This document shows, piece after piece, positions 1-64,000 of a stretch of 64,000 bases of DNA. The translations under genes were made by a program, and so were the position numbers. The stretch is from Elusimicrobiota bacterium (GTDB lineage: Bacteria > Elusimicrobiota > Elusimicrobia > Elusimicrobiales > UBA9959). Positions within the stretch are counted from its first letter, which is position 1. Each line of letters starts with the position of its first letter. The notes beneath the pieces are model-generated. The model saw only the letters and a program-made list of their open reading frames with translations. It had not been told where the DNA came from and did not search any database. The stretch spans positions 62,001-126,000 of the forward strand of contig JAPLKI010000022.1 in NCBI GenBank assembly GCA_026388155.1. Reading direction: 5' to 3'.

Positions 1-764
1 GACGAAACCACGGCGCCCACTATCGCTCCCAGGTAAGGCACCAGGCTTGAAATCCCGATAAGGATGGCGATAAAAGCCGAGTAATTAAGACCCAGCATCA
101 TAAGACCGGCGAACGCGATCAGGAAAATAATAAACGCCTCAGTCAGTATTCCCCGAAGGTAATTGCCGAGCGAGGCGTCAATTCTTGAAGCGATATGCAG
201 CACCAGTTCCGCGTGCTGTGCGGGAATATGGTCAAGCAGGTAATCTATAAGCCCTGCGCCGCCCAGAAGTATGAAGAAAGTGATAAAGGGGACCACAAAT
301 AAAAGCGTCAGCGCGGGTAAAAGGCCGATCAGAAAAGGCGGTACCGCCTCCATGTAATGCATAAGTTTCTCGTCCAGCTTCAGCGAGGCCGCGAAAGGGT
401 ATTTATTTATAAGCGTGGCGTTGAAATTAACCATGAATTTTTGTATGCGCTCCGCGTAAAGCGGCCACGACTGCTGCAAGGTTTCAATTTCAAATGAAAG
501 GAAATGGAAGAGGAGGTAAATGATGACAAAGATGGCGGTTCCCGCCGTAAGGTATAGCCCGATCACGGCGTAACTCCGTTTGATGCCGCGCACTTCGAAA
601 TATTTTATCACTGGGCTTAATATATAGGCGAGGGCGGCGCTTAAAATAAACGGAAATACCGCGCCCCTGGCCAGCACGATCAAAGCTAATCCGGCCAGCA
701 CCAAAAATATCGGCAGCAGGTATTCCGAATAGCTTTTTTTCTGTGTTGTCGTTTCGCTTGTCAT
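1..764 (-). CDS. AI-2E family transporter (permease), 3' part beyond window
   Basis: A 254-codon open frame runs off the left edge. The product is a polytopic membrane protein: hydrophobic segments near residues 17-35, 38-50, 63-85 and 145-170, then the LGNYLRG block followed by more hydrophobic segments and SSLVPYLGAIVG. This order fits the AI-2E/PerM exporter family (PF01594), whose members are usually about 350 residues, so roughly 100 residues are missing. The substrate cannot be told; family members have been linked to autoinducer-2, sodium/proton exchange or other solutes. The ATG overlaps the stop of the cyclic-nucleotide-binding gene (ATGA), so the two are translationally coupled. It is the last visible gene of a minus-strand operon starting near 1500. 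Confidence 0.82.
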   Translation of the reverse strand, partial: MTSETTTQKKSYSEYLLPIFLVLAGLALIVLARGAVFPFILSAALAYILSPVIKYFEVRGIKRSYAVIGLYLTAGTAIFVIIYLLFHFLSFEIETLQQSWPLYAERIQKFMVNFNATLINKYPFAASLKLDEKLMHYMEAVPPFLIGLLPALTLLFVVPFITFFILLGGAGLIDYLLDHIPAQHAELVLHIASRIDASLGNYLRGILTEAFIIFLIAFAGLMMLGLNYSAFIAILIGISSLVPYLGAIVGAVVS

Positions 765-1252
765 CGGGCGGGCGGCCTGTCTATATAGGTCCGGAGCCTG
801 GCGGACAGTATCTTTGCCAACTGTGAAGCTATAACCACGCCTATTTTCGGCCTGGCAAAAAACAGCGACTCCAGTTTTATCTTAAACAGCATAAACACCC
901 TGGTTTCCTCAAGGGCGCAGGCGGTTGCGGTGCGGGGCATTTCCTCCAAAAGCGCCATCTCGCCGAAAAATTCCCCGGGCTGCACCTCCGCTATCAGCTC
1001 GTTTTTTTGTGTTACCGGGTCCAGGCGTGACAGGGCGATCTTTCCGGAAAAAACTATGAACAGCGCGCGGCCTATATCGCCCTGCGTGAATATGATCTCT
1101 CCCTTAAGGTAAGTCCGCTCCTGCAGATTTTCAAGCACATGTATCAGACTGCGCTTGTTTATGCCTTCAAAAAGACGTATGCGCTTTAAGAAGACCAGTT
1201 TTGAGAGGACATCTTCGTCGTAAAGCTTGTTGAAAAAGTTGAATATTTTCAT
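761..1252 (-). CDS. Cyclic nucleotide-binding (Crp-type sensor) domain protein
   Basis: 163 residues, almost all of it one cNMP-binding beta-barrel (PF00027). The phosphate-binding cassette is visible as FGEMALLEEMPRTATA near residues 96-111, with the conserved Glu and Arg that contact a cyclic nucleotide. No DNA-binding helix-turn-helix follows, so this is a stand-alone sensor or a subunit acting on a partner, not a Crp-type transcription factor. It overlaps both neighbours by ATGA (small membrane protein upstream, AI-2E permease downstream). That suggests the three form one coupled operon and that it may gate the permease. The ligand and the partner are inferences. Confidence 0.8.
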   Translation of the reverse strand: MKIFNFFNKLYDEDVLSKLVFLKRIRLFEGINKRSLIHVLENLQERTYLKGEIIFTQGDIGRALFIVFSGKIALSRLDPVTQKNELIAEVQPGEFFGEMALLEEMPRTATACALEETRVFMLFKIKLESLFFARPKIGVVIASQLAKILSARLRTYIDRPPAR

Positions 1253-1500
1253 TTTTTTGTGAATAGCCCGTAAACCGCCTGAGCTATCCTGAACCAGCCC
1301 GAAGCAACGCCGCTTGAAACTGTTTTTACGGCGTTGACAATAGGGTCAAGCGCGGTCAGTTTGCTGTCGGCGTTCAAGGCCAGGTATTCCACGGCCCTGG
1401 CGGTGTTCCTTACCTGCGCGAGTGTAAGTATAGCCTGCACGGCCAGCGCCACGAACATGACAGTGACTGTAACGGCGCAAATAACCAAAGTGATCGACAT
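1249..1500 (-). CDS. Small single-pass membrane protein, DUF948-like
   Basis: 83 residues from the ATG at 1500, reading MSITLVICAVTVTVMFVALA at the start: one transmembrane helix, then an amphipathic region and a short basic end. I prefer this ATG to the one at 1533, because GGGAG lies 7 nt upstream of it while the 1533 start has no ribosome site. The layout of an N-terminal helix followed by VRNTARAVEYL and a Val/Ala-rich helix resembles DUF948 general-stress proteins, but the match is weak. It is the first gene of the operon with the cNMP-binding protein and the permease. No function is assigned. Confidence 0.6.
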   Translation of the reverse strand: MSITLVICAVTVTVMFVALAVQAILTLAQVRNTARAVEYLALNADSKLTALDPIVNAVKTVSSGVASGWFRIAQAVYGLFTKK

Positions 1501-1592
1501 GTGTACGCTCCCAAAAAGCAGATTTGGTTCCATTATTCAAAGTATATAAAATAAATCAGGGGGCGGAACACTTTTTATAAGGGCGGGCGCGG

Positions 1593-2564
1593 TCAGGGTT
1601 CCCTTGAAAGTTCTTTCTCGGAAACGGCGCAGCGGAAGCCTATGTCGTCGTTAGGCTGGCGCGTGCTGGCCCTGTTGCCGGACCGCGCCGAGTTTGCGTC
1701 GGAAGCCCAGGAGCCGCCCCTTATGACGTGTTCGCGTCCTGTTTTCGGGCCCTGGGGGTTTGTGACGAAGCGCAGGGCGTAATAATTCTTATCGTAGAAG
1801 TCGGATACCCACTCCCATACATTGCCGTTCATGTCGCTCAGGCCGTAATTGTTAGGCTTCCTGGTTCCCACGGGATGAGGCACTTCCCCGGAATTGGTTT
1901 CCAGCCAGGCAAATCCCTCCGCCGAGTATGGGGAGTCGCCGAATGAGTAGGCCTCATTCGAACCGGCGCGGGCTGCGGCCTCCCATTCCGCCTCGGTGGG
2001 AAGGCGCTTCTTCTTCCAGCGGCAGTAGGCGGCAGCGTCATCCCATGTGACGCCGAACATGGGGCAATTGTGGCAGTGCTTGATGATGTCCGCCAAGTGC
2101 CGGTAATACTTGTCGGAACCGGTGGAGATGTTGAACTTGCCTCCGGGCTTCACCCATTCCGGGTAATTGCCGCGCATAGCGCGAGTGAACTGCGTGTAAT
2201 CGTCTATGGTGACTTCTGTCTTGTCAATATAGAACGGGTCAAGCATTACGTCCGCGACGGGCTTTTCGTCAGGGTCACCCAGGCCTTCCGGTGAGCCGCG
2301 GCGGTACTTGCCCCCAGGCATGGGCGCCATGCCGGCAGCCTTTTTAAGCAGTTTTTCCTGCATGATGTTCGCAAGATAATGGCGCGCGGAGTTAAGGCAT
2401 ACGCCGCAGGCCGGGTCTGCGCTTTCGCTCTGAATATATTCCAGCAGTTCAGACTTTGCGGCATCGCCTCCGGAAGACAGCGCGCGAAGCGGAACCGCGC
2501 AGACCGGGAGCAGCGCGGAAAAAAAGAAAAATATGCGCATCGGGAGGATATTTTGTTTTTTCAT
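1593..2564 (-). CDS. Exported SUMF1/FGE-fold protein lacking the catalytic cysteines
   Basis: 323 residues. An N-terminal hydrophobic stretch (about 10-28) looks like a signal peptide. A formylglycine-generating-enzyme-like domain (PF03781) follows: PGGKYRRGSPEG near 85, FYIDKTEVTIDDY, RLPTEAEWEAAARAG, LSDMNGNVWEWVSDFY, VIRGGSW and a final GFRCA. In true FGE two cysteines lie shortly after the RGGSW block; here that stretch reads SWASDANSARSGNRAS and has none. So it is unlikely to oxidise sulfatase cysteines and belongs to the large non-catalytic or regulatory group of this fold. It stands alone on the minus strand, divergent from ileS. No ribosome site is obvious at the start. Confidence 0.78.
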   Translation of the reverse strand: MKKQNILPMRIFFFFSALLPVCAVPLRALSSGGDAAKSELLEYIQSESADPACGVCLNSARHYLANIMQEKLLKKAAGMAPMPGGKYRRGSPEGLGDPDEKPVADVMLDPFYIDKTEVTIDDYTQFTRAMRGNYPEWVKPGGKFNISTGSDKYYRHLADIIKHCHNCPMFGVTWDDAAAYCRWKKKRLPTEAEWEAAARAGSNEAYSFGDSPYSAEGFAWLETNSGEVPHPVGTRKPNNYGLSDMNGNVWEWVSDFYDKNYYALRFVTNPQGPKTGREHVIRGGSWASDANSARSGNRASTRQPNDDIGFRCAVSEKELSREP

Positions 2565-2700
2565 GCGTAAATTACGGAAAGGACAGTACCTTGACCTTAT
2601 ATATAGTGACGCTAATTAGCTATTATAATATTTTTATAAGGCCGTTGCGAAACCATAAAAAATGTCAGTCCGGAATAGACCGCGTCGGTTCCCTTTTTTG

Positions 2701-2706
2701 TATAAT
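2701..2706 (+). promoter_or_regulatory. -10 box (TATAAT) directly before ileS
   Basis: TATAAT is followed by exactly 7 nt (CTAGGCA) and then the ileS ATG, which places a standard transcription start at 2713, one base before the codon. No Shine-Dalgarno sequence is present, so the ileS mRNA would be leaderless or nearly so. No good -35 hexamer is visible. Confidence 0.55.
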
Positions 2707-2713
2707 CTAGGCA

Positions 2714-5521
2714 ATGACCATCGAAAATGTTGATTATTCAAAGACCGTTTTCCTGCCTAACACCTCTTTTTCCATGAGGGGGGACTTGCCCAAAAAAGAG
2801 CCCGGCATACTTGAATTCTGGAAATCCAGCGGCCTTTACGGGAAAATGCTGGAACTGCGCAAAAATTCAAAACCCTATATCCTCCACGACGGACCGCCCT
2901 ACGCCAACGGCCATCTCCACATGGGCCACGCCCTCAACAAGATCCTGAAAGATATTCTGATAAAGTCCCGCTGTCTCACAGGCCATTATACGCCTTATGT
3001 TCCCGGCTGGGACTGTCATGGACTGCCGATAGAACAGCAGCTTTTAAAGGAGCTTAAAATCGGGAAAAGGCACATAGACGATGTGCCGGCTTTCCGGCAA
3101 AAGGCCAGAGAATTCGCCGGCAGATTTATTGACATACAGCGCGAAGAATTTAAGCGCCTGGGTGTTTTTGGGGACTGGGATAACCCTTATGTCACCATGT
3201 CCAAAGACTATGAGGGCACGGTAATACGGGCTTTCAGGGAGCTGCTTGAAAAAGGCTATATCCACCGCGATAAAAAAACCATTTTCTGGTGTGTTTCCTG
3301 CGAGACCGCCCTTGCCGACGCGGAGGTGGAATATCACGACCATAAATCCCCCTCTGTTTATGTAAAGTTCCGGCTGAAAAATATGCCGGTAGGTATTGTT
3401 TCCGGCGCGCGCGGCGGCTATATCGTTATTTGGACCACCACCCCATGGACGCTTCCAGCCAACATGGCTGCCGCTGTTTCGAAGGATGAAAATTACCGCG
3501 CGCTTGAGTCCGCTGGCGAAACTCTTTTTGTGGCCGATAAACTGGCCGACGCGTTTCTCGCTGAAACCGGGCTTGCGGCTGTAAAAGGCGCGTGCGTGTC
3601 CGGCGAAAAACTGGTGAGCCTGAAATATGCCCATTGCCTTGAGCCGCATTTGCCTGAAAACAGGCGCTTTGAGCGGCCGGTGATCGCCGCTGATTTCGTC
3701 GACATGTCCACCGGCACCGGCATCGTGCATATAGCTCCCGGCCACGGAGAGGAAGACTTCCACGCCGGAAAAAAGTGGGGCCTTGAGATCTTCTGCCCGG
3801 TTAAAGCCGACGGCCGCTTTGACAAAGACGCCGGAATTTTTGAGGGGCTTAAAGTATTCGAATCTAATGAAAAGGTGGCCGAAACCCTTAAAGCCGACGG
3901 TTTGCTTATCTCCTTGAAAACCATTGACCATAGTTACCCTCATTGCTGGCGCTGTAAGCAGCCGATTATTTTCAGGGCCACGGAGCAGTGGTTCCTTAAG
4001 GTCGATATGCAGGGCTTGCGGGAACGCCTGATAAAAGAGGCCGAGAATGTCCAATGGCTGCCGGCCTCCGGCCACGAGCGTATGGTCTCCATGCTGAAAA
4101 TGCGTCCGGACTGGTGCTTGTCAAGGCAGCGCTTCTGGGGCACGCCTATAGTGGCTTTTTACTGCACGGCCTGCGGCAAGCCCCAGACCGACAGCGCTGT
4201 GCTTAAAAAAATCGAGGACCGGGTATTTGCCGAAGGCAGCGATTTCTGGTTTTCCGAAGCGCCGGAAAAACTTTTGCCGGCGGATTATAAATGCGGGTGC
4301 GGCGGCGGGGAATTCCGCAAAGAGAAAGATATTCTGGACGTGTGGCTTGATTCCGGGGTTTCCTGGTACGCGGTGCTCAAAAACGGAAAACTGGGAAAAG
4401 ATTTTTATCCCTGCGATCTGTACCTGGAAGGCTCGGACCAGCACCGCGGCTGGTTCCAGACCTCGCTTATCCCTTCCGTGGCGCTGCACGGGCATGCGCC
4501 CTATAAAACTGTGCTTACCCACGGCTTTTTGCTGGACGATAAAGGCCGCGCCATGCACAAGTCCATGGGCAACGCGGTGGAGCCGCAGGAAGTTATAAGC
4601 AAATATGGCGCCGAGGTTTTGCGGATTTGGGTGGCGCTCGCCGATTATTCCGAAGATGTGAGCATTTCGGAAAAGCTCCTCGCCGGTCCGATAGACACTT
4701 ACCGCAAACTCCGCAATACCGTGCGCTATATCCTTGGGAACCTGAGCGACTTTAATCCGGAGCGGCACTCTGTGGCGCATGAGTTCCTGCTTGAAACCGA
4801 CCGCTACATGCGCGCTCGGCTAGCTGAACTGTCCGCGAACGTGGAGGAGCATTACAATAATTTCCAGTACCGCTCCGCCATAAGAGCGGTTGCGGATTTC
4901 TGCATACTTGACCTGTCGGCTTTCTATCTCGATTCGCTCAAAGACCGGCTTTATACCCTGTCCGCCGATAACCCCGCGCGGCGTTCCGGCCAGACCGTGC
5001 TTTACGATACGCTTATGGCCGTGCTGAAAATGATAAGCCCCGTGCTGTCTTTTACCGCTGAAGAAGCCTGGCAGACGGCGAGAAAGGAAATCGCCCCGGG
5101 TCTTGAAGAAAGCGTTTTTTTAAGCGACTATCCCCGCTTCCCGGCTGCCTGGCTGGACAGGTCCCTGCTTGAAAAATGGGAACGGATAATGCGTGTGCGC
5201 GAACAGGCCACCAAGGCCATAGAAGAATTGCGCAAAAACGGCACGGTGGGCTCTTCGCTTGAGGCGAAAGTCATTTTCAGAACTTCAAAAGAGGAAACAG
5301 CCGCTTTTATACGCGAAAATGAGGCCTTGTGGCCGCAGGCGCTTATAGTTTCAGAGTGCGCTTTGGAAAAGGATCCCTCCGCCGGAGAGCTTGAAATAAA
5401 GGTTTTGCAGGCGGAAGGGGAAAAGTGCCCCCGTTGCTGGCAGCGCAGAAAAGACATAGGCCTGAACGCGGCGCATCCCGGGGTTTGCGCGCGCTGCGCC
5501 GCCGCGCTGGAAGAAAAATGA
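2714..5521 (+). CDS. ileS: Isoleucine--tRNA ligase
   Basis: 935 residues, full length for the bacterial enzyme, which charges tRNA-Ile in the cytoplasm. The class I signatures are clear: PPYANGHLHMGHA (HIGH region) near residue 58, and RAMHKSMGN (KMSKS region) near 612. Between them is the CP1 editing domain, with GTGIVHIAPGHGEEDF and the TTTPW motif. The C-terminus carries a zinc-knuckle of two CxxC pairs (CPRCW and CARC), typical of the eubacterial form. The stop codon overlaps the lspA start (ATGA), so the two are one operon, an ileS-lspA order common in bacteria. Confidence 0.98.
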   Translation: MTIENVDYSKTVFLPNTSFSMRGDLPKKEPGILEFWKSSGLYGKMLELRKNSKPYILHDGPPYANGHLHMGHALNKILKDILIKSRCLTGHYTPYVPGWDCHGLPIEQQLLKELKIGKRHIDDVPAFRQKAREFAGRFIDIQREEFKRLGVFGDWDNPYVTMSKDYEGTVIRAFRELLEKGYIHRDKKTIFWCVSCETALADAEVEYHDHKSPSVYVKFRLKNMPVGIVSGARGGYIVIWTTTPWTLPANMAAAVSKDENYRALESAGETLFVADKLADAFLAETGLAAVKGACVSGEKLVSLKYAHCLEPHLPENRRFERPVIAADFVDMSTGTGIVHIAPGHGEEDFHAGKKWGLEIFCPVKADGRFDKDAGIFEGLKVFESNEKVAETLKADGLLISLKTIDHSYPHCWRCKQPIIFRATEQWFLKVDMQGLRERLIKEAENVQWLPASGHERMVSMLKMRPDWCLSRQRFWGTPIVAFYCTACGKPQTDSAVLKKIEDRVFAEGSDFWFSEAPEKLLPADYKCGCGGGEFRKEKDILDVWLDSGVSWYAVLKNGKLGKDFYPCDLYLEGSDQHRGWFQTSLIPSVALHGHAPYKTVLTHGFLLDDKGRAMHKSMGNAVEPQEVISKYGAEVLRIWVALADYSEDVSISEKLLAGPIDTYRKLRNTVRYILGNLSDFNPERHSVAHEFLLETDRYMRARLAELSANVEEHYNNFQYRSAIRAVADFCILDLSAFYLDSLKDRLYTLSADNPARRSGQTVLYDTLMAVLKMISPVLSFTAEEAWQTARKEIAPGLEESVFLSDYPRFPAAWLDRSLLEKWERIMRVREQATKAIEELRKNGTVGSSLEAKVIFRTSKEETAAFIRENEALWPQALIVSECALEKDPSAGELEIKVLQAEGEKCPRCWQRRKDIGLNAAHPGVCARCAAALEEK

Positions 5522-5967
5522 AAAACCCTTTAACTCCGGCCGTGATCGTGGTCGTTTTTTTTCTGGACAGGGCGGCCAAATATCTGGCCCTTAACTACCT
5601 GCAGCTGAGGCCGCTTAAGTTAGCGCCTTTTTTTAAACTTACTTATGTGGAAAATACCGGCGTTGCTTTCGGCATGTTCCAGGAGCGCAACGCGGTTTTC
5701 CTCGCGCTCTCGGCCGCGCTGGTGGCGGGCCTGCTGCTTGCAAGAAAAAAACTGACCGCGCACGGCCCCGTGGCCGAGTTGGGCCTTGCCATTGTCCTTG
5801 GCGGGGCTTTGGGTAATATTTACGATCGCATAGCCTACGGTTTTGTGGTGGACTTCTTTGACCTTTCTTTTTTTCCGGCGGTATTTAATGTGGGCGACAG
5901 CGCTATTACCGTGGGCGCCGCGCTGCTGGCCTGGGGAATGAGGGATAAGGCGGGGGATAGAGGTTAG
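5518..5967 (+). CDS. lspA: Lipoprotein signal peptidase (signal peptidase II)
   Basis: 149 residues from the ATG overlapping the ileS stop; the reading frame extends upstream inside ileS, but this start gives the normal family length. It is an inner-membrane aspartyl protease that cleaves prolipoproteins before the lipidated Cys. Four hydrophobic segments are visible. The catalytic aspartates are those in GNIYDR and in FNVGDSAI, and NTGVAFG matches the conserved NTG-AF motif. Likely substrates nearby are the lipoproteins starting at 6064 and 9587. The last codons and the stop (GDRG-stop) lie in the 5' arm of a palindromic repeat, so the C-terminus has probably been reshaped by it. Confidence 0.95.
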   Translation: MKNPLTPAVIVVVFFLDRAAKYLALNYLQLRPLKLAPFFKLTYVENTGVAFGMFQERNAVFLALSAALVAGLLLARKKLTAHGPVAELGLAIVLGGALGNIYDRIAYGFVVDFFDLSFFPAVFNVGDSAITVGAALLAWGMRDKAGDRG

Positions 5968-6047
5968 TGGTTAGCGGATAGAGTTTGCGGAAATAAGAAA
6001 TTCCTTCCCTAAACCCCTATCCCCTGACCCCTCTACTCTTTAAACTG
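5951..6047 (+). repeat. Word-repeat palindrome A (GNGGNTA words)
   Basis: The 5' arm is tandem 7-mers (GGGGATA, GAGGTTA, GTGGTTA, GCGGATA), the core is AAGAAATTCCTTCC, and the 3' arm is complementary 7-mers (CCTAAAC, CCCTATC, CCCTGAC, CCCTCTA). The left arm contains the lspA stop codon. No T-run follows, so it is not a typical terminator. Confidence 0.75.
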
Positions 6048-6063
6048 ACGACAGGGGAAACTT

Positions 6064-7035
6064 ATGATAAAGTTTTTTTGTTTTGCGGTTTTAACCGCTC
6101 TTGCCGGGTGCAACCGGGATCCGCAATATTATTTTGAAGAGGGTAACAGGCAGGCATCCGCGGGCAGGTTTGAAGAAGCTATTGCAAATTACAACCAGGC
6201 GGTCATTCTGAAAAGGGGATTTCCGGAGGTGTTGACCTCGCGCGGGCTTGTTTACGAAAAAATGGGCGACCGCCAAAAAGCCGTGCTTGACTATAAAAAA
6301 GCCATTGACGCGGCCCCTTCTTACATGCCGGCCTACAACAACCTTGCCGCCATCTACCTTGAGGAGGGTACTTACCAGGAGGCGTACAAATATCTGACAA
6401 GCGCCATTCAGTTGGACCCCGAATATATTTACGCGCGCCTGAACCGCGGCATACTTTTTTACCACAAGGGCGACTGTGCCGCCGCTGTGCCCGACCTCTC
6501 AAGAGTCATCGCGAAAGACGCTTCCATGGGTCTGGCGCTCTATTACAGGGGCCTTTGTTACAGGAAGATGCGCAATCTCACCGGAGAGCTTGGCGATTTC
6601 AGCGCTCTGCTGGCTCTGGATAAAAAATCGGCCACAGCCTGGTTTGAAACCGGCAGGAGCAAATTATCGTTCGGGGATTACGCGGGCGCGGCGGAAGATC
6701 TGCAAAAAGCGGTTCAGCTTAAAGCGGGTGTTTACGGTTATCACTACGCTTTGGCGCGGGCTCTTGCAAAGCTTGGCAACTATAATGGCGCGCTGGCTAC
6801 CGCTGATAAAACGTTGGAATTGAAAAATGATTACGCGCCGGCTTACGCCCTGAAAGGGGATATTTTCGCCCGTATGAAGAATAAGGCCGGCGCTGTGGAG
6901 CAATACCTGAAAGCGGCGGAACTGGCGCCTGAAAACGCCTCCTTTTACCGCGCCCTGGCAGCCTCTCTTGAACAAAAGCGTCCGCAGCCCGCACCCAAAA
7001 AACACAAGGGCGGAAGAAACAGCCGTAGCCGGTAA
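6064..7035 (+). CDS. TPR-repeat lipoprotein
   Basis: 323 residues. A short signal peptide ends in a lipobox, LAGC, with the lipidated Cys near residue 16, so the protein should be processed by LspA and anchored to a membrane. The rest is about eight tetratricopeptide repeats (for example YFEEGNRQASAGRFEEAIAN, AYNNLAAIYLEEGTYQEAYK, YALKGDIFARMKNKAGAVEQ), ending in a basic tail. TPR lipoproteins scaffold protein complexes; the partner here is unknown. ACAGGGGAAACTT before the ATG gives a weak ribosome site. The stop codon falls inside the next palindromic repeat. Confidence 0.9.
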   Translation: MIKFFCFAVLTALAGCNRDPQYYFEEGNRQASAGRFEEAIANYNQAVILKRGFPEVLTSRGLVYEKMGDRQKAVLDYKKAIDAAPSYMPAYNNLAAIYLEEGTYQEAYKYLTSAIQLDPEYIYARLNRGILFYHKGDCAAAVPDLSRVIAKDASMGLALYYRGLCYRKMRNLTGELGDFSALLALDKKSATAWFETGRSKLSFGDYAGAAEDLQKAVQLKAGVYGYHYALARALAKLGNYNGALATADKTLELKNDYAPAYALKGDIFARMKNKAGAVEQYLKAAELAPENASFYRALAASLEQKRPQPAPKKHKGGRNSRSR

Positions 7036-7078
7036 TCAGTGTCCGGTAACCGGTCACTGATTACTGGTTACCGAATAC
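7030..7078 (+). repeat. Word-repeat palindrome B (GGTAATCAGTG arms)
   Basis: GTAATCAGTG and CACTGATTAC are perfect inverted arms around TCCGGTAACCGGT, itself nearly palindromic, with GGTTACCG further out. The stop codon of the TPR gene (TAA, 7033-7035) is part of the left arm. It has the same kind of placement as the other intergenic palindromes but a different word. Confidence 0.7.
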
Positions 7079-7100
7079 CGTTGTCCTAAAAGATAAATTA

Positions 7101-9512
7101 ATGCCTGAGGAAAAAAAACAGCTTTCCTGGAAGGAGAAGTTTCTCGCGAACAGGGCGACTTTTGAAAGCGTCCTGTTCGAGAAAGAACTGGTAATGCCCG
7201 CAAGGGAAAAGCTGAGCGTCGGCCTGTTAGGGGCGGCGGGTATCTGGCTTTTAGGGGTCCTTTTGCTTGCCCAGTGGGCGTTCAGGCAGGGCTGTTTCTT
7301 TTCGGCCGCGGATGCGTCAGGTTTTGAGCGCATCAACGCTTATGCCGCGCACCTGTCCTCCGGCGGTTTCTGGAGCCTGTTCAAACCGATGATATCGGGT
7401 TTTGAACTGGACCCCAATCCTCCGCTTTATTACCTCAGCTATTTCCCGGTATTTAAATTCCTCACGTCCGACCTGACGTCGGCAATGCTGGCCGTAAACT
7501 CTTTCTATCTTTTGGTGATAGCGCTGTCTATCTTTTTAGCCGTTAAAAAAAGCCGGAACAATTTTTCAGGCTGGCTGGGAACGGCTTTCACCATGGCTAT
7601 GCCGTTTACGCTTGAAGTGGCAAGGCATCCGGAGCCGGAACTTGCCGCTATGGCCATGGCCGCGGCCGCCTATTCCTGTTACATAAATTCAGAGGATTTT
7701 GAGCACTCCAACTGGAGTTTCTGGTCCTCCGTTTTCTTTTCGCTCGGGTTCTTTGCCCACCGTCATTTCTGGGTTTACGCCCTGCCGCTGGCGCCTTTTA
7801 TTATGCCGGCTATGGCCGGCTACCTGGCGAGGAATGAGATATTAAAGGGGCTGCTCTTAGGCTTGGCGTTGAATTTACAGTGGTACAGCGTATTTTTGGT
7901 TTCCCGCTTTTTAGGGTTTTACAGGCCGGAAAGCCAAAGCGCCGGTTTCTGGACATCTTTCGGTTTATCCGTCCAGGCGGCCTCGCTGCCCTTTTTTATC
8001 ATCGGCGGGCTGGCCCTGCTATGGATGTATTTTTCGGTTTTCATGCCGTATGCCAATAAAAAAGTAGTGGCGGCCTGGTTTTGGGTGCCATACCTGGCGC
8101 TGACTTATCTTGTAGGAACCACTGACCCGAAATTATTTTATCCGGCTCTTTTTCCTTTAGCCATCGCAGCGGCCGTGATGACGCCCAATTTTATAAGGAA
8201 GTATCTTTTTTGGCTGGCGCTTGGGCTTACCTTTTTAAATCAAAGCGGACTGGTCGCCCCTTTCAGTTTCGGCCGCTATTTTGTAGCGGGACTTGAGGCG
8301 CCGCAACAAGACGAACAGCGCGGCGCGGAAATACTTGAGAGCCTTACCTCCCAGGGCCCCGGGCCTTCGCGCGTTCTGGTGGCGGGCGGCGGGAACAGTT
8401 TCAACTCCGCCAGTTTCAGCCTCCTCGCCGGCGAGCGCGGAGTGGCTAAAAATATGGTTTTTTACAACCGGTCCGACCTGGCTCCGGCTTTCGCCGATTA
8501 TATTGTGTATAGAACACCTTCTTACGGCGCGGTCCCGTCCCGCCCAATGCCTGCGCAGGTGCCGTATCAAGGGCCTATGGCCATCAGACGGCCTTTTGGC
8601 CGCGAAACGGACAACACGGAAGTTGGACATAAATTAAAGACCGAACCTGCCGAACCAAAAGAGCGGGGCCCGCTGGCGGAAAGCGATCTTTCTTCCGTTT
8701 TTTCAGAATCGTGGTTTGACCTGCTTTTTGAAGAGACGCGTGAATTCGAGCTTAAGGACACCTCAAAAGTTCTGCTTTACGCCAAACGCCGGCAGACGAA
8801 GGAACCTTTTGCCGCCGGTAAATACACCATTAAAAAATATGAAATCGGCGGCTTGAACCTTGAAAACGCGAAGCTGACGCTCAAAAATTTTGATCCCCAA
8901 AAAGGCATTTACTCGAATGCACTGGTTTTCGCGCCTTCCGCCTCCTACGAAGGAATTGATATATACGGCCTTGCTCTTGAGCTTACGGATTTACGTATCG
9001 TCGCGGCCGGCCCCGCCCATTTTAATCGGTCTGCGGGCGGGGAAAACAGCAGTGTCGGTTTTAATCCGCGCTTCCTGAACCAAAAGGGATGGGCGAGGCC
9101 CCTTATTTCAGACCTTGTCGTTTCCGGAGTCGGTTCGGTAAAAGTGGTTTCGGCTCAAATTAGCGCCAAAGCCGTAGAGCGCTTTCTCGCGGGCCGGTTG
9201 AAATTTCTGGGTAATCCGAATGTGGCGCTTTCGCGGACTATAACACTGCATTCCGATACCCCCCGTGAGATTAACGCGAAGTTGTCCCTGGCTGTGAAGC
9301 GGAATTCTTTTTTTGAGCTGAAACTCGACTCCTTTGATTGCGAGGGCTATCAGGCCCCGGAATTTTTTGTGCGCAATTTTATTTTCAACTATGATTTCGC
9401 GCTAAGCCCTTACGTACTGAGCTTTGAAGCTTTTAAAATAAACGGGCAGATATTTGAAATCGGCTCGCCCAAAAGCAATATAAGGATGCCGTTGACCGGC
9501 CGTTTTTATTAA
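7101..9512 (+). CDS. Large membrane protein: GT-C-like N-terminus, LmeA/DUF2993-like C-terminus
   Basis: 803 residues. Roughly residues 35-410 hold many transmembrane segments. A first-loop pattern of DPNPPLYYLSYFPVF resembles the early loop of GT-C (ArnT/PMT-like) glycosyltransferases, which use lipid-linked sugars, but the catalytic acidic residues are not certain. Residues about 410-560 are a soluble linker. Residues about 575-803 form a beta-rich domain with VSAQISAKAVERFLAGRL, which reminds me of the DUF2993/LmeA lipid-binding family; this is a weak resemblance. No clear ribosome site. It is followed 74 nt later by the HExxH lipoprotein, so the two may work at the same envelope site. Confidence 0.6.
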   Translation: MPEEKKQLSWKEKFLANRATFESVLFEKELVMPAREKLSVGLLGAAGIWLLGVLLLAQWAFRQGCFFSAADASGFERINAYAAHLSSGGFWSLFKPMISGFELDPNPPLYYLSYFPVFKFLTSDLTSAMLAVNSFYLLVIALSIFLAVKKSRNNFSGWLGTAFTMAMPFTLEVARHPEPELAAMAMAAAAYSCYINSEDFEHSNWSFWSSVFFSLGFFAHRHFWVYALPLAPFIMPAMAGYLARNEILKGLLLGLALNLQWYSVFLVSRFLGFYRPESQSAGFWTSFGLSVQAASLPFFIIGGLALLWMYFSVFMPYANKKVVAAWFWVPYLALTYLVGTTDPKLFYPALFPLAIAAAVMTPNFIRKYLFWLALGLTFLNQSGLVAPFSFGRYFVAGLEAPQQDEQRGAEILESLTSQGPGPSRVLVAGGGNSFNSASFSLLAGERGVAKNMVFYNRSDLAPAFADYIVYRTPSYGAVPSRPMPAQVPYQGPMAIRRPFGRETDNTEVGHKLKTEPAEPKERGPLAESDLSSVFSESWFDLLFEETREFELKDTSKVLLYAKRRQTKEPFAAGKYTIKKYEIGGLNLENAKLTLKNFDPQKGIYSNALVFAPSASYEGIDIYGLALELTDLRIVAAGPAHFNRSAGGENSSVGFNPRFLNQKGWARPLISDLVVSGVGSVKVVSAQISAKAVERFLAGRLKFLGNPNVALSRTITLHSDTPREINAKLSLAVKRNSFFELKLDSFDCEGYQAPEFFVRNFIFNYDFALSPYVLSFEAFKINGQIFEIGSPKSNIRMPLTGRFY

Positions 9513-9586
9513 GTAAGATCTGTCGCTTTTGATGACGGATTCCCGGCCGCTTTGCCTCATTCTGCCATCTGCGGCATATTCTCTTT

Positions 9587-10423
9587 ATGAAAAAATATCC
9601 TGACCGCGACGTTCTTCTCTTGTGTGCCTGCGCCCTGATGTTCGGCGGCTGTGTGCCGCTGGACGAAGCCGCGCTGCCCAAAGTCCGATCCTCGCGGGCT
9701 GTGGAAGCGCCGTATAAGGAGCTTGACCCCGGCTATAAAAGCGATGAGAGCCTGCATTTTATAGTTAAGGCCTATTCTTCCGAAACAACGCAGCGCTATG
9801 GCGCCTTGTGCGAAGAAGACTATCAGCGCATTATGAACGACCTGGGTATTTACTCCTTTGTGCCTTCAAAGCCTTATAACATCGTTATCTACAAGGACGC
9901 GCCTGAATATCACCTTAAAACTTCGCAGCCGGACTGGTCGGGGGGGATAACCTATGGCAATGCCATACTTATTTACGAATCCGACGGCGCTCCCGGCATT
10001 CTGGCACATGAAATGACGCACCTTGTGTTTAACGAGTTCATGGGACTTTCAGTCCCCGAGAGCCTGCGTTGGCTTAATGAGGGCCTTGCCGTTTATGAGC
10101 AGATGCGCGCCGATTACCCGTCCAAAACTTTTTACGAAAGTAAAATATTAAATGATATTTCGATCAATCCTATCCCGTTTTCACAGATGATGAACCTTGT
10201 TCCGCGCGGTGAGAAGGATGCTGCGGTGGAGCGCTGGTACGCCCAGGCCGGCTCGGTGGCGTCTTTCATGGTAAGGCAGGGCGGTTCGCTCAGCTTTTCT
10301 TCTTTTATAGGCCGCCTGAAAGACGGACGCGGCCTGGATGAGGCCGTGGCGGCCTCTTTCGGCGTGCTGTGGAAGGACATGAAAGATGTTGAACGGACCT
10401 GGCTGTTGGAAGTAAAGCGTTGA
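9587..10423 (+). CDS. HExxH (peptidase MA-like) lipoprotein
   Basis: 278 residues. The signal peptide ends at FGGC (lipobox, Cys near 22), so it is probably a lipoprotein. The centre has LAHEMTHLVF near residue 140, with two zinc-binding His and the catalytic Glu, and WLNEGLAVYEQ about 25 residues later supplies the third ligand (Glu). This is the gluzincin pattern of the peptidase MA-like family (PF13485). It would be a membrane-attached metalloprotease of unknown substrate. TATTCT lies 4 nt before the ATG and no Shine-Dalgarno is visible. A palindromic repeat follows the stop. Confidence 0.85.
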   Translation: MKKYPDRDVLLLCACALMFGGCVPLDEAALPKVRSSRAVEAPYKELDPGYKSDESLHFIVKAYSSETTQRYGALCEEDYQRIMNDLGIYSFVPSKPYNIVIYKDAPEYHLKTSQPDWSGGITYGNAILIYESDGAPGILAHEMTHLVFNEFMGLSVPESLRWLNEGLAVYEQMRADYPSKTFYESKILNDISINPIPFSQMMNLVPRGEKDAAVERWYAQAGSVASFMVRQGGSLSFSSFIGRLKDGRGLDEAVAASFGVLWKDMKDVERTWLLEVKR

Positions 10424-10430
10424 AAAAACA

Positions 10431-10557
10431 TGCGAATGATCGGCGAATTAAAAGATATGCGAATATGTGCAAAACATATAAGAATTCAAATTCATCCGCA
10501 TGGTCTTATTCGCATTCCAGCCGTATGAGCCGTTAATTTGCATAAAATTCGCATGAC
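10431..10557 (+). repeat. Word-repeat palindrome C (ATGCGAAT words), overlapping the copA promoter
   Basis: Left arm words CATGCGAAT, GGCGAATTAA and ATGCGAATATG are matched in inverse order on the right by CTTATTCGCATT, TTAATTTGC and ATTCGCATG. The core is ATAAGAATTCAAATT. The right arm holds a TAAAAT hexamer (10543-10548) and runs into the copA start codon, so the repeat and the copA control region coincide. Confidence 0.7.
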
Positions 10558-12763
10558 TCAACAACATATGCATTCCGATGAAAAAAAAATAAAAAAAGCG
10601 GTAGTTCCTCTTGAAGGGGTGCATTGCGCCTCCTGCGTGGCGCGCATTGAAAACGGATTGGGCGCTACCGGCGGCATCGGCAGCGTTTCGGTGCACCTGC
10701 CTTCAAAAACAGCTTTCCTGTCTTATGACCCGGCTTTGATCACCCCTCTCCAAATAGAAAAGAAAATCGAGGAACTCGGCTACAGGGCCCTGGCGTTTTC
10801 GGAGTCAACGCTGAACGCGGAAAGCGTGGCGGTGGAGTCCCTTCTGCGCGAAAAGAACATGTTTCGCAACCGTTTCTGGCTGGCCGCCGGCGGAACCTTG
10901 TTTTTACTTTCAGGCGGTTTTTTTGAGCTTTCTCCTTATACCGGCATGCCGGTGGCGGCTATTGTCTGGCTTTGGGGCGGCTGGCATTTTCACAAGGGCC
11001 TGCTTAAATCGTTAAAGGCCAGAACCGCCGACATGAACACCCTGGTTTCCATGAGCACCAGCGTCACTTTTTTTTACGGGGCTTTCGTCACTCTTTATCC
11101 GTCAGCCGTGGCGGCGCCTTATCACGCCCAGTGGTACGATGTGGCCCTGCTTATAACCTTCATCAATTTAGGCCGCTGGCTTGAAGCCCGCTCAAAGAAC
11201 CAGGCGGGGGAAGCTGTTTCACGCCTTTTTTCCATTGTGCCCAAGTTCGCCCGCCGCCTCCGGGCGGGTACTGGGGAAACAGTTCCCGTTTCGGATATTG
11301 TGCCCGGTGACCGCATCAGCCTGCGACCCGGAGAGCAGGTGCCGGTGGACGGTGTGGTAAAGGGCGGCGCTTCGGCCCTTGATGAAAGCCTGCTCACCGG
11401 AGAGGCCCTGCCGGTAGATAAGGCGTCAGGCTCAAAACTTTACGCCGGCACCATAAACAAAAATGGGGCCTTAGAATTTGAGGCCACCGGTGTCGGAGAG
11501 GACATGGTGCTGGCAAAAATTATAAAGGCGGTGGCTGAGTCACAGGCAGCCAAAAGCTCGATACAGCGCCTGGTGGATAAAATTTCGGCCTGGTTCGTAC
11601 CGGCTGTTTTTTTTATAGCGGCTTTTTCCGCCGCTGTCTGGCTGCGTTACGGGGAGGCCTCCCAGGCTGTAAATGTTTTTGCCGCGGTGCTCGCGGTGGC
11701 CTGTCCCTGCGCCATGGGGCTTGCGGTTCCCATGGCGGTCGCCGTCGGTTTCGGGCGCGCGGCCGCTTCCGGCATTCTTATAAGGAACCCTGATGTGCTT
11801 GAGCGCGCGGCAAAACTTGACGCGGTTCTGTTCGACAAGACGGGCACCTTGACCTCGGGCCTGCTCCGGGTGATAAATATAAGGCCAAGCGGCCTTTCTG
11901 AAAAATATTTTTTGGAACTGCTGGCGGCGGCGGAAGAAAGATCGGAACATCCGCTGGCGCTTGCCGCGCGGCAATTCGCCGCGGAGCGCGGCGTAAAACC
12001 GGAGACCCCCGCATCCTTTGAGGCGTTGCCCGGCAAAGGCGTCAGAGTTGGTTTGTCAGCGGGTTTGGCGCTTGCGGGTTCCTCCAAGTGGCTCGCGCAG
12101 GAAGGCGTGGCTATACCTGAGTCCGCGCATTCCGAACTTGAAGGAACGGAGGGGTCCGCCCTGTTTTTAGCGTTAAACGGGGAGTTTAAGGGGTATGTCG
12201 AGTTTGGGGACACCATAAGGCCCGAAGCTCCGGCCGTGCTCCAGGCGCTGCGCGATATGGGGATCGAGCCGGTGCTGGTTTCCGGCGACCGAAAAAAAGC
12301 GGTGACGGCTGTAGCTCAAAAGCTTTCTATAAACACCTTGTACTCTGAAATATTCCCGGAGGAAAAACGCCATATAGTGCTGCGCTATAAGGCCCTTGGC
12401 AGGAAGACGGCCATGGTTGGCGACGGGTTTAACGATGCCGCCGCCCTTTCTGAGGCGGACATAGGAGTGGCCATGCGGTCGGGGGCCGATATCGCCGTGC
12501 GGGCGAGCGACATAACTCTGATGAAAAGCGATCTTTCCTCCCTGGTGGACGCGGTCAAACTTTCAAGGGCCATTAAAAAAGTGATCAACCAGAATCTTTT
12601 CTGGGCCTTCGCGTACAACACCCTGCTCATTCCGCTTGCGGCCGGCGCGCTTTATCCTTCTTTGGGCCTTACAATACCGCCCTATTTCGCCGGCGGAGCG
12701 ATGGCCTTAAGTTCGGTTTCAGTGGTTATGAATTCATTGCGCCTGCGGCGCATGAAGATATGA
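10553..12763 (+). CDS. copA: Copper-exporting P1B-1-type ATPase
   Basis: 736 residues from the ATG at 10553; a TTG 15 nt upstream lies within a palindrome and is less likely. It exports Cu+ from the cytoplasm using ATP. Domains in order: one heavy-metal-associated domain with HCASC (residues 24-28); membrane helices; actuator loop with LLTGEALP; ACPCAMGLAVP (the CPC metal site); DKTGTLTSG with the phosphorylated Asp; SEHPLA; and GDGFNDAAAL. The last helices carry N-x6-YN-x4-P and P-x6-M-x2-SS-x5-N, the signature of the Cu+ subgroup rather than Zn or Cd pumps. The stop codon begins the next palindrome. Confidence 0.96.
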   Translation: MTQQHMHSDEKKIKKAVVPLEGVHCASCVARIENGLGATGGIGSVSVHLPSKTAFLSYDPALITPLQIEKKIEELGYRALAFSESTLNAESVAVESLLREKNMFRNRFWLAAGGTLFLLSGGFFELSPYTGMPVAAIVWLWGGWHFHKGLLKSLKARTADMNTLVSMSTSVTFFYGAFVTLYPSAVAAPYHAQWYDVALLITFINLGRWLEARSKNQAGEAVSRLFSIVPKFARRLRAGTGETVPVSDIVPGDRISLRPGEQVPVDGVVKGGASALDESLLTGEALPVDKASGSKLYAGTINKNGALEFEATGVGEDMVLAKIIKAVAESQAAKSSIQRLVDKISAWFVPAVFFIAAFSAAVWLRYGEASQAVNVFAAVLAVACPCAMGLAVPMAVAVGFGRAAASGILIRNPDVLERAAKLDAVLFDKTGTLTSGLLRVINIRPSGLSEKYFLELLAAAEERSEHPLALAARQFAAERGVKPETPASFEALPGKGVRVGLSAGLALAGSSKWLAQEGVAIPESAHSELEGTEGSALFLALNGEFKGYVEFGDTIRPEAPAVLQALRDMGIEPVLVSGDRKKAVTAVAQKLSINTLYSEIFPEEKRHIVLRYKALGRKTAMVGDGFNDAAALSEADIGVAMRSGADIAVRASDITLMKSDLSSLVDAVKLSRAIKKVINQNLFWAFAYNTLLIPLAAGALYPSLGLTIPPYFAGGAMALSSVSVVMNSLRLRRMKI

Positions 12764-12899
12764 GTCTGAGCGTCTGAGCGTCTGAGGGTCTAAGCGTCTA
12801 AGAGTCTAAGAGTCTGAAAGTCAAAGAATTATAAATCCTGATTCCCAGACTCTAAGACCCTAAGACGCTACGACTCTCAGACTCTACGACCCTGAGTCC
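12761..12899 (+). repeat. Word-repeat palindrome D (GNGTCTRA words)
   Basis: The left arm is seven or eight tandem 8-mers of the form GNGTCTRA, starting at the copA stop codon. The middle is AAAGAATTATAAATCCTGATTCCC. The right arm is complementary words (AGACTCTAAG, ACCCTAAG, ACGCTACG, ACTCTCAG, ACTCTACG). It ends about 10 nt before the queF ribosome site. The words match those of palindrome N at 51.1 kb. Confidence 0.8.
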
Positions 12900-12920
12900 A
12901 AAATTACAAGGAGCTGTATC

Positions 12921-13325
12921 ATGAAAGATGTATCCACCAAATTCGGCTATACTTCGGGCCAGGCTCGCAGCGTAGGTAAAATAAAGTTGCCGCCTATAGA
13001 GGCCTGGGAAAACCAGTACAAGCGGGACTACGTCATAAAAATAGTCCACCCGGAGTTTACCTCCGTCTGCCCAAAAACCGGCCTGCCCGATTTCGGCACG
13101 ATTACCGTGGAGTATGTGCCGGGCAAGCTGGTGCTGGAACTTAAGTCCCTGAAATATTATTTCCTTCAATACCGCAACATAGGTATTTTCATGGAAAATA
13201 TCGCGAACCGCGTCCTTGACGACGTGGTGCGCGCCGCAAAGCCCAAAACCTGCACAGTAACCGGAGAGTTCACTCCCAGAGGCGGCCTCCGCTCAGTAAT
13301 AACAGCGCAATATAAGAAAAAATAA
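12921..13325 (+). CDS. queF: NADPH-dependent preQ0 reductase (7-cyano-7-deazaguanine reductase), QueF type I
   Basis: 134 residues, the short unimodular form. It reduces the nitrile of preQ0 to the aminomethyl group of preQ1 in queuosine synthesis. FTSVCPKTGLPDFG near residue 45 contains the Cys that forms the thioimide adduct, and LELKSLKYYFLQYRN is the NADPH/substrate motif with the conserved Glu. A T-fold protein, expected to be a homo-oligomer. AAGGAG lies 10 nt before the ATG. No other queuosine gene and no preQ1 riboswitch is visible nearby; the upstream gap is filled by palindrome D. Confidence 0.95.
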   Translation: MKDVSTKFGYTSGQARSVGKIKLPPIEAWENQYKRDYVIKIVHPEFTSVCPKTGLPDFGTITVEYVPGKLVLELKSLKYYFLQYRNIGIFMENIANRVLDDVVRAAKPKTCTVTGEFTPRGGLRSVITAQYKKK

Positions 13326-13398
13326 GATGGTCGACGCAAGCTTAGCGATATGGTGAGTCTCCAGAAAACTCAAAAAACATCCTCCCATTTGTAGCAGG

Positions 13399-13427
13399 TT
13401 GCTGTCATAAAAAATATATTATAAAAT
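13399..13427 (+). promoter_or_regulatory. Promoter (TTGCTG-17-TAAAAT) before the structured element and tRNA-Val
   Basis: A -35-like TTGCTG (13399-13404) and a -10-like TAAAAT (13422-13427) are separated by exactly 17 nt, which predicts a transcript starting near 13434, just before the first repeat unit. The stretch 13326-13398 after queF holds nothing I can recognise. Confidence 0.6.
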
Positions 13428-13433
13428 CAATTA

Positions 13434-13844
13434 AGCGTTACCCGCGCAATGTGGGCGGGGCGCGATAGGCCCGTGCGATTACCTTCGTTAGTGAGCACGG
13501 GTTCCTTATAGGAGAGGTTCAGTGAGCGGTTCCGGCTTAATGCCGGAATAGCGAGCGACGAAGGGGAACTTAGTTCCCCTCTTGGAGCGCCGGCCGTCAC
13601 CGATTAAAGGCCGGCGTTAATCGTCCCGCGCGCTGTGCAGTGCGGCGCGGGATGCGATAAGCCGCGCGAATACCTTCGTAGTGAGCGCGGTTATACCCCT
13701 TAAAAGGGGTTCAGCGAGCGTCCGCCTGAGGCGGAAAGCGAGCGACGAAGGGGAGCTTAGCTCCCCTTGTGGAGCACCGGCCGTCACCGATTAAAGGCCG
13801 GCGTTAATCGTCCCGCGCGCTGTGCAGTGCGGCGCGGGATGCGA
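13434..13844 (+). ncRNA. Tandem structured element (2 full units plus one hairpin), probable non-coding RNA
   Basis: Unit 1 is about 13441-13624, unit 2 about 13625-13811, and the first hairpin of a third unit spans 13812-13844; 68 nt are identical between units (13590-13657 and 13777-13844). Each full unit has the same stems: a GC hairpin; CCGTGC/GCACGG (CCGCGC/GCGCGG in unit 2); a short hairpin at 13503 or 13695; TTCCGGC/GCCGGAA (TCCGCC/GGCGGA); GGGGAACT/AGTTCCCC (GGGGAGCT/AGCTCCCC); and CCGGCC/GGCCGG. CCTTCGT in the second hairpin's loop can pair with ACGAAGG about 70 nt downstream, closing a multibranch or pseudoknot fold. The stems differ in sequence but keep pairing, which favours a structured RNA. 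It has its own promoter and lies 6 nt before tRNA-Val. Function unknown. Confidence 0.6.
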
Positions 13845-13849
13845 CCAGA

Positions 13850-13924
13850 GCCCAGTTGGCGCAGCGGTAGCGCGTTCCCTTGACATGGGAAAGGTCACAG
13901 GTTCGATCCCTGTACTGGGCACCA
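13850..13924 (+). tRNA. tRNA-Val (anticodon GAC), CCA encoded
   Basis: The acceptor stem is GCCCAGT/ACTGGGC, followed by A-CCA. The D arm is GCGC-AGCGGTA-GCGC. The anticodon stem TTCCC/GGGAA encloses the loop TTGACAT (anticodon GAC). The T loop is TTCGATC. It is transcribed downstream of the structured tandem element and upstream of palindrome E and thrS. Confidence 0.96.
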
Positions 13925-13928
13925 CTTT

Positions 13929-14020
13929 AACAGCAGGGGATAGCGGCTAGAGGTCAGGGGTTAAGGGAAGGAGTTCCTTACCCTCTAAACCCTCGCTCCT
14001 CTCCCCTGGCCCCTGTTTTT
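13929..14020 (+). repeat. Word-repeat palindrome E (GNGGNTA words), possible terminator
   Basis: Left words GGGGATA, GCGGCTA, GAGGTCA and GGGGTTA, then the core AAGGAGTTCCTTA, then right words CCCTCTA, AACCCTC, GCTCCTC, TCCCCTG, GCCCCTG. The outermost CAGGGG/CCCCTG pair is followed by TTTTT, so this copy could end the tRNA-Val transcript. Words match palindrome A. Confidence 0.75.
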
Positions 14021-14025
14021 ATACT

Positions 14026-15810
14026 ATGCCTGAAGAAAAACCTGAAAATTACGTTGAAAAAATGCGCCATTCGCTGTCGCATGTGATGGCGGAGGCCGTG
14101 GTGGAGCTTTTCCCGGATACGAAGCTGGGCATAGGGCCGGCCATAGAGAACGGCTTTTATTACGATTTTGACACCCCTCATCATTTTGTCCCGGAGGATT
14201 TGCCCGCCATAGAGAAGAAAATGCGCCATATTATAGCCCAGGCGCAGAAATTTGAGCGTTCCGAAATGCCGAAGGAAGAGGCGCTTAAGTATTTTAACGG
14301 CCGGGGGGAAAAATACAAAGTGGAACTGGTCAGCGATCTGACCGACGGTACCATAAGCATTTATAAGAACGGCCCTTTTTCGGATCTGTGCAAGGGACCC
14401 CATGTTGAGCATACCGGTAAGATCAAAGCTTTTAGGCTTATGTCTATCGCGGGCGCTTACTGGCGCGGCAGCGAAAAGAACCCGATGCTTCAGCGCATTT
14501 ACGGCGTGGCCTTTGAAACTCCGGCGGAGCTTGACGCCTATATTAAAATGCAGGAAGAGGCTGCAAAGCGCGACCATCGCAAGCTTGGCAAACAGCTGGA
14601 GATCTTTATTTTTGACGATGATGTCGGGCCGGGCCTTCCTCTTTGGCTGCCCAACGGCGGCGTGATAATAGAGGAACTTGAGCGGCTGGCCAAGGAAACC
14701 GAGGCCGCCGGCGGCTATCAACGCGTAAAAACCCCGCATATCTGCAAAGAGACCCTGTACAAGAAAAGCGGCCACCTGCCGTATTACGCGGAGAGCATGT
14801 TCCCCGCGATGGATATAGACGGGCAGAAATATTATCTGAAGCCGATGAACTGCCCGCACCACCACAAGATCTTCGGCGCCAAGCCCCGCAGCTACCGCGA
14901 CCTGCCTGTGCGCCTGGCCGAGTATGGCACCTGCTACCGCTATGAACAGTCCGGGGAGATTTTCGGCCTGATGCGCGTGCGCTCGATGCAAATGAACGAC
15001 GCTCACATCTACTGCACGCCGGAGCAGTTCCAGGAGGAGTTCCTGGCGGTCTGCCGCATGTACCTGGGCTACTTCAAGATCTTCGGCATTGAAAAGTACG
15101 TCATGCGCTTCAGCACCCATTCGGACGAAGGGCTGGGCAAGAAGTATGTCGATAATAAAGAGATGTGGTACTCCACGGAAAAGATGGTCCGTGAAGCATT
15201 GGTCAACGGCGGGCTGCCGTTCAAAGAAATTGTCAACGAGGCCGCTTTCTACGGCCCGAAGATAGATGTTCAGATCTGGAGCGCCATAGGCAAAGAGTTC
15301 TCGCTCGCCACCAACCAGGTGGATTTCGCCGTGCCTGGCCGTTTCGGCCTGGTGTATAAAGACAAGGACGGAGCCGAAAAAACTCCGCTTTGCATACACC
15401 GCGCCCCGCTGGGCACGCATGAACGCTTTGTGGGCTTTCTTATAGAACATTTTGCCGGCCATTTTCCATTGTGGCTTTCCCCCGTGCAGGTGAAAATCTT
15501 GACCATTACCTCAGCCGAAGAGGATTACGCCCGCGAGCTTTCAGCCAGGCTGAAAGCGGAGGGATTCAGAGTCGCTCTTGACCTTGGAGCCGATACGATA
15601 GGTTCTAAAGTCCGCACCGCGGCCCTTGAAAAACCTGCCTACACGCTGATCGTCGGCAAGAAAGAAAAGGCGGAAGGCACCATCGCCCTTCGCCTTAAAG
15701 GCGGCAAAAACCTTTACGGCCTGAAGCCGGACGAAGTAATAGTCAACCTCAAAAAAGAACGGGACATCCGCGCGCTTACCGGCGTGTATACTCCTCCAGA
15801 AGGGGTTTAG
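14026..15810 (+). CDS. thrS: Threonine--tRNA ligase, form without TGS domain
   Basis: 594 residues against about 640 for the usual bacterial enzyme. The N-terminal TGS domain is missing and the protein starts at the editing domain: HSLSH (His 15 and 19) and LCKGPHV are its zinc-like editing motif. The class II core follows, with MNCPHHHKIF and DAHIYC and IHRAPLG giving the Cys/His/His zinc site, RYEQSG (motif 2) and GTHERF (motif 3), then an anticodon-binding domain. It charges tRNA-Thr. A TATACT hexamer touches the ATG at 14026 and no ribosome site is seen, so either translation starts later (Met13) or the promoter is elsewhere. Confidence 0.94.
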   Translation: MPEEKPENYVEKMRHSLSHVMAEAVVELFPDTKLGIGPAIENGFYYDFDTPHHFVPEDLPAIEKKMRHIIAQAQKFERSEMPKEEALKYFNGRGEKYKVELVSDLTDGTISIYKNGPFSDLCKGPHVEHTGKIKAFRLMSIAGAYWRGSEKNPMLQRIYGVAFETPAELDAYIKMQEEAAKRDHRKLGKQLEIFIFDDDVGPGLPLWLPNGGVIIEELERLAKETEAAGGYQRVKTPHICKETLYKKSGHLPYYAESMFPAMDIDGQKYYLKPMNCPHHHKIFGAKPRSYRDLPVRLAEYGTCYRYEQSGEIFGLMRVRSMQMNDAHIYCTPEQFQEEFLAVCRMYLGYFKIFGIEKYVMRFSTHSDEGLGKKYVDNKEMWYSTEKMVREALVNGGLPFKEIVNEAAFYGPKIDVQIWSAIGKEFSLATNQVDFAVPGRFGLVYKDKDGAEKTPLCIHRAPLGTHERFVGFLIEHFAGHFPLWLSPVQVKILTITSAEEDYARELSARLKAEGFRVALDLGADTIGSKVRTAALEKPAYTLIVGKKEKAEGTIALRLKGGKNLYGLKPDEVIVNLKKERDIRALTGVYTPPEGV

Positions 15811-15830
15811 CCCGGCCGTGCGTTGCAAAA

Positions 15831-15897
15831 GCCATAAGCCATATGGCGCGGCTGGAACAGCCGTAGGGCGTACGGCTTATGGCCTAAAGCTTATGGC
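15831..15897 (+). repeat. Word-repeat palindrome F (GCCATAA words)
   Basis: GCCATAAGCCATATGGC on the left and GGCTTATGGCCTAAAGCTTATGGC on the right are inverted copies. The middle contains a second hairpin (CGGCTGGAACAGCCG). Word family shared with G, H, M, P and the array inside manC. A TATAAT (15903-15908) follows at once, 3 nt before the rfbC start. Confidence 0.75.
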
Positions 15898-15911
15898 AGT
15901 CTTATAATTGT

Positions 15912-16454
15912 ATGCTCTTCCAATTTCAAAAACTTAAAATTCAGGGACTTGTCCTGATAAAACCGGAAATCGGCAGCGATGACCGGGGTACGTTTTCGGA
16001 AATATATAAAAGTTCCGTTTTCAGGAAAGCCGGTATAAAAGACGCTTTTGTGCAGGATAACCGTTCCGTTTCAAAAAAAGGCGTATTGCGCGGCCTGCAC
16101 TATCAGCGGCGGCTGTTTTCACAGGCAAAACTGGTTAGTTGCGGCAGGGGCCGCGTTTTTGACGTGGCCGTGGACCTGCGCAAGGATTCAAAGACATTCA
16201 AAAAATGGTTCGGCGTTGAGCTTTCGGGCGAAAACCGCCTGTCGCTTTTTATACCTGCGGGTTTCGCCCACGGTTTCCTGGCGCTTGCGGACGGCTCCGA
16301 GGTTACTTATAAATGCTCAAAAGAGTACGCCCCTGCGCATGACGCCGGCATCAGATGGGATGATCCAGCGGTAGGGGTGAAATGGCCGTTCAAAAAACCG
16401 CGCCTTTCCGAAAAAGATAAAAATTTGCCGTTTTTAAAAAGCGCAAAACTGTAA
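15912..16454 (+). CDS. rfbC: dTDP-4-dehydrorhamnose 3,5-epimerase
   Basis: 180 residues, normal length for RmlC. It epimerises C3 and C5 of dTDP-4-keto-6-deoxy-glucose on the way to dTDP-L-rhamnose. The cupin-fold signatures are present: VLRGLHYQRR with the catalytic His, VFDVAVDLRKDS with its Asp partner, IPAGFAHGFLAL, and the Tyr in VTYKCSKEY. No Shine-Dalgarno is visible and TATAAT lies 3 nt before the ATG. rmlB follows at 16597, but rmlA and rmlD are not in the window, so the branch must be completed elsewhere or end in another dTDP-sugar. Confidence 0.93.
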   Translation: MLFQFQKLKIQGLVLIKPEIGSDDRGTFSEIYKSSVFRKAGIKDAFVQDNRSVSKKGVLRGLHYQRRLFSQAKLVSCGRGRVFDVAVDLRKDSKTFKKWFGVELSGENRLSLFIPAGFAHGFLALADGSEVTYKCSKEYAPAHDAGIRWDDPAVGVKWPFKKPRLSEKDKNLPFLKSAKL

Positions 16455-16491
16455 GTGAAAAAGCTGTCTTAGAGTCAGAGAGTCTGGGAGC

Positions 16492-16573
16492 TGCCGTAAG
16501 CCATAGGTCATAGGTCATAGGTCATAGGCCATAGGCCATAGGCTCTTCAAGAAACTCCTTAATAGCGTATGGC
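16492..16573 (+). repeat. Word-repeat element G (GCCATAG/GTCATAG), asymmetric
   Basis: Perfect tandem 7-mers (GCCATAG, three GTCATAG, two GCCATAG), then the core CTTCAAGAAACTCCTTAATAG and only a short right arm, CGTATGGC. Just before it, 16472-16488 carries words of the D type (AGAGTCAGAGAGTCTGGG), so two word families meet here. Confidence 0.75.
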
Positions 16574-16596
16574 GGACTTGGTGATGGAATTTTCCA

Positions 16597-17679
16597 ATGA
16601 CTAAAACCATGCTTGTTACCGGCGGAGCGGGGTTTATAGGCTCAAATTTTATCCGTTTTATTTTTAAAAAAACAGGGTTTAAAGGGCGGATAATAAATTT
16701 AGATAAACTTACCTATGCCGGCCTTCGCGGGAATCTTAGCGATATCGAGCGCTGTTTTGGCCCGAAGCGCTATATCTTTATAAAGGGCGACATTTGCGAT
16801 TTTAAAAAAGTTGACGCCGTGATCAAAAAATACGATGTTTCAGTGATCGTTAATTTCGCGGCTGAAACTCATGTCGACCGTTCCATACACGGCCCTAAAG
16901 AGTTTATAGAAACCAATATCAACGGCACCTTTAATCTGCTTGAGTGCGCCCGGGTCCATTGGAAAAACAGGAAGGACGTCCGGTTCCATCACATCAGCAC
17001 CGACGAGGTGTTCGGTTCGCTTGGTAAAACCGGCCGCTTCACGGAAACCACGCCTTACGACCCCAGAAGCCCGTACTCTGCCGCAAAGGCCTCCTCCGAC
17101 CATCTTGCCAGGGCCTATTTCCACACTTACGGCCTGCCGGTTACCATTTCCAACTGCTCCAATAATTACGGGCCTTACCAGCATCCGGAAAAACTCATCC
17201 CGTTGGCGCTTCTGAAAGCCGTTGACGGCGAGTCCATCCCGGTTTACGGCGACGGGGGGAACACGCGCGACTGGCTGTTCGTTGAGGACCATTGCCGGGC
17301 TATCTGGCTTATTCTTAAACGGGGCAAACCCGGCGAAACATATAATGTGGGCGGTAACTGCGAAAAGAAAAATCTGGAAACACTGAAGGCGCTGTTCTGC
17401 GCCCTTGAAAAACTTAAGCCTTCCGTTAAAAACCCGCGGCTTAAAGGGCGCCGCTACGAAGAGCTGATAACTTTTGTCAAAGACCGTCTCGGGCACGACC
17501 GCCGCTACGCTATAGACTCCGGAAAAATAAATAAAGAACTGGGCTGGAAACCCCTTTTCGGGTTTAATGAAGGTCTTGAAGCGACCGTCGCCTGGTACTT
17601 GGCGCACGGCGCCCGGCTGAAAAAAACCGTGGCCGCGTCATACCGCGCCTGGCTGAAAAAAAACTACACTTCGCGCTGA
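16597..17679 (+). CDS. rfbB: dTDP-glucose 4,6-dehydratase
   Basis: 360 residues, an extended SDR that converts dTDP-glucose to dTDP-4-keto-6-deoxyglucose with bound NAD+. Visible motifs: TGGAGFIGSNFIRF (NAD-binding loop), HVDRSIHGP, ISTDEVFG with the Thr-Asp-Glu catalytic triad of this family, and YSAAKASSD carrying the Tyr and Lys. It sits after rfbC, separated by repeat G, and supplies the substrate of RfbC. The C-terminal extension is slightly Lys-rich. No clear ribosome site upstream. Confidence 0.95.
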   Translation: MTKTMLVTGGAGFIGSNFIRFIFKKTGFKGRIINLDKLTYAGLRGNLSDIERCFGPKRYIFIKGDICDFKKVDAVIKKYDVSVIVNFAAETHVDRSIHGPKEFIETNINGTFNLLECARVHWKNRKDVRFHHISTDEVFGSLGKTGRFTETTPYDPRSPYSAAKASSDHLARAYFHTYGLPVTISNCSNNYGPYQHPEKLIPLALLKAVDGESIPVYGDGGNTRDWLFVEDHCRAIWLILKRGKPGETYNVGGNCEKKNLETLKALFCALEKLKPSVKNPRLKGRRYEELITFVKDRLGHDRRYAIDSGKINKELGWKPLFGFNEGLEATVAWYLAHGARLKKTVAASYRAWLKKNYTSR

Positions 17680-17771
17680 AGTTCAGGAACAGCGGGTTGA
17701 GGCAGCGACAAGAATGTCGTGTTTACTTAACCTTGACCTATCCCTACCGTTTTCTCCGCCCGGCAATTTGA

Positions 17772-17777
17772 TAAAAT
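17772..17777 (+). promoter_or_regulatory. -10 box (TAAAAT) directly before manC
   Basis: TAAAAT, then CTATCTT (7 nt), then ATG. The predicted start is 17784, one base before the codon, and there is no Shine-Dalgarno: the second clear leaderless-type start. A TTGACC 33 nt upstream is too far to be its -35. Confidence 0.5.
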
Positions 17778-17784
17778 CTATCTT

Positions 17785-19212
17785 ATGAATACGAACGTAT
17801 TCGGCGTGATACTTGCCGGCGGCTCGGGAACCCGCCTTTGGCCGCTCAGCCGCAAGCTTCTGCCTAAACAGTTTTTGCGCCTTGGAAACGAAGATTCCCT
17901 TTTTGAAAAAACGGTGTCAAGGATAACCCCTTTAACCGGCAGGAACAATGTGGTGGTGGTAACGAACAAACTGCACGCCTTAGGTTCCGGCTACCACCAG
18001 CTGAAAAAATTACGGCTGCTGATCGAGCCGGAAGCCAGAAACACCGCCCCCGCCATAGGGCTCGCCTGCCTGTACCTGCTTAAAATCTGTAAAAACGATC
18101 CCATTGCCGTGGTGCTTCCCTCCGACCACATGATAACCGACCGGAGGGCTTTCCTCAAAGTTTTGTCCGCGGCGGTCAAAGAAGCCCAAAAGGGCAAAAT
18201 AGTCACGCTTGGTGTGACTCCCGATTCTCCGGAAACCGGTTATGGCTATATAAAAGCCATAGGCCGTAAGCCATATGCCATAGGAGGCACGGAGTGTTTA
18301 AAAGCTGAAAAATTCGTGGAAAAGCCGGACCTCGAGACGGCTCGGAAATACCTGAAAACCGGCGGCTATTACTGGAACGCGGGGATGTTCGTTTTCAAGG
18401 CTTCAGTGATGCTGGAGGAATTTAAAAAATATCTGCCCGCGGCCTACAACCTGCTTAAAAAAATAGATAAAGAGGCTTTTAACGGGGAAAAAATAAATTA
18501 CGGCGGACTTTCAGCCCCGTTCTCAAAAATGCCGTCCATCTCCATAGACTACGCGGTAATGGAGAAATCCGCCCGGGTTTGCGTGATCCCTGCAAAATTC
18601 GGCTGGAGCGATGTGGGCAGCTGGCATTATTTCTATGAAGCGCTACCCAAGGACAGGGACGGCAATGTTAAATTCGGGGACGTGCTTGCCCTTGACGCGC
18701 GGGACAATCTGCTCTATTCAGGGAGCAGGCTCGTAACGGCCATAGGCGTTAAAAACCTGGCGGTAATAGAAACCCGTGACGCCATTCTGGTTTCGGAAAT
18801 AAACAGTTCGCGGGAAGTTAAAAAAATCGTCGCGGAGCTTAAAAAGAAAAACCGCCGCGAACTGGACGAGCATGTAACCGTGGAACGCCCCTGGGGTTCT
18901 TACACGGTGCTTGAGGATCTGCCTAATTACAAAGTTAAAAAACTTAAAATTTATCCGGGCCATAAGATAAGTTACCAGTACCACAGGCGCCGCTCCGAGC
19001 ATTGGTTCGTCGTAAAGGGCCTGGCCGAGGTTACGCTGGACGGGAAAAAAATAAAAGTCCCGCAAAACCGTCATGTGGATATACCGCTTAAAGCCAGGCA
19101 CATGCTTTTTAATCCGGGCCGCGCGGACCTTGAAATAATAGAGGTACAGTCAGGCGTTTATTTCGGCGAGGACGATATCATCCGCTTAAATGATGGTTAT
19201 GGCAGAAGATAG
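17785..19212 (+). CDS. manC: Mannose-1-phosphate guanylyltransferase / mannose-6-phosphate isomerase (bifunctional)
   Basis: 475 residues, the bifunctional form. The N-terminal nucleotidyltransferase has LAGGSGTRLWPLSRKLLPKQ (GTP site) and KFVEKPDLETA. The C-terminal cupin (about 365-475) has KISYQYHRRRSEHWFVV, the isomerase metal site. It makes GDP-mannose from mannose-6-phosphate via mannose-1-phosphate, feeding Gmd just downstream. Between ETGYGYIK and the FVEKP motif the protein reads KAIGRKPYAIGGTE; the DNA there is four tandem copies of the GCCATAA-type intergenic word (18256-18283). The frame is kept, so the protein is probably active with a lengthened surface loop. Confidence 0.95.
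   Translation: MNTNVFGVILAGGSGTRLWPLSRKLLPKQFLRLGNEDSLFEKTVSRITPLTGRNNVVVVTNKLHALGSGYHQLKKLRLLIEPEARNTAPAIGLACLYLLKICKNDPIAVVLPSDHMITDRRAFLKVLSAAVKEAQKGKIVTLGVTPDSPETGYGYIKAIGRKPYAIGGTECLKAEKFVEKPDLETARKYLKTGGYYWNAGMFVFKASVMLEEFKKYLPAAYNLLKKIDKEAFNGEKINYGGLSAPFSKMPSISIDYAVMEKSARVCVIPAKFGWSDVGSWHYFYEALPKDRDGNVKFGDVLALDARDNLLYSGSRLVTAIGVKNLAVIETRDAILVSEINSSREVKKIVAELKKKNRRELDEHVTVERPWGSYTVLEDLPNYKVKKLKIYPGHKISYQYHRRRSEHWFVVKGLAEVTLDGKKIKVPQNRHVDIPLKARHMLFNPGRADLEIIEVQSGVYFGEDDIIRLNDGYGRR
18241..18283 (+). repeat. Intragenic word-repeat array within manC
   Basis: Tandem 7-mers GCCATAG, GCCGTAA, GCCATAT, GCCATAG (18256-18283) are the same words found in the intergenic palindromes F, G, H, M and P. 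TATGGCT (18241-18247) and AGCCATA (18255-18261) form a small hairpin on its left. The array encodes in-frame residues of a loop. Confidence 0.8.
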
Positions 19213-19230
19213 GGAAAAAGGTGTGAATTT

Positions 19231-20367
19231 ATGAAAAAAGCTTTAATAACCGGCATAACCGGCCAGGACGGAGCATATCTGGCGGAGCTGCTCCTGAAAA
19301 AAGGCTATGAAGTTCATGGCATCATACGCCGCTCGTCATCTTTCAATACCGGGAGGATAGACCACCTTTACCGTGATCCGCACAATAGGGGCGTGCGCCT
19401 TAAACTGCATTATGGCGACCTCACCGATTGCCCGGCTTTGGTACATATCATGCAGAAGGTCCGGCCCGAGGAGGTTTATAATCTGGGCGCCCAGAGCCAT
19501 GTGGCGGTAAGTTTCGAGCAGCCGGAGTATACCGGCAACTCCGACGCGCTTGGAACGCTGCGCCTGCTTGAGGCTATACGAATACTCGGCCTTGAGAAAA
19601 CCACGAAGTTCTACCAGGCTTCCACCTCTGAGTTGTTCGGCCAGGTGCGTGAAATCCCGCAGAGCGAAAAGACGCCTTTTTATCCGCGCTCGCCTTACGG
19701 GGTGGCCAAACTTTACGGCTATTGGATAACCATCAATTACCGGGAGTCCTACAATATGTTCGCTTCCAACGGCATATTATTCAATCACGAATCTCCGCTC
19801 AGGGGCGCGACTTTTGTCACCCGTAAAATAACCATGGCGCTCCCGAGAATTCTTTTGGGGCTGCAAAATTGTCTGTATCTGGGCAACCTCAACGCGAAGC
19901 GCGACTGGGGCCACGCCAGGGATTATGTTGAGGGTATGTGGCGCATACTTCAGCAAAAACGGCCCGATGATTTTGTTCTTGCCACCGGAGAGCAGCATTC
20001 CGTAAGGAAGTTCGTTGACATAGCCGCCCGCAAAATGGGTATGGTCATGGAATGGAAAGGCAAGGGGCCTGCTGAGCTTGGAATACTTAAGGCTTTTAAA
20101 AAACCGGAACTGGCTGTTGAGTTTAACAAGCACGATATAAAGGCCAGGCCCGGCGATACCATAGTGAGAGTCGATCCCAAGTATTACCGCCCGGCTGAAG
20201 TCGAAACATTGCTTGGAAACCCGGCCAAAGCCGCAAAGATACTCGGCTGGAGGCCTAAAACTTCTTTTGAGGGGCTGGTTACTGAAATGACCCATGCGGA
20301 TCTATACGGCGCTCTTCGCGAACTGCACTTAAAAAAAGGCGGCTTTAAAGTAAAGTCCGGGGAATAA
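19231..20367 (+). CDS. gmd: GDP-mannose 4,6-dehydratase
   Basis: 378 residues, full length. It converts GDP-mannose to GDP-4-keto-6-deoxy-mannose, the branch point to GDP-fucose, rhamnose or colitose. Motifs: [15 protein letters not shown] (cofactor loop), [10 protein letters not shown] (catalytic Ser/Thr-Glu), [10 protein letters not shown] (Tyr and Lys). AAGGTG upstream is a ribosome site, and the gene follows manC by 18 nt, so the two are cotranscribed. No clear GDP-fucose synthase is present; the epimerase at 31227 is the nearest candidate for the next step. Confidence 0.96.
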
Positions 20368-20442
20368 AAGCTGTAAAAAATCAGGATTAAAGATTCAGAC
20401 TGCGCGGCAGTCGCTGGGAAATAATCGATCGCGGAGGTTTAT

Positions 20443-21225
20443 ATGAAAGTCGTAATTCTGGCGGGCGGATTGGGAACCAGGCTTTCGGAAGAAACGGATT
20501 TAAAACCCAAGCCCATGGTCGAGATAGGCCAAAAGCCTGTGCTTTGGCATATAATGAAACTTTATTCCCATTATGGCTTTAACGATTTTGTGCTTTGTCT
20601 CGGCTATAAGGGCTATATGATAAAGGAGTATTTCACCAATTATTACCTGCATCAGTCCGACCTCACCGTTGACCTGAAAAACAACAGCATGGAAGTGCAT
20701 CATTCCAAGGCCGAGCCCTGGAAAATTACCATGGTGGACACCGGTTTAAACACCATGACAGGCGGCCGCATAAAACGGGTGGAAAAATATATGGGGGATA
20801 AGCCCTTCATGCTTACCTACGGCGATGGTGTGGGGGATATAAACATAAAAAAACTTTTGGATTTCCACCGTAAGAGCAAGCGCAGCGTCACCATTACTGC
20901 CGTACAGACTTTGGGCCGTTTCGGCGCGCTTGATATAAGCGGGGAGCGGGAGGTGGTTTCGTTTCAGGAAAAGCCGCATGGCGACGGTTCCTGGATAAAC
21001 GGCGGTTTCTTTGTGCTTGAACCGGAAATATTCAAGTACATAGACGGCGACGCTTCAATTTGGGAACGTGCTCCGCTGGAGGCTTTGGCCAGGAAAAAAC
21101 AGCTTTCAGCCTATAAGCATGACGGTTTCTGGAAATGCATGGACACGCTTCGCGACAAGCAGGAGCTGGAAAATCTCTGGCAGTCCGAAAAGGCTCCCTG
21201 GAAAGTATGGAAAGACGGGCAATGA
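20443..21225 (+). CDS. rfbF: Glucose-1-phosphate cytidylyltransferase
   Basis: 260 residues. It makes CDP-glucose from CTP and glucose-1-phosphate, the first step to 3,6-dideoxyhexoses. LAGGLGTRLSEETDLKPKPM is the nucleotide-binding signature of this family, and WINGGFFVLEPEIF follows in the C-terminal half. GGAGG lies 7 nt before the ATG. The stop overlaps the rfbG start (ATGA). The 75-nt gap before the gene shows nothing except a short AT-rich stretch. Confidence 0.96.
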   Translation: MKVVILAGGLGTRLSEETDLKPKPMVEIGQKPVLWHIMKLYSHYGFNDFVLCLGYKGYMIKEYFTNYYLHQSDLTVDLKNNSMEVHHSKAEPWKITMVDTGLNTMTGGRIKRVEKYMGDKPFMLTYGDGVGDINIKKLLDFHRKSKRSVTITAVQTLGRFGALDISGEREVVSFQEKPHGDGSWINGGFFVLEPEIFKYIDGDASIWERAPLEALARKKQLSAYKHDGFWKCMDTLRDKQELENLWQSEKAPWKVWKDGQ

Positions 21226-22298
21226 AAGACCGGTTCTGGACCGGGAAAAAGGTATTCCTTACCGGCAATACCGGTTTTAAGGGAAGCTGGCTGTCGCTGT
21301 GTTTAAGTAATATGGGCGCCGAAGTTTACGGCTACGCCTTGAAGCCTCCGACAAAGCCCAGCCTTTTTAACCTTTGTGCCATCGATAAAATAACAAATAC
21401 GACCATCGCCGATATCCGCGACTTGAGCCGCCTTAAAAAAGCGCTTAAAGCGGCGGGGCCCGATATCATTATCCACATGGCGGCGCAGCCGCTGGTGCGC
21501 GAGTCGTACCGCGTACCGCGGGATACTTTCGAAGTAAATGTAATGGGTACCGTAAATCTGTTGGAAGCCGCGCGCGGGTGCGGCGGAGTACAAGCGGTGG
21601 TAAATGTCACCACCGACAAGTGTTATGAAAATAAGGAGCGTCCGGGCGCCTACCGCGAAGGCGAGCCTCTTGGCGGTTATGACCCCTATTCCTCCAGCAA
21701 GGCCTGCTCGGAACTTGCAACCTCGGCTTACCGCAATTCTTTTTTTAACGCCAGGGACTATAAGAAGCACGGCGTGGCTATAGCCTCGGCTCGCGCGGGC
21801 AATGTTATAGGCGGGGGGGATTGGGCCGAAGACAGGCTTATCCCGGATATAATAAGGGCGGCTTTGCGAGGCAAAAAGGTCCTGATAAGGAACCCCCGCT
21901 CAATAAGGCCATGGCAGCATGTGCTTGCGCCTTTAAGCGGCTATCTGCTTCTGGCCCAGAAGCTTTGCCAGAAGGGCCCTTCCTATGCCGAGGCCTGGAA
22001 CTTCGGTCCGGCGGAGTCCGACGCCAAAGATGTGGAATGGATAGTAAAGCGCATGTTCCAAAAGTGGCACGGGGCCCCCGGTTATATTATCGACAAAGGC
22101 CGCCACCTGCACGAGGCGCATTATCTTAAACTTGATTCTTCAAAGGCGCGGCGTGAACTGGGCTGGCTTCCCCGCTGGAATATCGGCCAGGCGATAGACC
22201 GCGTTATTGACTGGACCGAAGCCTATACACGCAAAGAAGACATGCGGGAAGCGACTCTTAGACAGATAAAGGATTATCTTGCCATAGACCGTAAGTAG
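21222..22298 (+). CDS. rfbG: CDP-glucose 4,6-dehydratase
   Basis: 358 residues from the ATG overlapping the rfbF stop. Upstream in-frame codons lie inside rfbF and are not used. It forms CDP-4-keto-6-deoxyglucose. TGNTGFKGSWLSL is the NAD loop; VNVTTDKCYENKE and GYDPYSSSKACSE hold the catalytic residues, with Tyr and Lys in YSSSK. The ENKERPGAYREGEPLGG segment is typical of RfbG. Followed by palindrome H and then an unrelated hydrolase gene before rfbH. Confidence 0.96.
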   Translation: MKDRFWTGKKVFLTGNTGFKGSWLSLCLSNMGAEVYGYALKPPTKPSLFNLCAIDKITNTTIADIRDLSRLKKALKAAGPDIIIHMAAQPLVRESYRVPRDTFEVNVMGTVNLLEAARGCGGVQAVVNVTTDKCYENKERPGAYREGEPLGGYDPYSSSKACSELATSAYRNSFFNARDYKKHGVAIASARAGNVIGGGDWAEDRLIPDIIRAALRGKKVLIRNPRSIRPWQHVLAPLSGYLLLAQKLCQKGPSYAEAWNFGPAESDAKDVEWIVKRMFQKWHGAPGYIIDKGRHLHEAHYLKLDSSKARRELGWLPRWNIGQAIDRVIDWTEAYTRKEDMREATLRQIKDYLAIDRK

Positions 22299-22306
22299 AA
22301 ATCATT

Positions 22307-22453
22307 GCCATAAGCCATATGCCGTATGCCATAGGCTTTTAAGGAATGTCTGATTAGTTTGGGATATCGGAGTAAAACTCTGGTTTTTTTATGAAGTTGT
22401 AAAGTGTTGGTTTTGGCATTTTTTGCCTATGGCCTAAGGCATATGGCTTATAG
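22307..22453 (+). repeat. Word-repeat palindrome H (GCCATAA words) with a long central insert
   Basis: GCCATAAGCCATATGCCGTA and its continuation ATGCCATAGGC are matched by GCCTATGGCCTAAGGCATAT and GGCTTAT at the far end. About 90 nt of unrelated AT-rich sequence lie between the arms, which start with TTTTAAGGAATGTCTG. It looks like a palindrome that received an insertion in its core. Confidence 0.7.
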
Positions 22454-22471
22454 CAACCGAGTAGCTTTATC

Positions 22472-23218
22472 ATGGAAATAGTATTCCTTGGCACCAACGG
22501 CTGGTACGATACTTCCACCGGCAATACCGTCTGCGCCCTTATTAAAACAAAGCGCTTTGATGTTGTGCTGGACGCCGGCAACGGCCTGGCCAAACTTGAC
22601 CGCTATTGCGACGGTTCGAAACCGGTATATCTTTTTCTCAGCCATTTTCACCTGGACCACATTATAGGCCTGCATGCTCTGCTGAAATTCAGGTTTCGCA
22701 AAGGCCTTACCATCTGCGCGCAAAAGGGCGCGCGCCGTGTGTTAAAAGCGTTCGTAAACGCCCCTTTTACCATGCCGTTGTCCAAATTGCCTTACCCTGT
22801 AAGGGTAGTTGAACTTCCAGTCGAAGCCCGGAAACTGCCTTTCAAGATAAAAAGCTTGCCGCTTGAACACGCAGACCCGGTACTTGGTTTCCGCCTGCGT
22901 CTTGACGGAAAGACGGTGGCTTATTGTACCGATACCGGCTATTGTCCCAATGCCCTTAAACTGGCGAAAGGTGCGGACCTGCTTATAGCCGAATGCTCCC
23001 ATCTTCCGGGCGAATCCAACCCCGGCTGGCCGCATTTCAACCCGGAAACGGCAGCCAAACTTGCGCGTGAGGCGGGGGCGAGGCGCCTTGCGCTTACGCA
23101 CTTTTCAGCCGACAGATATCCCGATATGCGCGGCAGGGCCATGGCCTTGCGTGTGGCCAGGAAGATGTTTTCGCGTACCGCCGCCGCCAAAGACGGAATG
23201 CGGATTAAATTGCGGTAG
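22472..23218 (+). CDS. Metallo-beta-lactamase-fold hydrolase (RNase Z-like)
   Basis: 248 residues. Zinc-site motifs are present in order: SHFHLDHIIG (HxHxDH), ECSHLPG, CTDTGY with the bridging Asp, and LTHFSADRYP. The layout is that of the RNase Z/PhnP-like group, acting on phosphodiesters or similar bonds, but the exosite of true RNase Z is not obvious. It sits between rfbG and rfbH inside the CDP-dideoxysugar genes, 41 nt before rfbH. Whether it serves that pathway (for example cleaving a nucleotide by-product) or merely sits there cannot be told. Confidence 0.82.
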   Translation: MEIVFLGTNGWYDTSTGNTVCALIKTKRFDVVLDAGNGLAKLDRYCDGSKPVYLFLSHFHLDHIIGLHALLKFRFRKGLTICAQKGARRVLKAFVNAPFTMPLSKLPYPVRVVELPVEARKLPFKIKSLPLEHADPVLGFRLRLDGKTVAYCTDTGYCPNALKLAKGADLLIAECSHLPGESNPGWPHFNPETAAKLAREAGARRLALTHFSADRYPDMRGRAMALRVARKMFSRTAAAKDGMRIKLR

Positions 23219-23259
23219 AGGTTTTAAATGCTATTTCAGAAAGTAAAGGCGGGAATAAA

Positions 23260-24573
23260 ATGAAACGCGAAGAAATTTTAAACGCTGTCAGGGCCTACCA
23301 CGCTGCCGCTTTCGCCGCTAAACCCTTCAACAGGGAAAAGGATACCGTCCGTTATGCCGGAAGGGTATTTGACGAAAAAGAACTTGTTGCTTTGGTGGAT
23401 TCGTCGCTTGATTTCTGGCTCACTGAAGGGCGCTACGCTGAGAGTTTCGCCGAGAAAATTTCCGATTTTATGGGGGTTGAGAATGTCATACTCGCAAATT
23501 CCGGCTCATCCGCCAACCTGCTCGCGCTTTCGGCTCTTACCTCTAAAAAATTAGGCAAAAAAAGGCTCATGCCGGGCGATGAAGTGATCACCGTGGCCGC
23601 GGGGTTCCCTTCGACGGTGACTCCCATTTTGCAGAACGGGCTGGTTCCCGTTTTCGTGGATGTGGAACTCCCCACCTACAATATTAATATCGAAGCCCTG
23701 AAAAAGGCCGTTTCATCCAAAACCCGCGCGATCTTTCTCGCTCATACGCTTGGCAACCCCTTCAATGTGGAAGAGGTCCTGAAAATTGTCAAAAAACATG
23801 ACCTCTGGCTTATAGAGGACAACTGCGACGCTTTAGGAAGCCGCTATAAGGGAAAATACACCGGCACATTCGGGCACATCGCCACTATCTCTTTTTACCC
23901 GGCTCACCACATAACCACGGGAGAGGGCGGCGCCGTGGTGACCAATAGCGAGCAGCTGGCCCAGATCGTCCGTTCATTCCGGGACTGGGGGCGCGACTGC
24001 TACTGCGCCGGCGGCGAAAACAATACCTGCGGCAAGCGCTTCTCCCAGCAATTCGGGACGCTTCCCGCCGGATACGATCATAAATATGTCTACTCCGAGC
24101 TCGGCTATAACATGAAAATGACCGATATGCAGGCGGCGATAGGTTCCGTCCAAATGGATAAACTTGAAATGTTCGGCGAAAAAAGACGCGGGAATTTTAA
24201 GCGTTATCAGAAGATCTTTTCCCGCTATTCGGGTTCCTTTCTTCTTCCCGAGGCGACCCCGGGCTCCGATCCTTCCTGGTTCACCTATATTGTTTCTGTC
24301 AGGGAAAACGCCCCCTTCACGCGCAATGACCTGGTGTCGTTTTTAAACGAGCGCCGGATAGAGACCAGGAATATTTTTGCCGGCAATATCCTCCGTCAGC
24401 CGGCCTTTATCGGCAGGCCCTGCCGTGCGCAGGGGGAACTCAGCGTTACCGACTTTATCATGAATAACACTTTTTTCCTCGGAACCTATCCCGGTATGAC
24501 CGACGGGATGTTCGCTTATGTGGAAGACTGTGTCGCCGAATTCATGGGGCGGTTCCAGAGGCTAACAGCTTAG
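23260..24573 (+). CDS. rfbH: CDP-4-keto-6-deoxyglucose 3-dehydrase (E1), RfbH family
   Basis: 437 residues. It removes the C3 hydroxyl of CDP-4-keto-6-deoxyglucose using pyridoxamine phosphate and an iron-sulfur cluster. The usual PLP-lysine is replaced by His in FYPAHHITTGEGGA (near residue 220), the hallmark of this dehydrase. Clustered cysteines in RDCYCAGG and NNTCGKRF bind the [2Fe-2S]. It needs reducing power from a flavoprotein, which is the next gene. The last codons lie in a half element of tandem words (24557-24594). Confidence 0.96.
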   Translation: MKREEILNAVRAYHAAAFAAKPFNREKDTVRYAGRVFDEKELVALVDSSLDFWLTEGRYAESFAEKISDFMGVENVILANSGSSANLLALSALTSKKLGKKRLMPGDEVITVAAGFPSTVTPILQNGLVPVFVDVELPTYNINIEALKKAVSSKTRAIFLAHTLGNPFNVEEVLKIVKKHDLWLIEDNCDALGSRYKGKYTGTFGHIATISFYPAHHITTGEGGAVVTNSEQLAQIVRSFRDWGRDCYCAGGENNTCGKRFSQQFGTLPAGYDHKYVYSELGYNMKMTDMQAAIGSVQMDKLEMFGEKRRGNFKRYQKIFSRYSGSFLLPEATPGSDPSWFTYIVSVRENAPFTRNDLVSFLNERRIETRNIFAGNILRQPAFIGRPCRAQGELSVTDFIMNNTFFLGTYPGMTDGMFAYVEDCVAEFMGRFQRLTA

Positions 24574-24594
24574 AGGCATAGCAATTTAGAGGGG
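24557..24594 (+). repeat. Half word-repeat element (GAGGCATAGC words) at the end of rfbH
   Basis: AGAGGCTAACAGCTTAGAGG and then CATAGCAATTTAGAGGGG are imperfect 7-8 nt words that include the rfbH stop. GCATAGCAATTTAGAGG matches, on the other strand, the right arm of palindrome L at 49.3 kb. No complementary arm is present here. Confidence 0.55.
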
Positions 24595-24601
24595 TTTTTG
24601 A

Positions 24602-25291
24602 ATGGCCATCGTTAAAAAATACAAGTCCGAAGTCGTTTCCGTAGAAAACCCCGTCGCGGATATCAGAACCGTCACCCTGCGCCCGCTTGAGAAAGCCTAC
24701 AAATATAATCCCGGCCAGTTCCTTCATCTTGCGCTGGATGAATTCGATCCCGCCAAACCCTGGCCCGAATCGCGCTGCTTCTCCATGCAGAGCTCTCCGG
24801 ATCAGGAGACGATCAAAATAACCTTCGCCGCTAAGGGGAAATTCACCGCGCGCATGGCGCGCGAACTCGCTCCGGGAAAGATCATACATGTCAAACTGCC
24901 CTATGGGAATCTTTTTTCGATAGAACATGACACGCAAAAATCCGTCTTTGTCGCGGGGGGGACCGGAATCACGCCTTTCCTTTCGCTGTTTACGGCCCCG
25001 GCATTTGCGGCTTATAAAAACCCCAGGCTTTATTTCGGGGTGAGAAGTCCCTCCCATCACCTTTACGCGGACGACCTGGAAAAAGCGCGGGGTGTTAATC
25101 CCTCGTTTTTCATCACGCTTTTGAACGAGGAAAAAGACGGCCGGCTTGATATTCAGGGAATTTTCAGGGAAAACGGGCCTTCCGCCGTTTATTTTATTTC
25201 GGGTCCTCCTGAAATGATAAAAAATTTCAAATTAAGCCTGGCTGACAACTGCGTCCCCGCCGAAAATATCAGAACGGACGATTGGGAGTAA
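24602..25291 (+). CDS. Flavin reductase partner of RfbH (E3-like), without ferredoxin domain
   Basis: 229 residues. FNR-type module: RCFSMQSSPD (FAD site, near 60), VAGGTGITPFLSLF (NAD ribose/pyrophosphate loop, near 117), and ISGPPEMIKNF near the end. In known systems the reductase (AscD/DdhD) is about 330 residues because it starts with a plant-type [2Fe-2S] ferredoxin domain; here that part is absent and the ATG is preceded by normal intergenic sequence, so it is not a truncation by frameshift. It probably passes electrons from NAD(P)H to RfbH directly or via a separate ferredoxin. Placed 28 nt after rfbH. Confidence 0.85.
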   Translation: MAIVKKYKSEVVSVENPVADIRTVTLRPLEKAYKYNPGQFLHLALDEFDPAKPWPESRCFSMQSSPDQETIKITFAAKGKFTARMARELAPGKIIHVKLPYGNLFSIEHDTQKSVFVAGGTGITPFLSLFTAPAFAAYKNPRLYFGVRSPSHHLYADDLEKARGVNPSFFITLLNEEKDGRLDIQGIFRENGPSAVYFISGPPEMIKNFKLSLADNCVPAENIRTDDWE

Positions 25292-25357
25292 CTATTTGAC
25301 TTGTTTCCGGCATAATGTGTCAGTCCGGAGCTGCGTTCGTGTGAATGTGCGAGAATA

Positions 25358-26242
25358 ATGAAGACGAAACCGACGATTCTTTTGACCGGGGGCACGGGAT
25401 TTTTGGGCAGCAATCTGCTGCGCAAATTTTTATCCGAAGGCTTTAATGTCGTGATCCTTGCGCGGGAGACCTCCGATTTTTCAAGGATCAAAGAGAATCT
25501 GGATAAAATCCGGGTTTTGTATGTTGAGAGCTGCGATTATGAAAAGATCTTTAAAGATTTCAGGGTTGATGCCGTTGTCCACTGCGCCACGAACTATGGC
25601 AGAAAAATGGAATCTCCTCTTTCAATACTGGAGGCTAATTTAACGCTCCCGCTGAAACTTTTACAGGTCGGAAAAAGCAATGGCCTTAGATGTTTCATTA
25701 ATACCGACACAATTCTTGATAAGCGGATTGATTTCTATTCATTGTCTAAAAGCCAGTTCAAGGATTGGCTTAAATTGTATTCCGACAAACTGATGTGCGT
25801 CAGTGTTTCTTTGGAGCATTTTTACGGGCCCAACGACGACGATTCAAAGTTCGTGACCTGGGTCATTCAGTCCCTTATCAGGGGAATCCCGCAGATAGAC
25901 CTTACCCTGGGCTATCAGAAACGGGATTTTATCTATGTCGACGATGTCAGCAACGCTTTTGCCGCGATACTTAGAAACGCGATATCTAAAGGCGGAGGGT
26001 TTCAATCCTACGAGGTGGGGGCGGGGGATCCTGTTTCAATCCGGGATTTTATCGGCCTGATAAAAAGGATAACCAAAAATACAAGGACCAGGCTTAACTT
26101 CGGCGCTATCCCATACCGCGAAAATGAAATTATGGAGTATAAAACCGATATCACCGGCGTTAAATCCCTTGGGTGGTATCCAAAGGTTTCTTTAAGGGAA
26201 GGCTTGTCCAAGACTGTCGAATTTGAGTTGTGCAGGAGATGA
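25358..26242 (+). CDS. rfbS: CDP-paratose (or abequose) synthase-like SDR
   Basis: 294 residues. It is an extended SDR: TGGTGFLGSNLLRKFL near residue 10, then FINTDTILDKRIDFYSLSKS with the catalytic Tyr and Lys (YSLSK), and DFIYVDDVSNAF. In the Salmonella and Yersinia pathways such a C4-reductase (RfbS or RfbJ) turns CDP-3,6-dideoxy-4-ketoglucose into CDP-paratose or CDP-abequose. The next gene is the paratose 2-epimerase, so paratose synthase is the better guess; sequence alone does not fix the C4 stereochemistry. The gene begins a slightly more AT-rich stretch. Confidence 0.75.
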   Translation: MKTKPTILLTGGTGFLGSNLLRKFLSEGFNVVILARETSDFSRIKENLDKIRVLYVESCDYEKIFKDFRVDAVVHCATNYGRKMESPLSILEANLTLPLKLLQVGKSNGLRCFINTDTILDKRIDFYSLSKSQFKDWLKLYSDKLMCVSVSLEHFYGPNDDDSKFVTWVIQSLIRGIPQIDLTLGYQKRDFIYVDDVSNAFAAILRNAISKGGGFQSYEVGAGDPVSIRDFIGLIKRITKNTRTRLNFGAIPYRENEIMEYKTDITGVKSLGWYPKVSLREGLSKTVEFELCRR

Positions 26243-26246
26243 TTAG

Positions 26247-27269
26247 ATGAAATACCTGTTAACAGGCGGCTGCGGTTTTTTAGGGTCAAATATATCTTCT
26301 GCGCTTATACGGCGGGCTGCGGAAGTGATCGTGTTCGATAATCTTTCAAGGGCGGGTTCGGAAAAAAATTTGGAGTGGCTCAAGACAATGGGAGAGTGCC
26401 GGCACGTGATGGGAGACGTGCGCAATACTAACGACATTAATAACCTGGTTCAGGCGGAGAGGCCTGACGTGATATTCCATTTGGCCGGGCAGGTCGCAAT
26501 GACCACCTCGATCGAAAACCCCCGGATGGATTTTGAAATCAACGCGCTTGGGACGCTTAATTTGCTTGAGGCTGTGAGAAAATATTCTCCCGGGTCGGCT
26601 ATCCTTTATTCATCGACAAACAAAGCTTACGGCGACCTGGAATGGGCGAGATACGGCGAGTCGGACACCCGGTACATCGCCGTTGACTATCCAAAAGGCT
26701 TCCCTGAAACGATCTCGATAGATTTTCACTCCCCCTATGGCTGTTCAAAAGGAACCGCGGACCAGTATATGCTTGATTATTGCAGGATTTATGGCCTGAA
26801 TACCGCTGTTTTCAGGCATTCCTCCATGTATGGCGGCAGGCAGTTTTCCACTTTTGACCAGGGCTGGATCGGCTGGTTCGTGCAGAAAGCTTTAGATATT
26901 AAATCGGGGCTCCTTAAAGAACCGTTTACGATTTCCGGCAACGGAAAACAAGTGCGGGATGTCCTTTACTCGGAAGACATGGTCGCGCTTTACCTTAAAG
27001 CCGCGCAGGACATGAAGACAATCAGGGGACACGCTTTCAATGTCGGAGGCGGGATGGATAATTCACTCTCGCTCCTGGAATTGTTCTCCATGCTGCAGGA
27101 AAAAGTAGGAGTTGAGCTTAAGTATGTTAAACTTCCCGCGCGGACGAGCGACCAGAAAGTTTTTGTGGCCGATATCTCTAAAATCGGCGGAATGACCGGC
27201 TGGGCTCCGCGTGTGGGGAAAGACGCCGGAATAGGAAAAATGATCGATTGGGTTAAAAATGGAAGATAA
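26247..27269 (+). CDS. rfbE: CDP-paratose 2-epimerase (CDP-tyvelose epimerase)
   Basis: 340 residues. It converts CDP-paratose to CDP-tyvelose with tightly bound NAD. TGGCGFLGSNISSAL is the NAD loop; YSSTNKAYGDLEWARY and FHSPYGCSKGTADQY hold the catalytic Thr/Tyr/Lys and are characteristic of RfbE; RHSSMYGGRQFSTFDQGW follows. Starts 4 nt after the synthase stop and ends 11 nt inside the next gene, so the three are one transcript. With rfbF, rfbG, rfbH, the reductase and rfbS this gives a complete CDP-tyvelose route. Confidence 0.92.
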   Translation: MKYLLTGGCGFLGSNISSALIRRAAEVIVFDNLSRAGSEKNLEWLKTMGECRHVMGDVRNTNDINNLVQAERPDVIFHLAGQVAMTTSIENPRMDFEINALGTLNLLEAVRKYSPGSAILYSSTNKAYGDLEWARYGESDTRYIAVDYPKGFPETISIDFHSPYGCSKGTADQYMLDYCRIYGLNTAVFRHSSMYGGRQFSTFDQGWIGWFVQKALDIKSGLLKEPFTISGNGKQVRDVLYSEDMVALYLKAAQDMKTIRGHAFNVGGGMDNSLSLLELFSMLQEKVGVELKYVKLPARTSDQKVFVADISKIGGMTGWAPRVGKDAGIGKMIDWVKNGR

Positions 27270-27960
27270 TATCGATTTGACTGTTGTTATCCCGGCGTAC
27301 AACGAAGCTGAAAATCTGCGGGTTCTGCTGCCGCGCCTTGCCGGCGCGTTGAAGCGCGCGGAAATTATTTCCGAAATACTGGTTGTGGACCGGGTAGTAA
27401 AAACTGACGCCACCCCGGAAATCTGCCGGACGAACGGAGCGGTATATATAAACAGGAAAAACAGCGATTTTTTCGGGGCCGCTATCCGCACTGGAATAGC
27501 GCGTTCCAAGGGGCGTTTTGTGGCGTTTATGGACGCCGACGGGTCCCACCCCCCGGAGTTCGTAACGGAGCTTTACCGGTTCAGAAATGACTATGATGTG
27601 GTCGTGGCTTCACGGTATGTCGATGGCGGCGGCGCGGAGAACACTAAGACGCTGATTTTCATGAGCAGGGTACTGAACCGGATATATTCGCTGGTTTTGA
27701 ACATACACTGCAAGGATATTTCCAACAATTTCAAGCTATACCGGAGGGAACTCCTCGTAAATCTCCGACTCTATTGCGACAATTTTGATATAGTTGAGGA
27801 GATACTTTTTAAGATAGTCAAAAACAACCCCGGAGCGAGGATCAAGGAAATACCGTTTAACTTTGAAAAAAGAAAATTCGGCGAAACCAAGCGGGATCTT
27901 TTTGCGTTTATGATTTCCTTCGCCGTGACATTGTTAAAGCTGCGGTTCGGGCTGAAATAA
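27259..27960 (+). CDS. Family 2 glycosyltransferase (polyprenyl-phosphate type)
   Basis: 233 residues. VVIPAYNEAENLRVLLPRL opens the GT-A fold, and FMDADGSHPPEF carries the DxD-type metal site. The usual VVDDGSTDGT loop is altered to VVDRVVKTDATPE, with one Asp kept. It has no C-terminal membrane helices of the GtrB kind and resembles dolichyl-phosphate-mannose synthase-like enzymes. It probably loads a sugar on a polyprenyl phosphate for the GT-C enzymes that follow (27968, 29331). The start overlaps the rfbE end. Confidence 0.85.
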   Translation: MEDNIDLTVVIPAYNEAENLRVLLPRLAGALKRAEIISEILVVDRVVKTDATPEICRTNGAVYINRKNSDFFGAAIRTGIARSKGRFVAFMDADGSHPPEFVTELYRFRNDYDVVVASRYVDGGGAENTKTLIFMSRVLNRIYSLVLNIHCKDISNNFKLYRRELLVNLRLYCDNFDIVEEILFKIVKNNPGARIKEIPFNFEKRKFGETKRDLFAFMISFAVTLLKLRFGLK

Positions 27961-27967
27961 ACCGCAA

Positions 27968-29179
27968 ATGGTGAAAACCACAATGGAAAAAGACAGGCGG
28001 TTTGAATTGAATTATATGGTGGTTTTGATCGTTGTCGGATTGTCGGTTTCCGTCGTGTTTCATTTTATCAAGGCTTTTGTGTTGAACTTAAATTTCTATC
28101 CGCATAATACCTTTCTTTTTATCCCCGCAGGTAGATTTCATGATTTCACTGATATCTATATGGCTACGGCCGGCCTTGACCCTTTTAAGTTCGCGGTCAG
28201 CGTTTATCCGCCTTTTACATACCTGGTAATGCTTCCCTTTACCATGTTTAAGCGGGATTTGGCGTTTGTACTTATGCTTGCCGGTTTTACAGTGTTTGCG
28301 TGGAGATATGTGTATAGAACTGTTGCGGAAATTGACTATGACGGACGATATTTAAAAACGATCGCTTTTCTGTTTATGAGTTATCCTTTTTTGTTCATTT
28401 TTGACCGAGCTAACCTGGAAGCAATAGTTTTTATGTTCCTGGCTTTATTCATTTATTATTACCGGCGAAAAGAAGATGGGAAAAGCATATTCTGTCTGGC
28501 TTGCGCCATCTCCATGAAAATATATCCCGGGGCATTTCTGCTTCTTTTTCTTGCGGATAAAAAGTATAAAAACATATTTTACACTCTTTCGCTGGTAGCC
28601 GGATTAACGTTTTTGAGCATGCTTGTTTTGAGAGGCGGGGTAACGGCGTCTTATACGGGATTTATTAGAAATATGGCGGGATTCAGGAACAGCTATTTTC
28701 TTACGGATACCGGCCTGCAGCACAATCTCTCTCTTTTCGGGGTTTTGAGGCTTGCCCACGGCTATTTTATGCCGGGCAGCGCGTTCCCTGAAGCTGTTTA
28801 TTCAGCCGCGATGGCGGCTCTTTTTATCGTTATTTCTTTATATCTGGTGTTTATGGAAAAAGAATTGTGGAGATTCGTCGCTATAATAGTCCTGTATTTC
28901 TTGGTGGCTCCACAAGTGTCTTTTGATTATAAACTTATGCATTTGTTTATACCGATCACTCTTTTCCTTGTCAGGGACAACAAAACTAAAGGTTCCATAT
29001 TTTTTGCTTCTGCTTTTGCTTTGTTGTGCGTTCCCAAAGATTATCTTATTATACGCAGCGATATCAGCGTGGCGGTAATTATTAACCCGTTAATAATCCT
29101 GGCTGTTTTAAGTGTCATTCTTTACCAGGGCTGCATGGAAAATAAACCTGGGTTTAAGAGTTTGCGGGGTTCGGCATGA
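27968..29179 (+). CDS. GT87-like (DUF2029) polyprenol-dependent membrane glycosyltransferase
   Basis: 403 residues, about ten hydrophobic segments. The first periplasmic loop has FHDFTDIYMA and SVYPPFTYLVMLPFTM, the pattern of the GT87 family (PF09594), which uses polyprenyl-phosphate mannose or a similar lipid-linked sugar. FIFDRANLEAIVFMFLAL and LKIYP-like SMKIYPGAFLLLF follow. Placed 8 nt after the GT2 gene that could make its donor. Codon use is more AT-rich than in rfbF-rfbH. The stop overlaps the start of a broken epimerase frame. Confidence 0.72.
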   Translation: MVKTTMEKDRRFELNYMVVLIVVGLSVSVVFHFIKAFVLNLNFYPHNTFLFIPAGRFHDFTDIYMATAGLDPFKFAVSVYPPFTYLVMLPFTMFKRDLAFVLMLAGFTVFAWRYVYRTVAEIDYDGRYLKTIAFLFMSYPFLFIFDRANLEAIVFMFLALFIYYYRRKEDGKSIFCLACAISMKIYPGAFLLLFLADKKYKNIFYTLSLVAGLTFLSMLVLRGGVTASYTGFIRNMAGFRNSYFLTDTGLQHNLSLFGVLRLAHGYFMPGSAFPEAVYSAAMAALFIVISLYLVFMEKELWRFVAIIVLYFLVAPQVSFDYKLMHLFIPITLFLVRDNKTKGSIFFASAFALLCVPKDYLIIRSDISVAVIINPLIILAVLSVILYQGCMENKPGFKSLRGSA

Positions 29180-29295
29180 AGCACCTTCTTACCGGCGGCG
29201 GATTTATGGGGAAAAATATCCCTGAGTCCCCTCTTGCCCACACATATGAAAGGCATATCCGGGAATGGGCACTGAAATGCTTGGTTATAGCGTGA
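29176..29295 (+). pseudogene. 5' remnant of an NAD-dependent epimerase gene
   Basis: A 39-codon frame begins MKHLLTGGGFMGKNIPESPL and then degenerates to a stop. It matches the start of the intact epimerase gene at 31227 (ILLTGGGGFIGKNLLESPLA) at both DNA and protein level, including the cofactor-binding loop. It overlaps the stop of the GT87 gene by ATGA, as a real operon gene would. A partial duplication or recombination scar is the likely origin. The remaining bases to 29330 show nothing else. Confidence 0.7.
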
Positions 29296-29330
29296 AAGCC
29301 TTTAAGGTCTTTGCGGGGACAATGAACTAA

Positions 29331-31205
29331 ATGATTTTGTCATTCAAAAACTTTTTAGCCGGCATGTCATCTTTGGCGAACCAAGACATGACCCGGCATA
29401 CTGCTGCTCCAAAAGGCACTGATTACATAAAGGGGTTGTCGCTTAGTGTTTTAGCAGTAGGGGTTTTTAATTTGATTTGGTTCGATCGGTATTTTTCTGT
29501 TTGTGAGGGTTGGTTTTCCGCTTATTCACAGCGCTGGATTTCAGGGTATTTGCCATATAAGGACACAGCGCTGTTTCTCCCTCCTCTGTATCCGTTTCAA
29601 TTAGTGGTCTGGACTAAATTGTTCGGGCCTTCTTTTATCGCTTTAAGGATTATGGGCGTTTTGGTTTTGATGCTTTTGACTTTTGTGATTTACTCAATAT
29701 TCCGGCGCATCACATCATCTTTAGGGGCGTCTATTTCCGCATTTATTTCGGTGCTTTGTTTTGAGTCTTTTAACGTTTTTATCCCTTATGACTATCATTC
29801 GTTCGACACATTGTACGCTGCTGTTTCCGTCTTATTCGTTATGAACGCGTTCGACGCGTCTAACGCGAACAATAGGCCATTAAAGGAAAATCTGTTCGTC
29901 GCGTTGGCCGGTTTTTTTGCTTCCTGCTGCATATTGGTCAAACATTCCCTGGGGGGGCTGTTGATCTTAACGGTTTCACTTCTTTTATTTATGGCTTATT
30001 ACCACGCTCCCTCTATCCGGCGCTTAAAGGCCGGTTGCTTTTTCGTTTTGGGTCTGATAATACCTATAGGGATATTCTGTTTATGGCTCTTTAATTTCTC
30101 AAGCGCGGCTGGTTTCTATAAAGCGGTAATTCTGGGAGTCGGCGCCAAAGGGAGTTGGATTTCGATCCTGTTCGGATTTCTCCGCTTTCAGTTAACTATT
30201 CCCTTTTTCGTCCAGATATTGCTTTCGCTGCTGATCCTCTGCTTCTTTTTGTGCTTTAAAGAAAAAACCGCGGATAAAGAGAGAGGAGAGGTTATAGGGT
30301 GGCTGCCCATATCCATCGTTATGTTTTTTGTCGTTCTGAATCATTTGCTGGTGCGTTGGCCTTTTCCTGTTCAATCCGCTGTTTTAGTCAACAATATTTC
30401 AGCGCCGGTAATTCCCCTGGCTATCATCGGAACTTTACTGGTCCTTGGCCGGATCCCCCGGCTGTTGCGGGATAACCCGGACAATTCCGCGTTTAATGCG
30501 CTTGCCGTCGCGTTCCTGTCCCTGTGCCTGATGTATTCAACGGCAATGTCCACGATGATCTCGGCTCCGGGCGTTTTTGTGGGATTAGGATTAGTGATAT
30601 GTTTGCTGTACAACCGGCTGCGGTACGTCAAATGGGGGCTCATCTCATTGCTTTTCTGCCTTTTTATCTATACGGAAAGCCTCGTGTTCTCGAAATATCA
30701 CCGGCCTTATTCCTGGTGGTATGTGGGCAGCAGCGATATCCGCGGCGAGCTGGAAGGTTTTAATCTGCCTTTGCTGAAAGGCATATATACGACCCGGGAA
30801 AATAAAGAGGCGATAGAACAAATTACCAGGACGATACTGGATGAAACAAAACCCGGGGAACATATATATGCCTATCCGTCAATACCTCTCTTTTATATTT
30901 TATCGGACAGATGGCCTCCGACATACTCGCTTCAGCATTGGTACGACACGGTAAGTGACAGTCTGGTGAAAGAGGATCTTGCTGCGCTTAAAGCCGATCC
31001 CCCTAAGATTATTGTCATGCTTGACTTACCCGAGGCCGCTGTCAAGGTACACGAGCTGCTGTTCCGCGGCGGAAGGCCCTGCGTGCAGAGAGAAATTATA
31101 CGGTGGATATCTGAGCAGGCCGATCCTAAAACCGGGGTATATAGAACGCGGGCTTCTTATATTATAGGGAATAACGCTGTTTTGAGGGTTTGGAAACATG
31201 TGTAG
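29331..31205 (+). CDS. GT-C-type membrane glycosyltransferase, PMT/ArnT-like
   Basis: 624 residues with about a dozen hydrophobic segments. After the first helix, SAYSQRWISGYLPYKDTALF and LPPLYPFQLVVWTKLFG match the first loop of GT39-type enzymes, which transfer a sugar from a lipid carrier. The C-terminal third (about 440-624) is soluble and presumably periplasmic, with KPGEHIYAYPSIPLFYIL and WYDTVSDSLVKEDLAAL. It lies between an epimerase scar and the intact epimerase and is probably an O-antigen or side-branch transferase. No strong ribosome site; another start cannot be excluded. Confidence 0.65.
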   Translation: MILSFKNFLAGMSSLANQDMTRHTAAPKGTDYIKGLSLSVLAVGVFNLIWFDRYFSVCEGWFSAYSQRWISGYLPYKDTALFLPPLYPFQLVVWTKLFGPSFIALRIMGVLVLMLLTFVIYSIFRRITSSLGASISAFISVLCFESFNVFIPYDYHSFDTLYAAVSVLFVMNAFDASNANNRPLKENLFVALAGFFASCCILVKHSLGGLLILTVSLLLFMAYYHAPSIRRLKAGCFFVLGLIIPIGIFCLWLFNFSSAAGFYKAVILGVGAKGSWISILFGFLRFQLTIPFFVQILLSLLILCFFLCFKEKTADKERGEVIGWLPISIVMFFVVLNHLLVRWPFPVQSAVLVNNISAPVIPLAIIGTLLVLGRIPRLLRDNPDNSAFNALAVAFLSLCLMYSTAMSTMISAPGVFVGLGLVICLLYNRLRYVKWGLISLLFCLFIYTESLVFSKYHRPYSWWYVGSSDIRGELEGFNLPLLKGIYTTRENKEAIEQITRTILDETKPGEHIYAYPSIPLFYILSDRWPPTYSLQHWYDTVSDSLVKEDLAALKADPPKIIVMLDLPEAAVKVHELLFRGGRPCVQREIIRWISEQADPKTGVYRTRASYIIGNNAVLRVWKHV

Positions 31206-31226
31206 CTGGTCTGGTCGATAATCGCA

Positions 31227-32120
31227 ATGAACAAACGCGCAAAGATATTGCTTACCGGCGGCGGCGGGTTTATAGGGAAAAACCTCCTTGAATCCCCTCT
31301 GGCCCGAAAATATGAAATTGCGGCCCCGCGCCACGCGGAGCTGGACCTGCTGGATGAGGACGCAGTACGGAACTACATCAAAAGCGGCAATTTTGACTTT
31401 GTAATACATAGCGCGTCCAAGCCGGGGCACCGCAATGCCAAAGAGCCGGGAAAGGTTTTTTATGAGAATACCCGGATGTTCTTTAACCTGGCCCGCAGCT
31501 CGGAATATTTTAAAAAGATGCTGGTAACGGGTTCCGGCGCCATTTACGATATGCGCCATTACCGTCCGAAAATGAAAGAGGATTATTTTGACGGGCATGT
31601 TCCTGTCGATGAGCACGGCTTCTGCAAGTATGTCTGCGGCAAGTATATTGAGGGGACGGACAATATAACAGACCTCCGGGTGTTCGGTATTTACGGCAAG
31701 TATGAAGATTATGCCATACGGTTCATTTCCAACATGATCTGTAAGGCCGTCTGCGGCCTGCCGCTGACCATAAAGCAGAACCGCCGGTTTGATTATATCT
31801 GGGTTGACGACCTGTTGTCTGTTATGGAATATTTTCTGGAAAACAACGCCTGCCACAAGGCGTATAACGTTACTCCGGACAAATCTGTCGAACTTCTGGA
31901 ATTGGCCGATAAAGTTCTGCGGATATCCGGTAAGGATTTGCCGATAAAAGTCGCCCAGCTCGGCCTTGGCCAGGAATACAGCGGTGATAATTCCAGGCTC
32001 AGGGCGGAAATCAAGGGTTTGTCCTTTACCCCGCCCGACGAGGCGATCGGGAAACTTTATTCATGGTATAACGCCAACAAGGATTCTATAAACAGGGAAA
32101 CGCTGCTTTCCGACAAGTGA
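31227..32120 (+). CDS. NAD-dependent epimerase/dehydratase (GDP-fucose-synthase/WcaG-like), altered Tyr
   Basis: 297 residues, an extended SDR with LLTGGGGFIGKNLLESPLA at the N-terminus and FDYIWVDDLLSVMEYFL later. The catalytic YxxxK position reads HGFCK (in VDEHGFCKYVCGK): the Lys is kept but Tyr is His. That may change or disable reduction/epimerisation, or the general acid may be another residue. It could be the enzyme that takes Gmd's product onward, but nothing shows its nucleotide specificity. It is followed 7 nt later by the TPP enzyme; its 5' end is duplicated at 29176. Confidence 0.72.
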   Translation: MNKRAKILLTGGGGFIGKNLLESPLARKYEIAAPRHAELDLLDEDAVRNYIKSGNFDFVIHSASKPGHRNAKEPGKVFYENTRMFFNLARSSEYFKKMLVTGSGAIYDMRHYRPKMKEDYFDGHVPVDEHGFCKYVCGKYIEGTDNITDLRVFGIYGKYEDYAIRFISNMICKAVCGLPLTIKQNRRFDYIWVDDLLSVMEYFLENNACHKAYNVTPDKSVELLELADKVLRISGKDLPIKVAQLGLGQEYSGDNSRLRAEIKGLSFTPPDEAIGKLYSWYNANKDSINRETLLSDK

Positions 32121-32127
32121 GACTGGC

Positions 32128-33918
32128 ATGATAAAACTCTCGGACTATGTGGCTAAACGGCTGGTAGAGCATGGCGTAAAGCACGTGTTCATGATATCCG
32201 GCGGCGGCGCTATGCACCTTAACGACGCCGTGGGAAAATGTAAAGGGCTTGAATACATTTGCAATCACCACGAGCAGGCCGCGGCCATGGGCGCTGAAGG
32301 TTATTCGCGCGTCACCGACAAACTGGGGGTGGCGGTCGTTACAACGGGGCCCGGCGGTACAAATACTTTAACCGGAGTAATAGGGCAGTGGCTTGATTCA
32401 TTGCCGGCTCTTTATATTTCCGGACAGGTGAAGTTTACGACCACGGTCGCATCCTGCCCTGAAGCCGGGTTAAGGCAGCTTGGCGACCAGGAAATAAACA
32501 TCATAGATATCGTAAAACCGGTTACAAAATTCGCACAGATGCTTAAGGACCCGTACCAGGTTAAATATGTGCTGGATAAGGCCATACATATTGCCACAAC
32601 GGGGCGGCCGGGTCCGGTATGGATAGACATTCCGCTGGACGTCCAGGCGGCCCTGATAGACGAAACTAAGCTTGCTGCTTATGAGCCTGAAGCGCCTATT
32701 CCATTCAGGACTGACCTTAAAATCCAGGCCGCTAAAACTGTTGAAATGCTGCGCGCGGCTAAACGGCCTGTGCTTATCGCCGGTCACGGCATAAGGATCG
32801 CGGGGGCCCAGGAGTTGTTTGGAAAACTGGCGGACGCTTTAAAAATACCTGTGCTGGCTACCTTTGCCGGTTTTGACCTTGTGCCGAACGATAGTCCGTG
32901 GTTTGCGGGCAGGATAGGCACAGTAGGCACCAGGGGCGGCAATTTCTCGCTGCAGAACGCGGACCTGGTGCTGTCGCTGGCCTCGCGCAATAATATACGC
33001 CAGGTCAGTTACGATTGGGCCAATTATGCGCGCAATGCTAAAAAAATAGTCGTGGATATAGACCCCGCTGAACTGGTAAAGCCTACTGTTAAGCCGGAAC
33101 TGCCGGTATGCGCGGATGTGAAAGATTTTATGGCTGCCCTGCTTGCGGCGCTTCCGAAAGCCGGCGCCGGCGACTTCTCCGGCTGGCTGGCCTGGTGCCG
33201 GGAGCGCTCAGTTAAGTATCCGGTTGTCCTTGAGGAATACAAAAAACTGAAAACAAAAGTAAACCCGTATCATTTTATTGAAACACTGACCGGCATGTTA
33301 AAACCTGAAACTTCGGTCGTCGCGGGTAACGGCTCCGCCTGCGTCTGCCTTTTCCAGGCGGGGATAGCTCATAAGGGCCAGCGGATATTCTGGAATTCCG
33401 GCTGCGCCTCTATGGGTTATGATCTGCCTGCGGCTATCGGGGCTTGCTTCGGGAGCGGCAGAAAAGAGGTGGTTTGCCTGGCCGGAGACGGCAGCATTAT
33501 GATGAACCTGCAGGAACTCGCCACGGCCGCGCATTACAAACTGCCGTTAAAAATATTTGTGTTGAATAACGAGGGCTATATTTCTATCAAGCAGACGCAG
33601 GATAATTTCTTCGAGGGCCGCCACGTGGCCTGCGACTCCAGATCCGGAGTGGGTTTCCCCGATTTCATGAAAGTCGGAGAAGCTTTTGGCCTGCACACCG
33701 AAATTATAGATAACGTTTCAGATATGAGCGGAAAGATAGCCCGGGTTCTGGCTGTAAAAGGCCCGGCGCTTTGCGATGTCAGGCTTCCCGCGGACCATAA
33801 ATTCATGCCGAAGCTGTCCTCCGAAAAGAAACCGGACGGCAGCATGGTGTCCAAGCCGCTTGAGGATATGTGGCCTTTTCTGGACAGGGAAGATTTTAAA
33901 AGTAACATCATCGGCTGA
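32128..33918 (+). CDS. Thiamine-diphosphate enzyme of the acetolactate synthase family
   Basis: 596 residues. Three TPP-enzyme domains: an N-terminal pyrimidine-binding domain with ICNHHEQAAAMGAEGYSR (catalytic Glu), a central domain around 200-330, and a C-terminal domain with LAGDGSIMMNLQELATAA and VLNNEGY (the GDG...NN diphosphate motif). Ordinary acetolactate synthase would normally come with a small subunit and other ilv genes; none is here. In O-antigen loci, relatives such as YerE add a two-carbon unit from pyruvate to a keto-sugar, so a sugar- or cyclitol-modifying role is likely. It is followed by an aldolase, an SDR and a dehydroquinate-synthase-like gene in tight order. Confidence 0.85.
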   Translation: MIKLSDYVAKRLVEHGVKHVFMISGGGAMHLNDAVGKCKGLEYICNHHEQAAAMGAEGYSRVTDKLGVAVVTTGPGGTNTLTGVIGQWLDSLPALYISGQVKFTTTVASCPEAGLRQLGDQEINIIDIVKPVTKFAQMLKDPYQVKYVLDKAIHIATTGRPGPVWIDIPLDVQAALIDETKLAAYEPEAPIPFRTDLKIQAAKTVEMLRAAKRPVLIAGHGIRIAGAQELFGKLADALKIPVLATFAGFDLVPNDSPWFAGRIGTVGTRGGNFSLQNADLVLSLASRNNIRQVSYDWANYARNAKKIVVDIDPAELVKPTVKPELPVCADVKDFMAALLAALPKAGAGDFSGWLAWCRERSVKYPVVLEEYKKLKTKVNPYHFIETLTGMLKPETSVVAGNGSACVCLFQAGIAHKGQRIFWNSGCASMGYDLPAAIGACFGSGRKEVVCLAGDGSIMMNLQELATAAHYKLPLKIFVLNNEGYISIKQTQDNFFEGRHVACDSRSGVGFPDFMKVGEAFGLHTEIIDNVSDMSGKIARVLAVKGPALCDVRLPADHKFMPKLSSEKKPDGSMVSKPLEDMWPFLDREDFKSNIIG

Positions 33919-33960
33919 ATTGATGTTTTGTATCATATATATAATAAAAGGCGGTCGAAT

Positions 33961-34776
33961 ATGAATAATCTTGAAAGAAAAATGGTGGATGTGCTTCAGG
34001 ACCTTAAGGAAAACCACAATGTGGCCGGTATTAAGGCCGAATTTGAGGCTGAAGGCACGCGTCTTGAGGAGGCCCTGCGTCTTAAGGAAGTCGTGACCCG
34101 CGCCGGCCTTGATCTGACTATAAAAATAGGCGGCTGCGAAGCCCTGAAAGACATGTACGACGCCAGATCGATAGGGGTCTGCAGGATAGTGGCGCCTATG
34201 ATAGAGTCGCCTTACGCGCTGACAAAATACCTGAGCGCCGCCAAAATGGCTTTTCCCAAAGAGGAAATACAGCAGGTTTCTCTGCTTGTAAATATAGAAA
34301 CAATAATGGGAGCCGAGAACTTTGATGAAATGCTGAAGATAGATAATATCGGTGAGCTGGACGGTATTGTGCTGGGCCGCGTTGATATGACAGGCTCTCT
34401 AGGTATGACACGGGAAGACATTAATTCCGAAAAAATATTCAACATTGCCAAAGACCTTCTCACGAAGGCTAAAAAGAAGGGCCTTGAATGCGTTATTGGC
34501 GGCGGGGTGGCAAAAGAATCCCTGCCGTTTTTCAATCGCCTGCCCAAGGGCCTGCTGGACAGGTATGAGACGCGTAAGGTTATTTTTAAATGTCCCGAAG
34601 CGCTGTCGGACAAAGCTCCCGCCGGAATCCTTAAAGCTGTGGGTTTTGAGTTGATGTGGCTGAAAAACAAACGAAACTTCTACGGCTCTATATATGCCGA
34701 GGACGAGCACCGCATAAACATGCTTGAAAAAAGGTACAAACGCCTTATAGAAGAAGCCGGGGTTAAGGGAGTATGA
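33961..34776 (+). CDS. HpcH/HpaI-family (class II pyruvate) aldolase-like protein
   Basis: 271 residues from the ATG at 33961, which has AAGGCGG upstream; an in-frame TTG at 33928 gives an unlikely extension. TIM-barrel of the HpcH/HpaI/citrate-lyase-beta group: NIETIMGAENFDEML holds the metal-binding Glu and LGRVDMTGSLG the Asp. Such enzymes make or break C-C bonds with a pyruvate or acyl-CoA enolate. Here it lies 42 nt after the TPP enzyme and overlaps the SDR start (ATGA), so it is likely a step in the same unusual sugar pathway. Confidence 0.8.
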   Translation: MNNLERKMVDVLQDLKENHNVAGIKAEFEAEGTRLEEALRLKEVVTRAGLDLTIKIGGCEALKDMYDARSIGVCRIVAPMIESPYALTKYLSAAKMAFPKEEIQQVSLLVNIETIMGAENFDEMLKIDNIGELDGIVLGRVDMTGSLGMTREDINSEKIFNIAKDLLTKAKKKGLECVIGGGVAKESLPFFNRLPKGLLDRYETRKVIFKCPEALSDKAPAGILKAVGFELMWLKNKRNFYGSIYAEDEHRINMLEKRYKRLIEEAGVKGV

Positions 34777-35441
34777 AAGGGCGGGTCGCCCTGGTTACAG
34801 GCGCTTCAAGGGGTATCGGCGAAGCCATTGCCGGCGCTTTCCGCGCGAACGGAGCCGTTCTGCTTACCCCGTCGCGTTCAGAACTTGACCTCTCTTCCAA
34901 CGAGTCTATAGACAGGTATCTGGCCGGAATCGGGAAAAAAGTGGATATCCTGGTAAATAACGCCGGGATTAATCCGCTGGGCTCGGCGGAGGACTATTCC
35001 GACGCCGACCTTAGCGCCGTTATACAGGTAAATCTTACAGCGCCAATGCGGCTTATCAGGGGGCTGCTGCCGCCCATGCGCGAGAAGCGGTACGGCAGGA
35101 TAGTTAACATAAGCTCCGTGTGGAGTCTTGTTTCAAAGCCGCGCCGGTTCGCTTATTCAACGGTAAAGGCGGCGATAAACGGCATGACGCGCGCCGCCGC
35201 CGTTGAGTGCGCGCAATACGGGGTGCTGGTTAACGCCGTAGCCCCCGGCTACGTAAATACCGAACTCACCAGAAAAAATAATTCAGAGAGCGATATCCGC
35301 GCTATAGCGCAGGCTGTCCCGGCTAAGCGGCTTGCAGAGCCTTCCGAGATCGCCGCCGTTGTGGCTTTTCTCGCTTCAGGGCAGAATACGTATATAACCG
35401 GCCAGACAATAACTGTGGACGGGGGATATAGTTGTCTTTAG
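34773..35441 (+). CDS. Short-chain dehydrogenase/reductase (FabG-like)
   Basis: 222 residues, classical SDR. TGASRGIGEAIAGAF binds the cofactor; NNAGINPLG, NISSVWS (Ser) and YSTVKAAING (Tyr, Lys) form the active site; TVDGGYSCL closes the chain as in FabG-type proteins. It is an NAD(P)-dependent oxidoreductase acting on a keto or hydroxyl group. Overlaps the aldolase stop by ATGA and the dehydroquinate-synthase-like start by 10 nt, so the three are translationally coupled. The substrate is probably a pathway intermediate rather than an acyl carrier protein, because no fatty-acid genes are nearby. Confidence 0.88.
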   Translation: MKGRVALVTGASRGIGEAIAGAFRANGAVLLTPSRSELDLSSNESIDRYLAGIGKKVDILVNNAGINPLGSAEDYSDADLSAVIQVNLTAPMRLIRGLLPPMREKRYGRIVNISSVWSLVSKPRRFAYSTVKAAINGMTRAAAVECAQYGVLVNAVAPGYVNTELTRKNNSESDIRAIAQAVPAKRLAEPSEIAAVVAFLASGQNTYITGQTITVDGGYSCL

Positions 35442-36502
35442 ATAACTTTACCGTTAGATCCAGGCTGACGGATTATAATGTTCTTTTCGCTGAACCGGCT
35501 GACTATCTTCCGCGGCTGGCCGGCGAGCCTAACTGCGTGTTTGCCGTGGACGAAAATGTCTGGCGCCTGCATAAAGGCTCCGTCCTTAAGCCGCTTGCAG
35601 GCGCTTCCCTGATAATACTGCCGATAAGCGAAGAGCTGAAATCACTGAAATCGGTACAGATGCTTTATGACCGGATAGTGGAGTTCGCCCCCAAGAAGAA
35701 CATGCGCCTTGTCTCCATTGGCGGGGGGATAACGCAGGATATAACCGGTTTTGTCGCCTCGACCCTTTACCGCGGCATAAAATGGACTTTTATCCCGACC
35801 ACCCTTCTGGCGCAGGCCGACAGCTGCATAGGCGGAAAAACATCGCTTAACTACAAAAACTACAAGAACCTGGCGGGCACTTTCTATCCGCCTTCTGAAA
35901 TCTATATCTCCGCCGGTTTTCTTTCAACGCTGAAAGACAGCGATTATTTGAGCGGCCTTGGAGAGATAGCCAAGCTTTGCATAATAGGCGGAGAAGCCGA
36001 GGCGAAAGAATTTGCCGGAGCCGTTGAAAGGATGCTTAAGCGTGAATCCGCGCCGCTTCTGTGTTTTCTTCGAAAGGCTCTTGGGATAAAGAAAGGTTAT
36101 ATAGAGGATGACGAATTCGACTCGGGCCGCAGGAATATGCTGAATTTCGGGCACTGCTTCGGCCATGCTATAGAGTCCGCCACGGATTTTGCCGTGCCGC
36201 ATGGCCTGGCGGTGGTTTATGGCATAATACTGGCGAATATGGTTTCACGCCGCAGAGGGCTGTTGTCAAAGGATTTGGAAATGTTTATGCGGGAACGGAT
36301 CCTTTCCCCTATTATCCCGCCGGGGATGTTAAGCGCCGGTATCGACGGGGCTGCCGTTGTGCAAGGCATGAAAAAAGATAAAAAGCGCACCGGGGCGAAA
36401 CTTGCCCTTGTGATGGCAATGGACGGCTTCCGGATGACGCGGGTAAACGATCTCGACGAAACGGAGGCGCTGGCGGCTGTTGCCGAGCTGTGGCCGGTTT
36501 AA
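35432..36502 (+). CDS. 3-dehydroquinate synthase-like sugar phosphate cyclase
   Basis: 356 residues. It starts at TTG 35432, preceded by GGGGG at a good distance. All AroB-family active-site blocks are present: GGGITQDITGFVAST, TTLLAQADSCIGGKT, KNLAGTFYPP, GLGEIAK (Glu zinc ligand), LNFGHCFGHAIE (His) and PHGLAVVYG (His). So the zinc site is intact and NAD binding likely. The family also includes 2-deoxy-scyllo-inosose and sedulose-type cyclases, and the position at the end of a TPP enzyme-aldolase-SDR block inside an O-antigen locus argues for a cyclitol or unusual sugar rather than the shikimate pathway. Confidence 0.85.
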   Translation: MSLDNFTVRSRLTDYNVLFAEPADYLPRLAGEPNCVFAVDENVWRLHKGSVLKPLAGASLIILPISEELKSLKSVQMLYDRIVEFAPKKNMRLVSIGGGITQDITGFVASTLYRGIKWTFIPTTLLAQADSCIGGKTSLNYKNYKNLAGTFYPPSEIYISAGFLSTLKDSDYLSGLGEIAKLCIIGGEAEAKEFAGAVERMLKRESAPLLCFLRKALGIKKGYIEDDEFDSGRRNMLNFGHCFGHAIESATDFAVPHGLAVVYGIILANMVSRRRGLLSKDLEMFMRERILSPIIPPGMLSAGIDGAAVVQGMKKDKKRTGAKLALVMAMDGFRMTRVNDLDETEALAAVAELWPV

Positions 36503-36540
36503 ATAATATTCCCCGTCCACGCCGGGCGGCGGTTTTTGTT

Positions 36541-36936
36541 ATGGCTGATGCTCCTGAACTGAAAAAAGCCTGGGATAACAGGTTTATACGGTTTTTGATC
36601 GTGGGCGGGCTAAATACCCTTGTCGGGTATGCCCTGTTCGCGCTGTTGATATTTGCCGGATTGCATTATTCTTTGGCGGTTTTTCTCTCCACGCTCCTGG
36701 GGATCTTGTTCAACTTTAAAACTACCGGCTCTCTTGTCTTCAAGCATAGCAACAACAGGCTTATATTTAAATTTGTGTCAGGTTACGCTGTCGTTTATTT
36801 TCTGAATGTAGGGCTGCTTAAAGAGTTAAGCGTTTTAGGATTTAATATGTACGCGGCCGGAGCCATGCTGCTGCCGCCTATGGCGCTGGTTTCATATTTT
36901 TTAAATTCCAGGCTGGTTTTTAGGGGACATCCATGA
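36541..36936 (+). CDS. gtrA: GtrA-family membrane protein (lipid-linked sugar flippase-like)
   Basis: 131 residues from the ATG at 36541; a GTG at 36490 would overlap the previous gene and has no ribosome site. Four transmembrane segments, with FLIVGGLNTLVGYALFALL and LGILFNFKTTGSLVF typical of GtrA (PF04138). GtrA proteins move polyprenyl-phosphate-glucose or a similar donor across the inner membrane. It overlaps the GtrB-like gene (ATGA), and a GT-C protein follows: the classic three-gene O-antigen modification set. Confidence 0.88.
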   Translation: MADAPELKKAWDNRFIRFLIVGGLNTLVGYALFALLIFAGLHYSLAVFLSTLLGILFNFKTTGSLVFKHSNNRLIFKFVSGYAVVYFLNVGLLKELSVLGFNMYAAGAMLLPPMALVSYFLNSRLVFRGHP

Positions 36937-37862
36937 AAACTATCAGTATCGTAATGCCCTGCTACAATGAAGAATTGAACGTTGAGAAGGCGTATAAAGC
37001 GGTTAAAGATATCTTTTCCACTTCGGGTGATTACAACTATGAGCATATTTTTATAGATAACGCTTCGGAGGACGGGACTTTTGCAATACTGAAAAAAATA
37101 GCGGTCGAAGATAAAAAAGTAAAACTGATACGCAATGTCCGTAACTTCGGGCATATCCGCTCCCCTTTTCACGGTTTGCTCCAGACATCCGGAGACGCGG
37201 TAATACTAATGGTAGCCGACCTGCAGGACCCTCCGGAGCTGATCGCGGAATTTATTAAAAAATGGGAGGGGGGAAGCAAAATAGTCGTCGGAATTAAAAC
37301 AGACAGCGACGAAAACGGGCTGATATTCGGGATACGCAAGTTCTACTACCGGATAATGAACCGCATCTCCGAAGTGCGGCACATAGAAAACTTTACGGGG
37401 TTCGGCCTTTACGACAAGCAGGTCATTGAGATACTGCGCGGCATAGACGACCCATACCCGTATTTCAGGGGGCTTATTGCCGACATCGGTTTTGAGATCT
37501 CCCGCGTTGAATATATACAGCCGGCCAGGAAATCGGGAATAACCAAGAATAACTTTTACACTCTCTATGACATGGCCATGCTGGGACTTACGAACTATTC
37601 AAAGATCCCGTTAAGGATAGCCACGTTCCTGGGGTTTGCAATGTCCCTGATAAGCCTTCTTGTGGCGCTTTCTTATCTGGTTTATAAGCTTATTTACTGG
37701 CAGGAGTTCTCTTTGGGAATAGCGCCGATAGTGATAGGGCTTTTCTTTATGTTTTCGGTGCAGCTTTTCTTTTTGGGGGTTGTCGGGGAATATATCGGCT
37801 CTATACATACAAAAGTCCTTAAGCGCCCGCTGGTTGTGGAAAGGGAAAGAATCAATTTTTAA
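36933..37862 (+). CDS. gtrB: GtrB-like polyprenyl-phosphate glycosyltransferase
   Basis: 309 residues. GT-A fold at the N-terminus: VMPCYNEELNVEKAYKAV, IDNASEDGTFAIL, VADLQDPPELI (DxD-type). Residues about 230-290 hold two transmembrane helices, as in bacterial bactoprenol glucosyltransferases (GtrB/ArnC). It would transfer a sugar from a nucleotide donor to undecaprenyl phosphate at the cytoplasmic face. Tightly coupled to gtrA upstream and 4 nt from the GT-C gene downstream. Confidence 0.9.
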   Translation: MKTISIVMPCYNEELNVEKAYKAVKDIFSTSGDYNYEHIFIDNASEDGTFAILKKIAVEDKKVKLIRNVRNFGHIRSPFHGLLQTSGDAVILMVADLQDPPELIAEFIKKWEGGSKIVVGIKTDSDENGLIFGIRKFYYRIMNRISEVRHIENFTGFGLYDKQVIEILRGIDDPYPYFRGLIADIGFEISRVEYIQPARKSGITKNNFYTLYDMAMLGLTNYSKIPLRIATFLGFAMSLISLLVALSYLVYKLIYWQEFSLGIAPIVIGLFFMFSVQLFFLGVVGEYIGSIHTKVLKRPLVVERERINF

Positions 37863-37865
37863 CTT

Positions 37866-40178
37866 ATGAAGCCGGCAAATTGTTCCAAGTACAGGCTTTT
37901 TGTTATCCAGTCGGTTATCGCCGCCTTTGGGTTTTCTGTTTTTTTGTGGAAGCTCGTGGATGTGTTCAGGCTGAAATTTATGGATGATATGTATGCCGGG
38001 GTAAAACCATGGGCGTACCCGTATTATCATCCATATAGCGGCGGGCTTCTTAATTACCTTTTTCTGTGTTCCGGAATAGGAGCTGTCGGACTGCTCCTCT
38101 ATGTTTTTTTACCTAAATACTCCGGCGCTTTAAAAGCCAGGCTGGATTCGCTCGAAGACAGGGGTTTTTATACATTTTTTGGGTTTTCCTTTGTCGTTTT
38201 AGGTATTGTTTTAGTTAAGTTGTCTGCTTTGAGAATTATTGTTCCCGCTTTGTTGCTGTCCGCCATTCCGCTGGCGCAGTTTATTCCGCGTAAAATTTAT
38301 AAAAAGTCCTTCTACTGCGCGCTTTTCCTGATGTTCGCCGTTCTTATGGTAGAGCCGCTGCGGCTTTTTGTCGGGCCGGTGCCGCTGATGAACGAGTATC
38401 CGGAGATATCCAGCGAGACGCGTCTGGACGGCCTATACGTAAAAAATAGCGACTTCCTCTCCAAACTTCCTGAACTGTCCCGCGATCTGAAACTGCACGA
38501 AAAAATTCCGGGAGAAGAGGGGTTGGATTTCCTGATAAAACTAAAAAAGCCGGAAATCCAGGCATGGGGGAATGCGTTGGCTTCCGGCTCTCCCGTAAAT
38601 TATTCGAAGTTGTTGTCGTTGCAGGCTTTTGTTAAAGCCAATGCTTTGGAATATGAACATCAGGTTATGGGACGGGGGCAGATCAACCATATAGGATATA
38701 TTCTGAACCCTGTAAACGAATATGACCTGGGAAAACCATTAACTAAAACATACATGCAATATGGGGTAGGGAACACGCTTCTGTTCAAGCGGACCATGCA
38801 GGCCTTTGGCGGGGTTTCGATCGCTAACTATTATAAATGTTATCTGTATTATTTCGTCTACTATGCGATATTCCTGGCAATGCTGATATATGTTTTTCGG
38901 GATATAACTTACGTATTGTGCGGATTTTCCGCGGTGGCTTTTATGCATTTTTCGTACAATTATATCGCTTTCGTCCTGGCTCCCGGAATTATTCCGACTA
39001 TACATTTTTTTGACGCCGCCTTGATTCTGGCGCTGGCCGCGTTTTTAAGGAACCGGTCCAGGTGGGGGTGTGTTTTGTTTTCCGGTTTGTTAGTCGCCTG
39101 CGCGATATTTCTCAACAGACAGTTCGGTGGAATGCTGGCTGTCTCATGGGTGGCGGCCATGGCGGTTTATGGCCTTGAGAATAAGGCCGGTTCGCTCAAA
39201 TATTTATGGCTTCTTCTGCCGCTTCTGGTTACGGCTCTCGCTGTCTGGCTTACCGGCGGAGGTTCAGGGGACGGGGCAGGCGGAATACTGAAATCTTATT
39301 TTTACGGGTTTTTTTCCTGGCCGCCTAAAACGATCGTTGTCGCTTTCACAATGGCATATATTGTGCTTTCCTATCTGTTCCTTATCCGCATACGGGAAAA
39401 TCGCAGCGACGCCAAATACCTTTATCTGTTCAGCTTCTTCTACTCGCAGGGCCTTTTTGTTTATTTTTATTGGTCCGGTCTTTTAAACCACTTGCCGTTG
39501 CTGTTCCCGTTCATAACTCTGCAGTTGCTTTTTGCCGCATTATTGATCGAGAAAAAAGGATTTGGCGGCGGAGAACAGTTATGGAAATGGGTCTATAATG
39601 TCAAACCTGCGGCGGTTTTATTTTCGGTTTTGCTTGTGGCCGTTTCTGCCTTATATTTTTATCTTGCTCCAGCCGGGCAGAAGGAATTTTACGACAATTT
39701 TAAAACCCATAAGTGCTATAACTGGACCTTTAAAAACGCTAAGCTCGTATCGACAATTAACCCTGATCTCTTTTCCGGGGCTGTCGCGCTGATACAAAAA
39801 TATTCTGAGGGCAAGGGAATATACATAATTTCCAAGTATGACAATATTCTTCCGTTTTTAAGCGGCCGCTACAGCCTGATGCCGCATTTTGAAATGCCGT
39901 GGTACATGATAAGTGACAAACTTGGTGATGAAGTTTTCGCTAAACTGGAAAGCATGAAACCCGAATACCTTTTTGCCGATTCCGACATGAATGCCGCAAA
40001 TCCTGATCCGTGGGCTGCTGTGTACGCTTTACCACTCCTGAAAACCGAGCGGCCTGCCAGGGCAGGCAGGCTTATGGAGCTGCGTGAATTGTTCAATAAA
40101 GAAGCTCCGAACTATAAGCTTGTCGAGGCCGGCAGCCTTATGTCAGTGTATAGAAGGATCGCATCAAAGTCTGAATGA
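37866..40178 (+). CDS. Large GT-C-type membrane protein, GtrC-like candidate
   Basis: 770 residues with about 14 hydrophobic segments and several periplasmic loops, one early (about 35-60) and one large (about 170-300). No motif is decisive. Its place directly after gtrA-gtrB, where phage and Shigella-type clusters keep the serotype-specific transferase, suggests it takes the flipped lipid-linked sugar and adds it to the O-antigen. The C-terminal part is soluble (about 600-770). Its stop overlaps the flippase start (ATGA). Slightly AT-rich. Confidence 0.6.
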   Translation: MKPANCSKYRLFVIQSVIAAFGFSVFLWKLVDVFRLKFMDDMYAGVKPWAYPYYHPYSGGLLNYLFLCSGIGAVGLLLYVFLPKYSGALKARLDSLEDRGFYTFFGFSFVVLGIVLVKLSALRIIVPALLLSAIPLAQFIPRKIYKKSFYCALFLMFAVLMVEPLRLFVGPVPLMNEYPEISSETRLDGLYVKNSDFLSKLPELSRDLKLHEKIPGEEGLDFLIKLKKPEIQAWGNALASGSPVNYSKLLSLQAFVKANALEYEHQVMGRGQINHIGYILNPVNEYDLGKPLTKTYMQYGVGNTLLFKRTMQAFGGVSIANYYKCYLYYFVYYAIFLAMLIYVFRDITYVLCGFSAVAFMHFSYNYIAFVLAPGIIPTIHFFDAALILALAAFLRNRSRWGCVLFSGLLVACAIFLNRQFGGMLAVSWVAAMAVYGLENKAGSLKYLWLLLPLLVTALAVWLTGGGSGDGAGGILKSYFYGFFSWPPKTIVVAFTMAYIVLSYLFLIRIRENRSDAKYLYLFSFFYSQGLFVYFYWSGLLNHLPLLFPFITLQLLFAALLIEKKGFGGGEQLWKWVYNVKPAAVLFSVLLVAVSALYFYLAPAGQKEFYDNFKTHKCYNWTFKNAKLVSTINPDLFSGAVALIQKYSEGKGIYIISKYDNILPFLSGRYSLMPHFEMPWYMISDKLGDEVFAKLESMKPEYLFADSDMNAANPDPWAAVYALPLLKTERPARAGRLMELRELFNKEAPNYKLVEAGSLMSVYRRIASKSE

Positions 40179-41539
40179 TAAAAACCGCCCTGAAGAACAT
40201 CAGCGTTTCCCATATGTTTACCGCTGTAAACCAGTTATCAAAGACCGCCTATGTGGTGATGATGCTGGTTCTTGTCCCGCTTTTTCTCAGCAAGGCGGAG
40301 CAGGGGTACTGGTTCTCGTTCATGAGCCTTTCCGCGCTGATGATAATAGCTGATTCCGGTTTTTCCACCATCATTTTGCAGTTCGCCGCCCATGAATTCG
40401 CCTTCCTGCGGTTTAACGCTTCAGGAGCTATAGAAGGGGAGGAAAAATACTTAAAGCGCCTGGGCAGTTTTTTCCTTTTTGCGTTTAAGTGGTCTGCGGG
40501 GGTGGTGGCGATAGCCTTGCCGGTAATTTTCATGGCAGGCTGGTATATAATGTCGCGCCGGCCGGCCGAAGCCGCCTGGCAGGCGCCCTGGCTGCTGTAT
40601 GTGATCGGCTCTGTTTTCACTTTTATGAACAACAGCTTTCTTTATTTTTTTGAGGGCTGCGATTGCGTGCCGAAGACACAAAAAATAAGGGCGCAGATAA
40701 ATCTGGCCATGATAGCGGTGCTTTGCGCCGGTTTGATCTCGGGATTAAAACTTTATGCGCTGGCGCTTTCCGCTATTGTAAGCGCGCTGGCCGGCGCGGC
40801 CCTGCTTTTTAAGGTTTTCCGTCCTGCCGCGGGTAGTTTGCTGGCGGCTGCCAGGGGGTATGCGCATTCCTGGCGAAAAGAGTTCCTGCCGTTGCTGGGA
40901 CGTTATTCTTTAAGCTGGGCCAGCGGCTACTTTATTTTCCAGATGTACACACCGATAATGTTCCATTATTACGGCCCCGTGGAGGCCGGAAAAATAGGCA
41001 TAAGCATAACGCTTTGGACCGGGGTGCTGACGCTTTCCAATATCTGGCTTTCCGTGGTTACGCCGAAAATAAATATCCACATATCAAAAAAAGAATGGCT
41101 GCATCTGGATAAACTGTTTTTCAGAAATCTGGTTTTTTCAGCCGCCACCTTTCTGGCCGGCGTCGGCTGCGTATTCTCGCTGTTCGGGCTTGCGCGTGGG
41201 CGGTTCGCGCTTGCGGACAGGTTCGTTAGTCCGGTTTCCATGCTTTTTCTTGCCGGCGGCTGGTGGCTGCAGGTTATTGTTAACGGCCTTGCCCTCTACC
41301 TGCGGGCCCATAAGGAAGAGCCGCTGGTCGTTCCGTCGGTGTTTTCCGCTGTATACATAATTGTCGCTACTTATTTTTCCGCCCTGTTTTTGTCCCCGGA
41401 CTACTTTTTCCTTGGTTTTTTTTCCAGCTATATCTGGGGCCTGCCATGGATAATATGGATTTTCAACAAGAAACGCGCTAAAGGTCATTTAAATGAACAA
41501 CCCTGCACCATTGCTTACAATAGCAATACCGACATATAA
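40175..41539 (+). CDS. Polysaccharide flippase (Wzx/MOP superfamily)
   Basis: 454 residues, 12 or so hydrophobic segments evenly spaced along the whole length, with no large soluble domain. AYVVMMLVLVPLFLSKAEQG and ADSGFSTIILQFAAHEFAFL are typical of the first helices of O-antigen flippases, which move undecaprenyl-linked repeat units across the inner membrane. It works with the Wzy-type protein at 45330 and the WbaP-type enzyme at 43923. The next gene starts 46 nt inside its end, with its own AAAGG ribosome site. Confidence 0.82.
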   Translation: MIKTALKNISVSHMFTAVNQLSKTAYVVMMLVLVPLFLSKAEQGYWFSFMSLSALMIIADSGFSTIILQFAAHEFAFLRFNASGAIEGEEKYLKRLGSFFLFAFKWSAGVVAIALPVIFMAGWYIMSRRPAEAAWQAPWLLYVIGSVFTFMNNSFLYFFEGCDCVPKTQKIRAQINLAMIAVLCAGLISGLKLYALALSAIVSALAGAALLFKVFRPAAGSLLAAARGYAHSWRKEFLPLLGRYSLSWASGYFIFQMYTPIMFHYYGPVEAGKIGISITLWTGVLTLSNIWLSVVTPKINIHISKKEWLHLDKLFFRNLVFSAATFLAGVGCVFSLFGLARGRFALADRFVSPVSMLFLAGGWWLQVIVNGLALYLRAHKEEPLVVPSVFSAVYIIVATYFSALFLSPDYFFLGFFSSYIWGLPWIIWIFNKKRAKGHLNEQPCTIAYNSNTDI

Positions 41540-42464
41540 CCGCGCGGCTTATCTGGATACTGCTTTGGCTCATATTGCCGGGCAGATAGGCCCTGTGGCG
41601 GACTTAGTTGAGGTGCTGGTGTCGGATAACTGCTCTACGGATTCTACTGAGGTTGTGATTAAAGCCCGTACTGCCGCGGGGCTGAAGATAACCTATCTGC
41701 GCAACGCCTCTAACATGGGGCCGGACAACAATTTCGTGCAGTGCTACAAAGCTGCCGCCGGGAAATATTTCTGGCTTCTGGGCGACGACGACATAATCCT
41801 GGATGGCGCCATCGGCCGCGTAATCGACATCGTGAAAAACGGCGAATACGGGGTGCTGCACCTGAACTCCTACGGATTTAGGAAAAGCTTGGAGGACGAA
41901 CGGCCGGCGGGCAATCCTTCCGGGTACGAGGTGCATTCGAACCTGAACGCTTTTCTCGGCAGAGCAAGCTATTTTCTTACATTCATCTCTTCGAACATCA
42001 TAAACAAAGATCTCGCGGGCGCGGATTTAAACTTTGACGAATTCCGAAACACGAACCTTATACAGCTTTGCTGGACTTTTGAGGCCGTTTTCAAAGGGAA
42101 GCCGAACGTGTATGTGCGCAGCTACTCAGTAGCCGCCAAGGCCGACGCTTCCGGCGGTTATATGCTTTGTCAGGTCTTTGGAAAGAATTTCCTGGACGTA
42201 TGTGGGATCTATATCCGGAAGGGCGTCGAGCCCGCCTGCTTCGAGATAATAAAGCGGCGCCTGCTGCTTAGATTCTTTCCCGCCAACATAATAAGGGCAA
42301 GAAAGAACATCCTGGCCACGAAACCTGAGGACTATTTCGGGGCCCTTTACCCGCTTTACCGGCGATACCTGTATTTCTGGATCTTTACGATGCCCGCCAT
42401 AATGCTGCCGCTTTGGCCGGCCTTTATGATATTCAAAGCCGCGGACTGGCTGCGGAAAAAATAA
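41493..42464 (+). CDS. Family 2 glycosyltransferase, abequosyl/tyvelosyltransferase (RfbV)-like
   Basis: 323 residues. TIAIPTYNRAAYLDTALAHI opens the fold, then VLVSDNCSTDSTEVV and YLRNASNMGPDNNFVQCYKA, and FWLLGDDDIILDGA with a triple-Asp metal site. This wording is that of the RfbV group, which transfers CDP-3,6-dideoxyhexoses (abequose, paratose or tyvelose) in Salmonella. With a CDP-tyvelose pathway encoded here, a tyvelosyltransferase is a reasonable inference, though donor choice is not proven by sequence. A C-terminal hydrophobic stretch (about 290-318) may hold it at the membrane. Confidence 0.8.
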   Translation: MNNPAPLLTIAIPTYNRAAYLDTALAHIAGQIGPVADLVEVLVSDNCSTDSTEVVIKARTAAGLKITYLRNASNMGPDNNFVQCYKAAAGKYFWLLGDDDIILDGAIGRVIDIVKNGEYGVLHLNSYGFRKSLEDERPAGNPSGYEVHSNLNAFLGRASYFLTFISSNIINKDLAGADLNFDEFRNTNLIQLCWTFEAVFKGKPNVYVRSYSVAAKADASGGYMLCQVFGKNFLDVCGIYIRKGVEPACFEIIKRRLLLRFFPANIIRARKNILATKPEDYFGALYPLYRRYLYFWIFTMPAIMLPLWPAFMIFKAADWLRKK

Positions 42465-42486
42465 GACGGCACGCCCGGGAGGGCCA

Positions 42487-43035
42487 ATGCTCGCAGAACT
42501 GCTGAAAAAAGACCTTGAACGCCTTTACTATTACGCCGGCCAGGCTGACCGGAAAGCCGGGCTGACGGACGTACTGTGCGGTGTGTTTAACCCGCGGTTC
42601 ACGCCCGTGGTAATATTCCGTGCGGCCCATTCCCTGTATCTTGGGAACCATTCTATACTTTCTCGGCTGGTCTCGCTGGCTAACTTCCTGTTGTTCGGGA
42701 TAGAGATGGCGGCGCGCTGCGAGGTAGGGCCGGGTCTCTGTTTCGCGCATACCTACGGCATAGTCATCGGCGCCCGCAAGATAGGCAGCAATGCGCTTAT
42801 TTACCACGAAGTCACGCTGGGGGCTAAGGAAATGGATGTGGCCTATACCCCGGAGAAGCGGCCGCTGCTGGGGGATAATGTGGTGATAGGCGCCGGCGCC
42901 AAGGTGCTGGGCGGTATAACCATAGGCGACAACGCCGTTATAGGGGCCAACGCCGTGGTCACGCGGGATATCCCGCCTAATTCCGTGGCCGGCGGCATAC
43001 CGGCCAAAGTAATAAAGCAAAGGACCGTAAAATGA
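42487..43035 (+). CDS. Serine acetyltransferase-like O-acetyltransferase (left-handed beta-helix)
   Basis: 182 residues. The N-terminal helical part is followed by hexapeptide repeats: CFAHTYGIVIGARKIG, IYHEVTLGA with the catalytic-type His, PLLGDNVVIGAGAKVLGG, and IGANAVVTRDIPPNSVAGGI. This is the CysE/EpsC group. In a polysaccharide locus it more likely acetylates a sugar hydroxyl than serine; no cysteine genes are near. GGGAGGG lies 4 nt before the ATG. The stop overlaps the next gene (ATGA). Confidence 0.8.
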   Translation: MLAELLKKDLERLYYYAGQADRKAGLTDVLCGVFNPRFTPVVIFRAAHSLYLGNHSILSRLVSLANFLLFGIEMAARCEVGPGLCFAHTYGIVIGARKIGSNALIYHEVTLGAKEMDVAYTPEKRPLLGDNVVIGAGAKVLGGITIGDNAVIGANAVVTRDIPPNSVAGGIPAKVIKQRTVK

Positions 43036-43817
43036 GCGGCAGCCCGGCCGTCACTATTTCCCTGGTCGCCCTGAACCAGCGCCCGGACCTGGAGCGGCTG
43101 CTGCCTACGCTTATGCCCGCGGCCGGGAGGGCGGATGCCGAGGTGCTGCTGGTAAATAACAGGTCCACGGACGGCACTAAGGAATTTCTCGCCGCAAATT
43201 ACCCCGGGATAAGCGTGGTGGAGAACCACGACGCGGCGGGCTACGGCGAGAACCACAATATAAACCTTAAGCGTTCGGCGGGCCGCTACTTCGTGATAAT
43301 GAACTCCGATATGACGGTGCGCCCGGATACCTTCGCCCTGCTTAGGGATTTCATGGACGCTAACCCGGATGTGGGCGCGGCCTGCCCCAAAGTGCTTAAC
43401 CCGGACGGCTCAATACAGGGGCTTAATAAGCTGCATCCCACGGTATGGGACCTGTTCCTGCGGCGTTTCATGCCCCGTCCGTTTAAAAAATATTTTAAGC
43501 GCCGCATGGACGCTTTTGAAATGCGCGACGTTGGCTACAGCCACAGCTATTATGTGCCTTCCGTCAGCGGCTGCTTCATGTTCTGCCGCGCCGGCCTGCT
43601 TAAAAAGCTGGGCGGTTTCGACGAGAAATACTTCCTGTACTTCGAGGACACTGATCTCTGCCGCAGCATACAGAAGACGCACCGGACCATGTACCTGCCG
43701 GAAGCGGAGGTGACGCATTTCTGGGCGCGTTCCGCGCATGTCAGTTTCAGGGCTATGGTCCGCTTCATCCACAGCACTTTCCGATATTTTAATAAGTGGG
43801 GCTATAAACTGTTCTGA
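43032..43817 (+). CDS. Family 2 glycosyltransferase (rhamnosyltransferase-like)
   Basis: 261 residues. VTISLVALNQRPDLERLL opens, LLVNNRSTDGTKEFL follows, and IMNSDMTVRPDTFALL carries the NSD-type DxD site. YFLYFEDTDLCRSIQKT is the acceptor-side motif common in rhamnosyltransferase-like GT2 proteins. It is soluble or peripheral, acting at the cytoplasmic face on the growing lipid-linked unit. Last gene before a promoter and hairpin (43849-43909), so a transcription unit probably ends here. Confidence 0.86.
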   Translation: MSGSPAVTISLVALNQRPDLERLLPTLMPAAGRADAEVLLVNNRSTDGTKEFLAANYPGISVVENHDAAGYGENHNINLKRSAGRYFVIMNSDMTVRPDTFALLRDFMDANPDVGAACPKVLNPDGSIQGLNKLHPTVWDLFLRRFMPRPFKKYFKRRMDAFEMRDVGYSHSYYVPSVSGCFMFCRAGLLKKLGGFDEKYFLYFEDTDLCRSIQKTHRTMYLPEAEVTHFWARSAHVSFRAMVRFIHSTFRYFNKWGYKLF

Positions 43818-43848
43818 CCCCGCGACCGCGGGATCCGCGTCAAATTAG

Positions 43849-43854
43849 TATAAT
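43849..43854 (+). promoter_or_regulatory. -10 box (TATAAT) for the phosphotransferase/polymerase genes
   Basis: TATAAT predicts a start near 43861, the first bases of the 50-nt hairpin that follows. No convincing -35 hexamer lies 17 nt upstream. Confidence 0.5.
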
Positions 43855-43859
43855 TCCTG

Positions 43860-43909
43860 CTAGTGTATTGTTTCGCAAAAGTAAAGCTATTTGCGAGATA
43901 ATACACTAG
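43860..43909 (+). promoter_or_regulatory. 20-bp hairpin at the 5' end of the phosphotransferase mRNA
   Basis: Left arm 43860-43879 and right arm 43890-43909 pair over all 20 positions, two of them as G-U (G43870 with U43899, U43872 with G43897), around a 10-nt loop. The outer half is CTAGTGTATT/AATACACTAG. It is not followed by a T-run, so it is not a normal terminator. It starts at the predicted transcription start and ends 13 nt before the ATG, next to the AGAGG ribosome site, so it may protect the mRNA or control translation. The G-U pairs mean it is more complete as RNA than as DNA. Confidence 0.6.
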
Positions 43910-43922
43910 AGGTTTGAGGCAA

Positions 43923-45326
43923 ATGCTCATATTCAGGTGGCGGCGGATATTACTTTTTCTGGGCGACCTGGCGCTTTTTTATGTCGCGCTGGGCCTGGCT
44001 CTTATCGTCCGGCATTTTGCCCTTATAACTCCGGAATTCTACCTTCATAACGTCAAGGTCTTCTCTTTGCTCGTCCCTATCTGGGCCGGGGTGTTCTATG
44101 TGGTGGGTCTTTACGATATACGACGCGTAAACAAGCTGACGAACCTTATTAACTACACGCTGCTCGCCCTGGTCGCCAGTTCTTCCGTATCGGTGGCTGT
44201 CCTCTACCTTTTTTCGCTGCAGATAGGCACCAGCCCCAAGATCAATTTTATGGTGGCGTTCATACTTATGCACGCGCTGGCCATGCTGTGGCGGCGGATC
44301 TGGACGCGATTCTTGCTGGCGAAAGTGCTGGCCCAGCGCGTGGCTTTCCTGGGGAGCAACCCCCTTATCGAGGAAATACGCCGCGACCTGGAAAATAACC
44401 CCCATCTCGGCTTCTCCGTTGCGCCGCTGCCCGAATTAGCCGCCCGCAGGAACGAAGGCGGTTTGCCGGCGCTCGGCAGGCGCGCGGGGGGGGGGGCTTT
44501 TTCGGTGGACGTGCTTGTGGTGAATTCTTCCGATGCGGCCAATAGTTCCCTCTTCGAGAGTCTTGTGGTTTCGACTGCGGTAGCGGAGGATATCCCGGTT
44601 ATCTCCCACCTGGATTTTTACGAAGACCTTTACGGGAAGATACCGCCGGAGCATGCGGCCGAATCAGGCTGGCTGTTCCGGAACGTGCTTAGCCGGGACA
44701 AGAACGTTTATCTGCTGGTCAAGCGTGCAATAGACATATGCGTCTCCGCCGCCGGGCTGATAGGCGGATTTCCGTTCTTCGCCGCCGTGTATGCCGCCCT
44801 CAAGATCGCCGATGGCAAGCGCCATCCGGCTTTATATTTTCAGAAACGCGTCGGCTACTTGGGCAGGAAGTTCGTTATCTGGAAGTTCCGCACTATGGTC
44901 CCCGGCGCCGACAAGGCAGGGCCCCTTTATAAGGCCATGCAGGGGGATTCCAGGATAACCGCTTTGGGGAAGTTCCTGCGCCGCACGCGCCTGGATGAAC
45001 TGCCGCAGCTTTGGAACGTTTTTAAAGGGGATATGTCCCTGGTGGGGCCGCGCCCCGAGTGGACGCAGGAGGTGCGGCTGCTTGAACAGGGCGTGCCGCA
45101 CTACCACCTGCGCCACCTTGTAAAACCCGGATTGACCGGCTGGGCGCAGATAAATTTCAGGGCCACCTCCAATGAACAGGAATCCGTGGAAAAACTCCGC
45201 TACGACCTGTATTATGTCAAGAACATTTCGCTTGCGCTGGATATAGGCATTATACTGCGCACTTTACGCAGGGTTTTCCAGAAAGACGCCTCTTTTACAG
45301 TCAAGAAAAGCGCTGAAGTAAAATAA
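43923..45326 (+). CDS. Undecaprenyl-phosphate sugar phosphotransferase (WbaP/WcaJ type)
   Basis: 467 residues from the ATG at 43923; a TTG 9 nt earlier is less likely. Four or five N-terminal membrane segments, a central cytoplasmic Rossmann-like region ([11 protein letters not shown] near 140), then the catalytic domain from about residue 255: [52 protein letters not shown] and [11 protein letters not shown]. It starts O-antigen repeat synthesis by moving a sugar-1-phosphate to undecaprenyl phosphate. Its sugar is unknown. It lies 4 nt from the polymerase gene and is preceded by a 20-bp hairpin. Confidence 0.92.
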
Positions 45327-45329
45327 AAA

Positions 45330-46592
45330 ATGACGGAAGCATCAAAACTATCCCTGCCGGAGAAAATTCTTGAATGGACCGTGTATGTTTTCGCGGCTTC
45401 CGTCCTGCTTTCCATAACTTTAAGCCAGGCGGCCGTATTAGTTATAGCCATATCGCTTATTTATCTTGCCGCGAAGGATAAAACTAAAGCTGCCGCATAC
45501 CTTGCGCGGATAAATGGCAGCGGTCTCGTTCTTCCGTTTTTGCTGTTTTTTATCGCTTATGTTTATTCCTCCATACTCGGAGTGGACAGGGCGAACAGTT
45601 TCTCCTTCCTGAACTCCGAACTTATAAAAGCACTGGCCTGCTTTGCTCTTATAGCGGCTGTGCCAGGTATAAAAACCGCCGCCGCGGGCGCGTGGTATGC
45701 CGCCGGAGCGACATTAATGGGGGCGCTTGGCATCTGGCAGTTTATTCGCGGACATATGCTTTCAGACGGTCAGGATACAATCCGGGCTCACGTAAAGATG
45801 CATGCCGTTACCTACGGCGAAACAATGGCCGTGGCGCTGATATTCTCTTTAGTGGGTTTTATAAATTCAAAAAAAGGAACCTTCGCGCGAAAAGCGTATT
45901 TTGTCTCTGCGATCGTCCTGGTTGCGGCTTTTTCCCTGAGTCTGAGCCGCGGCCCCGCCATCGGACTTGCCTTTGCGCTGGCCATGCTGTATTTCCTTGA
46001 ACCGCGCTCGCGTAAAATGCTGCGCGTGGCCGCGGTGGTCTTTTTTGCGGCGCTGGCCGTCACAGTTTCCGCCGTTCCGTCTTTCAGGCTTAGGCTGGTC
46101 TCGATCCCGCGCGTTATGGTCCAACTGGTATCCGGGGAAAAAAATACAGCCGCCGGTGTGGACGAAAGTTCGTCTATACGCGTGGAGCTGTTGAGAGTAG
46201 GCGTGAAAATAATCCGGGACTATCCGGTAGGAGGGGTCGGGCCGTATAATGTAAAGCGGGTCTTCGGCTTTTATCATCCCGGGCTTTTTGACAGCAGATA
46301 CGACTCAAACGATGTTCACAACCTTTATATGGAAAAGGCGGCTGAGTACGGCCTGGCCGGCGGCCTGATATTTATTTATCTGCTGTTCTCGTTTTTGCGG
46401 CTGGTTTATGGAAATTACCGCGCTCTCCGCAGCGCGGAAAGCCTGTGGGCTTTTACGGCGCTGGCGGGATTTTACGTTATGATGCTTACGGATTCATCCT
46501 ATCACCTGCCCAGGGTGGCTATGAGCCTCTATTTCATGTTGGCGCTTTCCCAGGCCCCGGACACACCTCGCGCTGAAGCGCTGAAGCGCTGA
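45330..46592 (+). CDS. O-antigen polymerase/ligase family membrane protein (Wzy/WaaL-like)
   Basis: 420 residues, about 11 hydrophobic segments, and a large periplasmic loop near residues 245-330 containing DSRYDSNDVHNLYMEKAAEYG, the usual Wzy_C/O-antigen ligase signature (PF04932). In a locus with Wzx and WbaP it is probably the polymerase Wzy; the ligase WaaL has the same fold, so the role is not certain. The last residues (EALKR-stop) are encoded by the left arm of palindrome J. Confidence 0.85.
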   Translation: MTEASKLSLPEKILEWTVYVFAASVLLSITLSQAAVLVIAISLIYLAAKDKTKAAAYLARINGSGLVLPFLLFFIAYVYSSILGVDRANSFSFLNSELIKALACFALIAAVPGIKTAAAGAWYAAGATLMGALGIWQFIRGHMLSDGQDTIRAHVKMHAVTYGETMAVALIFSLVGFINSKKGTFARKAYFVSAIVLVAAFSLSLSRGPAIGLAFALAMLYFLEPRSRKMLRVAAVVFFAALAVTVSAVPSFRLRLVSIPRVMVQLVSGEKNTAAGVDESSSIRVELLRVGVKIIRDYPVGGVGPYNVKRVFGFYHPGLFDSRYDSNDVHNLYMEKAAEYGLAGGLIFIYLLFSFLRLVYGNYRALRSAESLWAFTALAGFYVMMLTDSSYHLPRVAMSLYFMLALSQAPDTPRAEALKR

Positions 46593-46672
46593 AGAAAAAA
46601 ATACAGGCTTCCAAGCTTTAACCCTTCATATATTCCAGAACTTCAGACTTCAGCGCTTCAGGCTTCAGAACT
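46566..46672 (+). repeat. Word-repeat palindrome J (GCGCTGAA words)
   Basis: The left arm is three GCGCTGAA words that also encode the end and stop of the polymerase gene. The middle is AGAAAAAAATACAGG, CTTTAACCCTTCATATATTCC. The right arm is complementary CTTCAGACTTCAGCGCTTCAGGCTTCAG. It ends about 17 nt before the gap -10 box. Confidence 0.75.
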
Positions 46673-46688
46673 TACCAAGCGGGTAATT

Positions 46689-46697
46689 TGTTATAAT
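46689..46697 (+). promoter_or_regulatory. Extended -10 promoter (TGTTATAAT) for gap
   Basis: TGT-TATAAT is an extended -10; a transcript would start near 46704 and carry about 75 nt of leader with GGAGG before the gap ATG. No -35 is apparent. Confidence 0.55.
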
Positions 46698-46748
46698 TAA
46701 TCTGCGCCTTGGTATGCGGAACGCGCGGCGCTGAATAAAATTTATTGA

Positions 46749-47831
<1,083 letters not shown>

Positions 47832-47839
47832 TCAGTGAA

Positions 47840-47918
47840 AAGTGGATAGTGTAGAGTGGATAGTGGATAGAAACTCCGCTTACTCTCTGCACTCTCAACT
47901 CTACACTCTACACTATCA
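47840..47918 (+). repeat. Word-repeat palindrome K (GTGGATA words)
   Basis: Left: AGTGGATA, GTGTAGA, GTGGATA, GTGGATA; core GAAACTCCGCTTA; right: CTCTCTGCACTCTCAACTC and TACACTCTACACTATC. It ends next to the AAGGAG ribosome site of the following gene. Confidence 0.75.
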
Positions 47919-47933
47919 TTAAGGAGAGCTGAT

Positions 47934-49274
47934 ATGGCAAAAAAAGTTCTGATAATGGGAGCGGCAGGCAGGGATTTCCATAATTTCAACGTTTATTATC
48001 GCGACAACAAAAAATACGAGGTGGTGGCGTTCACCGCTTTCCAGATCCCGAATATAGCGGGGCGTAAATATCCCGCGGTTTTGGCGGGAAAGCTATACCC
48101 GTCCGGCATACCTATTTATGAAGAAAAAGAGATGCCGGCGCTTATAAAGAAACTCAAGGTGGACGAAGTTGTGTTCGCCTATTCGGATGTAAGCTTTAAT
48201 ACCGTTATGGCCAAAGGGTCCATAGCGCTCGCCTGCGGAGCGGATTTCAAGCTGCTCAGCGGCGACCACACGTTCATAAAATCAAAAAAACCGGTCGTGT
48301 CGGTGTGCGCCGTGCGGACCGGCTGCGGCAAGAGCCAGACTACCCGCATGATAGCCGGCATGCTTAAAGAAATGGGTAAGAAGGTCGTGGCTATACGCCA
48401 CCCCATGCCCTACGGCGACCTGTCCGAGCAGATCTGGCAGAGGTTCGCTTCGCTGAAAGATCTGGAGAAACATAAATGCACCATTGAAGAAATGGAGGAA
48501 TACGAGCCGCACATAGCCGCCGGCTGTATCGTTTATGCCGGCGTGGACTACGGCAAAATACTTGAGGAGGCCGAGAAGGAAGCTGATGTTATTTTATGGG
48601 ACGGAGGCAACAACGACCTGCCTTTCTATAAACCCGACCTCCACATAGTGGTAACCGATCCGCTGCGCCCCGGACATGAGGAGATGTATCATCCGGGCGC
48701 CACGAACCTGCGCATGGCCGATGTCGTGATAATAAACAAGGTTGACACCGCCGAGCCGGATGCCGTTGAAAAAGTGAAGGACAACATCAAGCGCATGAAC
48801 CCCAGGGCCAGAATTATCGAAGCCGAGTCCCCCGTTATTATAGAAAACGAAAACGGCCAGGTAAAAAACAAGAAAGTCCTGGTGGTGGAAGACGGCCCCA
48901 CGCTCACTCACGGAGGAATGGAATACGGAGCGGCCTATGTGGCCGCCAAACAGTACGGCGCCGCTGAAATAGTCGACCCGAGGCCCTACGCCATCGGAAC
49001 CATTAAAAAGGTTTTTGAAAACTTCCCGCACCTCGAAGACATCCTGCCCGCCATGGGTTACGGCAAAGAGCAGATGGAAGAGCTTAAAAAAACCATTAAC
49101 GCTATACCGGCGGACCTGGTGCTTGTAGGCACGCCGATAGATCTGGCGGAACATCTTAAGTTCAACAAACCGTCGGTGCGCGTCACCTATTCGCTGAAAG
49201 AACGCACCACTCCCGGCATGAAAGAAGAGCTGAAGGTGATGCTTAAGAACGCCAGCAGGCTGGTAGGCGTGTAG
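47934..49274 (+). CDS. Cyclic 2,3-diphosphoglycerate synthetase-like P-loop protein
   Basis: 446 residues. The first 125 residues are a Rossmann-like domain; then VCAVRTGCGKSQTTRMIAGM gives a P-loop, DVILWDGGNNDLPFYKPDLH a Walker-B-like block, and VVIINKVDTAE a nucleotide-specificity loop. I recognise this as the family of archaeal cyclic 2,3-diphosphoglycerate synthetase, which closes 2,3-bisphosphoglycerate with ATP; bacterial members are mostly called GTPases of unknown role. Here it lies between gap and pgk, the two genes around 1,3-bisphosphoglycerate, which supports a link to that metabolite pool. AAGGAG lies before the ATG. Confidence 0.8.
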   Translation: MAKKVLIMGAAGRDFHNFNVYYRDNKKYEVVAFTAFQIPNIAGRKYPAVLAGKLYPSGIPIYEEKEMPALIKKLKVDEVVFAYSDVSFNTVMAKGSIALACGADFKLLSGDHTFIKSKKPVVSVCAVRTGCGKSQTTRMIAGMLKEMGKKVVAIRHPMPYGDLSEQIWQRFASLKDLEKHKCTIEEMEEYEPHIAAGCIVYAGVDYGKILEEAEKEADVILWDGGNNDLPFYKPDLHIVVTDPLRPGHEEMYHPGATNLRMADVVIINKVDTAEPDAVEKVKDNIKRMNPRARIIEAESPVIIENENGQVKNKKVLVVEDGPTLTHGGMEYGAAYVAAKQYGAAEIVDPRPYAIGTIKKVFENFPHLEDILPAMGYGKEQMEELKKTINAIPADLVLVGTPIDLAEHLKFNKPSVRVTYSLKERTTPGMKEELKVMLKNASRLVGV

Positions 49275-49289
49275 GACGACCGGCTTTCT

Positions 49290-49354
49290 GGATGCGTAGA
49301 GGTATAGATGCGTAATTCGGGGCTATGCCTCCACGCCTCTAAGTTGCTATGCAT
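49290..49354 (+). repeat. Word-repeat palindrome L (GATGCGTA words)
   Basis: GATGCGTA, GAGGTATA, GATGCGTA on the left; core ATTCGGGG; GCTATGCCTCCACGCCTC and TAAGTTGCTATGCATC on the right. The pairing is looser than in the other copies. Its right-arm word recurs, inverted and unpaired, at the end of rfbH (24557-24594). Confidence 0.65.
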
Positions 49355-49374
49355 CAAAAAATATCGAGGTTCTT

Positions 49375-50592
49375 ATGACCGTTGAAAATAAAACCGTGCT
49401 TAAACTGGCGAAAGTGCAGGACGCGCATTTAAAGAATAAAACCGTGCTGGTGCGTGTTGATTACAATGTGCCCATGAAAGACGGGGTTATCAACGACGAT
49501 ACGCGCATTCGTGAAACGCTTAAAACGCTGAAACTGCTGCTTGCGGCAAATTGTAAGGTGGTTCTGATCGCGCATCTTGGCCGCCCCAAGGGTAAGCCCG
49601 ATCCCAAGTACAGCCTGGGGCCCATAGCCCCGCGTCTTGAGGCGCTGGCCGGGGTTAAAGTGCGTTTCGCGGCCGATTGTGTGGGTCCGAAGGCGGATAA
49701 AACGATAGCCGACGCAAAAAACGGGGAAATAGTTCTGCTTGAAAACCTGCGCTATCATACCGAGGAAGAAAAAAACGACGAAACTTTCGCGAGGCAGCTC
49801 GCCGGGCACGGGGAATTTTTCGTGCAGGAGGCTTTCGGAGCGCTTCACCGGGCGCACGCTTCAACCGCGGCTATAGCCAAATTTCTGCCCGGAGCCATAG
49901 GTTACCTGGTGCAAAAAGAACTGGAATACCTTGACAAAACCATGGTAAGCCCCGTGCGGCCTTTTGTGGCCATTATCGGGGGAGCAAAGGTGTCGGACAA
50001 AATAAACGTGCTTTATAGCCTGCTCGACAAGGTGGATACCCTTATTATCGGGGGCGGTATGGCTTACACTTTCCTCGCGGCCCAAAACACTAACATAGGC
50101 AACTCGCTTTTGGAGGCTGATAAAGTGGACGAGGCGAAGGCTATAATTCTGAAAGCTTTCAAAAACAATGTCGAAATGCTTTTGCCGGCGGACCACCGCG
50201 TGGTGCGCGAAATAAAACCGGATGCCGCGCTGGAAATAACCCAGGCCATGGCGGTGCCTGATGGCTGGATAGGCGTGGATGTTGGCCCAAGAACGGAACT
50301 GCTGTTTGCCGACAAGATAAAGGGAGCGAAGACCATTTTCTGGAACGGTCCGGTGGGCATTTTTGAAATCCCCGCTTTCGCCGGCGGCAGTATAACCGTG
50401 GCCAGGTCCATGGCTGAAGCCACAAAAAGCGGAGCCACCACGATACTTGGCGGCGGCGATACCCTCTCCGTGCTGAAAACGGCCAAGGTGGGCGCTGAAC
50501 AGATGTCACATTGCTCCACCGGGGGCGGTGCGAGCCTTGAGTTTATTGAAGGCAAGCAGCTGCCCGGCCTGGTGGCGTTGGCGCAGAAATAG
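49375..50592 (+). CDS. pgk: Phosphoglycerate kinase
   Basis: 405 residues, normal length. It makes ATP from 1,3-bisphosphoglycerate. Visible signatures: VRVDYNVPMKDGVINDDTRI near residue 25, IAHLGRPKGK, LENLRYHTEEE, IGGAKVSDKI, WNGPVGIFEIPAF, and GGGDTLSVL in the nucleotide-binding C-terminal domain. GAGG lies before the ATG. With gap and the cDPG-synthetase-like gene it forms a lower-glycolysis group; palindromes on both sides make it unclear whether they are one transcript. Confidence 0.98.
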   Translation: MTVENKTVLKLAKVQDAHLKNKTVLVRVDYNVPMKDGVINDDTRIRETLKTLKLLLAANCKVVLIAHLGRPKGKPDPKYSLGPIAPRLEALAGVKVRFAADCVGPKADKTIADAKNGEIVLLENLRYHTEEEKNDETFARQLAGHGEFFVQEAFGALHRAHASTAAIAKFLPGAIGYLVQKELEYLDKTMVSPVRPFVAIIGGAKVSDKINVLYSLLDKVDTLIIGGGMAYTFLAAQNTNIGNSLLEADKVDEAKAIILKAFKNNVEMLLPADHRVVREIKPDAALEITQAMAVPDGWIGVDVGPRTELLFADKIKGAKTIFWNGPVGIFEIPAFAGGSITVARSMAEATKSGATTILGGGDTLSVLKTAKVGAEQMSHCSTGGGASLEFIEGKQLPGLVALAQK

Positions 50593-50594
50593 CT

Positions 50595-50673
50595 GCCATA
50601 AGCCGTAGGCCGTAAGCCATACGCAATAAGGAATTCCTTAAAATCCTATGGCCTAAAGCTTATGGCGTAGGGC
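50595..50673 (+). repeat. Word-repeat palindrome M (GCCATAA words), perfect core
   Basis: Left words GCCATAA, GCCGTAG, GCCGTAA, GCCATAC, GCAATAA; core AAGGAATTCCTTAAAA; right arm TCCTATGGCCTAAAGCTTAT and GGCGTAGGGC. It begins 2 nt after the pgk stop. Clearest copy of the shared core. Confidence 0.8.
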
Positions 50674-50703
50674 AAGCAGTAATTATCTTTGGAGGAATAA
50701 TAA

Positions 50704-51078
50704 ATGTATACCTTTCTTTTGGTGACTCATGTTTTAGCCGCTTCGGTGCTGATACTTTCCATAGTGGTATTTCAGACCAGCAAAGGTTCTGCGCTCGCGA
50801 TGTTCGGCGGAGGGGGGGATTCTCTTTTCAACTCCGCTACCGGAACTTCATTTATTAAAAAGTTCACTATCACGGTAGCGGCGGTATTCGCGGCCACCTC
50901 GCTTTTGCTTACGGTGTTCGCTTCTTCAAACCGCATGCGCTCAGTGGTGCAGGAATATCCTCTGCAGACCCGGCCTCAGCAGCAGGCCCCCGCGGCGCCG
51001 GCGGCACAGCCCGCGGGCGGATCTCCCGCTTCGGCCGCGGCTCCGGCGAAAGCCGCGCCCGCGCCTGCGAAGAAATAG
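50704..51078 (+). CDS. secG: Preprotein translocase subunit SecG
   Basis: 124 residues. Two transmembrane helices (about 1-22 and 55-78) joined by a loop with TSKGSALAMFGGGGDSLFNS, the conserved SecG signature (QxxKGxG...G). The C-terminal 40 residues are a Pro/Ala/Gln-rich tail (PQQQAPAAPAAQPAGGSP) longer than in many bacteria. It is an accessory subunit of the SecYEG channel in the inner membrane. GGAGG lies 9 nt before the ATG. The stop codon is the first base triplet of palindrome N. Confidence 0.93.
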   Translation: MYTFLLVTHVLAASVLILSIVVFQTSKGSALAMFGGGGDSLFNSATGTSFIKKFTITVAAVFAATSLLLTVFASSNRMRSVVQEYPLQTRPQQQAPAAPAAQPAGGSPASAAAPAKAAPAPAKK

Positions 51079-51202
51079 TCTAAGAGTCCAGGAGTCTGAG
51101 CGTCGTGGAATAAACAGACGTAAAAACAAAGAAACCTCGCGCAATAACGCGGGGTTTCTTTGTTTTGTGTGACTCTAAGACTCTTAGACTCCTGACCCTT
51201 AG
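51076..51202 (+). repeat. Word-repeat palindrome N (AGTCTAAG words) around a terminator
   Basis: TAGTCTAAGAGTCCAGGAGT and CTGAGCGTC on the left face GACTCTAAGACTCTTAGACT and CCTGACCC on the right. The words match palindrome D. Instead of the usual AAGGAATTCC core, a complete terminator hairpin occupies the centre. Confidence 0.75.
51123..51166. terminator. Bidirectional Rho-independent terminator between secG and the CNNM gene
   Basis: A 19-bp stem (outer AAAACAAAGAAACC, inner CGCG/CGCG) with the loop CAATAA and A/T-rich outer ends that give a T-run on both strands. It lies between convergent genes, so it can stop both transcripts. Confidence 0.9.
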
Positions 51203-51207
51203 AACAC

Positions 51208-52734
51208 TTATTTCATAACCTTGTTTTCAAAAGCTAGTACTATGTCAAGCAGCTGGTCCGTTGTTTTGGCCGCAAACAGGCGTTTGCGCAGCGTAAGGTT
51301 TGAGATAAGGCCCGATAGCTGGGAAAGGATGTTAAGTTGCAGGGTCGGCTCGTTAAACGGGGTGAGAATGAGAAAAATCACTTTAACCGGCTGGTTGTCG
51401 GGGGAGGGAAAATAAATGCCGTCTCTGCTTTTTCCCACCGCGAGCAGCGGTTTTGAAAGCGAGGCCAGGCGGGCGTGGGGGAAAGCAGTCTGGTGTCCGA
51501 GCGCCGTGGAGAAATTGGTTTCGCGCTTTATTATGGCCTTAAGGGCTTCGTCCTTGTCAAAACAGGGGGCCGCGGCGTGCAGCTTTGCAAGCACTTCACC
51601 TATGGCTTCAAAACGGGAGGTTTCTTTAAGGTCCAGAGCGCAGGCTTCTTTTATAAGGGCGTCGTTAAGCAGCAAGCGGGGAGGCTGGTCAAATTCATCT
51701 CTTATTTCCCCGGTGAGTTCCTCCACGATGTCTTCCATGGTAAGCAGCCCTGTGGTTTCGCCCGCTGAATTTTTTGTAAGCGCCAACTGGATGCGTTGTT
51801 CCTGAAATTCCCTCAGCGCTTTCTCGACGGTTATTTCTTCCGGGATCCGGCGCAGCTCGCGTCTGAATTTAATAAGCTCAGGGCCCTGGGCGCCGCCGCC
51901 TTCCTCAAAACAGGCTATGCTGAGGTCTTTTAAATGCACAAATCCGGATTCCAGTTCCTGGGGGGCGTCGGACAGCGGATAGCGGGAAAATTTCTTTTCA
52001 CGGATGATTTTTAGGTTTTCCGCCCAGGTTTTTCGGACCGACAGCCAGGCGATGGCGCTTTTTGGCGTCATTATTTCTTTCACACTGGTCTTGCCGAAAT
52101 CAAAAAGGTGCTCGAACATCATCAGGCGCCCCAGCGAAATTTTTCCATATTCCTGCGACTGGCCGAGTATCATGCGCAGTTCCTCGTCCGAATGCAGGAG
52201 GTCGCTTTCGCTCGCGTGGATCCCAATGGCGCGGGTGACAAAATTGGCGCTTTTGTTTATTATAAGCACGGGGTAATGGGTCAGGCGGTAAAAAATATTA
52301 AGCGGCAGCGCCACCGCGAGCGCCATCTTTTCAGTCATAAGTATTGCCGCGTATTTGGGAACCAGTTCGCCTAAAATAACATGCGCCCCTGTCATCACAA
52401 TGAAAGCGGCTCCGAATGAAATGGAATAGGCGGCGGTCGTCGAGAAAGGCAGGTTCAGCGCCGTGAAGACGGGGGCCAGCAGGTGAGCGAGCGCCGGCTC
52501 GCCTATCCAGCCAAGTCCGAGGCTTGCCATAGTGATGCCGAGCTGGATCGAAGACAGGTATCCGTCGAGGTGCTTTACCGCGTGTTTGGCCAGATCGGCC
52601 CGCTTATTGCCTTTGGCTGAAAGCTCCTCAAGTTTTGTATAGCGCACTTTGATGATGGCGTACTCCGCCAGTACGAAAGCGGCGTTCATTACCAGGAAAA
52701 CCAGCGCTATCAACAAGTCGATTATGTATTTCAT
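51208..52734 (-). CDS. CNNM (DUF21)-CBS protein fused to a PTS EIIA type-2-like domain
   Basis: 508 residues from the ATG at 52734. A longer frame to 52833 would start inside palindrome O and adds 33 residues that do not look like the family, so I reject it. Domains: residues 1-180 a CNNM/DUF21 membrane part with three or four helices (LVMNAAFVLAEYAIIKV, LGLGWIGEPAL); about 200-330 a CBS pair (IMTPKSAIAWLSV, VEKALREFQEQRIQLAL, GLLTMEDIVEELTGEI); about 345-505 a domain with TAFPHARLASL, matching the active-site His region of PtsN/EIIA-fructose proteins. Usually a CorC_HlyC domain sits there. It may be an ion transporter or Mg/Co efflux protein with a phosphorylatable sensor; the fusion is unusual. 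Confidence 0.82.
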   Translation of the reverse strand: MKYIIDLLIALVFLVMNAAFVLAEYAIIKVRYTKLEELSAKGNKRADLAKHAVKHLDGYLSSIQLGITMASLGLGWIGEPALAHLLAPVFTALNLPFSTTAAYSISFGAAFIVMTGAHVILGELVPKYAAILMTEKMALAVALPLNIFYRLTHYPVLIINKSANFVTRAIGIHASESDLLHSDEELRMILGQSQEYGKISLGRLMMFEHLFDFGKTSVKEIMTPKSAIAWLSVRKTWAENLKIIREKKFSRYPLSDAPQELESGFVHLKDLSIACFEEGGGAQGPELIKFRRELRRIPEEITVEKALREFQEQRIQLALTKNSAGETTGLLTMEDIVEELTGEIRDEFDQPPRLLLNDALIKEACALDLKETSRFEAIGEVLAKLHAAAPCFDKDEALKAIIKRETNFSTALGHQTAFPHARLASLSKPLLAVGKSRDGIYFPSPDNQPVKVIFLILTPFNEPTLQLNILSQLSGLISNLTLRKRLFAAKTTDQLLDIVLAFENKVMK

Positions 52735-52746
52735 GGAATATCGAAG

Positions 52747-52831
52747 TTGCTCAAGGTAGACAGAATTCAGAATAGCCGGCGATACGAATAGGTCTCCAAC
52801 AGTATTCTGACTCCTGGATACCTGAGCAGTC
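52747..52831 (+). repeat. Inverted repeat O (CAGAATTCAGAATA / CTGACTCCTG arms)
   Basis: TTGCTCAAGGTAGACAGAAT continuing TCAGAATA is matched by TATTCTGACTCC and TGGATACCTGAGCAG. The middle is GCCGGCGATACGAATAGGTC. It has the same junction position as the other palindromes but fewer tandem words. It lies in the leaders of two divergent genes. Confidence 0.65.
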
Positions 52832-52904
52832 ACGTTATTTTACCATTCGTGTCAACCAATAACAAAATATATCCGGCGCATTTTATCGTCCCGGCTTAAA
52901 ATGA

Positions 52905-52910
52905 TAGAAT
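52905..52910 (+). promoter_or_regulatory. -10 box (TAGAAT) directly before the GT2 gene at 52918
   Basis: TAGAAT, then TTAGCCG (7 nt), then ATG: predicted start at 52917 with no ribosome site. The spacing is identical to the ileS and manC cases. Confidence 0.5.
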
Positions 52911-52917
52911 TTAGCCG

Positions 52918-53646
52918 ATGAAAACCATAATAGTTTTGCCGGCCTACAACGCCGAGAAAACCATAGAACAAACCATAAAGGACATACCTGAAGGAGTTAT
53001 CGATGAGGTTATCCTGGTGGATGACGCTTCTTCCGATAAAACCGCGGAGTTGGCCGAAAAATTGGGTCTTAAGGTAATAAGGCACACGAAAAACAAGGGC
53101 TATGGCGGAAACCAGAAAACATGCTACACGCAGGCCCTGGCCGACGGCGCGGATATAGTAATAATGCTTCACCCCGATTATCAGTACAATCCCAAAATAG
53201 TACCCTATCTGGTCGGTCTGATAGAAAACGATATCTGCGACGTTATTCTGGCTAACAGGATACGGACACGGAAAGAGGCCCTCGGCGGAGGGATGCCTTT
53301 TTATAAATATTTATCGAACCGGTTCCTGACTTTCGTCGAAAACCTGGCGACCGGGCAAAATCTCGGGGAATGGCACAGCGGAATGCGCGCGTATTCTTCC
53401 AAAGTCCTTTCAACTATTCCCTGGCGGGAGAACTCTGATGATTTTGTGTTCGATACCCAGTTTTTGATCCAATGCGCCAGCGCCGGTTTCCGTATCGGGG
53501 ATGTTCCCATACAGACAAAATATTTTGAAGATGCGTCCTCGATAAGTTTTACAAGGAGCCTGAAATACGGATTTACCAGCCTGTATGTCCTTTTCAGATA
53601 CGGCCTTCATAAACTGAAAATTTTAAAATATCCTTTGCTTAAATGA
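52918..53646 (+). CDS. Family 2 glycosyltransferase (polyprenyl/dolichyl-phosphate sugar synthase-like)
   Basis: 242 residues. IVLPAYNAEKTIEQTIKDI, LVDDASSDKTAELAEKLG and VIMLHPDYQYNPKIV form a GT-A fold; HPDYQYNP replaces the DADGQHDP of classic enzymes. MRAYSSKVLSTIPW and FDTQFLIQCASAGFRIGDVP follow. It probably makes a polyprenyl-phosphate sugar, which the GT39-like enzyme next door uses. The stop overlaps that start by 4 nt (ATGA). No C-terminal membrane helices. Confidence 0.86.
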   Translation: MKTIIVLPAYNAEKTIEQTIKDIPEGVIDEVILVDDASSDKTAELAEKLGLKVIRHTKNKGYGGNQKTCYTQALADGADIVIMLHPDYQYNPKIVPYLVGLIENDICDVILANRIRTRKEALGGGMPFYKYLSNRFLTFVENLATGQNLGEWHSGMRAYSSKVLSTIPWRENSDDFVFDTQFLIQCASAGFRIGDVPIQTKYFEDASSISFTRSLKYGFTSLYVLFRYGLHKLKILKYPLLK

Positions 53647-55115
53647 CTTTCCTAAACCGCCTTTCCGATAAGATAAACCATGCGGCCGGCACTGACATCG
53701 TTTTTTCAAAAGAAAAACGGGAGCAGGACCTGAATATATTTTATTTATTCCTTTTATTCATCCTGATGTTCGTTAAGCTTGAACCGTATATATTGCCGCA
53801 ACTGGACGATATGACCCATGCCTCCATGGGGATTTCGATCCTTCAAACCGGAGACTGGTTTACAATGCACGAGGGCAATCTGATAAGCTGGCTCAAGCCT
53901 CCGCTTTATTTCTGGATGGAAGCGGTTTTATTCAAAATTTTCAAAGTCTCCGAATACTGGGCCAGATTCCCCGCCGCCTTAACCGGGTTTTTAGCTTTTC
54001 TTCTCTCTTACAAAGTAGCGTCAAAACTTTTCAACAAAAGAACGGGTTTCCTGACTTTGTTCGTCCTGTCCACAAGTTTCTATTTTTTGAGCTATACTCA
54101 GAGAGTAATGCTTGATATGCCGGTAACTTTCGCCGTTATTTTAAGCATTTTTTCCGTTGTGAAGGCGGAAAAAGAAAATAACGATAAGTTCCTTCTGCTC
54201 TACGGCCTTGGCCTGGCTTTTGGATATTACTTTAAAGGGATACAGGGGCTTTACGCTTTGGGTATTATCCCCGTGTATTATATTCTCACAGGGCAAATCA
54301 GGAAATTGTTCAATATTTATTTTTTGCTTTCTGTTTTAAGCGCTATTTTTTTAATAGGTTTGTGGTTCGTGCCCCAATACATAACCCACGGTAAAGAGTT
54401 CCTTCTGTCACAGTCCGGAATAGGGCCCCTGGTCAACGGCGGCCTTGCGGGCCATGATAATCCTTTTTATCGCCCCTTCAAAAACCTTTTCAGGATGTTT
54501 TACTGGAGTATCCCCGCTTTTTATGGAATACTGCTTGGTTTTAACGGGCTGAAAAATAAAAACGAGCGCAATGGTTTTATTCTTTTGTTTTTATGGTTTT
54601 TTGTCATAATTTCCGCCTTATCCGCGAGCAGCGTTTTCGGCGTCAGATATCTTATTCCGGCCTTCGCGCCCGTGGGGATATTCGCAGCGTTAGCTCTTGA
54701 AAAGCTTATAAAGCCCCTGAAATTCCCTTATTTTCAGCATGTTGTCTGTTCGATCGCCGGTGTGGTTTTGATCTTCGTAACAATATTTCCCATGCCTGCC
54801 CCAAAGGAAGGGAGTGAATATATGTCTCTTTATCACTGCGTAAATAATATAGTGCCCGGTGACAGCAAGCTGCTTTTATACAAGGAAAGATCCTATATAT
54901 TTAATCAGGGTTTAACTTTTTACAGTCTCCGGCCTTTAGACAAACAGGTAAACAATATTGAGGAACTGCTGTCGGAAATCCGGAAAAACGATAAGGAGGC
55001 CTTTATAATTTCAGACGCAAAAGATTATGAAGAAATAAAGGAAGCGGTTCCAGCCGCTAAATTATTTAAATTCGCCTCATCGGATAAATGGGTCTTATCC
55101 CGGATACATCTTTAA
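53643..55115 (+). CDS. GT39/ArnT-like membrane glycosyltransferase
   Basis: 490 residues. About 11 membrane helices after a short basic N-terminus. The first loop has QLDDMTHASMGISIL (two acidic residues, typical of the DE/DD motif of GT-C enzymes) and WLKPPLYFWMEAVLF, the PPLYFW motif of ArnT/PMT_2 proteins (PF13231). It transfers a sugar from a lipid-linked donor at the outer side of the inner membrane, perhaps to lipid A or a glycan. The partner GT2 directly upstream likely makes the donor. Confidence 0.85.
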   Translation: MTFLNRLSDKINHAAGTDIVFSKEKREQDLNIFYLFLLFILMFVKLEPYILPQLDDMTHASMGISILQTGDWFTMHEGNLISWLKPPLYFWMEAVLFKIFKVSEYWARFPAALTGFLAFLLSYKVASKLFNKRTGFLTLFVLSTSFYFLSYTQRVMLDMPVTFAVILSIFSVVKAEKENNDKFLLLYGLGLAFGYYFKGIQGLYALGIIPVYYILTGQIRKLFNIYFLLSVLSAIFLIGLWFVPQYITHGKEFLLSQSGIGPLVNGGLAGHDNPFYRPFKNLFRMFYWSIPAFYGILLGFNGLKNKNERNGFILLFLWFFVIISALSASSVFGVRYLIPAFAPVGIFAALALEKLIKPLKFPYFQHVVCSIAGVVLIFVTIFPMPAPKEGSEYMSLYHCVNNIVPGDSKLLLYKERSYIFNQGLTFYSLRPLDKQVNNIEELLSEIRKNDKEAFIISDAKDYEEIKEAVPAAKLFKFASSDKWVLSRIHL

Positions 55116-55164
55116 GAGAACTCCCTTAATCAATCCCGATATTCCGCCGCAATTTAAAAAATAC

Positions 55165-55170
55165 TATAAT
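55165..55170 (+). promoter_or_regulatory. -10 box (TATAAT) before tRNA-Leu
   Basis: TATAAT within TACTATAATATC predicts a start near 55177, 42 nt before the tRNA. No strong -35 seen; nothing else is recognisable in 55116-55218. Confidence 0.45.
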
Positions 55171-55218
55171 ATCAAAGTTGCGGTTTTATGTAGCCCCTTG
55201 CCGACCGCAATGTCCGGC

Positions 55219-55300
55219 GCGCGGGTGGTGGAACTGGTAGACACGCACGTTTGAGGGGCGTGTGCCTAACGGCTTGGGGGTTCGAGTCCCCCCCCGCGCA
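55219..55300 (+). tRNA. tRNA-Leu (anticodon GAG), CCA not encoded
   Basis: Acceptor GCGCGGG/CCCGCGC with discriminator A; D-arm with GGTAGAC; anticodon stem CACGT/GCGTG (last pair T-G) around TTGAGGG (anticodon GAG); long variable arm GCCTAACGGC; T-arm GGGGG-TTCGAGT-CCCCC. The 3' end is copied again 116 nt downstream. Confidence 0.95.
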
Positions 55301-55451
55301 GTTTTTCAAAAACTCCCTGTTGCAGTTGGGGGGGGGAATCGAACACCCGGTTCGGGTGGGAGTCCGCCTAAGGCGGACGGACACAATTTGCTGTATCATT
55401 GGTCCCCCCCCGCGCAGTTTTTCAGAAACTCCCTGTCGCAGTCGGGGGGGG
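55286..55451 (+). repeat. Direct repeat of the tRNA-Leu 3' end and its tail
   Basis: About 50 nt (55286-55336: GTCCCCCCCCGCGCAGTTTT and so on through a run of G) recur at 55402-55451 with about three changes. Each copy has the end of the tRNA (T-stem half and acceptor), an AGTTTTTC(A)AAAACT hairpin and a C-run/G-run that can pair. Between them lies a 65-nt spacer with hairpins (ACCCGGTTCGGGT, GTCCGCCTAAGGCGGAC). Confidence 0.8.
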
Positions 55452-55469
55452 AAAACAGCTTTCAGTGTT

Positions 55470-55550
55470 GCCATAAGCTATAAGCCGTAGGCCATCGGCT
55501 ATAAGGGGTTCCATATAAAAGCTTATGGCATAAAGCCTATAGCCTATGGC
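55470..55550 (+). repeat. Word-repeat palindrome P (GCCATAA words)
   Basis: Left words GCCATAA, GCTATAA, GCCGTAG, GCCATCG, GCTATAA; core GGGGTTCCATATAAAA; right TATGGCATAAAGCCTATAGC, CTATGGC. Directly followed by a perfect hairpin before lysA. Confidence 0.75.
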
Positions 55551-55569
55551 GCGGCGGCAAAGCCGCCGC
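55551..55569 (+). promoter_or_regulatory. 8-bp GC hairpin in the lysA leader
   Basis: GCGGCGGC-AAA-GCCGCCGC, a perfect stem, followed 17 nt later by the lysA ATG. GGCGC (55547-) and GCGCC (55574-) can extend it. No lysine riboswitch is present, as the leader is too short. Its role is unknown. Confidence 0.5.
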
Positions 55570-55586
55570 AGTATTGCGCCGCCTCC

Positions 55587-56804
55587 ATGTCCAACCTATT
55601 CCCTCCAAAGCTTGTAAAAAAAATAATTAAAAAGACAGGAACGCCTGTTTACATTTATTCCAAAGCTAAAATACTTAACAACCTCGCCGCTTACCGCAAA
55701 GCCTTCTCCGAACTTGATTTTGTTCTTTGTTACGCCATGAAGGCCAATTCAAGCGGAGGTATCGTCAGGCTTTTATCGGAAAAGGGGGCGGGGGCCGACG
55801 TGGTAAGCGGCGGAGAACTTTACCGGGCGCTGAAAGCGGGTTTTAAACCGGAAAAAATTATTTTTTCAGGGGTGGGGAAAACCGCCGGCGAACTGGCCTA
55901 CGCCCTGCGTTCCAAAATACTGCTGATAAACGTGGAATCTTTTGAGGAACTGCGGGCCCTTAGCGCGGTTGCGGCACGGCTCAGGCTTAAAGCCCCCGTT
56001 TCCGTAAGGATAAACCCCGATATTGACCCGCACACTCATAAATTTATCACCACGGGCAAGCTGGGCACTAAATTCGGCGTGGATTTCAAAGAGGCCGGAA
56101 AGCTTTACGCTTTTGCCGCGGCCGACCGCAACCTTGTTCCGCTGGGGCTGCATTTCCACCTTGGCTCGCAGATAGATTCGCCCCAACCATATATCCTGGC
56201 TCTGGGCCTTGTTAAAAAATTTATATTTTCATTGCAAAGAGGGGGGATAAACCTTAAATATCTCGATATCGGCGGAGGCTGGGGCGTTAAAGAGGGGTTC
56301 GAGATGCTGCCGCTGGAGCGGCTCGCAAAAGCTGCGGGTTCCGCTCTCAAGAGCCTTCCCGGAATGAGGCTTATAATTGAGCCCGGCCGTTCCCTTGTAA
56401 CCTCAGCCGGCGCATTGGCGGTAAGCGTCCTTTACCGGAAAAAAAGCGGACATGTTTCCTATGCCATAACGGACGGCGCAATGAACGACTTTATAAGGCC
56501 GGCGTTTTATGGCGCCAGGCATCCTATTGTTCCGCTTGAGAAAAGAAAAGGCCCGGCCGTCAAGCTTGATATCGCCGGGCCTATATGTGAAAGCGGTGAT
56601 TTTCTGGCCAAGAATGTGAAATTGCCCCTTCCGGAGCGGGGCGATATACTGCTTGTGATGTCCGCCGGAGCCTATGGATTTTCAATGAGTTCGAATTATA
56701 ATTCCCGCCCCCGAGCCCCGGAGGTTCTTATAACCGGGCCTTCCTCCTGGAAGCTTATAAGAAAAAGAGAAACTTTCCGTGACTTAACAGCCAGGGAAAT
56801 ATAA
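55587..56804 (+). CDS. lysA: Diaminopimelate decarboxylase
   Basis: 405 residues. It forms L-lysine from meso-diaminopimelate with PLP. The fold type III barrel has YAMKANSSGGIVRLL near residue 50 with the PLP-Lys, GLHFHLGSQI, DIGGGWGV, IEPGRSLVTSAG, and GPICESGDFLAKNV with the catalytic Cys. The ATG has no strong ribosome site and follows a palindrome and a GC hairpin. Stands alone; other lysine genes are not near. Confidence 0.96.
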   Translation: MSNLFPPKLVKKIIKKTGTPVYIYSKAKILNNLAAYRKAFSELDFVLCYAMKANSSGGIVRLLSEKGAGADVVSGGELYRALKAGFKPEKIIFSGVGKTAGELAYALRSKILLINVESFEELRALSAVAARLRLKAPVSVRINPDIDPHTHKFITTGKLGTKFGVDFKEAGKLYAFAAADRNLVPLGLHFHLGSQIDSPQPYILALGLVKKFIFSLQRGGINLKYLDIGGGWGVKEGFEMLPLERLAKAAGSALKSLPGMRLIIEPGRSLVTSAGALAVSVLYRKKSGHVSYAITDGAMNDFIRPAFYGARHPIVPLEKRKGPAVKLDIAGPICESGDFLAKNVKLPLPERGDILLVMSAGAYGFSMSSNYNSRPRAPEVLITGPSSWKLIRKRETFRDLTAREI

Positions 56805-56829
56805 CAGCTGTCTTTATTGAAGTCCGTAC

Positions 56830-57927
56830 TTAATCAGGATCTTTTATAGAGTCCAGCAGTTGTCTGAGGACTTTTGTCTCGGCCGGCTGGGGAGCGAAAA
56901 TCAAACCTTTAAATTCGGGCATTCTGGCGTAAAGACCGTCGCCCGGACAATCGGTCTGGCCTATTTCGCGATGGGCGTAGAAACTGCTTACTGAAACGGC
57001 GTAGGTGTCTTTCATATACCGGCCCAGGGTTACAAAAGAAGACACTATTTCGGGAGTGACAGGGGTGGAAGCGGGGGGATGATAATTGCCCATTATTGAA
57101 ACCCCCACATTGCCGGGATTCCGGTATAGTACATGCGCGCCCACAACGCCTATCGGCCTGCCTTCAAAAATGTCACCCTGCGGGCTTATCAGGAAATGGT
57201 AGCCTATGTCTATCCAGCCCTTTGCGTTCTGATGATAATCCTGTATAAACTGTATTTCGGCCACGGCCTCGCTGTAGTTTTTGGGGTAATGGCCGGCGGT
57301 GTGGTGTATGGTAAATATCACTGGCGAGTGAGGGGTGTAGGGTTCTTTGGGCGCGGCCGCTTTCCAGTCGGCGCGCCTTGTGATCTTGAACGGCGCGTTA
57401 TCGGGCAGATAGAGCGACGCATCCGGTGTGTAAGGCGCCGTGCTTACGAGCGTTTCCTCCTTAAGCAGCGCTTCTTTCGCTAATTCAACGCTGTAAATTA
57501 TCAGCGTGCCGCTGGACTTTGAGCCCAGATTGGTGACGCTTAGCTTTACCGGCTGGCGGGTCAGCTGGCCGGCCTGGTATTTAGCCCAAAATCTGCCGTT
57601 TGGAAAACGCCTTAAAACCAGCTGCCGGAATTTATCAAAGCCGGCAGGCTGGGTCTTTGACTGGATCGAAATTTCAAGAAGAAGGTCGGGATCCGGCATT
57701 TCGCCCTGTACTAGCACAGTGTCGTAGTCGCAGGAAGGCGGTTCGCTCAGCTTGCTTTCAAAAATCGGTGTGCCGGTTTTATCATTGGCGCTGAAGTTTA
57801 TGGTTATCGGATAGACAGAATTTTTAAATTCAATTGTGTTTTCGCCCTCCCCGGCCAAGGCGGCGAGGGGAAAAGAAAACATTACAAGAACGGATAAAAA
57901 CGGGGATTTTGACACCGTCGGCATCAT
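56830..57927 (-). CDS. Exported N-acetylmuramoyl-L-alanine amidase / PGRP-domain protein
   Basis: 365 residues from the ATG pair at 57927 and 57924; a longer frame to 57960 starts with TTG and places the promoter inside. Residues 1-27 form a signal peptide (LSVLVMFSFPLAALA). Residues about 30-180 are a beta-rich region of unknown function. The amidase_2/PGRP domain starts near 185: IFTIHHTAGHYP (zinc His), DIGYHFLISPQGDIFEGR, GNVGVSIMGNYHP, and SSFYAHREIGQTDCPGDGL (His and Cys ligands). The zinc site is complete, so it should cleave the amide between MurNAc and L-Ala, or bind peptidoglycan, in the envelope. Confidence 0.92.
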   Translation of the reverse strand: MMPTVSKSPFLSVLVMFSFPLAALAGEGENTIEFKNSVYPITINFSANDKTGTPIFESKLSEPPSCDYDTVLVQGEMPDPDLLLEISIQSKTQPAGFDKFRQLVLRRFPNGRFWAKYQAGQLTRQPVKLSVTNLGSKSSGTLIIYSVELAKEALLKEETLVSTAPYTPDASLYLPDNAPFKITRRADWKAAAPKEPYTPHSPVIFTIHHTAGHYPKNYSEAVAEIQFIQDYHQNAKGWIDIGYHFLISPQGDIFEGRPIGVVGAHVLYRNPGNVGVSIMGNYHPPASTPVTPEIVSSFVTLGRYMKDTYAVSVSSFYAHREIGQTDCPGDGLYARMPEFKGLIFAPQPAETKVLRQLLDSIKDPD

Positions 57928-57933
57928 ATATAA

Positions 57934-57939
57934 ATTATA
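57934..57939 (-). promoter_or_regulatory. -10 box (TATAAT) directly before the amidase gene
   Basis: On the minus strand TATAAT is followed by 6 nt and then ATGATG. The predicted start coincides with the A of the first ATG: a fourth leaderless-type start. Confidence 0.45.
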
Positions 57940-57959
57940 AGCGCACATCAAACAAAACA

Positions 57960-58003
57960 AAGGGTCTAAAGACCTGCCGGTTGATAGGCCGAAAGGCCTA
58001 TCA
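57960..58003 (-). terminator. Hairpins at the end of the GT2 gene, probable terminator
   Basis: A perfect 9-bp stem TGATAGGCC/GGCCTATCA with 4-nt loop begins at the stop codon itself (TGA); 13 nt later a small GGTC-TTTA-GACC hairpin is followed by a U-rich stretch (CTTTGTTTTGTTTG). Together they probably end the transcript of the GT2 gene. On the plus strand the first loop reads GAAA. Confidence 0.55.
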
Positions 58004-58765
58004 TGTGAAAAGCCGGGGCGATTGGCCGCGGCTTTTTTTAATAAATTCTGAGCGGGCGAAATTCAAGGTTTTAAGGTCCCGGAGAGCGGTTAATACGCCC
58101 GCTTTCCCGTCTAAAATCCCGAGTTTAACCACCAGGGAATTAAAGAGTTTTAAGTAGGGCCTGATTACGGAGTAAAAAACGCTCGTATTGTTTTTAAAAT
58201 AGTTTTCCGAAACGATCGCTCCGTAAAACTCCAGCTTTCGGTTGAAGTCCGCGTCGTCCGAGCAGGGGTAATGAAACAGAGGGTTTGTTAATTCGCCGGT
58301 AGCACCCGAAATTTCCAGTTTTTCGTGCACCAGCAGAGGCTTGTATCTGGCCAGGTTCTTTTTAAACAGCCGTATCTGTGTGTCCGGATATTTCCCGCCG
58401 TGTTTAAGCCATTTTCCATAGTAAAAATTCTTTCTGGGCAGCTTAAAAGCGGCGCAGTGGCCCGGATCCGAGATCTTTTCCCGTATTTCGGCCGCCAGGG
58501 CCGCCGTTATCTCTTCGTCCGCGTCAAGAATGAAAATCCAGTCGCAGGATGCCTGGTCCATGGCGAACTGTTTGTTTACGTATACGGCCAGGCTATTGGG
58601 CCTCTGGAAAATTTTCACTTCCCTTTTTTGAGCCAGAGCGAGGGTTGAATCAGTTGAAGCGCAATCCACGAATATTATTTCATCGGCCCAGCCGGCGCCG
58701 GCCAGCGCCCGCGGCAGGTTTTTTTCTTCGTTATGAGCGATTATTACTATTGAAATGGAAGGCAT
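58001..58765 (-). CDS. Family 2 glycosyltransferase, WaaE/KdtX-like
   Basis: 254 residues from the ATG at 58765 (MPSISIVIIAHNEEKNLPRA), the natural start of the fold; 9 extra codons upstream are not conserved in style. DEIIFVDCASTDSTLALA and WIFILDADEEIT (DxD) are visible. The FKLPRKNFYYGKWLKHGG segment is typical of the WaaE/KdtX group that adds glucose to LPS core. Last of three minus-strand glycosyltransferase genes; a hairpin begins at its stop codon. Confidence 0.85.
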   Translation of the reverse strand: MPSISIVIIAHNEEKNLPRALAGAGWADEIIFVDCASTDSTLALAQKREVKIFQRPNSLAVYVNKQFAMDQASCDWIFILDADEEITAALAAEIREKISDPGHCAAFKLPRKNFYYGKWLKHGGKYPDTQIRLFKKNLARYKPLLVHEKLEISGATGELTNPLFHYPCSDDADFNRKLEFYGAIVSENYFKNNTSVFYSVIRPYLKLFNSLVVKLGILDGKAGVLTALRDLKTLNFARSEFIKKSRGQSPRLFT

Positions 58766-58772
58766 ATAGGGG

Positions 58773-58820
58773 CGGCAAACAGAGAATAGCAAATAGCGAT
58801 TAGGGAAGGAGCTCCTTTAT
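58773..58820 (+). repeat. Half word-repeat element Q, core within the GT4 gene
   Basis: GAGAATAGCAAATAGCGATTAGGG gives imperfect 7-8 nt words, followed by AAGGAGCTCCTTTATACCC, a complete core with short flanks. The core overlaps the last codons and stop of the minus-strand gene ending at 58800. Confidence 0.55.
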
Positions 58821-59879
58821 ACCCTTTGCCGCATTTTCAAATACGGCGTTTGTGCGGTTTGCGAAAACTTCGGGGCTGAAATCACGCGCGGCGTGCGCGC
58901 GGTTGGAGGCTCCGATTTTAAGCAGGAGTCCGGGCGCAGCCAGCAGCGTCTCAAGCTTAAGCGCCAGAGCCGCCGCGTCTCCGGGGGACACCAGATATTC
59001 GGGCGCGATGAATTCGCCCAGACTGCCCGCCCGCGAAGCTATTACGGGCCTGCCCGAGGCCAGCCACTCAAGAGCCGCGCGTGAAACGGCCTCGCTGCCG
59101 AGCGATGGAATAACGCCTATGTCGCAGGAATTTATGAATTCAAAGCCATCCGGCACCCTGCCGTGAAACACTGCGGCGGCGCCAAGGCCCAGTTCGGTCG
59201 CCCGCTTTTTAAGGTCACTGTATTTTATGCCAGCCTCATAGCCGGCTATATGAAATTCTGCTTTCACCCCGTGTTTAATAAGCTCCGCGGCCGCTTTCAG
59301 AAAACAATCATGGCCCTTTACGGGGTCAAGGCGGCCTAAAACGCCGATTTTATAGGGGGGGACCGGCCTGCCGGCCTCAATAGCGGGGCGGCTTATGCCC
59401 TGATATACGAGTTCCATTTTTTCCGGGGCAAAGCCAAGTTTCAAATAACCATTCCGTATATAATCTGAAGCCGCGACTATTTTTGAAACTCTCATGAAAG
59501 TGAAGCTTTTTGAAGGCGGTCTGGCGTCGGCCTTGGTACGTATAAGGGCGGGTCTTTTGGCGGAGAAAGCCGAAAGAAAAAAAGCCAGGGTCTGGGTTTT
59601 GCCGGTATGGGCGCTTATTATATCTATGCGTTCGGCGGCCAGTACCTTTTTTAACTTTAAAAACGGAAGGCGCAAAAACGGCTCTTTCCTGTCTGGCAGT
59701 GGGAAACAGGCCAGGCCCTCTTTACGGGCGAATTCCCAGGCGGCGCTGGCCGGCGGACAGGCAAAATAAACTTCATGCCCGGCGGTTTTAAGCGCCCTTG
59801 CCTGGTCAAAGGCGTAGGCCGCAAGGGCCGAATTCCAGGGGATATCAATCAGGTTTAAAATTCTCAACTGCTTCTTCAT
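58800..59879 (-). CDS. Family 4 glycosyltransferase
   Basis: 359 residues, GT-B fold. MKKQLRILNLIDIPWNSALA begins, ISAHTGKTQTLAFFLSAF follows in the acceptor half, and YKIGVLGRLDPVKGHDCFLK plus SLGSEAVSRAALEWLASGRP (the EX7E-type donor site) in the donor half mark GT4. It acts in the cytoplasm on LPS or another glycolipid. It starts 35 nt inside the GT9-GT4 fusion gene, so the two are coupled. Its last residues (KELLP-stop) coincide with a repeat core. Confidence 0.9.
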   Translation of the reverse strand: MKKQLRILNLIDIPWNSALAAYAFDQARALKTAGHEVYFACPPASAAWEFARKEGLACFPLPDRKEPFLRLPFLKLKKVLAAERIDIISAHTGKTQTLAFFLSAFSAKRPALIRTKADARPPSKSFTFMRVSKIVAASDYIRNGYLKLGFAPEKMELVYQGISRPAIEAGRPVPPYKIGVLGRLDPVKGHDCFLKAAAELIKHGVKAEFHIAGYEAGIKYSDLKKRATELGLGAAAVFHGRVPDGFEFINSCDIGVIPSLGSEAVSRAALEWLASGRPVIASRAGSLGEFIAPEYLVSPGDAAALALKLETLLAAPGLLLKIGASNRAHAARDFSPEVFANRTNAVFENAAKGIKELLP

Positions 59880-62052
59880 ATATTTTAAGGGTGCGTTCGG
59901 CCATTTTTACCGAAGAGAAATATGCAAGCCGCCTTCGGCCCTCAGCGGCCAGACTTTTTGCGAGTTCAGGGTCGTTCATAATGCGCAACTGCGCCATTGC
60001 GAGCGCCGGGGGATCCTCCCTCGGGGCAAGCAGGCCGTTCTTTTCGTTTTCAATAACATCGGTTATGCCGCCTGCGGCGGTGGCCGCTATGGGAACTCCG
60101 GCGTGCATGGCTTCCAAAAGCACGCTGCCCATTCCTTCTTCGCGGGAGGACAGTACAAAAAGATCAAGGGCCGAAAGTATTTCATAGGGTTCCGGGTAAT
60201 AGCCGAGAAAATGGAAGTTGTTCTCCAGCCCCAGGGTTTTTGCCAGCTTTTGCGCCCGGCCGCGAAGCCTGCCTTTTCCGGCCAATAAAAAATGCGTGTC
60301 CGGTTTTACGCTCAGCACTTCTTTAGCCGCGCGGACAAAATTAAGCGGGTCTTTATGCGGCACCAGCGCTATCAGGGAGCCTGTCCAGAAGGCGTCTTTC
60401 TTTATGCCGAAAAGGGCTGAGATCTTTTCGCGCGAATTTTTTCTATAGGCTTCAAAACCTGTTTTCCGCCAGGGAGCGGCGCTCAGGTCTATGGAGCTGT
60501 TCACCATCGCTATTTTGTCGGGAGGGAGACCGGCTTTAATAAGCATTTCCCGCACCGCCCTCGAAATAGCTATTACTCTGTCGGCCCGGGCATATTTAAG
60601 GTCGGTTGAAATTCCCCTGCAGGAGGTGAAATCCACTCTGCGATGGACTATGCGGACGCAATTAAGGCCAAGCCCGGCCAGCCAGGAATGCGCAGCCGTG
60701 TGTGAGGTGTGGGAATGCAAAATAGCCGGCAAGGCCTGATTTTTGAGCCCGGTCTTTATTTTATGCCTTAAGATCAGAGCGGAAACAGGGTCCCATTCAA
60801 AAAAATAGGGCAGAAAAAAAGTTTTAAGCTTCAGGCGGGCGGCTTCCCCGCTTAAAGGGCTGTTTTTACGGCAGATGATGATGTTTTTGTGGCCCAGGGC
60901 GGAAAGTTCTTTTGCCAGGTTAAGCAGCTGGCCCTGGCCGCCGCGCAACTCTCTGCCGTCGTCGAGGTGAAAAATAGTAAATGGGCCCTTTGCCGCAGGG
61001 ATATCCGGACATTCGGGTTTTATGGGACGCAAGTTAAGGGAATTGAGCATTTTCCCTGCCGCCTTAAAAGCGTTGTCCACGGTAACTTCGTTCATGCAAT
61101 TATAACGCGTGCAACTATTCTTTTCACAGCGCAGGCAGTCTTTTCCGCCCGGGGAGAGCACTATGTTCATGCCGTCACCGTACGGCCCCCATCGCACGGG
61201 AGAGCATCCTCGTATGGGCGGAAAAAATGAGAGTGTGGGAATTCCTAAAGCGGAGGCAAGATGAAGGGGCCCCGTGCTGTTTGTTATGAAAATCCTGCAA
61301 AATGAAATTGCCCCGATAAACTGCCGGAGAGGCATCGGCTCACGCAGAATAAAAGCTTTTTCGGTCATTAGCGAGGAGATCTTTTTCAGGAGGGGGATCT
61401 CAGCGGCGGAGCCGGTCAGCAGCACTTTAATGTTGAATTCTTTCAGCAGTTTATCGGCCAGCCCGGCAAAATTTTCCTCCGGCCAGTTAAGGGCGGAGCC
61501 ATTGCTGCCCGGATGTATTCCCGCAATAAAATCTTCTTTTTTCAGTCCCAGCTTATTCAATATCTCCGCGGAACCGCCCTTTTCCTCCGCGGTTAAGGTT
61601 ATTCTGGATTTGCGGCGACGGGTGTTTACACCCAATACTTCCAGAAGTTCCAGGTTATAATCCGCCTCATGTTTTTCCATTCTTGAACGGTGCTGGAAAA
61701 CAGGCTTATTAAGAAAAACAGACCATATTTTTGACGCGGGGCCTATCCGGAGCTTGATCCCGGCTAAAAACACCAGGAGGGCGACCTTAAGATTCAGAAA
61801 AATAATAACCGCAACATCAAATTTCCCGCTTCTGATTTCGCCCAATGTGTGGAAAAAACCGTTTTCAGTTATTATCTCATCCAGATCGCTGTTGTTTTTT
61901 AATACATCGCGGGCGTAGGAACTTGTAAGAACGGAAATATGCGCATCGGGATACTTTTCCCGCAAAGCGGAAATGGCGGGCGTTGTAAGCGTAAGATCCC
62001 CGATCCTGTCGGTCCTGACAAGTAATATCCTGGTTCTTTTGTCCATTACCAT
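59845..62052 (-). CDS. Fusion of GT9 (heptosyltransferase-like) and GT4 glycosyltransferases
   Basis: 735 residues, twice the length of either family. Residues 1-345 are GT9: ILLVRTDRIGDLTLTTPAIS at the start, AGIHPGSNGSALNWPEENFA in the middle and FITNSTGPLHLASALGIPTL near 265, the usual heptosyltransferase block, followed by a Cys cluster (CLRCEKNSCTRYNC) like that of some LPS transferases. From about 355 a GT4 enzyme begins: FHLDDGRELRGGQGQLLNLA, with SLIALVPHKDPLNFVRAAKE and SREEGMGSVLLEAMHAGVP. So one chain may add two sugars in sequence. The start (ATG 62052 or the ATG two codons later) touches the T-run of the tRNA-Ala terminator. Confidence 0.9.
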   Translation of the reverse strand: MVMDKRTRILLVRTDRIGDLTLTTPAISALREKYPDAHISVLTSSYARDVLKNNSDLDEIITENGFFHTLGEIRSGKFDVAVIIFLNLKVALLVFLAGIKLRIGPASKIWSVFLNKPVFQHRSRMEKHEADYNLELLEVLGVNTRRRKSRITLTAEEKGGSAEILNKLGLKKEDFIAGIHPGSNGSALNWPEENFAGLADKLLKEFNIKVLLTGSAAEIPLLKKISSLMTEKAFILREPMPLRQFIGAISFCRIFITNSTGPLHLASALGIPTLSFFPPIRGCSPVRWGPYGDGMNIVLSPGGKDCLRCEKNSCTRYNCMNEVTVDNAFKAAGKMLNSLNLRPIKPECPDIPAAKGPFTIFHLDDGRELRGGQGQLLNLAKELSALGHKNIIICRKNSPLSGEAARLKLKTFFLPYFFEWDPVSALILRHKIKTGLKNQALPAILHSHTSHTAAHSWLAGLGLNCVRIVHRRVDFTSCRGISTDLKYARADRVIAISRAVREMLIKAGLPPDKIAMVNSSIDLSAAPWRKTGFEAYRKNSREKISALFGIKKDAFWTGSLIALVPHKDPLNFVRAAKEVLSVKPDTHFLLAGKGRLRGRAQKLAKTLGLENNFHFLGYYPEPYEILSALDLFVLSSREEGMGSVLLEAMHAGVPIAATAAGGITDVIENEKNGLLAPREDPPALAMAQLRIMNDPELAKSLAAEGRRRLAYFSSVKMAERTLKIYEEAVENFKPD

Positions 62053-62082
62053 ATAAAAAACGCCGCTTTAGGGCGGCGTTTT
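62051..62082 (-). terminator. Rho-independent terminator of the tRNA-Ala transcript
   Basis: AAAACGCCGC/GCGGCGTTTT, a 10-bp stem with a 6-nt loop, followed on the minus strand by TTTTTT. It lies downstream of tRNA-Ala and its tail repeat, and its T-run abuts the start codon of the GT9-GT4 gene. Confidence 0.85.
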
Positions 62083-62129
62083 AATGATTCCAGTCGCTTG
62101 CTTCCGGCTCAGGCGGCTTTCGACGCCGC

Positions 62130-62337
62130 GGTACATCTAAATCTGGTGGACGTGACAGGGATCGGCCACAACTCTCGGCTCACCGTAGTTCACCTCGGTC
62201 GCGGCCCCGGCTCGCGGTTCCGCCTGCTGACGGAACAACGCTCCGCCTTTCGATCCCACAGCGAGCCAAGCAGTTGGCCCGCTGCACGCCCGATATTTCA
62301 TCGGTACATCTAAATCTGGTGGACGTGACAGGGATCG
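62130..62337 (-). repeat. Direct repeat of the tRNA-Ala 3' end, 173 nt apart
   Basis: The 35 nt at 62303-62337 (tRNA-Ala 3' end, CCA and 14 nt of tail) recur exactly at 62130-62164, downstream in the tRNA's transcript direction. On the minus strand each copy reads CGATCCCTGTCACGTCCACC, then AGATTTAGATGTACC. The spacer contains hairpins such as GTTCCGTCAGCAGGCGGAAC. Confidence 0.85.
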
Positions 62338-62392
62338 AACCTGCGACCTCCTCCATGCCATGGAGGCGCTCTCCCAACTGAGCTACACGCCC
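62317..62392 (-). tRNA. tRNA-Ala (anticodon GGC), CCA encoded
   Basis: Minus strand: acceptor GGGCGTG/CACGTCC plus ACCA; D-arm GCTC-AGTTGGGA-GAGC; anticodon stem CCTCC/GGAGG around ATGGCAT (GGC); T-loop TTCGATC. Its 3' end is repeated downstream and its 5' end sits in an inverted repeat. Confidence 0.96.
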
Positions 62393-62473
62393 ATCCCTTT
62401 TGCCTCAAAAAGTCCCGCTCCTCAGCGAAACTTTTATCATACGACGCGCCCACCTAAGGCAAAAGGGATGGGC
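62389..62473 (+). repeat. 17-bp inverted repeat covering the 5' end of tRNA-Ala
   Basis: GCCCATCCCTTTTGCCT (62389-62405) and AGGCAAAAGGGATGGGC (62457-62473) are perfect inverses with 51 nt between. The first arm contains the first four tRNA bases and the 13 nt just before them. A transcript starting upstream of 62473 (minus strand) could fold the tRNA 5' end into this stem. The interval 62474-62611 shows nothing else. Confidence 0.75.
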
Positions 62474-62611
62474 ACGCCCTTAAATCCGTCAACCGGTGAT
62501 CAACCACCGGTAACCATAAACTTATTGTAGCAAGTTCGGCGCGATTAAGGCAAATACCGGCTAGAAGCTGATAGAAAGTGTTCAATAATATACGGGCGGG
62601 TCAAAGTTTTG

Positions 62612-62617
62612 TAGAAT
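62612..62617 (+). promoter_or_regulatory. -10 box (TAGAAT) before the phosphorylase gene
   Basis: TAGAAT predicts a start near 62624 and a 22-nt leader with GTGGAG before the ATG, so this gene is not leaderless. Confidence 0.45.
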
Positions 62618-62645
62618 TAACGTACTTAACAGCGTGGAGTCAAAA

Positions 62646-64000
62646 ATGGAAATAAAATCTTTTAATGTCATCCCCAACCTTCCGGAAAATTTAAAGGCTC
62701 TTGAGGAGTTGTCCACCAACATGTGGTTCACCTGGAACTGGGACGCAATAATGATGTTCGTGGGCATTGATGATGAGCTTTGGCACCGCTCCCACCGAAA
62801 CCCGAAATGGATACTCGGCACCGTGCCCTCTGAGCGGCTTGACGCGCTGAGCAAAGACGGCGCTTTTCTTGAGCGCCTGGGAGAGATAAAGAAAAAATTC
62901 GACGCTTACATCGGTTACAAAGACACCTGGTTCAATTCCCACTCGGATGCCCAGGACAAAGATATGCTGGTGGCTTATTTTTCCATGGAGTACGGCATTG
63001 GAGAAGGGCTGCCTATCTACTCAGGCGGCCTCGGTATGCTTTCGGGCGACCATCTTAAATCCGCCTCCGACCTGGGTCTGCCCGTAGTGGGCGTGGGGCT
63101 GCTTTACAGGAAAGGCTATGTTCAGCAGGTTCTGAACCGCGACTGCTGGCAGGTGGAGCGCTATCCTGAAAACGACTGGTATAACATGCCGGTGCAGGTG
63201 GTAAAAAATGCCGCCGGACATCCCCTGCAGGTGGAAGTGCGTCTGGACCTGGAAACTGTAAAAATAGGGGTTTGGAAAGTACCGGTGGGCAGGACCTCGC
63301 TTTACCTGCTTGATACCAATCTGCCGGAAAATTCACCCAGGGCCCGCGCCATTACTGAGCAGCTTTACGGCGGAGACAGGGAAAACCGCATCAGTCAGGA
63401 AATAGTGCTTGGGATCGGCGGCGCGCGCGCGCTTGAGGCGATGGGTCTTAAACCCACTGTCTATCATGTCAACGAGGGGCATTCCGCTTTCCTCCTGTTT
63501 GAAAGGATCCGCCAGCTGATGGTCACGCGGAAATTGTCCTTCAAGGAAGCGCGGGAAGCCGTGTGGGCGTCTTCGGCTTTTACCACGCATACGCCGGTTA
63601 TGGCGGGCAACGAGTATTTTGATTTTGACCTGGTGCGTAAGTACATGGAGAGCTATTCGAAGGAGCTTGGCCTGACCTTTGCCGAATTTCTGGAAATAGG
63701 CAAAGAAGAACGTTCGTCCATGGGATTCTGTATGACGGTGGTGGCGCTCCGGCTTTGCGCTTCCCTTAACGCGGTCAGCATGCTGCACCGCGATACCTCG
63801 CGCGATATGTGGCATAAAATCTGGCCGGGCCTGCCCCGTTATGAGATCCCCATAGAAGGCATAACCAACGGAGTGCATACCACCTCGTGGATCAGTCATG
63901 AGCATTACAACCTTTACAAAAAACATCTTCTCTGTGAAACGTCCGAGACCGACGGCGTACCCGATAAATGCGACTGGGCGAAAATAGCCGCCATTGACGA
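62646..64000 (+). CDS. glgP: Alpha-glucan phosphorylase (GT35), N-terminal part
   Basis: A 451-codon open frame reaches the right edge, so the protein is cut. It starts with a DUF3417-like region (PENLKALEELSTNMWFTWNW) and continues with VAYFSMEYGIGEGLPIYSGG, GLGMLSGDHLKSASDLGLPV and VYHVNEGHSAFLLFERI, then AFTTHTPVMAGNEYF and EGITNGVHTTSWIS. This is the MalP/GlgP-like form (about 700-850 residues) found in Thermotoga and others, which releases glucose-1-phosphate from glycogen or maltodextrin. The PLP-Lys region lies beyond the window. GGAG lies before the ATG. Confidence 0.95.
   Translation, partial: MEIKSFNVIPNLPENLKALEELSTNMWFTWNWDAIMMFVGIDDELWHRSHRNPKWILGTVPSERLDALSKDGAFLERLGEIKKKFDAYIGYKDTWFNSHSDAQDKDMLVAYFSMEYGIGEGLPIYSGGLGMLSGDHLKSASDLGLPVVGVGLLYRKGYVQQVLNRDCWQVERYPENDWYNMPVQVVKNAAGHPLQVEVRLDLETVKIGVWKVPVGRTSLYLLDTNLPENSPRARAITEQLYGGDRENRISQEIVLGIGGARALEAMGLKPTVYHVNEGHSAFLLFERIRQLMVTRKLSFKEAREAVWASSAFTTHTPVMAGNEYFDFDLVRKYMESYSKELGLTFAEFLEIGKEERSSMGFCMTVVALRLCASLNAVSMLHRDTSRDMWHKIWPGLPRYEIPIEGITNGVHTTSWISHEHYNLYKKHLLCETSETDGVPDKCDWAKIAAID

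Follow-up and report, generated by a model that had tools for sequence, protein, structure and literature searches.

An RNA element of about 190 bases, found so far only in Elusimicrobiota bacteria, has been copied many times and sits directly in front of tRNA, tmRNA and protein genes with almost nucleotide precision. We believe this points to an undescribed kind of removable or regulatory RNA leader, although removal and regulation are both inferred from sequence alone. The element first came to attention as a pair of tandem units upstream of a tRNA-Val gene in the window, by which we mean the whole 64,000-nucleotide stretch of an Elusimicrobiota genome (G000) that was analysed. Those two units are only two of about 24 copies in this genome and of at least 181 copies examined across the phylum. 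Every copy that can be assigned to a gene runs in the same direction as the gene behind it.

The tandem units before tRNA-Val

The region 13434-13846 of the window holds a 25-nt remnant and two full units of a structured repeat, all on the forward strand. Unit 1 lies at 13466-13657, as found by the covariance models described below and by the alignment of copies, and unit 2 lies at 13658-13846 and ends GGGATGCGACC. The two form a direct repeat of 108 nt at 95% identity with a spacing of 187. Upstream of them at 13441-13465 (+) is what remains of an older copy, only its 3' hairpin and GCGA, and similar remnants are found before tmRNA and tRNA-Val in the relatives G002, G067, G078, G010 and G061. 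A 3-nt spacer, AGA, at 13847-13849 (+) separates unit 2 from the tRNA-Val (GAC) gene at 13850-13924 (+), which was identified by both ARAGORN and the Rfam tRNA model. Both units fold far below dinucleotide shuffles (z of -5.6 and -4.3).

The preliminary description reported these units, with three stems whose two strands are replaced together between the copies, and this observation is confirmed. All three paired replacements are present. It also placed a promoter, TTGCTG-17-TAAAAT, just before unit 1. The sequence is there at 13399-13427 (+), with TATAAA at 13420, but it is a weak sigma-70-like consensus that fails a scan requiring 9 of 12 matches. It is still the likeliest place for the tRNA-Val promoter since only 3 nt separate the array from the tRNA. 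A closing helix, the many other copies in the genome and the fixed distance to genes had not been noticed.

Distribution across the phylum

A search with the DNA itself finds 31 places in G000, and a covariance model built from 11 copies (R1) finds 24 good places. In 61 relatives, 24 genomes have matches, all in the same family. A second model limited to the shared core (R2, 144 positions) finds the element in 41 of 59 genomes of the family and in 58 of 341 genomes of the phylum, covering 22 of 100 genera and several families and classes. R2 recovers both units of the window at E of about 1e-28 and 1e-30; the core of unit 1 (13516-13659, +) scores 120 bits and the core of unit 2 (13708-13846, +, from GGTTCAG to GCGACM) scores 129 bits, but unit 2 is in the seed alignment of that model. 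An exact core pattern run against 84,980 bacterial and archaeal species genomes gave 35 stretches, all of them named Elusimicrobia or Elusimicrobiales. This pattern covers only one subtype, so it does not prove absence elsewhere. The same exact pattern was not found in viral contigs.

No Rfam 15 family reaches its gathering threshold over the element; only the tRNA matches in the window, and permissive scans of the element and of distant copies give only chance-level hits over it. Searches of the literature, limited to an open library, found nothing that matches, and one paper on non-coding RNAs in 50 genomes does not mention Elusimicrobi.

A core fold supported by compensatory change

On 56 copies of the core, a structure of 28 pairs has 97.4% of cells paired and 21 pairs with changes on both sides, with a covariation score of 0.373 against 0.152 in shuffles and at most 0.10 in slid controls. 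On 43 matches in newly fetched loci, apart from the seed loci of the model, the figures are 98.6%, 23 of 28 pairs and 0.446, although that alignment is fitted to the model. The covariation score was reached in 0 of 500 shuffles. Covariation had been named beforehand as a test of the idea of a structured RNA, and by this criterion the element is a structured RNA as opposed to a plain DNA repeat.

The core consists of GGUUCAG, a helix with tandem G.A (GC-GA-GC with GC-GA-GC in many copies), a two-part hairpin (ACG/CGU and GGRGRGC/GCYCYCC), and a 3' domain of three hairpins that is closed by GCA/UGC with an invariant GA on the 3' side and ends in GCGACA. The closing pairs themselves change together, as GCA/UGC, GCG/CGC, GUA/UAC and ACA/UGU. 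The preliminary description proposed that CCTTCGT pairs with ACGAAGG to form a pseudoknot or multibranch closure. This pairing is present in both units and in most copies of the genus of the window (mean longest match of 6.4 against 4.2 shuffled in G000), but outside the genus it is weaker or different, and the ACG also pairs with CGU across the next hairpin with more covariation. We therefore reject the pseudoknot as a universal feature; it is well supported only in this genus.

It is more difficult to say whether the fold acts in RNA or in single-stranded DNA. An excess of G-U pairs over A-C mismatches would point to the transcribed strand, and it is clear when counted by cells (41:9 and 37:6) but weak when counted by distinct positions (13:9 and 6:6), so this test is only suggestive. 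A DNA-level mobile element, whose hairpins are recognition sites for a transposase or recombinase supplied in trans (HUH/IS200-like or integron-like) that inserts at a preferred site at gene starts, is not excluded. The copies with unrelated flanks, the precise 3' end, the nested insertions and the tandem copies described below would all fit it. However, strict orientation with the gene and a distance of 2-3 nt to RNA ends are not expected from a known HUH target, and we consider this reading unlikely. The element does not qualify as a MITE because by inspection it has no conserved terminal inverted repeat. Its ends are TAAG... and ...GCGACA, and only some copies of the group labelled g1 show a chance complementarity, CCCGCGC/GCGCGGG.

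Position relative to the downstream gene

Of 181 copies with flanking sequence, 85 precede a tRNA, 10 a tmRNA (more were recognised by eye), 50 a coding sequence and at least 15 another copy. The remaining cases are mostly copies where the model ran past its end, truncated tRNAs, contig ends, or a start codon without a clear ribosome site, and three loci (L141, L159 and L176) were left without an assignment. The spacer to the mature 5' end of the tRNA or tmRNA is 2 or 3 nt in about 80 of 95. Coding sequences start mostly 14-15 nt after the element, leaving just the Shine-Dalgarno sequence between them, and other copies end at the next tandem copy. The tRNAs involved are those of 12 amino acids, and in G000, 11 of the 42 tRNA genes detected carry the element. 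Copies in distant families and another class (G084, G090, G167, G172, G186 and G325) keep the same rule, including a tmRNA copy in G325.

The end motif is precise as well. Among 145 copies whose end matched a loose pattern, the base at +1 is a purine in 140. The G at -4 and the A at -3 are invariant in all 145, but the pattern itself demands them, so those two figures are partly built in while the +1 figure is not. One copy in G000 (locus L046 at about 1300-1500, G000:C17:47457) ends directly before a sequence that reads NWNNGANDGVFAFNANNAPSNSNDNIGFRC, like the template repeat of a diversity-generating retroelement.

This placement bears on several rival readings. A selfish repeat with no function in the host RNA, whose position reflects only where insertion is tolerated, would account for degraded remnants and lineage-specific copy numbers. 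However, tolerance alone does not fix the distance to 2-3 nt, and compensatory changes across classes show selection on the fold, and we consider this reading unlikely. A mobile promoter whose 3' end marks the transcription start would fit the distances to the tRNA and to the ribosome site. We regard it as very unlikely, since the 3' 40 nt are a G+C-rich hairpin without a -10 box, the TATA-like loop of some copies is absent in others, the RNA-type fold is conserved, and in the relative G034 the native TATAAT is kept upstream. A search for a positional peak of -10 boxes upstream of the core gave no clear peak, because the start of the core is not the start of the element, and claims about promoters therefore rest on orthologous sites.

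The strongest rival is a cis-regulatory leader RNA. In this view the fold senses a general signal, for example a protein or growth state, and controls transcription through the leader or access to the ribosome site, and it was spread because it brings many genes under one control. The structure is conserved at the level of the phylum, the same genes (tmRNA, the tRNA-Arg before the MPxxTWI gene, rpsU and spoVG) are occupied repeatedly by different subtypes, and in g1 the pseudoknot strand can pair in two ways. Against this, the genes downstream share no pathway, tRNAs and tmRNA cannot be controlled through a ribosome site, and presence is patchy even among close relatives. The same mixture of tRNAs, tmRNA and unrelated proteins argues against a metabolite riboswitch. 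An intrinsic attenuator is not supported either, since there is no terminator-like site in 13326-14025 of the window and most copies end in GCGACA. A cis-regulatory role is not excluded, but we hold it to be less likely than the reading we favour.

Empty sites and copying between loci

Orthologous sites without the element show that copies come and go at fixed places. Relatives that lack it (G023 and G071) have TATAAT about 14-15 nt before tRNA-Val, while G034 keeps this TATAAT and has the element between it and the tRNA. The tmRNA of G028, an empty site, reads ...CCCTTTGT up to the boundary with GGGGGC, while in G031, a filled site, the sequence is ...CAATTGT-TATAAG...GACAAGC up to the boundary with GGGGGT. 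The rpsU gene of G000 lacks the element, while G001 and G002 carry it directly before AAGGGTGGTGAT. The conserved gene pair rpsP-khpA is separated by a gap of roughly 13-20 nt in most relatives and by about 300 nt with the element in G000; G001 keeps only the two ends fused. The promoter, where it is seen, lies upstream of the element, which supports co-transcription with the gene without measuring it.

Within genomes, copies before unrelated genes reach 96-97% identity, and the similarity stops at GCGACA plus up to about 2 nt. On the 5' side the limits vary and often run into the 3' end of an older copy. Whether similarity follows the locus or the genome is mixed: the tmRNA copies of G035, G061 and G034 are each other's neighbours, while others resemble copies of their own genome. 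The tRNA-Arg before the MPxxTWI protein is occupied in many genomes by different subtypes. Both insertion and conversion between copies are probably needed to explain this, in our inference.

Two small palindromic inserts, gccgtctgatgggcatagccctttatacggc and ggggaaaccgcYatgcggtgtcccctcag, are nested inside copies of the element (loci L002, L016, L013; L012, L014, L019, L155). Truncated copies of the tRNA-Val 5' part (with GGGAAAGTATGAC) stand in tandem before the full tRNA-Val in several genomes (L227, L229, L242, L230, L219, L225, L308), and a truncated tRNA-Ser 5' half does likewise in G002 (L101). In the window, a long imperfect inverted repeat of gtctgag/gtctaag units lies at 12768-12899 directly before the queF ribosome site, and other simple hairpin repeats occupy the rpsU (L355) and tmRNA (L209) leaders of the same genome, so several repeat families share this niche.

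A leader that may be removed

The preliminary description offered three options, a new non-coding RNA, a processed leader of tRNA-Val, or a mobile structured repeat, and its interpretation is partly supported. The evidence favors a combination: an undescribed structured RNA that by its position and orientation lies in 5' leaders and has been copied around genomes. It is not specific to tRNA-Val, and processing is plausible but remains an inference.

Our best explanation is a dispersed, structured RNA element that lives in the 5' leader of genes and is probably co-transcribed with them. The analysis itself demonstrates that the element is multicopy, that its core fold is kept by compensatory change, that it always runs with the downstream gene where one could be assigned, that it ends 2-3 nt before mature tRNA and tmRNA ends or at the edge of the Shine-Dalgarno sequence, that it is absent from orthologous sites in relatives, and that it is copied between loci. 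What we infer beyond this is that it is transcribed as part of the leader, that it folds there, and that the RNA is cut at or beside its 3' end, between GYGACA and RR, by itself or by a host RNase. The tRNA, tmRNA or mRNA behind it would then be released almost as it would be without the insert, and this would let the element spread before essential genes at little cost. The placement is as intrusive as it can be, a stable fold 2-3 nt from the RNase P site or at the edge of the ribosome site. A leader that stays there should hinder, while a leader that is cut off at its 3' end would not. Against it, no known ribozyme family in Rfam matches the element, even at permissive thresholds. We put the probability of this reading as a whole, a leader with processing, at about 0.5. 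Copying could occur by insertion next to gene starts, by recombination between the repeated 3' ends, or through an RNA intermediate.

A bolder version is possible but much less likely than the general reading. The element could be a new class of self-cleaving, or dedicated-RNase-cleaved, mobile leader RNA that inserts at mature RNA 5' ends and removes itself from the transcript between GYGACA and RR, acting like an intron for 5' ends, and its mobile form may be the released leader RNA itself.

It is important to be clear about why this matters. We know of no other bacterial element that sits within 2-3 nt of mature tRNA and tmRNA 5' ends and also directly at ribosome sites, in one orientation, with a fold conserved across a phylum. 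If it cuts itself or is cut there, it is a new processing device or ribozyme class; if it regulates, it ties a quarter of the tRNA genes of this genome to one signal. In either case a model of 144 positions with about 180 copies makes it directly testable, and it gives a clean case of how a small element can spread before essential genes.

Comparison with known systems

The element resembles structured RNA families and self-cleaving ribozymes of Rfam in being a multi-helix RNA with tandem G.A and a precise end, but this is resemblance only, and no family reaches threshold over it. Yeast and Dictyostelium retrotransposons that integrate upstream of tRNA genes (PMC5911963, PMC5006619) are also mobile sequences with a preference for the 5' side of tRNA genes. 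These are eukaryotic, several kb long and protein-coding, they are placed upstream of pol III genes rather than within the last few nt of the leader, and they are not known to have CDS targets.

Rickettsia palindromic elements are small repeats found in RNA genes, including tmRNA (PMC2229807), but they lie inside genes and proteins while the element here lies outside, before the mature 5' end. The ERIC/IRU repeat (127 bp) of enterobacteria is co-transcribed and its orientation matters for mRNA stability (PMC2229807). We see no relation to it in sequence or structure. ERIC lies in many intergenic positions and is not known to be tied to tRNA 5' ends. The Correia/NEMIS repeats of Neisseria (about 107-155 bp) are short non-coding dispersed repeats near genes whose RNA is proposed to be cut by RNase III at its stem-loops (PMC2229807). 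NEMIS belong to the MITE group and have terminal inverted repeats, while the element here has no conserved terminal inverted repeat, is a multi-helix RNA, and abuts tRNA, tmRNA and ribosome-site positions in one orientation. None of NEMIS, ERIC, the Rickettsia elements or the retrotransposons is known to us to share the fold, the rule of one orientation, or the fixed distance to both tRNA ends and ribosome sites. We consider the element new in kind on that combination, while as a small dispersed repeat with RNA structure it works like NEMIS or ERIC.

Follow-up and report, generated by a model that had tools for sequence, protein, structure and literature searches.

The branched-chain sugars yersiniose A and erwiniose provide the closest described systems for the locus analysed here. 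In the first, YerE acts on CDP-4-keto-3,6-dideoxyglucose, which is supplied by ddhA, ddhB, ddhC and ddhD, and we know of no aldolase or AroB-like partner of this enzyme. Caryophyllose is known to be made by Mycobacterium marinum and Trinickia caryophylli. YerE uses pyruvate, and ErwE prefers 4-hydroxy-2-oxo acids (PMC12247030). The branch of caryophyllose is a 1,3,4,5-tetrahydroxyhexyl group (PMC5706390); a 3,7-dideoxyheptulosonate, once decarboxylated and reduced, has this same skeleton.

The window analysed is a stretch of 64,000 nucleotides from an Elusimicrobiota bacterium (GCA_026388155.1, contig JAPLKI010000022.1, positions 62,001-126,000 of the forward strand). At positions 32128-36502, it carries four complete open reading frames on the plus strand, all of whose products exceed the Pfam gathering scores (Table 1). 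The tight order of these genes, pointed out in a first-pass annotation, is borne out: the aldolase and SDRx genes overlap by 4 bp, SDRx and the AroB-like gene (AroBL) by 10 bp, and AroBL and the gtrA-like gene by 13 bp. The module looks like part of a surface-sugar pathway that uses a relative of a shikimate enzyme to build a carbon side chain and attach it to an unusual sugar.

Table 1 Features of the module and of its surroundings (window coordinates)
Feature	Coordinates	Strand	Evidence
ddhA/RfbF glucose-1-phosphate cytidylyltransferase	20443..21225	+	TIGR02623 439 bits, cut-off 300
ddhB/RfbG CDP-glucose 4,6-dehydratase	21135..22298	+	TIGR02622 493 bits, cut-off 278
ddhC/RfbH 3-dehydrase	23260..24573	+	NF011936 686 bits, cut-off 423
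ddhD/RfbI-like reductase partner of ddhC	24602..25291	+	PF00175; orthologues adjoin ddhC in L013, L023
Extended SDR (SDR3), candidate YerF-like reductase of acyl branch	31227..32120	+	PF01370; 16/33 loci
ThDP-dependent lyase, JanthE/YerE-like	32128..33918	+	Three TPP domains; JanthE 8rph match; catalytic Glu, GDG; tree
HpcH/HpaI-like class II pyruvate aldolase	33961..34776	+	PF03328; AF2 fold match to HpaI; conserved E113, D142
Short-chain dehydrogenase SDRx	34773..35441	+	PF13561; AroBL partner in 33/33 loci
AroB-like protein (AroBL), best model TIGR04425	35432..36502	+	Separate clade; complete DHQS active site; DHQS fold
GtrA-like flippase candidate	36490..36936	+	PF04138 54 bits; near module in several loci
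GtrB/DPM1-like family 2 glycosyltransferase	36933..37862	+	PF00535

A complete ddhABCD set (20443-25291) lies 7-12 kb upstream of the module; the start of ddhB is probably overcalled. The first-pass annotation had left this set, which is pathway context, unconnected to the four genes. Its statements that the module matches no known pathway, and that only the first gene has an analogue, a distant one, in YerE, were too cautious: ddhABCD, the candidate YerF-like reductase at 31227 and the JanthE-type ThDP enzyme tie the locus to the YerE/ErwE pathways of branched 3,6-dideoxyhexoses. A tyvelose epimerase is encoded at 26247 (554 bits), and in the window ddhABCD may serve CDP-tyvelose too, or only that. 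Downstream, relatives of the GtrB-like protein are also found beside the module in L014, L022, L023, L029, L031, L034, L070 and L088-L091 (L numbers denote loci).

Relatives preserve the gene set, a point that the first-pass annotation had proposed to check. Thirty-three loci were scored, the window included, ranging from Elusimicrobiota to Clostridia, and the module is kept together across about eight phyla. Among cultivated bacteria, a Nitrosospira with the L027-type locus is an example of a carrier. An SDR gene stands beside AroBL in all 33, an aldol enzyme of pyruvate or PEP type is present in 31 and a JanthE/YerE-type ThDP gene in 30; where one of the latter two is missing, the gap falls at a contig edge or at the edge of the retrieved sequence. 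Therefore, the gene order is not due to chance. In addition, ddhC is found in 20 of the 33 loci, many of these being incomplete, and SDR3, when present, often adjoins the ThDP gene. Other AroBL operons, a second group, lack the ThDP gene; several of these carry a KdsB-like CMP-ulosonate synthetase and one, L035, an HpaI aldolase. In loci without AroBL, the aldol enzyme is paired directly with the ThDP gene, mostly together with ddhABC. One of these, L069, combines an acetaldehyde dehydrogenase with a DmpG-type aldolase, which is the logic expected for ErwE.

Among solved structures, the ThDP enzyme best matches JanthE (8rph, 432 bits), followed by 5ahk (265 bits) and E. coli acetolactate synthase (262 bits), which are nearly tied. 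Its closest solved relatives are thus lyases forming tertiary alcohols rather than acetolactate synthase. It has the catalytic Glu, the GDG motif and a JanthE-type C-terminal tail. In the tree, the ThDP enzymes that accompany AroBL fall into one clade of 27 members (support 0.965), one of which, that of L058, comes from a locus without AroBL. Because L013 encodes a second, 5ahk-like ThDP enzyme besides that of the module, the latter seems unlikely to be a plain pyruvate-using YerE. By analogy, we propose that it would transfer an acyl anion to C4 of CDP-4-keto-3,6-dideoxyglucose.

The aldolase frame is listed as 33928-34776; the ATG at 33961, which follows AGGCGG, is the more likely start. The protein scores 36.3 bits against PF03328 (cut-off 25), and its AF2 model (pLDDT 91.5) matches HpaI with Z scores of 18-19. 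E113 and D142 are invariant in 26 homologues and are taken, from the motif, as metal ligands; the position of HpcH Arg70 seems to be occupied by a Lys (K55), as judged by eye. Across loci, this slot is held by three unrelated families, HpcH, NeuB and HMGL, and the family switches even within the 27-member ThDP clade. Hence, the constrained step is the aldol addition of pyruvate or PEP. NeuB is fused to a lyxose-isomerase-like domain in L059, L064 and L067. In the NeuB proteins of 501 aa, the C-terminal part was first considered as a phosphatase; this was rejected, as it is a cupin/lyxose-isomerase-like domain. The HpcH-like aldolase is proposed to make an omega-phospho 3-deoxy-2-ulosonate.

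AroBL reaches 383 bits with TIGR04425, an AroB-related putative phospholyase family (cut-off 400 bits, with close AroBL relatives lying both above and below it), and 248 bits with the aroB model TIGR01357 (cut-off 305 bits, which the likely true AroB of the genome also misses at 290). The fold and motifs are those of 3-dehydroquinate synthase (DHQS), as they would be if the gene were an ordinary or duplicated aroB in an incidental neighbourhood. That reading is highly improbable and is disfavoured on three counts: AroBL splits from AroB in the tree (100/96), true AroB of the same genomes included; another aroB is present in the genome, at C17; and the same neighbours recur across phyla. Both the tree and the second aroB were checks suggested by the first-pass annotation, whose tests thus came out for a dedicated module; its interpretation as a whole is partly supported.

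DHQS is the closest fold to AroBL (Z 41.5), and 14 DHQS-type catalytic and carboxylate-binding positions are kept in 36/36 AroBL; the single departure is a Lys-to-Arg change at K181. The carboxylate-binding Arg (R234 in 36/36) is Ala in DOIS and Glu in sedoheptulose cyclase, and the two cyclases examined, L043 and L044, have lost the carboxylate Arg together with the Asn and the DKK Lys of DHQS, all of them kept in AroBL. These active-site differences led us to reject AroBL as a DOIS or a sedoheptulose cyclase. Most simply, such a complete site would perform DHQS chemistry. On this basis, AroBL could cyclise a DAHP epimer from the dedicated aldolase into a dehydroquinate-like carbocycle, which SDRx would turn into a quinate-like acid decorating the polysaccharide, and the branched sugar would be a separate product of the ThDP enzyme, with a simple 2-oxo acid as donor. 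The word 'cyclizing' in the title of TIGR04425 agrees with this, and Q102 and C132, near the active site and found in AroBL only, could set a different stereochemistry. We nevertheless regard it as rather unlikely. It leaves unexplained the company of the ThDP gene with AroBL wherever the contig allows, the AroBL-linked ThDP clade and the aldol enzyme beside the ThDP gene in loci without AroBL, and the module shows no conserved acyltransferase.

We tentatively favour a pathway in which the O-antigen receives a C4-branched 3,6-dideoxyhexose whose side chain the module makes, with AroBL-dependent deoxygenation of the chain end, and attaches, a proposal that is plausible while short of probable. 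The aldolase would join pyruvate and a phosphorylated aldehyde, most simply erythrose 4-phosphate, into a DAHP-like 3-deoxy-2-ulosonate phosphate. AroBL, proposed as an NAD-dependent phosphate lyase on this product, would run the DHQS cycle (NAD oxidation, phosphate beta-elimination, re-reduction), and the enol would leave as a methyl ketone without ring closure, giving a deoxy chain end. SDRx, the proposed ketone reductase, would then yield a 3,7-dideoxy-2-ulosonate. As in YerE and ErwE, the ThDP enzyme would decarboxylate this 2-oxo acid and add the acyl anion to C4 of the ddhABCD product; SDR3 may reduce the new ketone, and the GtrB/GtrA-type proteins may hand the sugar on to the polysaccharide. 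A product of this kind would have the caryophyllose skeleton.

Within this scheme, the frame of ddhABC, aldol enzyme and ThDP lyase is well supported, and a long C4-branched 3,6-dideoxyhexose of the erwiniose/caryophyllose kind is the best reading of the product. Formation of a branched sugar out of pyruvate plus a sugar phosphate, as envisaged in the first-pass annotation, is the best-supported reading. As for AroBL, we infer its chemistry, and prefer an omega-deoxy chain to a carbocycle by our own choice: the substrate of the ThDP enzyme has to be a free 2-oxo acid, and none would be left after ring closure at C2. It is possible, and we say so with reserve, that AroBL is a DHQS-family member performing redox and phosphate elimination without cyclisation and that, with the SDR, it removes the terminal hydroxyl of a 3-deoxy-2-ulosonate. 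Against this count the complete DHQS active site, the readiness with which the DHQS enol closes, even off the enzyme, and the fact that we know of no AroB-family enzyme that stops before cyclisation.

The order of steps could also differ. AroBL and SDRx may act before the aldolase and produce a deoxy-aldose from a sugar phosphate, for instance erythrose 4-phosphate; the aldolase would then join it to pyruvate, with the same final 3,omega-dideoxy-ulosonate donor. Elsewhere, a partner of the aldol enzyme does make its aldehyde (the dehydrogenase of L069, the lyxose-isomerase-like domain of the NeuB fusions), and the fusion of an HMGL aldolase to AroBL in L091 is compatible with either order. This order is improbable, as the kept carboxylate-binding residues argue for an acid substrate; the retained Arg fits an acid made before decarboxylation. 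Still less probable is action of AroBL after ThDP coupling, the phosphorylated branch closing onto its own ketone, so that C4 of the sugar would bear a carbocycle. The branch ketone and omega-phosphate would mimic the geometry of DAHP, and 30/33 loci have a ThDP gene close to AroBL. On the other hand, a CDP-sugar would need to fit into a closed DHQS-type site, the carboxylate Arg would be left without a partner, and the second group of AroBL operons, with its CMP-ulosonate synthetases and the aldolase of L035, has no ThDP gene.

At E≤1e-90, no AroBL was retrieved from a 385-genome sample drawn from the larger class Alphaproteobacteria; even the centre genome, with a fragmented copy, fails at this threshold, so that absence is not implied. 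Plasmid and phage collections contained no AroBL above about 35% identity, and plasmid collections no close relative of the ThDP enzyme; the HpcH relatives on plasmids of Novosphingobium and Ilyobacter come without the other module genes. We found no description of this gene combination in the open literature, and earlier mention in other papers is possible.

Overall, the analysis places the DHQS family TIGR04425 in a defined chemical setting common to many phyla. It offers a simple rule: where ddhABC occurs with any aldol enzyme and a JanthE-type ThDP lyase, a long C4-branched surface sugar can be predicted from the sequence. It also suggests where the side chain of caryophyllose-like sugars may come from, in a form that can be tested, and points to new ThDP and AroB-family biocatalysts. 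A non-cyclising AroBL, if true, would mean that omega-deoxy higher sugars can be made by a new route, and would account for the methyl group at the end of the caryophyllose chain.

Bradyrhizose and caryose have hydroxylated ring carbons. Both were set aside as products, since AroB-type closure leaves a CH2; the bradyrhizose genes were unknown in 2016 (PMC4743980). With the YerE/YerF pathway of Yersinia pseudotuberculosis, the locus shares the CDP-4-keto-3,6-dideoxyglucose supply genes, a ThDP lyase and an SDR candidate for ketone reduction, but its ThDP enzyme resembles JanthE more than 5ahk. It shares the ThDP lyase and the same CDP-sugar with the ErwE pathway of Pectobacterium atrosepticum, where the donor class corresponds to pyruvate-aldolase products; in the present locus, an AroB-like enzyme with its SDR takes part in making the chain as well. 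The branch skeleton predicted here would equal that of caryophyllose, made by the MMAR_2332 pathway of M. marinum lipooligosaccharide (LOS), if AroBL is a non-cyclising lyase. AroBL has the fold and complete active site of AroB, from which it differs by its separate clade, Q102 and C132, its genomic context and the second aroB in the genome. The 2-deoxy-scyllo-inosose and sedoheptulose-7-phosphate cyclases belong to the same superfamily and were likewise recruited outside the shikimate pathway, but neither of the two examined has the carboxylate Arg, the Asn or the DKK Lys retained by AroBL.

The four module genes are intact, overlapping and on the same strand in an ORF survey of the window, which confirms the compact set described in the first-pass annotation. 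Their products carry ThDP enzyme, HpcH/HpaI aldolase, FabG-like SDR (SDRx) and DHQ synthase domains. The annotation was right about the four genes but overlooked their link to ddhABCD upstream. The ddhA, ddhB, ddhC and ddhD products lead to CDP-4-keto-3,6-dideoxyglucose, the acceptor for the ThDP lyases YerE and ErwE (PMC12247030). Because the window also encodes a CDP-tyvelose 2-epimerase, ddhABCD may serve two clients; together with the likely CDP-paratose synthase, this enzyme indicates that the locus probably makes tyvelose as well. Genes of the GtrA and GtrB types lie downstream of the module, as they do in several other loci, which suggests transfer via a lipid-phosphate sugar.

Features in the window and in compared loci (L)
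Feature	Location	Remark
ddhA, ddhB, ddhC, ddhD	window 20443-25291	upstream of module
RNase Z/metallo-beta-lactamase-like gene	window 22472-23218	ddhB on one side, ddhC on the other; not observed at this place in relatives
Probable CDP-paratose synthase, clear CDP-tyvelose 2-epimerase	window 25358-27269	
CDP-tyvelose 2-epimerase	window 26247	554 bits to 9rl0
Aldolase gene start (most likely)	window 33961	
Two ThDP lyases in one sugar locus	L013:3568-8064	5ahk-like and JanthE-like
Second AroBL operon type	L035:7710-15756	
HpcH-type aldolase, Novosphingobium humi megaplasmid	L048:14001-14807	adjoins ddhA and ddhB; other module genes absent
ThDP enzyme, acetaldehyde dehydrogenase, DmpG-type aldolase	L069:2658-10613	

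The first pass had named firm clustering of the AroB-like protein (AroBL) with true AroB, and the lack of another aroB in this Elusimicrobiota genome (G000), as grounds against its proposal. However, another aroB lies on contig C17 (the window is on C22), and AroBL is separated in the tree from AroB of the same genomes (support 100/96). AroBL scores highest with the model TIGR04425, titled “AroB-related putative sugar phosphate phospholyase (cyclizing)”, reaching 383 bits where the cut-off is 400; with aroB it reaches 248 bits. Fold by itself is not decisive, since DOIS (Z 38.5) and ValA (38.0) come near DHQS (41.5). The DHQS active site is kept in 36/36 AroBL sequences, including R234, N238 and K317, with K181 replaced by Arg in one; carboxylate and phosphate contacts are presumed from known DHQS structures. 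In contrast, R234, N238 and K317 are missing from the DOIS and the sedoheptulose cyclase that were compared. Q102 and C132 occur in every AroBL sequence but in none of 24 AroB sequences.

The gene set, singled out in one genome, recurs elsewhere. Scanning with AroBL gave 30 loci; with the window and later additions, 33 module-type loci were scored. SDRx is present in all 33, an aldol enzyme in 31, the ThDP enzyme in 30, ddhC in 20 and the extended SDR, SDR3, in 16. Where the aldol or ThDP gene is missing, the gap lies at the edge of the contig or retrieved sequence (L030 retains a ThDP fragment there). L089 shows a single run, ddhA-ddhB-ddhC-SDR3-HpcH-SDRx-AroBL-ThDP-GtrA-GT. The module occurs in Elusimicrobiota, Spirochaetota, Melainabacteria, Planctomycetota, Omnitrophota, Thermodesulfobacteriota, Bacillota and Pseudomonadota. 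It appears to move horizontally, since the AroBL tree places one Spirochaete and one Planctomycete among Melainabacteria and the gene is sporadic within Elusimicrobiota.

The window ThDP enzyme is nearer JanthE (8rph), another ThDP lyase, than 5ahk, which we take to be PpYerE. ThDP enzymes encoded alongside AroBL group together in a clade with 27 members (support 0.965, FastTree); L058 belongs to it yet lacks AroBL, whereas the AroBL-linked enzymes of L070 and L071 fall outside. Inside this clade the aldolase family switches freely, which suggests that AroBL and the ThDP enzyme fix the donor and that differing aldolases lead to the same intermediate. The aldolase slot is defined by function, not by family: it holds a NeuB-family protein in L013 and L030 and an HMGL/4-hydroxy-2-oxovalerate-aldolase-like protein in L034 and L088, while L091 encodes HMGL aldolase and AroBL as one 898-aa fusion. 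An FGGY-like carbohydrate kinase adjoins AroBL in L057, L090 and L091 (Pfam match established for L057), perhaps adding the phosphate that AroBL later removes.

Proteins like the window ThDP enzyme occur in 17/399 genomes of a Burkholderiales sample (centre genome counted). In several, the gene has an aldol enzyme gene as its partner, ddhABC are often there as well, and AroBL is absent; the pairing is not clearly seen in L060, L061, L066 and L068. NeuB fused to a cupin/lyxose-isomerase-like domain is established in L059, L064 and L067, and L062, L063 and L065 look alike; in the ThDP partners of all these, SDG replaces GDG. The ThDP enzyme of L069, another locus with such a pairing and no AroBL, carries JanthE's CDG motif and is its sister in the tree; its neighbouring genes suggest that JanthE's natural donor may be 4-hydroxy-2-oxopentanoate. 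As ErwE prefers 4-hydroxy-2-oxo acids (PMC12247030), the L069 acetaldehyde dehydrogenase and DmpG-type aldolase fit the logic expected for the erwiniose pathway.

If AroBL closed a ring at C2, the ThDP enzyme would lose the 2-oxo acid that it requires; elimination without closure would preserve it. SDRx would then reduce the product, giving 3,7-dideoxyheptulosonate with its 2-oxo acid retained. On the other hand, ring closure in DHQS chemistry is facile, and we know of no non-cyclising enzyme of this kind. A carbocycle closed by AroBL is the main alternative, somewhat less probable than the open-chain product. A second AroBL operon type (L035-L040) has no ThDP gene in the loci inspected; several carry KdsB-like and 2-hydroxyacid dehydrogenase genes, and L035 also an HpaI aldolase. 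In L035, L036, L037, L039 and L040, AroBL exceeds the TIGR04425 cut-off and 2-hydroxyacid dehydrogenase and ddhA/ddhB-like genes are present. This group may be informative for AroBL chemistry because CMP-ulosonate synthetase, where present, likewise requires an intact 2-oxo acid. We tentatively favor non-cyclising AroBL acting with SDRx, the chain being coupled by the ThDP enzyme; coupling and reduction of 3,7-dideoxyheptulosonate would yield a caryophyllose-type skeleton. The predicted product would thus share its skeleton with caryophyllose, 3,6-dideoxy-4-C-(1,3,4,5-tetrahydroxyhexyl)hexose (PMC5706390).
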